Shown: piece after piece, positions 1 to 33,325 of the stretch
Layout of the letters: each line of letters starts with the position of its first letter
Numbering within the stretch: position 1 is the stretch's first letter
Assembly (NCBI GenBank): GCA_028282325.1
Contig: JANQID010000069.1
Coordinates: forward strand, 1 to 33,325
Length of the DNA: 33,325 nucleotides
From: Chloroflexaceae bacterium
GTDB taxonomy: Bacteria; Chloroflexota; Chloroflexia; Chloroflexales; Chloroflexaceae
Direction of reading: 5' to 3'
Translations under genes and position numbers: made by a program
Notes under the pieces: model-generated
Seen by the model: the letters and a program-made list of their open reading frames with translations, nothing else
Databases searched by the model: none
What the model was told of the DNA's origin: nothing

Positions 1-93
1 GCCGTTGACGTTTTCTGGCCATACGTTCCTCCACAAGCGATGCGACGATCCTACCAGATCTTTACTTCGCGTGTGGTCCAGTTTCTGGGGCCA
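1..93 (-). mobile_element. End of a probable IS3-type insertion sequence with the first codons of its transposase (partial)
   Basis: Read on the minus strand, an ATG at 22-20 opens a frame starting MARKRQR that runs off the left edge. A GGAGG ribosome binding site (complement of 28-32) lies 7 nt upstream. Basic starts of this kind are common in OrfA proteins of IS3-family elements, but only seven residues are visible. Positions 74-93 form an imperfect palindrome, TGGTCCAG-TTT-CTGGGGCCA, which would be the terminal inverted repeat and ends in CA/TG as IS3 elements do. The family assignment is an inference from the start, the ribosome binding site and the terminus. Confidence 0.35.
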
Positions 94-379
94 ATTATAT
101 GGATCGCCGGTTTTCCCGCGCTCCGTGTCGATGTCTGCCGATCAGCAGGGCTGCCTTCGTGTCCGGCATGGGCATAGGGGTTGATGACACCGCCCAACAG
201 CCCGCCTTCACCGGCGCCGCTGGCAGGCGTCGGAATCGAAACCGGCTATCGGCACAGCACCGCCTCCAAAAGTCGCGTCCAGGTTAGGGCCGTGCCAGCG
301 GCGTCGCCTGCGAGCCGATGTTGGGCAGCAGATTGACAACTAAAAAGCTTTACAATCCTTGCTGCATTTTGTGTATTTT
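94..379. other. Gene-poor stretch, no confident content
   Basis: About 290 bases between the left-edge insertion sequence and the stop of the minus-strand gene at 380. The only open frame (99-287, plus strand) has an Arg/Ala-rich composition with no recognisable motif. Short minus-strand frames hint at old coding sequence, but nothing can be named. Confidence 0.4.
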
Positions 380-1273
380 CTACATGTTAATTTCCGAGCA
401 TAGTGGTTCATAATTCATATCACAGTATCGATTAAGCATCCATCCATCTCCCTTGACATATATCACTTCGAAACGGTATATGGCGATTTTGTTTTGGTCT
501 GGATAATTGATATCAACCTCGATTATTTGCCTCCCTCTGCTACCATCAGAACTAATGATATCTATCCTGGTAGGATTTGCATTCCCTTGTCTTTCCCACC
601 AATCCCTGTATTTTGCAAACCCACCTTGATCGTGGTTTGCTCGATAATTCACTGTAAGCATACTCCAGGCCTCTTCGTAGCGCTTATGGTTAATATACTC
701 ATAATATAGTACTACAAATTCTTTTGGTGACAAGTTGCTCGTAATATCTACGCTACCTGAAGTGTCAGCGGGAACTATTGTGTTCGATTCCATTGCTTCG
801 GATGTGAAACTCACAAGAAAAGAGGGCGTTATTGTTGCATCAGAAGTTTTTATCGGTTGCCTAGTTGTATTGTCTAGGAGTTGAACAACAAAAAATACAA
901 GGACACAAAGGGCCGTTGAAATTGCGGCAAGCATAACGAGGAGTCCTATTATAATAGGCCTAGCTAATTTCCCCTCCAAAATATCCCGAATAAAACTTTT
1001 ATTCTTCTTGTTAAATACACTTTTTCTAGTTTTTTCTCGCCTCTTCTCTTCAAGTGCTTTAATCTGCCCTTGTAATGAGCTTATCTTCTCTTCAAGTGCT
1101 TTAACCTGCTCTTGCAATGAGCTTACTTCATTTGAGATGTGTGGCGGAACATCGATACCGTATTCGGCAGCCTGAAGTTCACGTTCGCGAAGACGATTAC
1201 GTCTTTTAGCAAGCAACTTCTGATGATGTTCGAGTTCTTGCTCTATCTCGCCCTCGTCCTGATAAGCCTTCAC
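380..1273 (-). CDS. Coiled-coil, single-pass membrane protein with extracytoplasmic NTF2-like domain
   Basis: A 297-residue protein. It starts at a GTG (1273) with AAGGA 8 nt upstream and a good promoter at 1342-1314. Residues 5-85 are a charged coiled coil containing the segment AAEYGIDVPPHI. I recall similar short segments between effector and sensor modules of Chloroflexota and cyanobacterial STAND-type conflict proteins. Residues 51-78 are a 14-residue tandem duplication (SSLQxQxKALEEK), visible in the DNA as a 42-bp repeat. Residues 106-133 form one membrane helix. Residues 175-297 resemble an NTF2-like domain (YYEYINHKRYEEAW, then a Trp-rich strand region). The N-terminus should be cytoplasmic and the C-terminus outside. 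No enzymatic motif is visible. The gene is visibly AT-rich compared with the right half of the window, suggesting recent acquisition. Function unknown. Confidence 0.75.
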   Translation of the reverse strand: MKAYQDEGEIEQELEHHQKLLAKRRNRLRERELQAAEYGIDVPPHISNEVSSLQEQVKALEEKISSLQGQIKALEEKRREKTRKSVFNKKNKSFIRDILEGKLARPIIIGLLVMLAAISTALCVLVFFVVQLLDNTTRQPIKTSDATITPSFLVSFTSEAMESNTIVPADTSGSVDITSNLSPKEFVVLYYEYINHKRYEEAWSMLTVNYRANHDQGGFAKYRDWWERQGNANPTRIDIISSDGSRGRQIIEVDINYPDQNKIAIYRFEVIYVKGDGWMLNRYCDMNYEPLCSEINM

Positions 1274-1313
1274 TGTAGATCCTTATGCTTGATGAAGCCT
1301 GATCCGCCCATCT

Positions 1314-1342
1314 AAAATACTGGTACTATAGCCTGTTGTCAA
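1314..1342 (-). promoter_or_regulatory. Sigma-70-type promoter of the coiled-coil membrane protein gene
   Basis: On the minus strand a perfect -35 TTGACA (1342-1337) is followed after exactly 17 bp by TATTTT (1319-1314, four of six matches to TATAAT). A start near 1307 would give a leader of about 34 nt before the GTG at 1273. Confidence 0.6.
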
Positions 1343-1411
1343 GTACGATATTGGACTTGTTACTGTACTTTATCGTTATTTGTATTCGGCATGGGCATTT
1401 AGGATCGAAGA

Positions 1412-1473
1412 GCCACCCAATGCGCGGATACGCTGCCGCCGCAGGCGGTCCGATTTATCCGCTTGTTATGCGG
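1412..1473 (+). repeat. 62-bp dispersed repeat, copy A
   Basis: It begins GCCACCCAATGCGCGGATA and contains the small palindrome GCCGCCGCAGGCGGT. It matches 10802-10863 in the same orientation at 57 of 62 positions (differences at one base after GGATA, one in CGATT(T/C), and the triplet TTG versus GCA before TTATGCGG). It is non-coding. The sequence is hairpin-rich and REP-like. The two copies flank the insertion sequence, two-component and transporter region. Confidence 0.8.
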
Positions 1474-1523
1474 ATAACGTTGAGCTCAGGGGCGCGCTTT
1501 AGTACGTCCCCTGCAGCGACTGG

Positions 1524-1610
1524 TTAGCGGTTACTTTCAAGCCTCTCGACATAGAAGAGCTCCGGATCTCCCTCGTCGAGGTTGTATACCGTGCCACTAG
1601 GTTCATATGA
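1524..1610 (-). pseudogene. C-terminal coding remnant cut by the IS630-type element
   Basis: Minus-strand frame ending in TAA at 1526-1524. It stays open to the edge of the insertion sequence and encodes about 28 residues (…EPSGTVYNLDEGDPELF, then YVERLESNR). The acidic, non-repetitive composition looks like real protein. I do not recognise the family. It is not an obvious continuation of the truncated transposase on the other side of the element, so the insertion may have been followed by a deletion or rearrangement. Confidence 0.25.
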
Positions 1611-1612
1611 TA

Positions 1613-2782
1613 CCAATTCAACTGGCACATTCGGCAAGGTTGGTGTACGATGGAGCCATCGGATTCCACTCCCTGTCATTGGAGGTATCAGATGTATCGT
1701 GCGCTCCCTGCGATTGCCGAGTCCGCCGACGAGTTACATGCCTTGCTGAAAGCCGAACGGCACCCCAAGAAGCACCAGCGGCTTCATGCGCTCTATCTGG
1801 TGGCGAGCGGTCAAGCACGCACCAAACAATCCGTGGCAGCCCTGCTCGGGGTGCATCGCGACACCATTGGCGCCTGGATGGCCACCTATGTCGATGGAGG
1901 CTTATCCGCCTACCTGGATCTCTATGTCCCGTCCGGCAGAGCACCCGCTGTTCCGCCCGAGGTCGAGGCGGAACTCGTGCAGGCGCTCCAGCGTCCCGAG
2001 GGGTTTGCGTCCTATAGCGAGATCCAAACCTGGCTGCGGATCAACTACAGCATTCAGATGCAATATAAGGCACTCCACAAGTTGGTCCATCACAAATTGA
2101 ACGCCCGTCCAAAGGTTGCGCGACCCAGTCATCGAAAAAAAACCGGCGGCCGTGACCGCGTTTCGGGACCAGGTGGCAGCGCAGATCCAGGCCGCCGTGC
2201 CACCGGATACGCCGCTCCCGGTGGAGGTGTATGTGCAGGATGAAAGCCGCTGGGGGCTGCGCACCGCGCAACGGCGGCGGATTACGATCCGAGGGGTGAA
2301 GCCGGTGGGCACGATGCAACACGAGTATGCCAAGACATGGCTGTACGGCGCGATAGCACCCGCCAGTGGCGACGCATTCTTTTTGCTGTTGCCGCACCTA
2401 GATACGACGAACATGCAGGTCTTTGTGGACACCTTCGCCACCACCTATGCGACAACCTATAACGTCGTGGTGCTCGATAACAGTGCGGCACATACCACCA
2501 AGGATCTCCGCCTCCCGGACAATATGGCCTTCGTTTTTCTCCCGCCCTACAGTCCGGAGTTGAATCCCGCTGAACGGGTGTGGCTGGATCTCCGCGGGCG
2601 GATGGCGTGGCAGCAGTTTGCGGATCTGGAATGTTTGGAAGATGAACTGTGTGTGCATCTGGATCAGTATGATGCGGCAACCTTCCAGTCGCTCACAAGC
2701 TACCCCTACCTGATCGAGGCAATCCATACCGTTGGGCCGTGGCCGGATACTGCCACCTTGCGGAGTATATAATTCGAATTGG
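1613..2782 (+). mobile_element. IS630-type insertion sequence (about 1.17 kb)
   Basis: The outer bases CCAATTC (1613-1619) and GAATTGG (2776-2782) are inverted copies and each is flanked by TA (1611-1612, 2783-2784). This is the TA target duplication typical of the IS630/Tc1-mariner superfamily. The interior is filled by one transposase in two frames. The element has inserted into or next to an older transposase gene on the minus strand, whose coding sequence stops at the element's right edge. Confidence 0.85.
1692..2772 (+). CDS. IS630-family DDE transposase, two frames joined at an A8 run
   Basis: The first frame (1692-2243, start MYRALPAIAES) encodes the DNA-binding helix-turn-helix part, including the segment KQSVAALLGVHRDTIGAWM. 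The second frame (open from 2116 to the TAA at 2770-2772) encodes the catalytic domain. The DDE residues are visible as VQDES, VLDNSAAH and SPELNPAERVW. The frames overlap, and joining them needs a +1 (or -2) shift at the run of eight A at 2135-2142, where RKK in the first frame continues as PAAVTAF in the second. Many IS630 members use programmed frameshifting or transcriptional slippage on such runs, so the gene may be active. A mutation or a homopolymer sequencing error would look the same. All three catalytic residues are intact. Confidence 0.85.
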
Positions 2783-2784
2783 TA

Positions 2785-3062
2785 TTATCTTTGTCCGCCT
2801 CACTCATCTTTGGCTGACGTCCGCCGCTATGGCGATAGTCCAAGGCTGTCGGGCCTTGCTCATTGTAGGTGTGGACCCACTTCAGGACCGTTTGCACACA
2901 GCGCTTGATCGTTCGGGCCCACTGACTGGCATTACATTGTTCTGTGCCGATCATATACAGCGCTTGAAATCTTTCTCGGCTCCGCTTATGGTCTGCTTCT
3001 ATCGATTTTTCTCGAATTTCTGCGGCCCTTTGCTGCCATTTTTCAAAGTCAGGACGGATCAT
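2785..3062 (-). pseudogene. Truncated transposase N-terminus (IS630-like helix-turn-helix), cut by the resident IS630
   Basis: Minus-strand frame starting MIRPDFEKWQQRAAEI at 3062, with AAGGAG just upstream. It contains a helix-turn-helix region (ASQWARTIKRCVQTVLKW) and the Gly/Arg segment RHSGGRQPKMSEADK that normally links the DNA-binding part to the catalytic domain of IS630-type transposases. The native frame ends at the TA flanking the insertion sequence. A further 26 codons read into the element are not native. The catalytic domain is not found on the far side. Confidence 0.6.
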
Positions 3063-3463
3063 TTTGGCTCCTTTTTCTTAATCTTAGGTTCATCCGTCCT
3101 ACTATACCTGCTTTTGATCGAAAACTTTAATTCTCTTTCTGTTTTCAGTATAGTAACCAGCCCGTTAAAACGACACCAGTTTGATTATAAACCAATTCTG
3201 TCGGCAAAACCACTCCGATTTTTAACCGGTTTTGCTGGCAAAATCCCATCGAAGCCGAGTACAGCTTCGACAGTCGCTTGCAACGATGTGTTGGGTAAAT
3301 TCTTCATCGTTAAAGGCGCATCTTTAGAAAATTTTATCTTTCGCCCAAAATATTACCAGATACTGAATTCCACCTACAACACACAAAATCACAATATCCA
3401 GCCTAGCAAACTCACCTCAATGCATGTATAATGACATACTTCCATACACATATAAAAAATGGG
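3063..3463. other. AT-rich intergenic region upstream of the histidine kinase
   Basis: Four hundred bases with no supported gene. It must contain the divergent promoters for the truncated transposase and for the kinase. A weak inverted repeat, GCAAAACC (3204-3211) and GGTTTTGC (3228-3235), is visible. The AT-rich composition contrasts with the coding DNA on its right. Confidence 0.4.
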
Positions 3464-5752
3464 ATGGCAAAGATGCGCATCAGAAAAAGTTTGTTACTAC
3501 TGGTACTGTTTTTGGCCCTAGCGTTGTTGGTAAATTTACTAGCACTGGGCTTTTTGGCCCGCACTATCACTGGCACGCTACCGACCATTGCCGCCGACGT
3601 GGAGGATCAACTGCTGGCGGTGCAGATGCAGGCTCGTTTGCGCGACTCAGAGGCGGCCTTGTATCGCTATTTAATGGAAGGAAAACCGGGCTTTAAAAGC
3701 CACTTCCGGGACCTATTGCAATATTTTGCCGCAGATGTTGATCGATATAACATCAGCGCTGTCTCAGATCAGGAACAACTTTGGGCCACGGACCTGTCGG
3801 AAACCCACCAACAAGCCGACGTTATAGCCGCCGACTTGATTCGACTGCGCGATGCCCAGGATCTGTCGCTACTGCACATTGAGGATGCGGAGCTTAAGCT
3901 TGCAGCTTTTCTGGCCCACCAGGTCCGGGTGGCCCGCCCCGAAGACGATGCCTTGTATCAAAACGCCGTGAGCGGTATGCAAGAATACCTTAACGAAATG
4001 TCGCTGGCTATTGCCTCGTATCTGGCCTCCCCCGATCCTGCCGAACTGGTGCGGTTTGATGAAGGCGTGATTGGGTTTCAGCATCATTACAATGTCTTTA
4101 AATCACTCATTCAAACAACAGAAGAACAATTTTGGAGCGACTACATCGGTAACCTATTCAACCAGATCAAGATTACGGGCACTTTTCTCATGCAAGGGCG
4201 AGACCGACAACAGCAGCAGTTTGCCACGTTTGCCGACAAGCTGCAACAAGCGGGCGATGAGGTACTGGTTGGTCAGATTCAGCCCCACGCTGCCGAAAAC
4301 CTGGCGGCAACCCAACAACAACTGGCTACCGCTATGAATCTGGCTATTGCCAACAGCCTGTTTGTAGCTGCCCTCTCTTCGGTGGTGGCCGGGACGATCA
4401 CCTGGCCCCTCCTACGCCGCATCGACGTCGGCATCGGTTCGCTGGTAGGGGGGGCCGAGCGCGTGGCCACCGGTGACCTGTCGGAACCGGTCTCCTTGTC
4501 CGGGGAGGATGAATTGGGGCAACTGGCTGGTGCTTTCAATAGTATGATGACCGATTTAGCTATTCGGGAGCGACGCCTCACGGCCCGCCTGTCCGAGTTG
4601 GAAGCCCTGCGCCAGGTCAGCCTGCAGTTGACTAGCACCCTCGACCCTGACCGTGTACTCGATACCATTGCCTCCAGCGCCTTACGCCTGGTCAACGCTG
4701 CTGAAGTACGTATTTTTGTATATGATCCGCAACACCTAGAGTTTGCGGCTAGCATTGCCGCCGACAGCTTCGAAGGCCGGTCTCCGCGTGTTCCGCGTGA
4801 TGGGGGTATCACCGTTACCGCGGCCCAAACCGGGCAACTCCAGGTAGTCAATCACGCCGCCCAACACCCGCTCTACACCACGTCGGAAATGCGGAAGTGG
4901 GGTATTAGGGCCGCGGCTGCTTTTCCGCTTAAGCAAAATGATCTGGTTACCGGGGTGTTGGGCGTGTCGCTGAATGACCGCGACTCCTTCAGCGATGACA
5001 ACCTGCGTATTTTGCAGCTATTATCGGATCAAGCAGCCATTGCTTTGGCCAACGCCCGGCTGTACGAACGGCTGGCCGTGCGCGAAGCTCGGCTGCACAC
5101 CCTGGCCGAGCAGCTTTCGCAAATTCAAGAGGAAGAGCGGCGACGCATTGGCTTGGATTTGCATGATGGTCTCACCCAACTGCTACTAAGCGCCAATATG
5201 CATCTTGACACCCTGACGGCGTTGGTTAACGGATTAGAAGTGCAGGCTGCCGCAGAACTACAAATGGGACAGGCGCGGCTGCGTGAGGCCATTAAAGAGG
5301 CTCGTTGGGTGGTTTCGGAACTGCGCCCGGCGGCGTTGGAAGATTTTGGATTGGTTTCCGGTGTGCGCCAGTACGCCACCGAACTGAGTGAATTGGAAGC
5401 CTGGCAGCTTGAATTTGTGGCTGACCTGGGGCATGTTAAACTGAACCCGGCAGTTGAAACTGCAATCTTTCGCATCGCTCAAGAAGCTCTGACCAATGCT
5501 CGCAAATATGCCAACCCCGAACGTGTCCGGGTGTCGTTGCATATTGATAAAAATAATTTACTGCTGGAAGTGCGAGATTGGGGGCGTGGCTTTGACGTCA
5601 ACTCGCTTGCGGATGGGCGTCGCCATTTTGGCCTCACCGGCATGCACGAGCGGGCTATGCTTCTAGATGGCGACCTGAAGATTGAAAGTTGGCCTGGAAA
5701 AGGCACCAGAATTGCCGTCCAAATTCCCCTGTACGCTGTGGAGAAGAAATGA
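3464..5752 (+). CDS. Membrane sensor histidine kinase, NarL/LiaS type (HAMP-GAF-HisKA_3-HATPase)
   Basis: The start was set at the ATG at 3464 (MAKMRIRKSLLLL), because the 11 residues in front of it (possible ATG at 3431) do not fit a signal anchor. Order of parts: membrane helix (about 8-33), a long helical extracytoplasmic sensor (about 35-295), second membrane helix (about 298-320), HAMP (about 320-375, ending DELGQLAGAFNSMM), GAF domain (about 395-530), dimerisation and phosphoacceptor helix RRRIGLDLHDGLTQLL with His567, and the ATPase domain (EALTNARKYA, DWGRGFD, GLTGMHERA, GKGTRI). All N and G boxes are present, so it should be active. The stop overlaps the start of the response regulator in ATGA (5749-5752), so the two are translationally coupled. 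The ligand is unknown. The nearby carboxylate transporter is a reasonable target. Confidence 0.9.
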   Translation: MAKMRIRKSLLLLVLFLALALLVNLLALGFLARTITGTLPTIAADVEDQLLAVQMQARLRDSEAALYRYLMEGKPGFKSHFRDLLQYFAADVDRYNISAVSDQEQLWATDLSETHQQADVIAADLIRLRDAQDLSLLHIEDAELKLAAFLAHQVRVARPEDDALYQNAVSGMQEYLNEMSLAIASYLASPDPAELVRFDEGVIGFQHHYNVFKSLIQTTEEQFWSDYIGNLFNQIKITGTFLMQGRDRQQQQFATFADKLQQAGDEVLVGQIQPHAAENLAATQQQLATAMNLAIANSLFVAALSSVVAGTITWPLLRRIDVGIGSLVGGAERVATGDLSEPVSLSGEDELGQLAGAFNSMMTDLAIRERRLTARLSELEALRQVSLQLTSTLDPDRVLDTIASSALRLVNAAEVRIFVYDPQHLEFAASIAADSFEGRSPRVPRDGGITVTAAQTGQLQVVNHAAQHPLYTTSEMRKWGIRAAAAFPLKQNDLVTGVLGVSLNDRDSFSDDNLRILQLLSDQAAIALANARLYERLAVREARLHTLAEQLSQIQEEERRRIGLDLHDGLTQLLLSANMHLDTLTALVNGLEVQAAAELQMGQARLREAIKEARWVVSELRPAALEDFGLVSGVRQYATELSELEAWQLEFVADLGHVKLNPAVETAIFRIAQEALTNARKYANPERVRVSLHIDKNNLLLEVRDWGRGFDVNSLADGRRHFGLTGMHERAMLLDGDLKIESWPGKGTRIAVQIPLYAVEKK

Positions 5753-6417
5753 GCCAAAGTTTTGCTGAAAAAATTACGGTTTTAGTGGTCGACGATCACC
5801 CAATGGTGCGTGAAGGTTTGCGCAGTATGCTGACTGCGCCCGACGTGCAGGTGATTGGCGAGGCCGGCAGTGGCCGAGAGGCTGTGGCGTTGATCCAGCA
5901 ATTAATCCCGGTGGTGGCGCTGATGGATATTCGAATGCCAGATATGGATGGACTGGATGCGTTACAAGCTATCAATAACCTCAATGTTAACACCCGCGTT
6001 GTCATCATCACTACCTATCGTAGCACGGCTTACCTTTTGCGGGCGCTGGCCGGCGGGGCTGCCGGCTTTGTGTTAAAAGATATCCCCCGCAAAGAGTTGC
6101 TGACCACAGTGCGGGCTGTGGCCAGGGGCGAATCTCGCGTGGATCGCGAGTTCTTGCAAAATGTTCTGCGTGATTTGGATGATCCCCCGGAACACCTGCC
6201 CGACGACGACCCGGTCTTGCCGGAACCACTCACCCCCCGCGAGATGGACGTGCTGCGCTTGCTGGTAGAAGGATTGACCAATCAAGGCATTGCTCAGACG
6301 CTTATGCTGAGTCCCGGCACAGTAAAAAGTTACCTGCAAACGGTGTTTCAAAAGCTCGATGTCTCGGATCGGACGCAGGCCGCAGTCAAGGCCATTCGGC
6401 TGGGATTGGTCAAATGA
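5749..6417 (+). CDS. Response regulator, NarL/FixJ family (receiver plus LuxR-type HTH)
   Basis: 222 residues, starting MSQSFAEKITVL at the ATG that overlaps the kinase stop. The receiver domain shows the acidic pair (VVDDH), the phosphoacceptor Asp60 in LMDIRMPD, the Thr pair in VIITTY and Lys110 in FVLKDIP. The C-terminal LuxR-type helix-turn-helix runs from LTPREMDVLRLLVEGLTN through SPGTVKSYLQTVFQKL. It is the cognate partner of the kinase immediately upstream. The gene ends one base before the convergent remains of a dehydrogenase gene. Downstream targets are not visible in the sequence, but the tctCBA transporter 1.1 kb further on is the obvious candidate. Confidence 0.93.
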   Translation: MSQSFAEKITVLVVDDHPMVREGLRSMLTAPDVQVIGEAGSGREAVALIQQLIPVVALMDIRMPDMDGLDALQAINNLNVNTRVVIITTYRSTAYLLRALAGGAAGFVLKDIPRKELLTTVRAVARGESRVDREFLQNVLRDLDDPPEHLPDDDPVLPEPLTPREMDVLRLLVEGLTNQGIAQTLMLSPGTVKSYLQTVFQKLDVSDRTQAAVKAIRLGLVK

Positions 6418-6418
6418 C

Positions 6419-7088
6419 TCAGGCCAACACCTCCGGATTCAACACATTCTCTGGCCGGCCCTTGAAAAAGTTGACCACATTTTGAAAGGCCACACCAAAA
6501 TAATATTCATAACCGTGCATTTCCACGTAACCCAGGTGAGGTGTACACAGCACGTTGGGTATAGTCAAGGCCCAATAGTTCACATCATAAATCGGCTCTT
6601 GCTCATACACATCCAACGCGGCCCGGCCGGGACGACCTTCAGTGAGCGCCCGCTTCAACTAGACAGGCCCGGCTGGTGTTGACAAACAGGGCGGTCGGCT
6701 TCATCTACGCCAAATCTTCGTAGCGCACTAGGCTGGTGGTGGCCGGTTTCAGCCGCAGGTGTAGGGTCAGGACATCGCTCTGCCCGAAGAAACTATTTTT
6801 ATCATCAGCGGCTTGAAAACCATCGGTTACGGCCTGCTGCCGCGATGACTCGCTGCCCCACACCAACACCGCCATCCCAAACGCCGCACCGTACCGCGCC
6901 ACCCGCCAGCCAATTTTGCCATAGCCCCAAATCCCTAGCGTTTCACCTTCCAAACAATCACCGATGTTGGTTTGCCAGTGCTCTGCTTTCATCCCGTTCA
7001 CCGCCGGTACCAGCCGCCGCATAGCAGCCATAATTAGCGCCCAGGTCAACTCTGCTGTAGCCACCGGCGAGCCAAAGCCTTTTATCAT
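6419..7088 (-). pseudogene. Decayed D-2-hydroxyacid dehydrogenase
   Basis: Minus-strand remains of an NAD-dependent D-isomer-specific 2-hydroxyacid dehydrogenase. Reading from 7088, the segments are SPVATAELTWALI, the Rossmann motif GIWGYGKIGWRVA, SDVLTLHLRL, then an in-frame TAG (6707-6705), then MKPTALFVNTSRA, a frameshift near 6650-6665, and ALDVYEQEP, CTPHLGYVE with the active-site His, up to NPEVLA. The N-terminal substrate-binding half is missing: the homology starts abruptly at 7088. At least three lesions (5' deletion, nonsense, frameshift) mean that no functional enzyme can be made. Confidence 0.85.
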
Positions 7089-7094
7089 CTGGCG

Positions 7095-7226
7095 ATCATT
7101 TCACCCCCTCCATAGGTTGGTCAACATACCCGTGAAGTGTTACAAGAAGTTGGTTATCTCTCAACAGAGATCGATGATTTATATGAACGGGGAATAATTG
7201 CCGAGCCGGAGCCGGTGATGGCCTAA
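7095..7226 (+). pseudogene. C-terminal fragment of a CaiB/BaiF-type CoA-transferase
   Basis: Plus-strand codons 7095-7226 read IISPPP, TAG (7113-7115), then VGQHTREVLQEVGYLS, TEIDDLYERGII and AEPEPVMA before TAA. The GQHTREVLxExGY...EIxxLxxxGII pattern is the standard C-terminal tail of family III CoA-transferases (formyl-CoA or carnitine-CoA transferase type). Everything upstream is missing. The fragment begins seven bases from where the truncated dehydrogenase begins in the opposite direction, so both were cut by the same rearrangement. Confidence 0.6.
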
Positions 7227-7571
7227 TACCGTTAGCGTGTGTCCCTCCAAATGGTAGGAAGCAAATCCCTCCGTTTGGGGGTAGTTGACTTTAATCTAAT
7301 TTGATAATCTTAATCCACCCAACTTGCTAACAAACCTCTGTTCAACTTTTCGCCCGGCGGCTTCACAGCATGAGCATTTTAGCTGGCGCAGAAGAGGCCG
7401 ATGCAGCCAAGGTGTCGCTCATTCACTTTACCCGCGTGGTGTTACTCTTTATTATTGTCCCGTTGATGGTCAGGCTACTGAAAGAGTCGAGCCTTCTCTA
7501 AGGTATGGCAACAAAAGATAACCCCCTTTAGTTTCGACTCTAATTATTTAATTTCCATTAAGGAGGAATGT
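7227..7571. other. Leader region of the tct operon, containing an AbrB-like remnant
   Basis: Apart from the fragment listed at 7317-7501, this stretch has no gene. A possible promoter is TTGACT (7285-7290) with CTTAAT (7309-7314) after 18 bp, but the -10 is weak. The perfect ribosome binding site AGGAGG (7561-7566) belongs to tctC. Confidence 0.35.
7317..7501 (+). pseudogene. Frameshifted C-terminal fragment of an AbrB-like (ammonia monooxygenase-like) membrane protein
   Basis: In one frame the DNA reads NKPLFNFSPGGFT. One base is missing just before ATG 7370, and it continues in the next frame as MSILAGAEEADAAKVSLIH, then FTRVVLLFIIVPLMVRLL, ending at TAA (7499-7501). The PGG..-MS..A.......V..-H..R.........PL..RL pattern is that of the C-terminal helix pair of AbrB-family membrane proteins. 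These proteins are often encoded next to tripartite tricarboxylate transporters. The assignment rests on about 55 residues. Confidence 0.45.
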
Positions 7572-8666
7572 ATGAAAACGAAGAAGTTTCTACTCATTTT
7601 AGTGGTTTTACTGATCATGGTATTGGTGGCGGCCTGCGCCCCCGCCGAAGAACCACCGCCCCCGACCCAGGGAGAAGCAACTCAGGAAGAGGCGGCCCCG
7701 GCAGAAGAAGTCTCTTCCGCAGAAGAGGCTGCGCCTGCTGAGGAAGCCGCTGCTGGTTTTACCCCTGGCGGGGTGGAGTGTATCGCACCGGCCAATCCTG
7801 GTGGCGGCTGGGACTGGACGTGTCGCTCGGTGGGCCAAACGCTGAGCGATGTTGGCCTGGTTGACGGTACGGTCAAAGTGACCAATATGGCTGGCGGCGG
7901 CGGCGGGGTGGCTTTTGCCAACGTGGTTACCCAACAGAATGACAACGACAACCTGCTGGTGGCAGCCAGCCCGGCCACTACGCTACGTTTGGCTCAAGGG
8001 CAGTACGGCGAATTCACCGAAGATGATGTGCGCTGGATTGGCGCGGTGGGCGCTGATTTCGCTGTGATTACAGTGGCTGCGGATAGCCCCTACGAAACTC
8101 TAGAAGACTTGATTACGGTCTTGCAAGAGGACCCCGGTTCAGTCAACTTCGGGGGTGGCAGCGCCATTGGCGGGCAGGATCATATGAAGGTGATGGTACT
8201 GGCCCAAGCTGCCGGCATTGACCCCCTCACTCTGAAATACACACCCTTTGACGGCGGCGGAGAAGCGATGACGGCTATGCTCGGCGGTTTTGTCGATGTT
8301 TTCCCCGGCGATGTCTCTGAGGTATTGGGGCAGTTGGAAGCGGGTGAAATCCAGGTACTAGCGACGCTAACCGCAGACCCGATGGGCGGTATGCTGGAAG
8401 GTGTGCCGACAGCCAAAGAGCAAGGCTATGATGCCGAATGGATTGTTTTCCGTGGCTTCTATGGCCCCGGCGGGATGAGCGACGAGGCCTACAACTACTG
8501 GGTCAACGCTCTGGGCCAAATGGCCGACTCCCCCGAATGGGAAGAACAGTTGCAGCAGGGCGGTCTGGAAAAGATCGTTCGTCTTGGCCCCGAATTTGAA
8601 CCCTTCGTTAGCACTCAAATTACCAACTTCCGCCAACTCAGCAGAGATTTGGGCTTAATCGAATAA
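7572..8666 (+). CDS. tctC: TctC/Bug-family extracytoplasmic solute-binding lipoprotein
   Basis: 364 residues. A lipoprotein signal peptide ends in VLVAAC with the lipidated Cys at residue 22. A Glu/Ala/Pro-rich tether of about 38 residues follows, then the Bug domain (IAPANPGGGWDWTCR, NMAGGGGGVAFANV, VNFGGGSAIGGQDHMKV, GYDAEWIVFRGFYGP). It captures a carboxylate (citrate-like di- or tricarboxylates, or other organic acids) outside the membrane and hands it to TctAB. The start is certain: AGGAGG lies 5 nt upstream. The ligand cannot be read from the sequence. It is the first gene of tctC-tctB-tctA and is separated from tctB by a strong hairpin, which would allow excess binding protein over permease. 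Confidence 0.93.
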   Translation: MKTKKFLLILVVLLIMVLVAACAPAEEPPPPTQGEATQEEAAPAEEVSSAEEAAPAEEAAAGFTPGGVECIAPANPGGGWDWTCRSVGQTLSDVGLVDGTVKVTNMAGGGGGVAFANVVTQQNDNDNLLVAASPATTLRLAQGQYGEFTEDDVRWIGAVGADFAVITVAADSPYETLEDLITVLQEDPGSVNFGGGSAIGGQDHMKVMVLAQAAGIDPLTLKYTPFDGGGEAMTAMLGGFVDVFPGDVSEVLGQLEAGEIQVLATLTADPMGGMLEGVPTAKEQGYDAEWIVFRGFYGPGGMSDEAYNYWVNALGQMADSPEWEEQLQQGGLEKIVRLGPEFEPFVSTQITNFRQLSRDLGLIE

Positions 8667-8681
8667 ATTTTCCACAAACGC

Positions 8682-8714
8682 AGACCTCATAGGTTTCAAA
8701 GACCTATGAGGTCT
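8682..8714 (+). terminator. Intercistronic hairpin between tctC and tctB (attenuating terminator)
   Basis: Arms AGACCTCATAGGT (8682-8694) and ACCTATGAGGTCT (8702-8714) are perfectly complementary over 13 bp with a 7-nt loop. TTATTTTAG follows. This is a partial terminator or an mRNA 3'-end stabiliser, placed where transporter operons commonly lower expression of the membrane subunits relative to the binding protein. Confidence 0.75.
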
Positions 8715-8743
8715 TATTTTAGTAGTCACAAGGAGGTTGGACT

Positions 8744-9199
8744 ATGACTACTAATCTCACCGACCGAGTTACTGGCGTGTTTCTGCTGTTGTTTGCCATC
8801 TGGTATGGCTATCGCACCACCCTGTTCAAAGTGTCATTTATGGCTGATCCGGTTGGCCCTAGAGTTTTCCCGTTAGGTCTGGCTATTCTAATGGGTGTTC
8901 TCAGTCTGTATCTAATTATCAAACCAGACCCTAGCCCGGTCTGGCCCGGTTCAAAGACCTGGATAAGAATCGGGTTGATTACCCTCACTTTTATCGTTTA
9001 CGCCTATCTGATGGTGCCAATTGGTTTTGTGCTGTCCACTACCTTTGAAATCACGGCGCTGGCCTTGATTTTTCGGGGGCCGCCGCTCAAAAGTATTATC
9101 GGCGCGTTTCTACTTAGCGCCGCCCTGTACAGTTTGTTTGATATACTCTTAGACCTCAGCCTGCCAACCGGCTCAGTCTTTCGTGGATTGTGGGGGTAG
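8744..9199 (+). CDS. tctB: TctB-family small transmembrane subunit of the tripartite tricarboxylate transporter
   Basis: 151 residues with four predicted membrane helices: about 9-28, 38-60, 73-108 (probably a long or re-entrant pair) and 118-142. The loop ADPVGPRVFPLG after the first helix is characteristic of TctB. The start ATG has AAGGAGG 6 nt upstream. TctB is the poorly conserved small subunit that pairs with the 12-helix TctA in the cytoplasmic membrane. It lies 6 bp before tctA, so the two are co-translated. Confidence 0.88.
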   Translation: MTTNLTDRVTGVFLLLFAIWYGYRTTLFKVSFMADPVGPRVFPLGLAILMGVLSLYLIIKPDPSPVWPGSKTWIRIGLITLTFIVYAYLMVPIGFVLSTTFEITALALIFRGPPLKSIIGAFLLSAALYSLFDILLDLSLPTGSVFRGLWG

Positions 9200-9205
9200 G
9201 TCTCG

Positions 9206-10717
9206 ATGGAAATTCTCAACTTTCTGTTCGAGGGCTTTGCCATTGCGCTAACGCCCTTCAACATTGCGATGGCTTTGGCCGGTTGCTTCATTGGCACCGC
9301 CGTGGGTATGCTACCCGGAATCGGCCCGGTCAACGGCATTGTGGTGCTGATTCCGCTCACCTTTGCTTTGGGCCTACCGCCTGAGTCGTCGATAATCATG
9401 TTTGCCGGAATTTACTACGGCTCGCAATATGGTAACTCTATCAGCGCCATTTTGCTCAACGTACCCGGTACTTCCGCTGCGGTCATGACGGCGATGGAAG
9501 GCAATGCGATGACCAAAAAAGGGCGCGCCGGCCCCGCATTGGCGATGTCGGCCATCGCCTCATTTTTTGGCGGTACGGTCTCGATAGTAGCCTTGATGCT
9601 GTTTGCGCCGGCGCTGTCAAAATGGGCCATCCGTTTTGGTCCGGCGGAGTACTTTGCCCTGATGGTGTTTGCCTTCTCCACCCTGTCCAGTTTATCCGGT
9701 AAAAATCTCATCAAAGGGCTGTTGGCCACTATGATGGGGCTGATGCTGGCTACGGTGGGCCTAGACCCGGTCAGCGCGGTTGATCGTTATACCTTTGGTC
9801 AACTCAAACTGCTAGACGGGCTTGATTTTGTGGTCGTGGTCATCGGTTTCTTTGCCATTAATGAGATTCTGCGCTACGCTGAAAACATCCACGACCAAGA
9901 GGTATTTACCAAACTGGGCCGGGTGATGATTACGGCCAAAGAGTTTGCGATGTCCTTTTGGACGATGGTGAGAGGTGCGGCAATTGGCTTTTTTGTCGGC
10001 GTCCTGCCCGGCGCAGGTGGCACCATTGCCAGCTTTGTGGCCTGGACCACTGAACAGCGCCTCGTTGACCGGCAAGGCACCTTTGGCACCGGCGACATTC
10101 GGGGCGTGGCTGCGCCGGAGGCAGCGAATAACGCTTCAGCCAACGGGGCAATGATTCCCTTGCTCACGCTGGGCGTCCCCGGCAGCGAAACCACGGCGGT
10201 CATGCTGGGCGCGTTGCTGGGGATGAACATCACCCCCGGTCCGCTGTTCATTGCCAACAACCCCACTGTCTTTTGGGGGCTAATCGCCTCGATGTACGTG
10301 GGCAACGTCCTGCTGCTAATTCTCAACCTGCCGTTGGTGGGCATTTTTGTGCGGATTTTGAAAGTTCCTGGCTGGTTTTTAATGCCGGCGGTGGTGGCTG
10401 TTAGCTTTGTGGCGGTCTATTCCGTTAACAACAGTCCATTCGATATCCTGCTCATGGCTGCTTTTGGCATTATGGGCTATCTATTATACAAAACTGAGTT
10501 CCCGCTGGCCTCTGTAATCTTGGGGTTGGTGTTGGGGCCACTGATGGAAAACAATTTGCGGCGGGCGATGTCGCTGAGTGATGGCGACTGGACCTATCTT
10601 TTCAGCAGTCCGATTGCCATTGGTCTGTGGATTGCCGCTATAGCCAGCCTGTTCCTGCCGCTAATAATCAAACGATTTGGCGCAGCGTCTGAAATTTCTA
10701 AGGAAGAGGTGAATTAA
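9206..10717 (+). CDS. tctA: TctA-family large permease subunit of the tripartite tricarboxylate transporter
   Basis: 503 residues, the usual TctA length, almost entirely hydrophobic helices. Both halves carry the family's signature loop: GMLPGIGP at 34-41 and GVLPGAGG at 265-272. These are part of the inverted repeat that forms the substrate pathway. Other conserved segments are YYGSQYGNSISAILLNVPGT and PLLTLGVPGSETTAVMLG. It should move the carboxylate delivered by TctC across the membrane, driven by a cation gradient. The gene is followed 35 bp later by a good intrinsic terminator, so the operon is tctCBA only. Confidence 0.95.
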   Translation: MEILNFLFEGFAIALTPFNIAMALAGCFIGTAVGMLPGIGPVNGIVVLIPLTFALGLPPESSIIMFAGIYYGSQYGNSISAILLNVPGTSAAVMTAMEGNAMTKKGRAGPALAMSAIASFFGGTVSIVALMLFAPALSKWAIRFGPAEYFALMVFAFSTLSSLSGKNLIKGLLATMMGLMLATVGLDPVSAVDRYTFGQLKLLDGLDFVVVVIGFFAINEILRYAENIHDQEVFTKLGRVMITAKEFAMSFWTMVRGAAIGFFVGVLPGAGGTIASFVAWTTEQRLVDRQGTFGTGDIRGVAAPEAANNASANGAMIPLLTLGVPGSETTAVMLGALLGMNITPGPLFIANNPTVFWGLIASMYVGNVLLLILNLPLVGIFVRILKVPGWFLMPAVVAVSFVAVYSVNNSPFDILLMAAFGIMGYLLYKTEFPLASVILGLVLGPLMENNLRRAMSLSDGDWTYLFSSPIAIGLWIAAIASLFLPLIIKRFGAASEISKEEVN

Positions 10718-10751
10718 CGTTATTAATTGTACAGATACGGATAGGTTGAAC

Positions 10752-10780
10752 AAAAAGGGTGCACAATTTGCACTCTTTTT
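10752..10780 (+). terminator. Rho-independent terminator of tctCBA
   Basis: Stem AAAAAGGGTGC (10752-10762) with GCACTCTTTTT (10770-10780), one G-T wobble and a 7-nt loop, followed by ATTTT. The A and T tracts at either end would also let it work for transcription from the other side. Confidence 0.85.
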
Positions 10781-10801
10781 ATTTTGTAACCGCAATACCG
10801 T

Positions 10802-10863
10802 GCCACCCAATGCGCGGATAAGCTGCCGCCGCAGGCGGTCCGATTCATCCGCGCATTATGCGG
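10802..10863 (+). repeat. 62-bp dispersed repeat, copy B
   Basis: Same orientation as 1412-1473 with 57 of 62 bases identical. It runs directly into a hairpin-rich stretch and lies immediately to the right of the tct terminator. Confidence 0.8.
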
Positions 10864-10932
10864 AGCGCAGCGGAGCAGACAAGCGATGAAGCGTGCTTAT
10901 CCGCGCATTATGCGGAGCGTAGCTCCGCATAA
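10847..10932. repeat. Short direct repeats and a strong palindrome
   Basis: The 21-bp unit ATCCGCGCATTATGCGGAGC(G) occurs exactly at 10847-10867 and again at 10899-10919. The second copy is extended into a palindrome with 11-bp arms, TTATGCGGAGC (10908-10918) and GCTCCGCATAA (10922-10932), and a 3-nt loop. It is REP-like and non-coding. Confidence 0.75.
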
Positions 10933-11235
10933 CATGAATTAGACGGCAATCGCGCGGCCTATGATCACCCAGAGCAATGATAGGCGGTGATCGCGCCTTC
11001 TATCATCGCCCGGAGGCATCATAGACAGCTATCCATCGATCTATCACTCCGCCGGGAGCGCTGTTCAACAGACGCGTATCCTGGCAGACAGGCTAATGAT
11101 AACATGCCGTTTGGTACTGTGCAAGGGAGTGCAAATGTCGCCGGCTAACCGGACCGCAGCCTCGGCGCCGCGCGTCGCCCGCTGAAGGATAGGCCATCTC
11201 CGCGCCTCCGCGTGTCGCCGTGTCGGCGCGCCAAC
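10933..11235. other. Intergenic region downstream of thpR, no gene seen
   Basis: Three hundred bases with several short, imperfect, self-similar segments: TGATCACC, TAGGCGGTGATCGCGCC and CTATCATCGCCCGG are related to one another. The DNA becomes GC-rich to the right. No open frame with a recognisable product is present. Confidence 0.4.
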
Positions 11236-11793
11236 CTACTCCGGCCTCAACGCGCGATATACGGCCCCGGCAGGTGTGAGTGTGCTCTGGAACAGGATCG
11301 GTGGCCCGCCGCTCCAGGTGATCGGACGGGGCGGGGGCAAGCGGCGTACGGCTGCGCCGAGGTCGGCCTGTTGCACCGGGGTTGCGTCGCGGCGTACGCG
11401 GCCAAGCGTCAGGTGGGCGCGGAAAGGACGCGTATCGAGCGTGAAACCGAGCGCGACGAGCGCTGCGCCTACCGCTGCGTGGAGGCGCTCCAATCCGCCG
11501 AAATGGTCGCCGACGCCGACCCAGACCACCTGCGGGCGGCGCAGGTTGGGAAACACGCCCGCCGGCTCCAGGCGCAGGCTAACCGGCGGATCGACGGGAA
11601 CGGCGGCCAGGGCGGCGAGAATGGCGGGCGCGCGATCATCGGCGACCTCGCCGAGGAAATGCAACGTCAGATGGATCGACTCCGACCGCACCCACTTGAC
11701 CGGGTGCGTGCCGGAGCGCTGGAGCCGCTGCCGGATTGCGTCGATCTCGACTCCGACCGTAGGGGGAAGATCGAGGGCGATGAACAGGCGCAT
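11236..11793 (-). CDS. thpR: RNA 2',3'-cyclic phosphodiesterase (2H phosphoesterase, ThpR/LigT)
   Basis: 185 residues, the normal family length. The two catalytic HxTx motifs of 2H phosphoesterases are intact: HLTL at residues 41-44 and HLTL at 127-130 (in PFRAHLTLGR). The N-terminus MRLFIALDLP is typical. The enzyme opens 2',3'-cyclic phosphates on RNA to 2'-phosphates and can ligate tRNA halves in vitro. It lies 3 bp after the ppk1 stop on the same strand and is almost certainly co-transcribed with it. Confidence 0.92.
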   Translation of the reverse strand: MRLFIALDLPPTVGVEIDAIRQRLQRSGTHPVKWVRSESIHLTLHFLGEVADDRAPAILAALAAVPVDPPVSLRLEPAGVFPNLRRPQVVWVGVGDHFGGLERLHAAVGAALVALGFTLDTRPFRAHLTLGRVRRDATPVQQADLGAAVRRLPPPRPITWSGGPPILFQSTLTPAGAVYRALRPE

Positions 11794-11796
11794 ACG

Positions 11797-13923
11797 CTAA
11801 CGTTCGTCGCTGGTGCAACTCATCAAGGCGCAGTTCTGGCTATCCATAACCGCCTCGCCGGGTGTCGGGCGCAGGCGTATATATTCGCCATCGGACTGCA
11901 AGATGCGCGTGCGGACATTGTCTTGCAGATACGCTTCCAGGATCGTATCACGCACCTGGCGCATCAGGCGTGGATCCTCCAACGGGAAAAGTTGCTCGAC
12001 GCGCTGATCCAGATTGCGCTCCATCAAGTCGGCGCTGCTCAAATACACCTCGTCGGCGCCGTTGTTGGCGAAATAGTAGATCCGGCTGTGCTCAAGAAAA
12101 CGTCCGACGATGCTGCGCACCTGGATCGTTTCGCTCCGGTCGGGGATGTTGGGGCGCAGGCTACACATCCCGCGCACGATCAGGTCGATGCGCACGCCGG
12201 CTTGAGACGCGCGATACAACGCGTCGATCATCTTCCTATCCACCAGCGAATTGACCTTGAAGATCAGATGCCCATTGCCGTGCTGGCGGTGGCTCTCGAT
12301 CTCGCGCTCGATCAGCTCCATGAGGCGCTCGCGCAGTGTCACCGGCGCCACGCCGAGCGCACGATACCTGCGCTGGCGGCTGTAGCCAGTGAGGAAGTTG
12401 AATAACTCTGACACATCCGCGCCGATGTCGGGCCGGCAGGTGAGCAGACCCAGGTCGGTATACAGGCGGGCGGTGCTGGCATTGTAATTGCCCGTGCCGA
12501 GGTGAACATAGCGCCGGATGCCGTCGCTCTCCTTGCGCACGACCAGCGCCAGTTTGGCGTGGGTTTTCAACCCGACCAGACCATACACCACGTGGACGCC
12601 GGTGCGCTCTAAGGCGCGGGCCCAGCCGATGTTATTCTCCTCGTCGAAACGCGCTTTCAGCTCAACGAGCACTGTCACTTGCTTGTTCTGCTCGCGGGCA
12701 TACATCAGCGCGCGAACGATCGGCGAGTTGCTGCCGACGCGGTATAACGTCTGCTTGATCGCCAGCACGTTGGGATCATCGGCGGCGGCCTGGATAAAGT
12801 TTACGATAGGCGCAAAGGAGTCATAGGGGTGATGCAACAGAATATCGCCCTGGCGAATGCTCGTGAAAATATCCACCGAGTCGTGCAATACGGATGGCAT
12901 ATGCGGCACGTGCGGCGGGTCCTTGAGATCGGGACGATCAAGACCCATCAGCGTCATCAGGTCGGAGAAGCCGAGCGGCCCGTGCATAGGATAGAGATCG
13001 ATCAGTCCGACCTTGAGATTATTCAACAGCAGTTGGCAGATCCGCTCCGGCATGGCGTCATCAACCGTGACGCGCACGACTTCGCCGAAGCGTCGCTGGC
13101 GCACTCCGGCTTCAATCGTGCTAAGCAGGTCGCCGGCCTCGTCCTCTTCGATCTCCATATCGGCATTGCGGATGACGCGGAAGGGATAGGCCTCCACGAC
13201 TTCCATACCCGCGAACAGCGACGAAACGTGGGCGATGATCACTTGCTCGATCCAGATGAAATAATGCAAGCGCTCGCCCATCAACCCTTCCGGACCGTCG
13301 CACAGGTCGGCGGGAATGGCGATCAGCCGCGGCAATACTTCCGGCACCTTTACGCGCGCAAACAGCTCGCCCTTCTCCGGATCCTGGATCGCCACGGCCA
13401 GATTCAGGCTCAGATTCGAGATGTGCGGGAAGGGGCGGCTGGTATCTACCGCCAAAGGCGTCAACACCGGGAAGATCTCGCGCTCGAAGTAGTCTCTGAG
13501 GAACTCGCGCTGCGCCGCATTCAAGTCGTCGTAGTGAACCAGATGAATGCCAGAGTCGCGCAAACTCGGCAGGAGGTCTTCAAAGAACAATGTGCGTTTT
13601 TGCTCAAGGATCGGCTGCAACGCCCGGCGGATCGCCAGCAGTTGCTCGCTGGGTGTCAGCCCGTCGGCGGAAGGTTTCTGCACGCCGGCGGCGATCTGCT
13701 GCTTGATGCCGCTGACGCGGATCATAAAGAATTCGTCGAGGTTGGAGGCAAAGATAGCGAGGAACTTTACGCGTTCGAGTAGCGGGTTCTGCCGATCGAG
13801 AGCTTCTTCGAGCACACGCCGATTAAATTCAATCCAGCTTAGCTCGCGATTGAAGTAAGGAGTGTCAGGGTTGGGAAGCATAAACTCCTGCTCTATGATG
13901 TTGAAAGATGCGCGTAACACCAT
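11797..13923 (-). CDS. ppk1: Polyphosphate kinase 1
   Basis: 708 residues from the ATG at 13923. I chose this start because GGAGG (complement of 13932-13936) sits 8 nt upstream. Fourteen more residues are possible but lack a binding site, and a later ATG at 13881 has its AGGAG too close. The N-terminal domain begins YFNRELSWIEFNRRVLEEA. Two PLD-like active-site motifs are present, THAKLAL with His455 (the phosphorylated His of the family) and EHSRIYYF with His612. RRYVHLGTGNYN is conserved. It reversibly makes polyphosphate from ATP. A promoter is visible upstream, and thpR follows in the same operon. Confidence 0.96.
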   Translation of the reverse strand: MVLRASFNIIEQEFMLPNPDTPYFNRELSWIEFNRRVLEEALDRQNPLLERVKFLAIFASNLDEFFMIRVSGIKQQIAAGVQKPSADGLTPSEQLLAIRRALQPILEQKRTLFFEDLLPSLRDSGIHLVHYDDLNAAQREFLRDYFEREIFPVLTPLAVDTSRPFPHISNLSLNLAVAIQDPEKGELFARVKVPEVLPRLIAIPADLCDGPEGLMGERLHYFIWIEQVIIAHVSSLFAGMEVVEAYPFRVIRNADMEIEEDEAGDLLSTIEAGVRQRRFGEVVRVTVDDAMPERICQLLLNNLKVGLIDLYPMHGPLGFSDLMTLMGLDRPDLKDPPHVPHMPSVLHDSVDIFTSIRQGDILLHHPYDSFAPIVNFIQAAADDPNVLAIKQTLYRVGSNSPIVRALMYAREQNKQVTVLVELKARFDEENNIGWARALERTGVHVVYGLVGLKTHAKLALVVRKESDGIRRYVHLGTGNYNASTARLYTDLGLLTCRPDIGADVSELFNFLTGYSRQRRYRALGVAPVTLRERLMELIEREIESHRQHGNGHLIFKVNSLVDRKMIDALYRASQAGVRIDLIVRGMCSLRPNIPDRSETIQVRSIVGRFLEHSRIYYFANNGADEVYLSSADLMERNLDQRVEQLFPLEDPRLMRQVRDTILEAYLQDNVRTRILQSDGEYIRLRPTPGEAVMDSQNCALMSCTSDER

Positions 13924-14016
13924 AAGAGCTGCCTCCATGCAGCTTGTAATCGGCAGATCTGGCACACTTCATCGTATGTCGTATGAAAATTCTGTAATAT
14001 TATGGCGACGCAACAT

Positions 14017-14045
14017 AGTATAGCAGGCAACTATCGCATGGGCAA
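14017..14045 (-). promoter_or_regulatory. Promoter of ppk1-thpR
   Basis: Minus strand: -35 TTGCCC (14045-14040), 17-bp spacer, -10 TATACT (14022-14017) preceded by TGC, giving an extended -10. The predicted start lies near 14010, about 87 nt before the ppk1 ATG. I see no clear Pho box. Confidence 0.5.
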
Positions 14046-14064
14046 GCGAGGGACAATCAGAGTA

Positions 14065-14073
14065 TGGTATGAT
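14065..14073 (+). promoter_or_regulatory. Possible extended -10 for the thioesterase operon
   Basis: TGGTATGAT is an extended -10 (TGn-TATGAT) on the plus strand, pointing toward the thioesterase. No convincing -35 is present. It lies 20 bp from the ppk1 -35 on the other strand, so the two promoters are divergent and close. Confidence 0.3.
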
Positions 14074-14183
14074 GTCGCCGTTCTCTCAGCATACGTCGAT
14101 ACTGAATAACGCGAGTTGCGCGGTTTCCCACAAGCGCGGAGTCTCGGAAAATCTATGACCCTCCGGAGCACCGCATAATTCGC

Positions 14184-14609
14184 GTGAATAAGGTTATGTC
14201 GATCACACACGTTATCCAGGTGCGCGTGCGCTATGCCGAAACCGATGCCCAAGGCGTCGCTCATCATAGCAGCTACGCCGTCTGGTTTGAGTCAGGGCGT
14301 GTCGAGTTGCTGCGCGCCCGTGGCGTGAGCTATCGCGATTTCGAAGCGGCGGGCTATATGATCGTCGTTACCGATTTGCGCATTCGCTATCGGTCTGCTG
14401 CGCGCTTCGACGATCTGCTGATCTTGCACACGACGCTGACCGATGTGCGCAGCCGGACGCTGGCGTTCGAGTATGAGATACGCCGCGAGGATGGCCTGGC
14501 GCTGGTCGCCGGGCGAACGGATCACGTCGTGCTTGATCTGGCGAGCAGACAGCCCGCGCGCCTGCCGGCGGAATTAATCGAGGTGCTGGGCTTGACAACG
14601 GATCAGTGA
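14184..14609 (+). CDS. Acyl-CoA thioesterase, 4HBT/YbgC type hot-dog protein
   Basis: 141 residues from a GTG at 14184. An ATG four codons later (14196) is equally possible, and neither has a good ribosome binding site. The 4-hydroxybenzoyl-CoA thioesterase signature is clear: VRYAETDAQGVAHHSSYAVW with the catalytic Asp, then FESGRVELLRARGVSY. The rest forms the expected antiparallel sheet (DLRIRYRSAARFDDLLIL). The enzyme hydrolyses an acyl-CoA whose identity cannot be told. The product is cytoplasmic. It is the first gene of a likely two-gene unit with the SelW-like gene, which starts 25 bp downstream. Confidence 0.88.
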   Translation: MNKVMSITHVIQVRVRYAETDAQGVAHHSSYAVWFESGRVELLRARGVSYRDFEAAGYMIVVTDLRIRYRSAARFDDLLILHTTLTDVRSRTLAFEYEIRREDGLALVAGRTDHVVLDLASRQPARLPAELIEVLGLTTDQ

Positions 14610-14633
14610 TTGCAATGAAGAAGGGGGTTGGCT

Positions 14634-14897
14634 ATGCGGATTACGATTGAGTTCTGCGTCAAGTGAAACTATACCCCGCGCGCCGCCAGGATGGCGGAAG
14701 AGTTGATTACTGCGTTTCGCCCGCCGCTCGGACAGGCCCATCCAATTGAAGAGGTTGTGCTGCTTCCTTCGGATGATGGGCGCTACGAAGTGACGATTGA
14801 CGGCGATCTGGTGTATTCCAAGGCCGCCGTCGGTAAACACACCACGAACGAATACATCGTTGAGCGTGTTCGCGAGCGTTTGCCGTCGCAGGAATAA
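14634..14897 (+). CDS. SelW/Rdx-family thioredoxin-like protein with in-frame UGA, probable selenoprotein (CxxU)
   Basis: Reading from ATG 14634 (GGGGG seven bases upstream), the protein begins MRITIEFCVK, meets TGA at 14664-14666 (codon 11), and continues NYTPRAARMAEEL to a TAA at 14895-14897, 87 codons in all. The family motif is CxxC or CxxU followed by NY.PRA near the N-terminus. Here it reads C8-V-K-U11-N-Y-T-P-R-A, so UGA falls exactly at the position taken by selenocysteine in SelW. The later family features are intact (EEVVLLPSDDGRYEVTIDG, DLVYSKAAVG). A conventional start at 14691 would remove the redox motif and the first strand. A SECIS-like hairpin follows the UGA. Alternatives are a nonsense mutation of a Cys codon (TGC/TGT to TGA) or a sequence error. 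Role in the family: thiol redox chemistry. Confidence 0.75.
14664..14697 (+). promoter_or_regulatory. UGA codon and SECIS-like hairpin for selenocysteine insertion
   Basis: Sixteen bases after the UGA (14664-14666), CCGCC (14683-14687) pairs perfectly with GGCGG (14693-14697) around the loop AGGAU (14688-14692). Bacterial SECIS elements are short stem-loops lying roughly 16-37 nt behind the UGA with a G among the first loop bases. The E. coli fdhF loop is AGGUCU. The spacing, GC-rich stem and AGG loop all fit SelB recognition. The lower stem is not obvious. Confidence 0.6.
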
Positions 14898-14941
14898 GCC
14901 GTACGAGGCGCTTGCCGGAGTGCGGTACTTTCAGTCCTTGC

Positions 14942-14982
14942 TTTCGGTCAATTTTTGCCCTCCGGGCAAAAATTGACCGAAA
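14942..14982. terminator. Perfect 19-bp inverted repeat downstream of the SelW-like gene
   Basis: TTTCGGTCAATTTTTGCCC (14942-14960), loop TCC, then its exact complement (14964-14982). It lies 45 bp after the stop of the SelW-like gene. The hairpin is strong enough to end transcription or protect the mRNA, but A residues, not T, follow it on the plus strand, so a classical terminator is not certain. Confidence 0.5.
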
Positions 14983-15084
14983 AAAGATGTTCACTTCCGC
15001 TCTGCCGAAGGCGAATCCGGCATTACTCGGTGCGACGGCGTAATTCCTGTAAATAGAGAGATCAGACGAAGGTATAGATAATTG

Positions 15085-15117
15085 AGGACTGGAAGTCCTT
15101 GAAAGACTGCCAGTCCT
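15085..15117. repeat. Inverted repeat downstream of the cyanophycin-synthetase-like gene
   Basis: AGGACTGG (15085-15092) and CCAGTCCT (15110-15117) can pair across 17 nt. A related word, AGGACTGCCAATCCT, occurs in the gap before 22913. It is 30 bp beyond the minus-strand stop at 15147 and might serve as a 3' hairpin for that gene. No T-run is present. Confidence 0.4.
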
Positions 15118-15146
15118 ACAGCCACATTGTACGGCTTCTAACTGAT

Positions 15147-16118
15147 TTATCTATAAGGATCTGCCAGATGCTCCAGTCCATTCGTCGCGGCGATGCCGTA
15201 AGGCGCATACGCGACGAGCGCGGCCAACGCCGGGTCGTCGCGGTCGAAGATTGCCGGTCGACTCGAAACCAGCATCGGAACACCTAACGCACGCGTCCAC
15301 TCAACATCGTCGCGAGCCTCGGCAGGGCGCTCGCCGTCGCGGTCGGCGATGATGCTTTGCGTGCAGCGATCGAACGCCAGTCCGCGCCGGAGAATATCGA
15401 CGCTCTGCAAGCCGATGACCGCCGCCTCGACAGCCGGATCGGCCAGCAGGTTCCGTGTGGCGTCGTAGTCGGCGTCTGGAAGGGCGCGAATGTTGGCGAT
15501 GCCGCGCTGTTGCAACAGCGCTGTCGCCTGTTGCACGATCTCTGTGCGGCGGCGTTCGCCTGTAACAGCATAAATAGGAATGTAGCCCAGGTTGTCCCAC
15601 GGCGTAGCGGGCGGCGCCTCATTCGCGATCTGGAATGGATCGAAGTCCCAGCTTCGCACGCCATACCCGAACTGGATCCGGTTGTCGGCCCGGCGCAGCA
15701 CCGGCACGTTGCGGCGGCGCGCCTCGGCGAGCAACTGCACGGTCGCTACCGGCAGGGCGGCCTGACGGCGACGTTGTTGCATCTCCAAGAGCGGCGCATC
15801 CCGATCCCATTCTTCATCGCCGATGGCCTCCGCTGCGATTCCGGCGACGATATATGCAGCCAGTTCTTTGCCGATCTGGGGCATCGGCGTGGCGAAGGTA
15901 GCGCAGATGTCCACGCCGTCCGTATCCGCAGCGATGGTTACTTCCAGATAGGCGATAACCAGTCCGATGGATTGTGCGCCATCTTTGAGCGCCACTTTGA
16001 GGCGACGGCTGCGATCGCGGTCGCAGCGCGCCCGGAGCAAAACGCCTGGCTGCGGGCCAAAGACGTTCGGCCCGTCATAGGCCAGCAGCTGGGTAATCTC
16101 GATAACCGGCATGGACAT
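15147..16118 (-). CDS. Cyanophycin-synthetase-derived protein lacking the ATP-grasp domain and the Mur-ligase P-loop
   Basis: 323 residues from the ATG at 16118 (GGAG 9 nt upstream). Residues 1-153 follow the N-terminal part of cyanophycin synthetase (YDGPNVFGPQPGVLL, then VQLLAEARRRNVPVLR and IQFGYG, the point where ATP-grasp begins in CphA). The ATP-grasp domain is then absent. By residue 180 the sequence reads as the Mur-ligase domain: IPIYAVTGERRRTEI aligns with IPVIAVTGTNGKTTT, LADPAVEAAVIGLQSVDIL and RRGLAFDRC with CphA's R-P-EAAVLETARGGILREGLGFDRC region, and DRDDPALAALV with the later NADDPLV. The P-loop lysine and Thr residues are gone. Full CphA is about 870 residues, so this is a short form, free of stops, with no visible ATP-binding site. 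It cannot polymerise Asp-Arg. A binding or regulatory role is possible but unknown. Confidence 0.7.
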   Translation of the reverse strand: MSMPVIEITQLLAYDGPNVFGPQPGVLLRARCDRDRSRRLKVALKDGAQSIGLVIAYLEVTIAADTDGVDICATFATPMPQIGKELAAYIVAGIAAEAIGDEEWDRDAPLLEMQQRRRQAALPVATVQLLAEARRRNVPVLRRADNRIQFGYGVRSWDFDPFQIANEAPPATPWDNLGYIPIYAVTGERRRTEIVQQATALLQQRGIANIRALPDADYDATRNLLADPAVEAAVIGLQSVDILRRGLAFDRCTQSIIADRDGERPAEARDDVEWTRALGVPMLVSSRPAIFDRDDPALAALVAYAPYGIAATNGLEHLADPYR

Positions 16119-16170
16119 ACTGTCGCTCTCCAATATTCTCCAGTGGTTGTATCGTGCCAAATGCTCTGGC

Positions 16171-16176
16171 ATTATA
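16171..16176 (-). promoter_or_regulatory. -10 element (TATAAT) of the cyanophycin-synthetase-like gene in a 78-bp divergent region
   Basis: On the minus strand 16176-16171 is a perfect TATAAT, about 50 nt upstream of the ATG at 16118. The -35 region is not a good match. The same bases read on the plus strand give TTATAG, which with TTGTAT (16147-16152) could serve the methyltransferase. The two divergent genes therefore seem to share overlapping promoters. Confidence 0.4.
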
Positions 16177-16196
16177 GTTTGAATCATACAACAGCT

Positions 16197-16961
16197 ATGA
16201 CTCATACAGCGACCCGCCTCCAGGATTTGCACGCGCCGTTTGCGCCGTTGTTACGGATAGTGTTGGCGCAGGCCGCACTGCGCCGGGTCGATCGGGCGCT
16301 CGATCTCGCTTGCGGGCCGGGGTTAAAAACCGGCTGGCTTGCCGCTGCCTTGCAGCCGGGCGGGTGGGCGCTGGGCGTCGATGCGGATCGGCGGGCGTTG
16401 CACGAGGCATGCGCAATGACCGAAGACCGGCGTGTTGAATGGGCCGCGGGCGACGCACTCGCCCTGCCGCTGCGTGATGCGTGCGTCGATCTGTGCTGGT
16501 GCGTCGCCGCGCTGCACCAGTTCGCCGACCCGGCGCTCGCCCTGTGTGAGATGCGGCGGGTGATGCGGCGCGGCGGAACGCTCGTGGTTGCGACGGTTGA
16601 GCAGCTCTGGGTGCGGGCGCGTTCCTGGCCGCCCGATCTGAGTGCGGCGTTATCCGGCGCGCTTGCGGTGTCGGGCGGCGATCCAGGGTTGCTGCCGGCC
16701 GACGGATTGGCCGATGCGCTGATCGCTCGTCTGGCGACGGCGGGTTTCACGGCGATCCGGGCGCGTGCTTTTCTCCTCGACGCGACATTGATGCCCTGGG
16801 TGCAAGAGCTGACCCTGGCGGACTGGCCGCATCTGCGTACGCGCGTCGCCTCTCTGCTCGATGCTGTCATTCTCGAACGCTGCGATGCATATGCCGCTGC
16901 CGAGCCTGAACCGGTGATCGCGCCGGTTTTGCTGATTGCCAGTGCGCTAAAGGCCGAGTGA
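16197..16961 (+). CDS. Class I SAM-dependent methyltransferase (Methyltransf_11/UbiE-like)
   Basis: 254 residues starting MTHTATRLQDLHAPFAPL at 16197. The frame stays open a long way upstream, but that part is antisense to the preceding gene. The SAM-binding fold is plain: motif I ALDLACGPGLKTGWLA, the acidic end of strand 2 (GVDADRRAL), GDALALPLRDACVDLCW for motif II, and MRRVMRRGGTLVVATV for motif III. The C-terminal half (LLPADGLADALIARLATAGF onward) is typical of small-molecule methyltransferases in this group. The substrate is unknown. It is divergent from the cyanophycin-synthetase-like gene. The protein is cytoplasmic, with no membrane segments. Confidence 0.85.
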   Translation: MTHTATRLQDLHAPFAPLLRIVLAQAALRRVDRALDLACGPGLKTGWLAAALQPGGWALGVDADRRALHEACAMTEDRRVEWAAGDALALPLRDACVDLCWCVAALHQFADPALALCEMRRVMRRGGTLVVATVEQLWVRARSWPPDLSAALSGALAVSGGDPGLLPADGLADALIARLATAGFTAIRARAFLLDATLMPWVQELTLADWPHLRTRVASLLDAVILERCDAYAAAEPEPVIAPVLLIASALKAE

Positions 16962-16986
16962 CTTCGCTTCGTCCGGGTAGTTTCTC

Positions 16987-17016
16987 GTGAAAAATCAGAC
17001 ATAATTATGATATACT
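16987..17016 (+). promoter_or_regulatory. Possible promoter of the CHAT-SIR2 / STAND operon
   Basis: GTGAAA (16987-16992, four of six matches to TTGACA), an 18-bp spacer and TATACT (17011-17016) point toward the CHAT gene. The predicted start near 17022 would lie about 30 nt before the first ATG (17055). Confidence 0.4.
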
Positions 17017-17054
17017 GTAGAAGCCTGATGTAGCGCGAACGCACCTGTATTCCT

Positions 17055-19241
17055 ATGACAACGCTGCCGAGTCTGGCGATCAACGCCGAAGAGCAACGCG
17101 CTTATTTCTGTATCTCGATTGCCGCGAAAGAAGCCTCTATGACTGAATATGCCGATCTCGAACTGGGCATTCATCGCTGGGATGCCGAGAGCTACGCGAT
17201 TGAATTGCGCTTCACCCAACCCGATAGCGATGCCGATGTGCGTCTGGCGCGCGGCTCCACGCCCAGCCTGCTGCGGATTGATCCGGCGAAACTGCGTGAA
17301 TTGAGCATCGATAGCGCGGCCTACGGGCGCTATCTGGGCGAGTGTCTGTTTGCCGACGCCGAAGTGCGCACCCGTTTCGCGCAGGCCCGCGCCGCCAGCC
17401 AGTCGCTCGGCGCACCGCTACGGATGCGGCTGTTTATCGGGGCGAGCGCCGCCGAGTTGCATGCCATACGCTGGGAAACCTTGCACGACGACACGGGCGT
17501 GCCGTTGTTGATGAGCGAACACATCTTGTTCTCGCGCTACCTGACCAGCGGCGATTGGCAGCCGGTGCGCCTGCGGCCGCGCGGCTCGTTGCGCGCGCTG
17601 GCGCTGATCGCGAATCCTTCCGATCTCGGCGACTACCACCTCGGCGCGGTGGATGTGGCGGGCGAGTTGGAACGCGTGCGCGCCGGCCTCGGCGACATCG
17701 CGCTCACCACGCTGGCCGAATCGGGCCAGGCGACGCTCGACAACCTGCTGGCAGCGCTGCGTGAGGCCAACAACGCCGAGGAGCCGTACGACATTCTTTA
17801 CATCGTGGCCCACGGCGCGCTGGTAATGGGGGATAGCTGGCTCTGGCTGGAAAACGCCGACGGCAAGACGGCGCGGGTCGCGGGCAACGACCTGACGATG
17901 CGCCTGAGCGAGCTGCGCCAGCGCCCGCGGCTGGTGGCGCTGGCGGCGTGCCAGACATCCGGCAAAGGCGCCGAGACGCGCAGCGCCGATGAGGGCGCGC
18001 TGGCGGCGCTTGGCCCGCGCCTGGCGGAGGCGGGCATCCCGGCGGTGATCGCGATGCAGGGCAGCGTGTTTATGGACACGATCGCGACGTTTATGCCGGT
18101 CTTCTTCATCGAGTTGAGCCAGGATGGCCAGATCGACCGGGCGCTGGCGCTGGCGCGCGGCGCGGTGCGCGACCACGCCGACTATTGGATGCCCGTGCTG
18201 TTTATGCGACTCAGGAGCGGGCGGATCTGGTATGTGCCGGGCTTCGGCGAAGAGGGAGAATCTTTTGAAAAGTGGCCGGCGCTGGTGCGCAGCATTCAGC
18301 GTGGCCAATGCACACCGGTCATCGGCACGCATATGAGCGAGTCGTTTCTCGGCTCGTCGCGCGACATCGCCCAGAATTGGGCCGATACCTACAATTTCCC
18401 AATGGCACCGCACGAACGCGAGGATCTGCCGCAGGTGGCGCAATATCTTTCGGTCAATCAGGATTACCAATTTCCGCACGAAGAGTTAATCGAGCATTTG
18501 CACCGTGAAATGGCAAACCGCTACGGGAATGAGATTTCGCCCGAAGCGCGCGATGGGACGCTCGATGAGATGTTCGCCGCGGTGGGAACGCTCACCCGCG
18601 AGCGCAACCCGTCCGATCCGTTCAAAGTGCTGGCGGAATTGCCGTTGTCGATCTATGTGACGGCCAATGCGTCGAATCTGCTCACCGAAGCGCTGCGCGC
18701 GGCGGGCAAAGAACCGCAGGTTGAGTTATGTCGCTGGAACGAAGAGGTCGAGATGCTGCCCTCGATCTACGACGACGATCCCGACTATCAACCCGACGAG
18801 CAGCGCCCGCTGGTCTATCACCTGTTCGGCATATTCGAGCATCCCGAGTCGCTCGTGTTGACCGAAGATGACTACTTCGATTTCCTGATCGGCATCTCCG
18901 AGAACAAAGAGTTGATCCCGATCTCCGTACGCCAGGCGTTGGCCGACACCGCGCTGTTGTTCCTGGGCTTTCGCCTCGACGACTGGGGTTTCCGGGTACT
19001 CTTCCGTAGCTTGATGAGCCAGGAAGGGCGGCGGCGACGGCGCAAATACGCCCACGTCGCCGGGCAGATACTGCCTGAAGAAGGCCGCTTCCTGGAACCG
19101 GAGCGCGCCCGGCGCTACCTGGAGAATTATTTCGAGGACTCCGACATTAGTATCTTCTGGGGCAGCGCCGCCGATTTCACCCGTGAACTGCTGGAGCAGA
19201 TGAGCGCCGTGGCCGAGCGCCGCGGATCGCGACGACGCTGA
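17055..19241 (+). CDS. CHAT protease fused to a SIR2-like domain (double effector)
   Basis: 728 residues from ATG 17055. An ATG at 17139 (MTEYADLELGIH) is also likely, because the conserved part starts there. The N-terminal region is followed by a CHAT caspase-like domain with the catalytic dyad His253 in ILYIVAHGAL and Cys299 in VALAACQTSGKG. From residue 421 (PVIGTHMSESFLGS) to about 700 lies a SIR2-like domain of the defence type: IYVTANASNLLTEAL carries the Asn (N538) and LVYHLFGIFEHPESLVL the His (H589) at the positions used for NAD cleavage, followed by TEDDYFDFL and LLFLGFRLDDWGFRVLFR. The usual GAG motif reads IGTHMS here, so activity is uncertain. It precedes the STAND ATPase by 11 bp. 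Likely job: protein cleavage and/or NAD depletion when the STAND sensor fires. Confidence 0.87.
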   Translation: MTTLPSLAINAEEQRAYFCISIAAKEASMTEYADLELGIHRWDAESYAIELRFTQPDSDADVRLARGSTPSLLRIDPAKLRELSIDSAAYGRYLGECLFADAEVRTRFAQARAASQSLGAPLRMRLFIGASAAELHAIRWETLHDDTGVPLLMSEHILFSRYLTSGDWQPVRLRPRGSLRALALIANPSDLGDYHLGAVDVAGELERVRAGLGDIALTTLAESGQATLDNLLAALREANNAEEPYDILYIVAHGALVMGDSWLWLENADGKTARVAGNDLTMRLSELRQRPRLVALAACQTSGKGAETRSADEGALAALGPRLAEAGIPAVIAMQGSVFMDTIATFMPVFFIELSQDGQIDRALALARGAVRDHADYWMPVLFMRLRSGRIWYVPGFGEEGESFEKWPALVRSIQRGQCTPVIGTHMSESFLGSSRDIAQNWADTYNFPMAPHEREDLPQVAQYLSVNQDYQFPHEELIEHLHREMANRYGNEISPEARDGTLDEMFAAVGTLTRERNPSDPFKVLAELPLSIYVTANASNLLTEALRAAGKEPQVELCRWNEEVEMLPSIYDDDPDYQPDEQRPLVYHLFGIFEHPESLVLTEDDYFDFLIGISENKELIPISVRQALADTALLFLGFRLDDWGFRVLFRSLMSQEGRRRRRKYAHVAGQILPEEGRFLEPERARRYLENYFEDSDISIFWGSAADFTRELLEQMSAVAERRGSRRR

Positions 19242-19252
19242 GGTGCAAAGTG

Positions 19253-22200
19253 ATGCCAACACCGACGCCTGTACGCATCAATCCTTATGTCGGACCGCGT
19301 TCGTTTCAGTCGGGCGAGCACCTCTACGGACGTGATCGCGAGCTTCGGGATCTGATGGGGTTGCTGATCGCCGAGCGCATCGTGTTGCTGCATTCGCCGT
19401 CTGGGGCTGGCAAGACATCGCTCATTCAGGCGGCGCTCATTCCCGAGTTGACGAACAGCGATTTTGTGGTGCTGCCGACGTTGCGCGTAAGCCTTGAGCC
19501 GCCGTCGGGCGATGAGTGGGGGCTGACCGCGCAGGAGACGCCGAATCGCTTCATCCTCAGTCTGCTGCTCTCGCTTGAAGAGGGCGTGCCGGCGGATCAA
19601 CAGATGTCGCCGGCAGAGTTGGCCGCGCTCTCATTCGACGACTACCTGAAGCGCCGTATCGAGCAGATGGAGAATCGGCCCGACATTGTGCTGATTTTTG
19701 ATCAGTTCGAAGAAATCCTCACAATCGATCCGGTCAACCAGGCGGCGAAACACGCCTTTTTCGCCCAACTGGGCGCGGCGTTGCGCAATCGCCAGATCTG
19801 GGCGCTGTTTGCTATGCGCGATGACTATGTCGCCGGTCTTACGCCGTATGTGCGCCCGGTGCCGACCCGGTTTAATACGACGTTTCGCCTCGATCTGCTC
19901 GGTGTGGCGGCGGCGAGGGCGGCCATCCAGCAACCGGCGCACGCGCACGGCGTTGAGTTCGACCAGGCAGCGGCCACCCGTTTGATCGATGACCTGCGCC
20001 GAACGCAGGTGCAGCTCGCCGATGGCCGGGTTGAGACGCAACCGGGGCCGTATGTCGAGCCGGTGCAGCTTCAGGTGGTTTGCTATCGGCTCTGGGAAGG
20101 GCTCGCCGACGACGATGTCGAGATCGCGGTCGCGGACATTGAAGCGGTCGGTGATGTCGATCAAGCTCTGGCGGCATACTATGCCGAACGCGTTTGGAAG
20201 GTGACGCATCAAACCAGTGTGTCGGAACGGGCGATCCGTGAATGGTTCGACCGCCAATTGATCACGGCGCATGGGATCCGCGGTCAGGTGTTGCAGGGCG
20301 AGAACGCCAGCCAGGGCCTGGTCAACGCGGCGATCTTCCCGCTGATCGACGCTTACCTGGTGCGGGCCGAGAAACGGCGCGGCATGACCTGGTTTGAGCT
20401 GGCCCACGATCGACTGATCGCGCCGGTACGTACGAACAACGCGACCTGGTTTATGGGAAATCTGAGCGAGCTGCAACGCCGGGCCGATCTCTGGGAGCAA
20501 CAGGGGCGTCCCGACGGCTTGCTGCTGCGCGATGACGATCTTGCCGCCGCCGAGGAGTGGGCCGCCGCCAACGAGGCGATTCTGACAGAGATCGAGCGCG
20601 TATTCCTGGAGCGCTGCCGTGATATGCGCACCATCGTCGAGCGTTCGCGCCGCCAGGCCCGGCGCATTCGCGTTCTCGCGATCGGTGCGTCGATCCTCAG
20701 CGTGCTAGCGGTGATCGCGCTAATCGGCGCGCTGATCGGCTTCAGCCAGGCCGATCAGCAAAAGCAGATCGCGCAGCAAGAACGCGACACGGCGCGCCAG
20801 CAGACGAAGATCGCCGATGCGCGCGGATTCGCCGCCGCCGCGATCACGCAGCTTGACGGCGACCCGGAGCTGAGCTTGATCCTGGCTCGCGCGGCGGTCA
20901 AGGCGACAGACCCTGAGCTCGAAGCCGAATCGGCGGCGATCGAAGCGTTGAACCGCGCCTTCCAAGAGTCGCGCGTGCGCGAGACGTTTGTCCATCCCGA
21001 TACGATGTATGCCGTCGCCTACAGTCCCGATGATCGCTGGCTGGTGTCCGCAGGTTTCGAGGGCGTCGTCTATCTGCACAATATCGAGTCGGGCGAGACG
21101 CGCGAGCTTGAAGGGCATACCGATCTCGTCTTCAGGCTGGCGTTCAGCCCCGATGGGCGTTTACTGGCCACGGCCGGCTACGACGGCGCGGCGCGCGTCT
21201 GGGAGGCAGAATCCGGGGAGGCGCTCCACGTTTTGGAACATCCCGATAACACACCGGTGACGGCGATCGCATTTAGCGCTGATGGCCGCCGATTGGCGAC
21301 CGGCGACGCCTATGGCGTGCCGCGGGTCTGGAATCTCGGCGCCGAGCAATTCCGCGATCTGCCGCCCCATAACGATTCCGTCAACGGCGTGGCGTTTAGC
21401 CCCGATGGCCGGTTACTGGCGACGGCGGGAGCGGATTCGCGGGTGCGTCTATACGACCTGGACGCATATACAGTTGCGGAGGAAATCGACCACAACGCTC
21501 GGCTGTTCGGTCTCGCGTTTAGTCCCGACGGCGATCTGATCGCCCTTGCCGACAGTGCGAATCTTGTGCTGGTGTGGGAGCTTACAACCGACAAGCCGCT
21601 GCGCGCTCTGCGCGGCCACGGCAGCGTCGTTCAGGACATCGCTTTTGACCGAGGCGGGAATTTGCTCGCGACGGCCAGCGATGACGGAACCGCACGCATC
21701 TGGGATGTCAACAGCGACACGGAGATCGCGCAGTTGACCGGACACCAGGGCGGCGTCTGGGGCGTGGATTTCAGCAGGGACGCTTCGCGGGTCGTGACCG
21801 CCGGCAGTGATGGAACCGTGCGCATTTGGGATGCCACGCGGGCCTATCCATCCGAAGGATCGGCGCTGGCATTTAGCCCGAACGGCGAATTTGTCGCCGT
21901 CGGTGATCGTGGCGGCCGGGTACGCATGGTGGAAGTGGCAAGCGGCAAGGTCATCTGGTCAGAGCAAGCCGGCGGTCGGATCGAATCCGGCCTGGCGTTT
22001 AGCCCCGATGGTTCACTGGTAGCGGCGGGCGGCGACAATGGCGAGGTCACGATCTGGTACTCCGAAACGGGCGAGAGCGTTGAGACGTTGAAAGCCCATA
22101 TTCGCCGGGAAGGCGATGAGGAGCGACCATCCAGGATTTTTGACCTGGCGTTCAACTCGGACGGAACAACTCTCGCGACACTGGGCGGCGATTTCACAGT

Positions 22201-22843
22201 GCGCCTCTGGGATATATCTGCGTATGACGAGCCGGTCGCCGTTTTCGAATCGGAGAACCAGTTGTCGAGCCTCGCGTTTGCTCCGTCCGGAGATCGCATC
22301 GCGCTGATCGACGTTGCCGAAGGTCAGGTCATCTTGTGGGACTACGAAACCGATCAGACGCAAACGATCGCCGAAATATCGGATATTGTACGTATTGCCT
22401 ACAGCCCGGATGGCGCTATGCTGGCGGTCGCCGGTTTTGACGGCAACATCTTTTTGATCGATGCCGAAACGGGCGATGACCTGGGCGATCCGCTGAACCA
22501 CGGAAGCATCATTTCCGATATTGCATTCAATCAAGACGGATCGCTCCTGGCGTCGGCGGGCAGCGACAGCATGGTGAAGATCTGGGATGTCGCCGCCGCC
22601 GACATTGACTTGCGTCTGACCCACCCGGCCCAGGTTTCGGCGCTTGCGTTCAGCCCCGATGGCAGCTTTCTGGTGACGTTTGGCGCCGATGGGGTGATTC
22701 GCAATTTCCCGCTGGATCTGGATACGTTGCTTGCATTGGCGGCACAGCACATCACGCGTGACATCACCGCCGACGAGTGCGAACAGCTTTATCTGGAGGA
22801 TAGCGATCTCTGCGCTGCCGATAACGTCAGCGCAGAGGAATAA
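19253..22843 (+). CDS. Membrane-anchored nSTAND1-type ATPase with 14 WD40 repeats
   Basis: 1196 residues from ATG 19253 (GAGGTG 7 nt upstream; a GTG one codon earlier is possible). After the typical opener NPYVGPRSF and LYGRDRELRDL come Walker A SPSGAGKTS (Lys54) and Walker B IVLIFDQFEEIL (Asp150). The helical part ends with FELAHDRLIAPV. A membrane helix spans about 473-498. It is followed by a coiled coil and the helical linker common in STAND-WD40 proteins (LDGDPELSLILARAA). From residue 579 I count 14 WD40 repeats (AFSPDG…LATAG…VRIWD pattern), enough for two seven-bladed propellers. The tail ADECEQLYLED is usual for this group. As in other STAND proteins, ligand binding by the propellers should trigger ATP-dependent clustering and activate the upstream CHAT-SIR2 effector. 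The trigger is unknown. Confidence 0.93.
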   Translation: MPTPTPVRINPYVGPRSFQSGEHLYGRDRELRDLMGLLIAERIVLLHSPSGAGKTSLIQAALIPELTNSDFVVLPTLRVSLEPPSGDEWGLTAQETPNRFILSLLLSLEEGVPADQQMSPAELAALSFDDYLKRRIEQMENRPDIVLIFDQFEEILTIDPVNQAAKHAFFAQLGAALRNRQIWALFAMRDDYVAGLTPYVRPVPTRFNTTFRLDLLGVAAARAAIQQPAHAHGVEFDQAAATRLIDDLRRTQVQLADGRVETQPGPYVEPVQLQVVCYRLWEGLADDDVEIAVADIEAVGDVDQALAAYYAERVWKVTHQTSVSERAIREWFDRQLITAHGIRGQVLQGENASQGLVNAAIFPLIDAYLVRAEKRRGMTWFELAHDRLIAPVRTNNATWFMGNLSELQRRADLWEQQGRPDGLLLRDDDLAAAEEWAAANEAILTEIERVFLERCRDMRTIVERSRRQARRIRVLAIGASILSVLAVIALIGALIGFSQADQQKQIAQQERDTARQQTKIADARGFAAAAITQLDGDPELSLILARAAVKATDPELEAESAAIEALNRAFQESRVRETFVHPDTMYAVAYSPDDRWLVSAGFEGVVYLHNIESGETRELEGHTDLVFRLAFSPDGRLLATAGYDGAARVWEAESGEALHVLEHPDNTPVTAIAFSADGRRLATGDAYGVPRVWNLGAEQFRDLPPHNDSVNGVAFSPDGRLLATAGADSRVRLYDLDAYTVAEEIDHNARLFGLAFSPDGDLIALADSANLVLVWELTTDKPLRALRGHGSVVQDIAFDRGGNLLATASDDGTARIWDVNSDTEIAQLTGHQGGVWGVDFSRDASRVVTAGSDGTVRIWDATRAYPSEGSALAFSPNGEFVAVGDRGGRVRMVEVASGKVIWSEQAGGRIESGLAFSPDGSLVAAGGDNGEVTIWYSETGESVETLKAHIRREGDEERPSRIFDLAFNSDGTTLATLGGDFTVRLWDISAYDEPVAVFESENQLSSLAFAPSGDRIALIDVAEGQVILWDYETDQTQTIAEISDIVRIAYSPDGAMLAVAGFDGNIFLIDAETGDDLGDPLNHGSIISDIAFNQDGSLLASAGSDSMVKIWDVAAADIDLRLTHPAQVSALAFSPDGSFLVTFGADGVIRNFPLDLDTLLALAAQHITRDITADECEQLYLEDSDLCAADNVSAEE

Positions 22844-22912
22844 TGACAACAGAGGACTGCCAATCCTCCTCGTCTTTGCGCATCAGATTGGCATCGTGAG
22901 GGGGAAGAGGCA

Positions 22913-25900
22913 ATGTTGGCAAATGCACGGCGCTCTGCGCCGATTTTTTCATCTATTGCGGCAGGTGCGTTAAGGCGGTTCCCCCCGATGGCCCTCCTGC
23001 CGGGCATATTGTTCGGCGTGATCCTGGCTGTGCTCCCGTTGGCGGCCGACGCTCAACATACGATGTCTGCACAATTGCAAGCCATTCAGCCGCTGGAACT
23101 GGCCTGGACATCGGACGTGGAAGCGCCGGTTCTGGCGGTCGCCTGGGGCGATTATGACGGCGATGGCGATCCCGATCTGGCGCTGGGCGGCGTAACAACC
23201 GCCGATTTCGGTGGCATCGTCATCTATCGCAACGACAACGGCCAGCTTGCCGACGCGCCGACCTGGACGGCGGCGGAAACCAGCGGGCAGATCACCAGCC
23301 TGGCCTGGAGCGACTATGACAACGACGGAGATCAGGATCTGGTCGCCGGCATGTTTGACGCGCCCAATCGCCTCTATCGCAACGATCGCAACAATGGCGG
23401 AACATTGCCTACAACCGCGACCTGGCTTTCCTCAGAGGCCGATCGGACCAACAGCGTCGCCTGGGCCGACTACGATGGCGACGGCGACGAGGACCTCGCA
23501 GTGGGCAACGGCTACAAAGACTTTCCCGAACCCAATCGCCTCTATCACAATGATGGCGGAACGTTGACCGCCGTCGCCGTCTGGTCCGCGTCGGTGGAAG
23601 ACGAGACCAACGCGCTGGCCTGGGCCGATTACGATAGCGACGGCGACCCCGATCTCGCCGCCGGGAACAACAATTTCAACGTGTTGTACCGCAATGACGG
23701 CGAAGACAATTTCACGGTGACCAGCGATTGGCCGACGATGGAGGACAATTTTACGTTTAGCCTGGACTGGGGCGACTTCGATAGCGATGGCGATCCCGAC
23801 CTGGCGCTCGGCAACGATGGCCTCAATGCGTTGTATGTCAACGACGCGGCGATTTTGGAGCAGTCGTCGCCGCTGGGCGCCTGGCCGTCGAACGACAAAG
23901 ATTTCACGACCGGCATCGTCTGGGTCGATTACGATAACGATGGCGACCTCGATGTGTTCGAGGGCAACTTCGACGCGCCCAGCCGCCTCTATCGCAACGA
24001 CGACGGCGGCTCGTTCGTGCTGGCCTGGAGTACGCCGGAGAGCTACGATGCGGCGGGCGTTGATTGGGCCGACTACGATGGCGATGGCGATCTCGATCTG
24101 GCGCTGGCGAACAGCGACCAGGAGAGCGTCGTCTATGTCAATACGTCGGTGAGCCAGCGCAGCGCAATTTCGGTGACGCTCAACGAACAGCCGATCCAGG
24201 GGGCGATGTTGTTCCGCAAACGCGCCGGCGGCGAGGCGTTCGATCCCTACACCGACGCGGATGGCCGCGTCATTCGCAGCGATGCGTCCGGTCAGTTGCC
24301 CAACAACGGCTCGATCGCGGCGGGCGATGTGCTGGTGGCAATGTATCCGGAGGCCGAGACGAAATCCTACACGGGTACGAACGTGCCGCAGGCCATTCGG
24401 GCCGACAGAGAAACGGTAGTGACTTCGACGCTGACCGTCGCCGATCAAGGCTTTGTGCGCGATGTGAATGTCGTCAACCTGAACGGACAGCACACCTGGT
24501 TCAGCGATCTTAGCTTTGCGTTGATCAGCCCCGCAAACACGCGCATCCAGATTATGGCGTCATCGTGCGCCGATGAGGATAACTTCGACCTCAGCCTCGA
24601 CGACGACGCCCCCGACGCCTGGCCTTGCCCGCCGACCGGCGGCGGAACCTACAAGCCGACCAGTCCGTTGAGCGCGTTCAACAACGAGCCAAGCGCCGGG
24701 ACGTGGACGCTGGTGATCACCGATTCGTATGCGCTCGACGGCGGCAGCCTGGACGGCTGGGGGTTGCAGATCGCCATCGCCGATTCTTCCGCCCCGCTCT
24801 ACTATACCAACGCCCGGCCCATCGCGACCGGCGTCGAGGCCACGACCGTCGCTAACCTGAACGATCCGATCAACATTGAGGCCGATCAGCCGTTGCTGAT
24901 CTTCGATCTCGATGTCTCGCTGGAATGGGATGCTCGCAACAACGCGAGCTATATGGATCAGTTGCGCTTTGATCTTGAGCGTACGTCCGAACTGCTCTAC
25001 GATTTCAGCGACGGCCAGGCGGCCCTGGGCACGATCAATATCTATCACAACCAGGAGCGCTGGCAAGCAGCCGACGTGCGGCTCTTCGCAACCAACCGCC
25101 TGCGCCCCAATGCCTCGAAAGGCGGGATCGTCACCAGCCCGCTAGACGATCCGCAGCGCGAAAACCTGAGCTACGTTCCGGGCGAGGTGCGCATCGGATC
25201 GGTGTGGAATCGTTTCGGCGACGCTACCGGCGCGCAAGGCGAGGATTGGCCCCGCTCGCTGGCCCACGAGCTGAGCCACTATCTGTTGTTCCTCGAAGAC
25301 AACTACATCGGCCTGAAAGACGGGCAGTTGATCGGCCTTCCGGAAACGGCGGGCGGGCAGCCCTGCCCCGGTGCGATGACCGATCCCTATCTCGATAGTT
25401 ACACCGAGTATCACCCGCCGGCCGGCTGGCTGCCCAATTGCGCGCTGACTCTGTCGAATGTTGCGGCGGGGCGTTCCGACTGGGAGACGATCAGGTTGTT
25501 CTATCCGCAACTGAATGCACCAACGACCTTCAATGCCAATCCGGGGCCGTCGTTTTTGCCACTGCCGGTGACGTCGATTGTCGAGCATCAGCCGACCCGG
25601 CCCCCGCAAACCCTCGAAGCGCCGGTGATCAACCTGGTCAGCTCCGACGGCGGGCGCGTGGTTCCCGGCGCGAGCGCGCGGGCGTTTCTGTTCCAGGGTG
25701 ATCGCCTGATCGACGAGGGCCACCCCGTGCTCGATCAGGTCGAGGCGCGCGGCGCGCGCCCCGGCGACCGGCTCTGCGTCTTCGAGCTGGACCGCCGCCG
25801 CCTGGGGTGCATCGACCAGATGAGCGAGCAGACCACCGAGTTGACGCTGGCGGCGGCGCCGGCCTGGCGGCCCGACGTGCGCATCGATCCTCAGACGTTG

Positions 25901-27235
25901 ACGTCGTTCGTGGCGACGGTCGCGGTTGACGGAACGGGAATGCCGCCGAGCCGGCTCTTCGCGCGTTTCTACCCGATCGGCGGTGCGGCTTCGGCGGTAA
26001 CGCCGCTCACCCGTCAGGGCGATGTCTATCGGGGGGCGCTTACAACCACGCAGAATATCGAAGAGGGTCATCTGCACGTCTGGGTTGATGAACCGGTGCC
26101 GCGTCGCGAAATCGTCACCGACTACACGCAGATTAGCCCGTATCGGGAGACCGATGCCGCGCAGACACTGGCCGCCGCGCCCGGCGATCCCGCCATTACG
26201 CAGTTCTGCCGTCCGCCGCGCGTTTGCCGCCGTTCTGCTCCGACGGCTTCGACCGACGGGCAAGCGTTGATCTACGGCGACACGCTGGTTACGAGCGAAG
26301 AGTTCTTCTACGCCTTGCAGAGCGCGACGGCGCTGCCGCCCGCGCCGGCCTGGACGACGCCGGTCGGCAAGGGCTACTGGCTGACCACGTCGGGCGAGAG
26401 CAACGCGCTGGATACTGCGTCGATCAATATCAGCTATCTGGAGCGCGAAATCCCCGCCGGAACCGAGGGAGGCATCGCGATCTACTATCGAGGCGCGGAT
26501 CAGCGCTGGCAGCGGCTGGAGACGACGAGGTTCGATCCGACGCGCAACGAAGTGACGGCGAAGCTGGCGGGCAAGGGATTGTATGTCGCGTTGACCAGCG
26601 TGGATGTGCGGGCGGGCTGGAACCTGTTCTCGTACCCGTGGCAGGAGCGCGCGCCGGTCGCCGATGGGCTGGCGTTGCTCAACGCCGACGCGGACGATTA
26701 CACCACGATCTACGGTTATGACGCCGACCGCGACGCCTGGCAGCTCTACGATGCGGGCGCCGCCGCCGATCCCTTCTGGTCGCGCTATGTGAATACCCTG
26801 GCGGAGTTGCGCTACGGCGAGGGGTATTGGATCAGTGTGGTCAATCCCAATCCGGGCGTCTCAACCGCAGCCCGCGCGAACCGGTCCCAGGCCGCACCGA
26901 CTTCCGGCACGCCTGCGCCGCCCGCGACCTACTACAGCTTGCTGCTGCCGTCGCCGGGGTTCGTGCCCGCGGCGGGCCAGACCCTCGCGGCGTGGGTGGA
27001 CGACCGCCAGTGCGCCGTTACGACGACGCAAAGCGACGGCAATCGGGTCTTTTTCGTGGTCAATGTGCCCGCCGACGATGGGGCAGCCTATGCCGGGTGC
27101 GGTGCGCCGGGGCGCAAGGTCTTTTTCCTGCTCGACGGCGCGCGGCTGCCGTTCGACTCCGTCTGGTCGAACGTGGGGCCACAGGCCTTCATCGGCCAGC
27201 AGATCTACCTGCCGATCGTCAAAGCCGATAGTTAG
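22913..27235 (+). CDS. Secreted multidomain protein: FG-GAP propeller, proprotein-convertase P domain, HExxH metalloprotease
   Basis: 1440 residues. The start at 22913 has GGGGGAAGAGG just upstream. The signal peptide has a long n-region and a hydrophobic core at about 26-44 (LLPGILFGVILAVLPL, cleavage near ADA-QHT). Residues 72-400 hold seven FG-GAP/VCBS repeats with calcium loops such as WGDYDGDGDPDLALG, enough for one seven-bladed propeller. A P domain spans about 505-625 (WFSDLSFALISPANTRIQI … SAGTWTLVITD). LAHELSHYLLFLEDNY (His785, Glu786, His789) is a zinc metalloprotease motif. Acidic residues six or seven positions further resemble the HExxHxxxGxxDE of CLCA-type proteases. The C-terminus carries Ig-like regions and ends IYLPIVKADS, a motif frequent in Chloroflexota exported proteins. 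It lies 69 bp after the STAND gene on the same strand. Its target is unknown. Confidence 0.85.
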   Translation: MLANARRSAPIFSSIAAGALRRFPPMALLPGILFGVILAVLPLAADAQHTMSAQLQAIQPLELAWTSDVEAPVLAVAWGDYDGDGDPDLALGGVTTADFGGIVIYRNDNGQLADAPTWTAAETSGQITSLAWSDYDNDGDQDLVAGMFDAPNRLYRNDRNNGGTLPTTATWLSSEADRTNSVAWADYDGDGDEDLAVGNGYKDFPEPNRLYHNDGGTLTAVAVWSASVEDETNALAWADYDSDGDPDLAAGNNNFNVLYRNDGEDNFTVTSDWPTMEDNFTFSLDWGDFDSDGDPDLALGNDGLNALYVNDAAILEQSSPLGAWPSNDKDFTTGIVWVDYDNDGDLDVFEGNFDAPSRLYRNDDGGSFVLAWSTPESYDAAGVDWADYDGDGDLDLALANSDQESVVYVNTSVSQRSAISVTLNEQPIQGAMLFRKRAGGEAFDPYTDADGRVIRSDASGQLPNNGSIAAGDVLVAMYPEAETKSYTGTNVPQAIRADRETVVTSTLTVADQGFVRDVNVVNLNGQHTWFSDLSFALISPANTRIQIMASSCADEDNFDLSLDDDAPDAWPCPPTGGGTYKPTSPLSAFNNEPSAGTWTLVITDSYALDGGSLDGWGLQIAIADSSAPLYYTNARPIATGVEATTVANLNDPINIEADQPLLIFDLDVSLEWDARNNASYMDQLRFDLERTSELLYDFSDGQAALGTINIYHNQERWQAADVRLFATNRLRPNASKGGIVTSPLDDPQRENLSYVPGEVRIGSVWNRFGDATGAQGEDWPRSLAHELSHYLLFLEDNYIGLKDGQLIGLPETAGGQPCPGAMTDPYLDSYTEYHPPAGWLPNCALTLSNVAAGRSDWETIRLFYPQLNAPTTFNANPGPSFLPLPVTSIVEHQPTRPPQTLEAPVINLVSSDGGRVVPGASARAFLFQGDRLIDEGHPVLDQVEARGARPGDRLCVFELDRRRLGCIDQMSEQTTELTLAAAPAWRPDVRIDPQTLTSFVATVAVDGTGMPPSRLFARFYPIGGAASAVTPLTRQGDVYRGALTTTQNIEEGHLHVWVDEPVPRREIVTDYTQISPYRETDAAQTLAAAPGDPAITQFCRPPRVCRRSAPTASTDGQALIYGDTLVTSEEFFYALQSATALPPAPAWTTPVGKGYWLTTSGESNALDTASINISYLEREIPAGTEGGIAIYYRGADQRWQRLETTRFDPTRNEVTAKLAGKGLYVALTSVDVRAGWNLFSYPWQERAPVADGLALLNADADDYTTIYGYDADRDAWQLYDAGAAADPFWSRYVNTLAELRYGEGYWISVVNPNPGVSTAARANRSQAAPTSGTPAPPATYYSLLLPSPGFVPAAGQTLAAWVDDRQCAVTTTQSDGNRVFFVVNVPADDGAAYAGCGAPGRKVFFLLDGARLPFDSVWSNVGPQAFIGQQIYLPIVKADS

Positions 27236-27641
27236 CATTAGAGATTTTAGATTGCCGATAGACGAAATATCGACCCTCACCCCCGGTCCCTTTTGGGATA
27301 CCGCTGGTTTATTCGTGATGAGCGGGCTCGAGGTTGACGCTCCTGCTACGATGGAACATATCGGCTTGATGTGATTGACCGCAGGAGGTGCGCGATGACC
27401 TGTGACCATACCCGCTGGTACGTGATCCCCGACGCGACGGTCTGGCGCTCTGGAGTTTTGGGATCGCCCATACTCGCACCTGTGGCCGCCTGATGGTCGC
27501 GACGTTTCTGGCCCTCCTGTTGGGGCAGAAGATCGTTTTCATTTGCTCCAGAACCTTGCCGACACGCTCCTCTACGGGCGGCGACCGGCGTAACCGAACC
27601 TAACGTGCAATCATCACCTATGGCGGCGCCTGCGGTACCAG
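27236..27641. other. Degenerate stretch between the secreted protein and the ISL3 remnant
   Basis: No functional gene. An ATG at 27394 with GGAGG upstream opens a 32-codon frame (MTCDHTRWYVIPDATVW…) that is not recognised. Further short frames in this block are probably the decayed N-terminal part of the transposase that follows. Confidence 0.35.
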
Positions 27642-28330
27642 CAGACCAGCGGCGGGAGGCGCCACATTCGCATCGTCTGCATGGACATGTGGGAGGCTTA
27701 TGTGACCGCCACGGAGGATGTCTTGCCCCACGCGGCCAGCGTGATGGATCGGTTCCATGTCGCCCAGTACACCGCGACAATGTGGACGCCTTCCGCAAGC
27801 AGGAACTCAAACGGTTGCGGAAGCCCCTGGCGAAGGAGGATGCCGAGCACCTCAAACGCACGCTCTGGCCCTTTCGTAAGCGGAGCACCGACCGCGAACC
27901 CGATGAGCAGGACCGCTTGGATCGCCTCTGAGCCGCTAGCTCTGATCTGGAAACGGCCTACGACCTGCGCGCGGAACTGACCGAGATTTTCGATACGACT
28001 ACAAAACGATGCTACCCATGCCGCATGTCACCCTGAACGGCGCCGCCAGCAGCGTGAAGGGTCTGGGCGTTGGGATGAATCTGAGATTCTTCGCTGCGCT
28101 CAGAATGACACCATGCGGTGTCTCCATTATTGTTTGGTCGACCCGCTCCAAAACGGCGGGCATCCGGCCGATCACCGCGTGGCGGCCGGCAGTGGTCAAG
28201 AGCGGCCTGACTGGCTTTGCGCCGTTCCTGAAGCTCCTCGATACCTGGCTGGATCGCATCGCCAACTCTTTTCGCCATCACCAGAGCAGCGGCTTCGTTG
28301 AGGGTCTCAACAACTCTCGCCGGAAAGCAG
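27642..28330 (+). pseudogene. Broken ISL3-family transposase
   Basis: Four fragments of one DDE transposase lie in order. IRIVCMDMWEAYVTATEDVL and VMDRFHVAQ (first two catalytic Asp regions) end at a frameshift near 27770. NVDAFRKQELKRLRKPLAK to DEQDRLDRL ends in a stop at 27929-27931. SSDLETAYDLRAELTEIFDT follows in another frame. After a small insertion come GIRPITAWRPAVVKSGLTGF, LLDTWLDRIANSFRHH and SGFVEGLNN, which carries the catalytic Glu. The order and motifs are those of ISL3 (IS204/IS1001 type) transposases. Frameshifts, stops and an insertion leave no functional product. Confidence 0.8.
28015..28140. repeat. About 125-bp insertion inside the ISL3 pseudogene, REP-like
   Basis: Transposase homology stops at TEIFDT and resumes at KTAGIRPITAW. 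The extra DNA between them includes the hyphenated palindrome ATTCT-TCGCTGCGCTC-AGAAT (about 28087-28107). I recall this word as a common dispersed intergenic repeat of bacterial genomes. It occurs once in this window. The exact edges cannot be set without an intact copy of the element. Confidence 0.45.
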
Positions 28331-28532
28331 CTTTGCGTCCAAGGAACGCACGAACCGACATTCGCCTTTTATCTTTTGCCTTGCCAAGGCTGATCTCGTC
28401 TGCTATGATACACATGATCTGATCATCACCCGCTATGTCCACAACCATCACCGTCGAGATAAGCCCCCGCAGCGCCGATCTGCGATCTACTTCGAGGCTT
28501 AGGCGGAGTAAACTATCCCGGCAGGCACGCGT
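28331..28532. other. Upstream region of the BTAD regulator
   Basis: Two hundred bases between the pseudogene end and ATG 28533. There is no gene and no strong promoter match. The three-fold 11-bp repeat seen before 31875 is not present here, so autoregulation through that site is not supported. Confidence 0.35.
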
Positions 28533-31500
28533 ATGATAGAGCGTTCGCGAGCAGCGCTTAAGATTTCCCTTATAGGTTCGCCTGAGGTCAGATGGGACGA
28601 ATCCCATCTACCAATCTCCCGTCGCCAGACCCGATCGCTGTTGTATCGGCTCGCAACCCGGCTCGTCCCCGTACCACGTGCACAGCTCTGCTACCTGTTC
28701 TGGCCCGACCTGCCCGAAGCAAATGCGCGGCGTAACCTGACCCACGTTTTAACCCTCGTCCGCCGCGGGTTGCCCCAACCGCACCTCCTGGTTGCCGATG
28801 ATCAGACGGTCGCCCTCGAACCAGGGGCGGTTTGGTCGGATACCGAAGCCTTCGTGCAGCTCATCCAAACCGGCGACGCCCGGCAACGCCCGGCAGCGTT
28901 GAGGAAAGCGCTCGATCTCTGTCGCGGCCCGTTCCTCGAGGGTTTCGCGCTACCCAACTGCCCAGAGTTCGAGAACTGGCTCGACCAGGAACGCGCCGTC
29001 TGGGAACGGCGGGTCGATGACGCACTGGCAGCAATCGTCGAATCCCAAACCGCCGCCCGCGACTATCCCGGAGCCATTGCGGCGACTCGCCATGCTCTCG
29101 AACGCAATCCACTGGCCGAAGAAATGCACCGGCGCCTGATCACGCTCTACGCCGCCATTGGGAACCGCAGCGCAGCCCTGCGCCAATTCGAGGACTGCTG
29201 CGCCGTGCTCAAACAAGAACTCGGCGTCGCACCGTTGCTGGAGACCCAAGCTATATATGACGCTGTGCGTGAGGGCCGCTCGCCGCTCCCGGCTGTGCCG
29301 GAAGAAAATGTGCCAGCTACGATCCAGACCTCCGAGCCGACACCCGGCCCACACCCGGCACCGACCGAGCACGCACAAGCAAAAACATTCACCGGCACAA
29401 TCCCCATTCTACCGAGCCCGCTGATTGGCCGTGCTGCACTTATCGCCGATCTCGTCGCATTCCTGGGAAAGCCCGAGACACGCCTGATCACCCTGGTCGG
29501 GCCGGGCGGCACCGGCAAGACGCGCATGGCCCTCGCAGCGGCTGACGCCCTTGAAACCAAGTTCACCGATGGGGCTGTCTTTGTCCCACTCGCGCCACTC
29601 CGCGACTCGGCACTTGTCCCGCAGGCAATCGCCGATGCGCTGGGGCTCGGCGAACGTGACGACCAGACTCCACTGGAGCGGATCCAAGCAAGCCTACGCC
29701 AGCGGGAATTGCTACTTGTGCTCGATAATTTCGAGCATATCATCGATGCGGCCCCGATCGTCGCCATCCTGCTCCGTGGCACACTCCGGCTCAAGATCCT
29801 CGTTACAAGCCGTACATTGCTGAAGGTAAGCGGCGAGCAGGCCTACAGCGTCCCGCCACTGGCCTTACCCGACCCGATTCACATTCCCCCGCCAGATGAA
29901 TTGGCCAAGGTCGGGGCGGTGGCGCTGTTCCTCGCCCGTGTGTGCGAACGCGTGCCCGGCTTCGCGTTGAATGAGACCAACGCTGCGGATATTGCCGCGA
30001 TCTGCACCCGGCTCGACGGGTTGCCGCTGGCGATCGAACTGGCGGCAGCCCGGGCGGCACTGCTCTCGCCACGCATGCTCCTGGCCCGCCTCGATCAGCG
30101 CCTGCAACTGCTGACGATTGGAGCACGCGACCTGCCCGAGCGCCAGCGCACGTTGCGGGCCACGATCGACTGGAGCTTTGCTCTGCTCGACCCGGGCGAG
30201 CAGTTGCTCTTCGGGCGGCTGGCCGTCTTTGCCCGAGGGTGGACTCTCGCTGCGGCCGAAGCGGTCGTGGAGGCGGTCGGGCCGCTCGCGATCAGCGTTC
30301 TTGATGGATTGCAGGCACTGGTCGACAAACACCTGGTGCTGTACGCTCCTGGAAGCGATGGCGAACCACGTTTCAGCATGCTCGAGACCTTTCGGGAGTA
30401 TGCGCTGGAACGCCTGCATGAGCGCGGCGAGTTGGCGCCGGCCCAGGCCGCTCATGCCGAATTCTTCTGCAACCTGGTCAAGCAGGCAGAACCGCTCCTG
30501 CACGGCCCACAGCAGATCGAGTGGTTCGAGCGGCTGGAGGAAGAACATCCCAACCTGCGTGCCACCCTGACCTGGCTCCTCGGCGCCAGTGATCCAAGCC
30601 ATGCCCTGCGAATGGCTCTCGGCCTGCACCATTTCTGGCAAGTTCGCAGCCATATCGGCGAGGGACTGGGCTGGCTCAACCAGGCTATGGAGATGGCATC
30701 GGGGCAATCCAATCCGGAACACAACCTTCAATCTGATCCGATCCTCATCGCCGAGGGCCGTCTGTACACAGCCCAATTCAAGATCATGCGCGGAGAACTG
30801 TCTGCGGCCGAGGCTCAGCTGACCGAACTGACCGCCGAACTGCGCACCCGGGTGGCTGCTCCAAACGCAACAGACACCGAGCACAGGATCCTTGTTCGAA
30901 CCCTCGAGCGGCTGCTGCAAAGCCAGGGTATGCAAAACCACGCCATTCAGGAGTCTGACATCGACCAATTGCTCAAACTCGCCGAGGCATTGAACGATCA
31001 GCGCATCTTCGGCGAGACCGCGTTTCATCAAGGCAGAGGGATGCTTTATGGCCTGGGCCGCACCGATCTGGCCCGTCCAATGGTAACCAGGGCCGCGGCA
31101 ATCTTCCGGCAGCTCGGCGATTTCTGGCCATTGGCACTGGTCACAGCCGACCTGGGTATACTGGCGATGCTTGACGGTGATCTTGAAGAGGCCCGGCGCA
31201 GATTCAACGATTCCTATGCGAGCACTGTGGCTCTGCGCGACCGATACCACGAAGCCGAGGTATTAAACAATCTGGGCGAGGTCGCACGCATGGCCGGTGA
31301 GGATCTGACGGCGGAGACCCACTACGAGGCAGCACTACAATTGTACCGCCGTCTTGGAACCCGGGCCGAGGCGCCACGACCAGAACACAACCTGGGCTAC
31401 CTGGCCCTCCATCGCGGCGATAACGACCTGGCTCGCTCGCGTTTCCGCGCCAGCCTGGCCGGCTTCGAAGCGGTCGGCCAACCGCGCGGCCAGATCGAGG

Positions 31501-31757
31501 CCATTGCCGGGCTGGCCGCCGTCGCTGCAGCACACACCACCCCGGCACATGCCCGGCTGGCCGCGCGGCTCTGGGGCGCTGCGGATACCCATCACGCCCT
31601 GAACGGCAACACCCCCTGGCCAGTCGATCAAGCCGAACGAGTGCGCTACGAAGGTCTAGCCCGCGACACCCTCGGCTCGCCCGCCTTTGACATCACCTAC
31701 AACGACGGCACCCACTTGACCCTCGCCGATGCAATCGCCGAAGCACTCAGCGTGTAG
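28533..31757 (+). CDS. Large transcriptional regulator: winged helix plus BTAD, NB-ARC-type STAND ATPase, TPR repeats (SARP/AfsR-like)
   Basis: 1074 residues. The N-terminal winged helix (LKISLIGSPEVRW … SRRQTRSLLYRLA … ARRNLTHVLTLVRR) is of OmpR/SARP type. The BTAD helices follow (about 95-245: GPFLEGFALPNCPEFENW to LRQFEDCCAVLKQELGV). The STAND ATPase has Walker A VGPGGTGKT (Lys329), Walker B LLLVLDNFEHI (Asp398), LVTSR, and DGLPLAIELAAAR. From about 640 to the end is a TPR superhelix. There is no LuxR-type C-terminal domain. ATP- and ligand-dependent oligomerisation should let it bind tandem DNA repeats and recruit RNA polymerase. The adjacent downstream promoter carries just such repeats. 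The ATG at 28533 has only a weak ribosome binding site. Confidence 0.92.
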   Translation: MIERSRAALKISLIGSPEVRWDESHLPISRRQTRSLLYRLATRLVPVPRAQLCYLFWPDLPEANARRNLTHVLTLVRRGLPQPHLLVADDQTVALEPGAVWSDTEAFVQLIQTGDARQRPAALRKALDLCRGPFLEGFALPNCPEFENWLDQERAVWERRVDDALAAIVESQTAARDYPGAIAATRHALERNPLAEEMHRRLITLYAAIGNRSAALRQFEDCCAVLKQELGVAPLLETQAIYDAVREGRSPLPAVPEENVPATIQTSEPTPGPHPAPTEHAQAKTFTGTIPILPSPLIGRAALIADLVAFLGKPETRLITLVGPGGTGKTRMALAAADALETKFTDGAVFVPLAPLRDSALVPQAIADALGLGERDDQTPLERIQASLRQRELLLVLDNFEHIIDAAPIVAILLRGTLRLKILVTSRTLLKVSGEQAYSVPPLALPDPIHIPPPDELAKVGAVALFLARVCERVPGFALNETNAADIAAICTRLDGLPLAIELAAARAALLSPRMLLARLDQRLQLLTIGARDLPERQRTLRATIDWSFALLDPGEQLLFGRLAVFARGWTLAAAEAVVEAVGPLAISVLDGLQALVDKHLVLYAPGSDGEPRFSMLETFREYALERLHERGELAPAQAAHAEFFCNLVKQAEPLLHGPQQIEWFERLEEEHPNLRATLTWLLGASDPSHALRMALGLHHFWQVRSHIGEGLGWLNQAMEMASGQSNPEHNLQSDPILIAEGRLYTAQFKIMRGELSAAEAQLTELTAELRTRVAAPNATDTEHRILVRTLERLLQSQGMQNHAIQESDIDQLLKLAEALNDQRIFGETAFHQGRGMLYGLGRTDLARPMVTRAAAIFRQLGDFWPLALVTADLGILAMLDGDLEEARRRFNDSYASTVALRDRYHEAEVLNNLGEVARMAGEDLTAETHYEAALQLYRRLGTRAEAPRPEHNLGYLALHRGDNDLARSRFRASLAGFEAVGQPRGQIEAIAGLAAVAAAHTTPAHARLAARLWGAADTHHALNGNTPWPVDQAERVRYEGLARDTLGSPAFDITYNDGTHLTLADAIAEALSV

Positions 31758-31788
31758 CGTTTGAGCATAAAGTGCAAAGCGCTCACTA

Positions 31789-31833
31789 TGTCGTCACGTT
31801 GTCGCCAGTGTGTCGACGCCCATCTGCTATGCT
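31789..31833 (+). promoter_or_regulatory. SARP-type activator site: three heptamer repeats at 11-bp spacing before an extended -10
   Basis: TGTCGTC (31789), TGTCGCC (31800) and TGTCGAC (31811) are exactly 11 bp apart, one helical turn. TGCTATGCT (31825-31833, extended -10) begins eight bases after the last repeat. No -35 is visible. The repeats occupy its place, as in promoters activated by SARP-family proteins. Transcription should start near 31840, with the GGAGG of the next gene at 31864-31868. Confidence 0.6.
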
Positions 31834-31874
31834 CCAGCCATCGATAAACAAGCACTAGCGGATGGAGGTTCCCC

Positions 31875-32162
31875 ATGATTGTGGTTCGGATAGTCTTTCG
31901 AGCCCGCTACGGCAAGATCAACGAGCTGGTCGAGGAGTTCAAGCGCCAGACCCACGCCGTGCCGAATCCCCCGGTGATCCTGACCGACCTGAGCGGCGCG
32001 ATGAACACGATGGTGATGGAGAGGCGCCACGAGAGCCTGGCCGCCGCCGAACAATTTCGTGCAGAGTTGTTTCGCAGTGAGAGCTTTCAACAGACCGAGG
32101 CACGGAGCAAAGATCTGATCGAAGCTGGCTGGACTGAGTACTACACGATCGAGCAGGGCTAG
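31875..32162 (+). CDS. Small ferredoxin-like (dimeric alpha/beta barrel, ABM/NIPSNAP-like) protein
   Basis: 95 residues, ATG preceded by GGAGG at a 6-nt distance. The pattern is strand MIVVRIVFRARYGKI, helix NELVEEFKRQ, strands with VILTDLSGAMNTMVMERRH, helix ESLAAAEQFRAELF, and the final strand EYYTIEQG. This is the layout of antibiotic-monooxygenase/NIPSNAP-like dimeric barrels. No catalytic residue can be assigned. It is the first gene after the BTAD regulator and sits behind the three-repeat promoter, so it is the likely direct target. The function is unknown. Confidence 0.75.
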   Translation: MIVVRIVFRARYGKINELVEEFKRQTHAVPNPPVILTDLSGAMNTMVMERRHESLAAAEQFRAELFRSESFQQTEARSKDLIEAGWTEYYTIEQG

Positions 32163-32200
32163 TGCGCCTCCAGCGCGGAGGCGGGGATAGGGCACTGGTA

Positions 32201-32239
32201 TTTGTGAGTTGTTTCGGCTTCGTCGAAACAACTCACAAA
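32201..32239. terminator. Perfect 16-bp hairpin between the barrel protein and the first SnoaL-like gene
   Basis: TTTGTGAGTTGTTTCG (32201-32216) is exactly complementary to CGAAACAACTCACAAA (32224-32239) with a 7-nt loop. It ends 30 bp before ATG 32269. No T-run follows, so it is more likely an mRNA stabiliser, a processing site or a protein-binding palindrome than a simple terminator. Confidence 0.6.
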
Positions 32240-32268
32240 CGCAACCCTTTCGGAAAGAAGGAACAGCG

Positions 32269-32676
32269 ATGGCAGATATTGAAACCGAGCTTGGCACAGC
32301 AAACAAATCGCTCATTCGCAGCATCACCCAGGCCGCCTGGAACGGCGAGCTGGAGGTGTTCGACCACCATCCCGGCTACTGGCAAACCCGCAAGGTCTTC
32401 CCGCTGATCCTCAGCGCCTTCCGCCAAGTCGGTGCGGCCAGGTTCGATCAGATCGCCGAGGGCAACCACGTCTTCTCGCTCACCTCGGTCCGGGTCATGC
32501 ACCACGGCCCGATGATCGACGTAGCACCGACCGGCAAGGAGGTCGTGCTCAACAACGCCGCGCTCGACGAGGTGCAGGAAGGTACGGTGACGCAGCACAA
32601 CGGAGCCTCGGGTTGGCCCGACGTGCTCCGCCGGCTCGGTGCATCGGCACCTGTCCGGCTGGCCCGAACTGCCTGA
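32269..32676 (+). CDS. SnoaL-like (NTF2-fold, ester-cyclase family) protein
   Basis: 135 residues from ATG 32269 (AAGGAA 6 nt upstream). A longer frame begins at 32209 inside the hairpin and is not favoured. N-terminal helices (NKSLIRSITQAAWNGELEVF) are followed by the sheet of the NTF2 fold, with ARFDQIAEGNHVFSLTSVRV, MIDVAPTGKEVVLNNAALDEV and EGTVTQHNGASGWPDVLRRLG. That last segment is the hallmark C-terminus of SnoaL-type polyketide cyclase-like proteins. It does not prove a polyketide role. Members of this fold bind many small molecules. Its end overlaps the next gene by 38 bp in another frame. Confidence 0.78.
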   Translation: MADIETELGTANKSLIRSITQAAWNGELEVFDHHPGYWQTRKVFPLILSAFRQVGAARFDQIAEGNHVFSLTSVRVMHHGPMIDVAPTGKEVVLNNAALDEVQEGTVTQHNGASGWPDVLRRLGASAPVRLARTA

Positions 32677-33085
32677 GCCGACGCCAATACCGATCAGCAC
32701 AGCCACGACCCCACCCGCCAAAGCGAAAACAGTTGTGGTTAACCTGCTACAGGCGCTGCTTACCGGCGAACCAGCCCCAGAGCATTCCGGCGCCGCCGCG
32801 CTCCGCGCCGAATTCACAGCCATTCGGGCGGCTTTTCCCGACGCGACCCTGGCCATCGTGCACCAGATTGCCGAGGGTGATCTGGTCGGAACCCACGCCA
32901 CAATCTCCGGCACGCATACCGGCCCTCTACACGGCATTGCCCCGACTGGTCGCCCGGTCGAGTGGAGCCTGCTCATCCTCAACCGGGTCAGTGAGGGGCG
33001 CGTAATCGAGCACCGTGGCAACGTCGGCTGGATGGATGTGCTGGGTAAGATCGGAGTACTACCACCGGCACCGGGATCGGAATGA
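32639..33085 (+). CDS. Second SnoaL-like protein, overlapping the first
   Basis: Up to 148 residues, from a GTG at 32639 inside the end of the preceding gene. The first 30 residues are a Pro/Thr-rich stretch (LPEPTPIPISTATTPP), so translation may begin later. The remainder repeats the family pattern of its neighbour: ALRAEFTAIRAAFPDATLAI, VHQIAEGDLVGTHATISG, GIAPTGRPVEWSLLILNRV, SEGRVIEHRGNVGWMDVLGKI. The two genes look like a tandem duplication or two domains of one protein separated by a frameshift. The first helix of the fold is poorly represented here. The substrate is unknown. Confidence 0.65.
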   Translation: MHRHLSGWPELPEPTPIPISTATTPPAKAKTVVVNLLQALLTGEPAPEHSGAAALRAEFTAIRAAFPDATLAIVHQIAEGDLVGTHATISGTHTGPLHGIAPTGRPVEWSLLILNRVSEGRVIEHRGNVGWMDVLGKIGVLPPAPGSE

Positions 33086-33117
33086 GAACTTAATTTTCAA
33101 GGTGTCACTCCTCAACG

Positions 33118-33325
33118 CTACGCCTCACCATCGCCTTCCTCCAACTCCACCAGCGTCACCCCGCCGGCGACGGTCGCGCCGCCAGCGAAAGGCAGGCGCT
33201 TCACCACCCCCGCGTGCGGCGCGGTGATCGTGTGCTCCATCTTCATCGCTTCCATCACCAGCAGCGGCTGGCCTTCCTCGACAAGCTGGCCCTCGCGCAC
33301 CATCACGCTGATCAATGTGCCGGGC
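33118..33325 (-). CDS. Biotin carboxyl carrier domain at the C-terminus of an acyl-CoA carboxylase alpha subunit (partial)
   Basis: The gene enters from the right edge, and only its last 68 codons are in the window. They read PGTLISVMVREGQLVEEGQP and the biotinylation motif VMEAMKMEH with the target Lys, followed by APHAGVVKRLPF and the end LVELEEGDGEA. The fragment is the last domain of a biotin-dependent carboxylase, probably the acetyl- or propionyl-CoA carboxylase type (biotin carboxylase plus carrier). A stand-alone carrier protein or a pyruvate carboxylase cannot be ruled out. It is convergent with the second SnoaL-like gene. Confidence 0.88.
   Translation of the reverse strand, partial: PGTLISVMVREGQLVEEGQPLLVMEAMKMEHTITAPHAGVVKRLPFAGGATVAGGVTLVELEEGDGEA

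Follow-up and report, generated by a model that had tools for sequence, protein, structure and literature searches.

In a draft genome of a Chloroflexaceae bacterium, three broken genes lie between an intact two-component pair and the intact genes of a TctCBA transporter. Are they what is left of one pathway for the imported compound, or have genes with different histories decayed side by side? The sequence-only reading took the first view: a carboxylate catabolic cluster destroyed by one rearrangement beside an importer that still works. The window (the whole stretch of DNA analysed, 33,325 nucleotides) is one complete contig of a 4.6-Mb draft genome in 140 contigs.

The gap and the intact genes around it

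A region of 1.15 kb without an intact gene is bounded by a response regulator gene, which ends at 6417, and tctC, which starts at 7572 (Table 1). Three broken genes had been placed within one kilobase here, and reading all six frames finds the three remnants in their places. The missing halves of the three genes are absent from the rest of the window. A plasmid megablast of positions 6000-8000 gives no match, Rfam and tRNA scans give nothing, and promoter and terminator scans are near chance, with 2 hits each against chance means of 1.0 and 1.9, respectively.

Table 1. Features at and around the gap; positions are those of the window
Feature	Position	Strand	Basis
Sensor histidine kinase, intact	3431..5752	+	HAMP, GAF, HisKA_3, HATPase_c; 773 aa
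NarL-type response regulator, intact	5752..6417	+	Response_reg and GerE
D-2-hydroxyacid dehydrogenase pseudogene	6419..7088	-	six-frame reading, PF02826, alignment of relatives
Junction	7082..7101		end of dehydrogenase homology, start of CoA-transferase homology
Class III CoA-transferase C-terminal tail, pseudogene	about 7101..7226	+	six-frame reading, local profile
AbrB-duplication membrane protein C-terminal tail, pseudogene	about 7335..7501	+	PF05145 below cut-off, local profile
tctC, intact, lipoprotein-like solute-binding protein	7572..8666	+	Pfam; 69.1% identity to L022
tctB, intact	8744..9199	+	Pfam; 58.5% identity to L022
tctA, intact	9206..10717	+	Pfam (514 bits); 81.6% identity to L022

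TctC, TctB and TctA are encoded by complete, consecutive ORFs, and all three match their Pfam families (PF03401, PF07331 and PF01970) above the cut-offs, which bears out the earlier description of the transporter as intact. An AAGGAGG-like ribosome site lies just upstream of tctC. The gene order C-B-A and the presence of all three families are those of TTT operons; the difference is that 1.15 kb of dead genes separates the regulator pair, here a GAF/HisKA_3 kinase and a NarL-type regulator, from tctC. The closest TctCBA is that of locus L022, from the Chloroflexi MAG Dive96_bin10.65; the next-best TctA among 400 genomes of the phylum has 52% identity. All three tct genes differ from those of L022 mainly at the third codon base (in TctA, 18.0, 8.4 and 53.9% differences at codon positions 1, 2 and 3), which is as expected of living genes. 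The L022 contig, of 6957 bases with only 446 of them upstream of the transporter genes, contains no dehydrogenase, CoA-transferase or AbrB. It differs in having a solute-binding-like protein (named by eye from the translation) after TctCBA.

The two-component pair had likewise been called intact, and the Pfam domains of kinase and regulator agree. Such pairs are on record beside tctCBA: PMC5812351 describes bctDE-bctCBA, which resembles this locus in having a two-component pair near TctCBA. A search for relatives of the kinase in 82 genomes of the order (E 1e-90) matched only its own genome; weak generic matches (34-36 bits) are found in two of the 23 TTT loci from the same phylum, and L022 shows too short an upstream stretch (446 bases) to add to these. 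A link between regulator and transporter is suggested by their nearness, and the comparison of loci lends it no support. It is very unlikely that the importer outlived its own catabolic genes through being taken over for another role, such as feeding an unrelated enzyme or presenting substrate-bound TctC to the adjacent kinase as a signal, as described for BctC of Bordetella; were that so, the scar would mark a TTT system put to a new use.

The remnants and their junction

The minus-strand remnant keeps roughly the C-terminal two thirds of a D-2-hydroxyacid dehydrogenase. Its first and second pieces match 2-Hacid_dh_C (PF02826) with 103.7 and 30.6 bits (cut-off 25.1). Compared with intact relatives of 324 and 327 aa, homology starts around residue 97-100, the first 97-100 codons or so being gone. 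An in-frame TAG is present at 6703-6705, and the frame changes near 6650-6660, where there are about 14 nt fewer than in the relatives (counted by hand). With its 5' part missing, a stop and a frame change, the gene has no full-length open frame. At the 3' end nothing seems to be missing, and the stop codon of the gene lies one base from that of the regulator.

Homology to CoA-transferases runs from about 7101, is interrupted by an in-frame TAG at 7113-7115, and continues from 7116 to 7223 before the terminal stop, giving a tail of 36 residues after the in-frame stop. Pfam finds no match, PF02515 included, in these 36 residues alone. Against a local profile made from 19 CoA-transferase-like ORFs, the tail reaches 31.7 bits; the best of 1000 shuffles scores 2.0 (537 reported). 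It aligns with the tails of intact members, with 20 of 33 residues identical to the protein of L208 (itself a PF02515 member with 512 bits); this is its best match to a TTT-linked gene and is not separable by score from others (99 against 98). The tail is classed as a remnant of family III, not as a member of it.

The AbrB remnant changes frame near 7368-7370. It scores 27.0 bits against PF05145, just below the cut-off of 29.2, and a read-through of both frames reaches 38.2 bits on a local profile, for which the best of 1000 shuffles gives 6.8 (843 reported). Its best fit is an intact AbrB protein from L154, at the C-terminus. Because the shuffled tails score far lower, neither the CoA-transferase nor the AbrB match is due to chance. 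The gene identities and lesions of the sequence-only reading are supported.

Dehydrogenase homology stops at about 7082 and CoA-transferase homology starts at about 7101, so there is a real junction within about 20 bases, yet it is not fixable to the base. The single shared breakpoint proposed at 7088/7095 lies within error of these positions and stands. Both genes are cut on the 5' side and read away from each other; a single deletion inside a divergent gene pair would explain the junction in one event.

That the scar is an assembly artefact, either a chimeric join or a set of base errors, is hardly credible, even in a draft of 140 contigs. Five or more separate lesions fall within 1 kb, yet elsewhere in the window about 14 long ORFs are open. 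Some of these lesions are missing stretches, from about 14 to several hundred bases long. Base errors are unlikely because of these open frames and because each remnant is short of hundreds of bases. A foreign left part joined on by mistake is also unlikely, since a dispersed repeat (about 130 nt, with copies at 1412-1474 and 10802-10940) matches other contigs of the same genome. The repeat has 17 matches in the genome, query included, most of them on other contigs.

Codon positions give some indication of age. The dead dehydrogenase differs from that of L143 at 37.6, 29.6 and 59.2% of codon positions 1, 2 and 3 in piece 1, and at 42.3, 33.3 and 59.0% in piece 2. In the same regions, the live pair L144 and L143 differs at 35.2, 24.0 and 59.2% and at 28.2, 26.9 and 67.9%; piece 2 of the dead gene thus has an excess at position 1 (42.3 against 28.2%). 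As the pattern is near that of the live pair, most of the divergence would have arisen while the gene was alive, and it would have died recently relative to the split from its relatives. The scar appears fairly recent.

Kinship and neighbours of the broken genes

The families of the three remnants had been described as frequent neighbours of TTT transporters. Their occurrence was compared in 80 TctA loci from named genomes, 23 TTT loci from the same phylum (drawn from searches of 100 relatives and 400 phylum genomes) and 33 control loci without TTT. These samples are small, the loci differ in length and some share a genome. Eight of the 33 controls were picked because they hold the dehydrogenase; a dehydrogenase ORF of some kind is present in three of the remaining 25, and two of those three are on contigs of the same genome as the window, chosen after an earlier dehydrogenase search had named them.

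Class III CoA-transferases are found as three copies in two of the 23 same-phylum loci (L202 and L208) and in none of the 33 controls. Only one of the 80 TctA loci has a CoA-transferase, and that is a fragment at the edge of the locus, at a distance of 7.7 kb. L202 and L208 resemble the present locus in having a CoA-transferase adjoining TctCBA. Their genes are intact and either diverge from tctC or lie downstream of tctA, whereas here just a tail is present, upstream of tctC and on its strand. In L208, CoA-transferases flank TctCBA: one is divergent from tctC, and the other follows tctA directly.

AbrB is found beside TctA in four of the 80 loci (L030, L034, L041 and L059) and in one of the 23 (L154, with two copies), and in no control. 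It is downstream of TctA in all five, and L154 additionally has one AbrB upstream of a TctA; here the remnant is upstream of TctC. The L154 locus, from the same order, contains two TctA and two AbrB genes with several metabolic-looking ORFs between them, and is a better place for studying AbrB beside TTT transporters. A D-2-hydroxyacid dehydrogenase ORF is present in one of the 80 loci and in one of the 23; the two loci are L203 and L023. The families do therefore occur as neighbours, as seen for CoA-transferase and AbrB, also in this phylum; "often" does not hold, since only a minority of loci have them.

The kinship of the dead dehydrogenase points elsewhere. At E 1e-40, nine of the order's 82 genomes match it, its own included. 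In a tree of 19 rows the dead gene groups with those of G048 and G012 with 99/99 support, and a larger starred set of nine rows unites it with six more genomes of the order, apart from L203 and L023, although L203 is a long branch whose exact place is unsure. Its identity is 53-57% to solitary genes of this clade (among them L143 and L144, which are intact and do not adjoin a transporter of the TctCBA kind) and 36% to the TTT-linked genes of L203 and L023. At E 1e-5, nothing matching TctC, TctB or TctA turns up in the eight clade loci (L143, L144 and L258-L263), which also lack matches to CoA-transferase and AbrB. When TctC was searched for in the eight genomes, seven gave no match and G048 gave one N-terminal match (5.4e-4). 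As all eight loci are without TctA, CoA-transferase and AbrB, the dehydrogenase seems to be solitary and was probably not a partner of TctCBA.

It is consequently unlikely that all three genes formed one carboxylate catabolic cluster whose pathway was killed by one rearrangement while import continued. Each family does occur beside TTT somewhere, and dehydrogenase and CoA-transferase share a junction. However, the TTT-linked dehydrogenases are not among the close relatives of the dead one, the loci of its own clade are solitary in eight cases of eight, and a relative with the complete cluster was sought and not found: the three genes are never together in the 103 TTT loci (80 and 23), many of which end at contig ends. 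No ancestral or intermediate arrangement is found among the loci examined. In the one literature library searched, no paper contains the three terms TTT, Chloroflexi and pseudogene together. The idea of a carboxylate catabolic cluster graveyard is to be narrowed: CoA-transferase and AbrB plausibly went with TctCBA, while the dehydrogenase, with its 99/99 clade and solitary relatives, probably did not.

Origin of the scar and its surroundings

We favour, as somewhat probable, a gene-decay scar in which CoA-transferase and AbrB remnants of the TctCBA surroundings were joined by deletion to an unlinked, solitary dehydrogenase. The remnants and the neighbours in other genomes suggest that a CoA-transferase and an AbrB-type gene once lay just upstream of TctCBA on the same strand; a solitary, functionally unlinked D-2-hydroxyacid dehydrogenase would have lain divergently beyond them. 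One deletion may then have taken the facing 5' parts of dehydrogenase and CoA-transferase, joining the remainders, and a separate event the 5' part of the AbrB gene. Point stops and frame changes would have come afterwards. The importer, with its own ribosome site, stayed open and may continue to import. If the CoA-transferase activated the imported acid, as it may have done, the cell would now have to process the acid in another way or use the importer for something else. The locus is a case of ordinary bacterial gene loss.

Lying close together in a gene graveyard does not prove that genes belonged to one pathway; of the remnants here, two fit the transporter and the third a solitary gene. 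This is a caution for inferring TTT substrates from dead neighbours, with little import beyond the locus itself.

The TctCBA block might instead have arrived, by transposition or horizontal transfer, with a broken edge in or beside the dehydrogenase, the junction being the edge of the block. TctCBA genes this close are patchy, as the drop to 52% outside L022 suggests, and the right-hand neighbours, which by their sequences look like thpR and ppk, are paired in 10 of 11 relatives fetched, none of which has TctCBA nearby. A broken transposase is also present at 1650-2772. Against arrival, the lost 5' portion of the dehydrogenase lies neither at the other edge nor elsewhere in the window, and the G+C content of 3431-10717 (54.1%) is ordinary for this genome (mean 56.2%, sd 3.6, in 43 blocks of 5 kb), so that a foreign origin by G+C is unsupported. 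Arrival of the block is distinctly improbable.

Several other elements lie outside the gap. The 63-nt repeats at 1412 and 10802 were considered as transposon ends and rejected; they belong to the dispersed family with 17 genome matches, and no mobile unit is therefore claimed. Four of the matches are at or near contig ends. The transposase is of the DDE_3 (IS630-like) type, with its N-terminal part at 1650-2243 and its catalytic part at 2116-2772 in different frames, and is probably broken. A second transposase-like HTH fragment (PF13551) abuts it at 2706-3062 on the minus strand. At 27605-28422, overlapping broken frames look by eye like another decayed transposase.

Follow-up and report, generated by a model that had tools for sequence, protein, structure and literature searches.

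SelW-like CxxU proteins (PF10262) are among the prokaryotic selenoproteins that have been predicted with high confidence (PMC13188914, PMC9312934), and few selenoproteins are more abundant in bacteria than the SelW-like ones. A relative, MIEN1, is a redox protein of the thioredoxin-like type whose potential is -225 mV (PMC3527542). The gene described here, rdxU, belongs to an already known kind because bacterial selenoproteins of the SelW-like CxxU type form an established family; the abundance of such proteins in bacteria does not bear out the unusualness implied by the original prediction, which was made from the DNA sequence alone.

The gene lies in a stretch of 33,325 nucleotides from Chloroflexaceae bacterium (contig JANQID010000069.1, positions 1 to 33,325; hereafter, the window). 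We consider it very likely (probability of about 0.96) that rdxU is a bacterial SelW-like (Rdx family) selenoprotein gene, in which the UGA at positions 14664-14666 is decoded as selenocysteine (Sec) via SelB and a hairpin behind the codon. The gene, its family, the conserved TGA, the conservation of the hairpin, and the Sec machinery were each established by sequence comparison. The features of the gene are as follows.

14634..14897, + strand: rdxU, SelW-like selenoprotein gene (87 aa; matches to PF10262 and TIGR02174; same-family orthologues)
14664..14666, + strand: in-frame TGA, predicted to be read as Sec (U11, the second redox residue of CxxU; conserved TGA, Sec machinery in the genome)
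14683..14697, + strand: bacterial SECIS-like hairpin (5-bp stem CCGCC/GGCGG, loop AGGAU, 16 nt after the UGA)
14619..14627, + strand: probable ribosome-binding region, rich in purines (AGAAGGGGG), before the rdxU ATG (assigned from sequence; GGAG or GGAGG at the matching position in several relatives)

Reading frame and family of rdxU

As originally predicted, the frame opens at ATG 14634 and has TGA as codon 11, in the context FCVK-U-NY at the second redox position, followed by 76 sense codons and a TAA at 14895-14897. The product begins with MRITIEFCVKUNYTPRAARMAEELITAFRPPLGQ..., and its CxxU motif (C8-V-K-U11), near the N-terminus, is invariant in the alignment. The read-through protein matches PF10262 (Rdx) with 66.1 bits (E=3.4e-18, cut-off 22.6) at profile positions 1-74/74, against 32.9 bits at positions 20-74 only for the 68-aa piece that starts at the in-frame ATG 14691; the Rdx homology thus spans the TGA, and by these scores the match across it is not a chance one. 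TIGR02174 (CXXU_selWTH) is matched with 48.8 bits, above its cut-off of 34.2. The NCBIfam equivalog NF041051 (SelTWH_Campy) gave 66.0 bits, below its curated cut-off of 88, and on profile comparison the rdxU protein is a relative of SelTWH_Campy that lies outside that equivalog. A plasmid search gave no match.

Selenocysteine machinery and other selenoprotein candidates

The assembly that carries rdxU is 99.98% complete. The search for Sec machinery that had been proposed as a check found every component in this genome, i.e., a tRNA-Sec gene (selC) with the anticodon TCA, SelA (540 bits), SelB (351 bits), and SelD (373 bits). SelB with Sec-tRNA-Sec would bind the hairpin 16 nt behind the UGA, and the hairpin-bound complex would then insert Sec as residue 11 of the protein. 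We infer from these comparisons that Sec is actually inserted in this bacterium and that the rdxU protein is redox active.

The SelD gene (L019; G000:C133:15617-16543, minus strand) has an in-frame TGA of its own, U35 in GCAGUAAKMG, at the usual Sec/Cys place of SelD. A Prx-like protein of the AhpC/TSA type (L152; G000:C65:63252-63668, minus strand) has an in-frame TGA in FFUPHCAPH (UxxC) and is a third selenoprotein candidate in this genome; it resembles the Prx-like UxxC proteins, which are a known selenoprotein type (PMC13188914). The FdhA/formate dehydrogenase-like genes, considered as a further selenoprotein, were rejected, as their matches contain no in-frame stop. A mechanical scan of the window for CxxU/UxxC-like frames returned 20 more TGA contexts, which, from their context and their overlap with called open reading frames, look like antisense or out-of-frame noise.

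SECIS-like hairpin

The predicted stem, loop, and spacing are all present: CCGCC at 14683-14687, the loop AGGAT at 14688-14692, and GGCGG at 14693-14697, with a 16-nt spacer from the TGA. Because the folding energy of this hairpin is unremarkable (z from -0.8 to -1.9, with longer pieces favoring a competing fold), the case for it rests on comparison among relatives; an Rfam search found no SECIS family match. At the fixed register, 49 of 64 Sec genes can form the complete five-pair stem, but not one of 45 Cys genes can, and when the Sec genes were shuffled among synonymous codons, the full stem was formed in a mean of 10.3 and a maximum of 17 of the 64. Pairing of the stem reaches 98.3% across 35 Sec genes, a figure that is biased upwards because these rows were picked by hand among the 64 and most of them have an intact stem; 49/64 is the unbiased value. 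In the same 35 genes, compensatory changes occur in three of the five stem pairs (CG/UA, CG/GC, and GC/AU; 20 cells changed on both sides), and the covariation score of 0.387 compares with 0.205 for shuffled and at most 0.129 for slid stems. The second position of the loop, a G in rdxU, is an invariant G in these genes and matches the G conserved in the apical loop of bacterial SECIS elements (PMC1088965).

Seven Sec-form SelW genes with the motif CAVUHY (L108, L115, L116, L130, L132, L139, and L140) lack the hairpin at the fixed register. Other possible stems start 10-12 nt after the UGA in the CAVUHY genes, which may use a different SECIS geometry.

Distribution of Sec and Cys forms

Among 400 sampled genomes of the phylum, Rdx was found in 186 and selA over the cut-off in 320. 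Among the matches listed, with five members of the order added, selA is present in 99 of 100 genomes with a TGA-form Rdx versus 31 of 44 with no-stop forms only (Fisher p=5e-7, uncorrected for kinship). The sole TGA-form genome without selA over the cut-off (G329) is 77% complete and has weak selA matches only. In an Rdx tree computed with the active-site residue masked, which has few columns and many unresolved forks, Sec and Cys forms fall in largely separate groups, and their labels require approximately 4 changes, versus 35 when shuffled.

A scan of the genome contigs with the single rdxU protein found no relatives, probably because the query patterns hold Cys where the relatives have TGA. 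An alignment-based query found one Cys homologue, from Cytobacillus eiseniae (L142), which is 40% identical.

Within the family, Rdx genes occur in 9 of 41 genomes, with the TGA form in six (that of rdxU included), a no-stop form in five, and both in two. The latter two genomes, G414 (L053/L060) and G409 (L052/L061), have a Sec-form and a Cys-form Rdx each, the Cys forms belonging to a separate subfamily (CGYEPQTL...HSM). The comparison of U and C among homologues that was proposed with the prediction thus shows TGA kept in the same-family relatives and Cys homologues in the wider family and the CNY subfamily. Many genomes of the family have selA without any Rdx gene, so other selenoproteins presumably maintain the Sec system there.

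Alternative readings of the in-frame TGA

Under the standard code the TGA interrupts rdxU, as it would in a decaying pseudogene whose Rdx Cys codon had mutated to a stop. The TGA, however, occupies the identical codon in all six same-family TGA-form genes, which come from different genera, and coding constraint continues behind it. Among the six, the pairwise dN behind this codon ranges from 0.24 to 0.41, below a dS of about 1 or more, which is saturated for several of the pairs. Changes are most numerous at third positions (593 vs 330 and 224), as expected for translated sequence. The check for gene decay thus revealed no sign of it in rdxU, and since the SECIS-like hairpin is also conserved among the relatives and the Sec machinery is present in the genome, a pseudogene is exceedingly improbable. 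Near-cognate decoding, in which the UGA would be read (e.g., as Trp or Cys) without Sec machinery, is scarcely credible either: the TGA form is associated with selA, the hairpin is restricted to TGA genes, and in every case the UGA falls opposite the second Cys of the CxxC motif.

The ATG at 14691, which the original prediction correctly named as a later in-frame start, offers a third reading, in which a 68-aa protein without the redox motif is translated and the upstream part of the frame is not. The short form does keep a partial Rdx match. On the other hand, I3, I5, C8, N12, and Y13, all of which are encoded upstream of 14691, are invariant in nine aligned relatives, and the ATG itself lies within the SECIS loop and is replaced by a Leu codon in L059 and many others. 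The purine-rich stretch, moreover, precedes 14634; we regard initiation at 14691 as very unlikely. Decoding of the UGA as Sec, as originally proposed, agrees with the Sec machinery, with the TGA kept in the relatives, and with the hairpin being confined to TGA genes, in which it covaries.

Genomic neighborhood

The neighboring genes are as follows.

11797..13965, - strand: polyphosphate kinase (ppk1), upstream neighbor (Pfam PP_kinase domains)
14184..14609, + strand: 4HBT/YbgC-type acyl-CoA thioesterase, upstream of rdxU (PF13279, E=9.8e-19; TIGR00051 over the cut-off)
15147..16232, - strand: DUF4938 protein, downstream neighbor (PF16292, E=3.9e-75)

The thioesterase stop codon is at 14607-14609, which leaves a gap of 24 bp to the rdxU ATG rather than the 25 bp first given. 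Co-expression of the two genes, which had been suggested, is weakly supported, as G412 is the only one of the five relatives in which a thioesterase gene (62% identical) immediately precedes rdxU. With open reading frames read by eye, ppk1 is also upstream of rdxU in G412, G405, and G409, and the DUF4938 protein is downstream in G412, G413, and G409; by this comparison the neighborhood is largely common to the relatives. Just after rdxU, at 14942-14982, there is an inverted repeat whose 19-bp arms match perfectly around a 3-nt loop (TTTCGGTCAATTTTTGCCC / GGGCAAAAATTGACCGAAA). It may be a terminator or belong to a repeat element; no second copy of its core was found within the window.

Predicted fold and comparison with known selenoproteins

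The single-sequence structure model of the rdxU protein is of medium confidence (pLDDT 63.5, pTM 0.51) and has the order E-H-E-E-E-H. Its top 22 Foldseek matches are all SelW-related structures, the best PDB matches being 2OBK, 2OKA, 2FA8, 2P0G, 3DEX, and mouse SelW (2NPB), in agreement with the sequence profile. From these fold and profile matches and from its relation to the redox protein MIEN1, the most probable role of the rdxU protein is therefore that of a thiol-disulfide oxidoreductase in the cytosol.

We regard rdxU as a clear example of a real gene that is lost or truncated by ordinary gene calling. Its biology is otherwise as described for bacterial SelW-like proteins, and the result, while not surprising, is a good correction of the annotation. 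Selenoproteins of the SelW type occur widely across Chloroflexota, where Sec and Cys forms are largely separate subfamilies, and bacterial SECIS elements can be tested cleanly by comparing hairpins between Sec and Cys genes of one family.

The structures 2FA8 (from Agrobacterium), 2OBK, 2OKA, 2P0G, and 3DEX resemble the rdxU protein in sequence and predicted fold, whereas 2FA8 and 3DEX have Cys in place of U11 in the alignments. The Rdx protein of C. eiseniae belongs to the same CxxC/U-NY subfamily but has Cys (TGT) where rdxU has Sec. Mammalian selenoprotein W (2NPB) shares the CxxU thioredoxin-like fold (weak match in sequence, E=0.004; Foldseek E=1.7e-4). Eukaryotic SECIS elements are located in the 3' UTR, as for mammalian selenoprotein W, in contrast to the rdxU hairpin, which is inside the coding region. 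The family-level clade of rdxU is unlike other SelW-like proteins in having approximately six extra residues between helix 1 and strand 2 (four in L060) and an HTTNE motif near the end. We consider it doubtful that this clade forms a separate SelW subtype that has a partner or substrate of its own and that might be connected with the acyl-CoA thioesterase, which is adjacent in two genomes. The bacterial SelW-like selenoproteins (PMC13188914, PMC9312934, PMC1088965) and rdxU are alike in the Rdx domain, the N-terminal CxxU, the bacterial SECIS directly after the UGA, and the Cys-coding homologues elsewhere, and rdxU differs from them only in detail.
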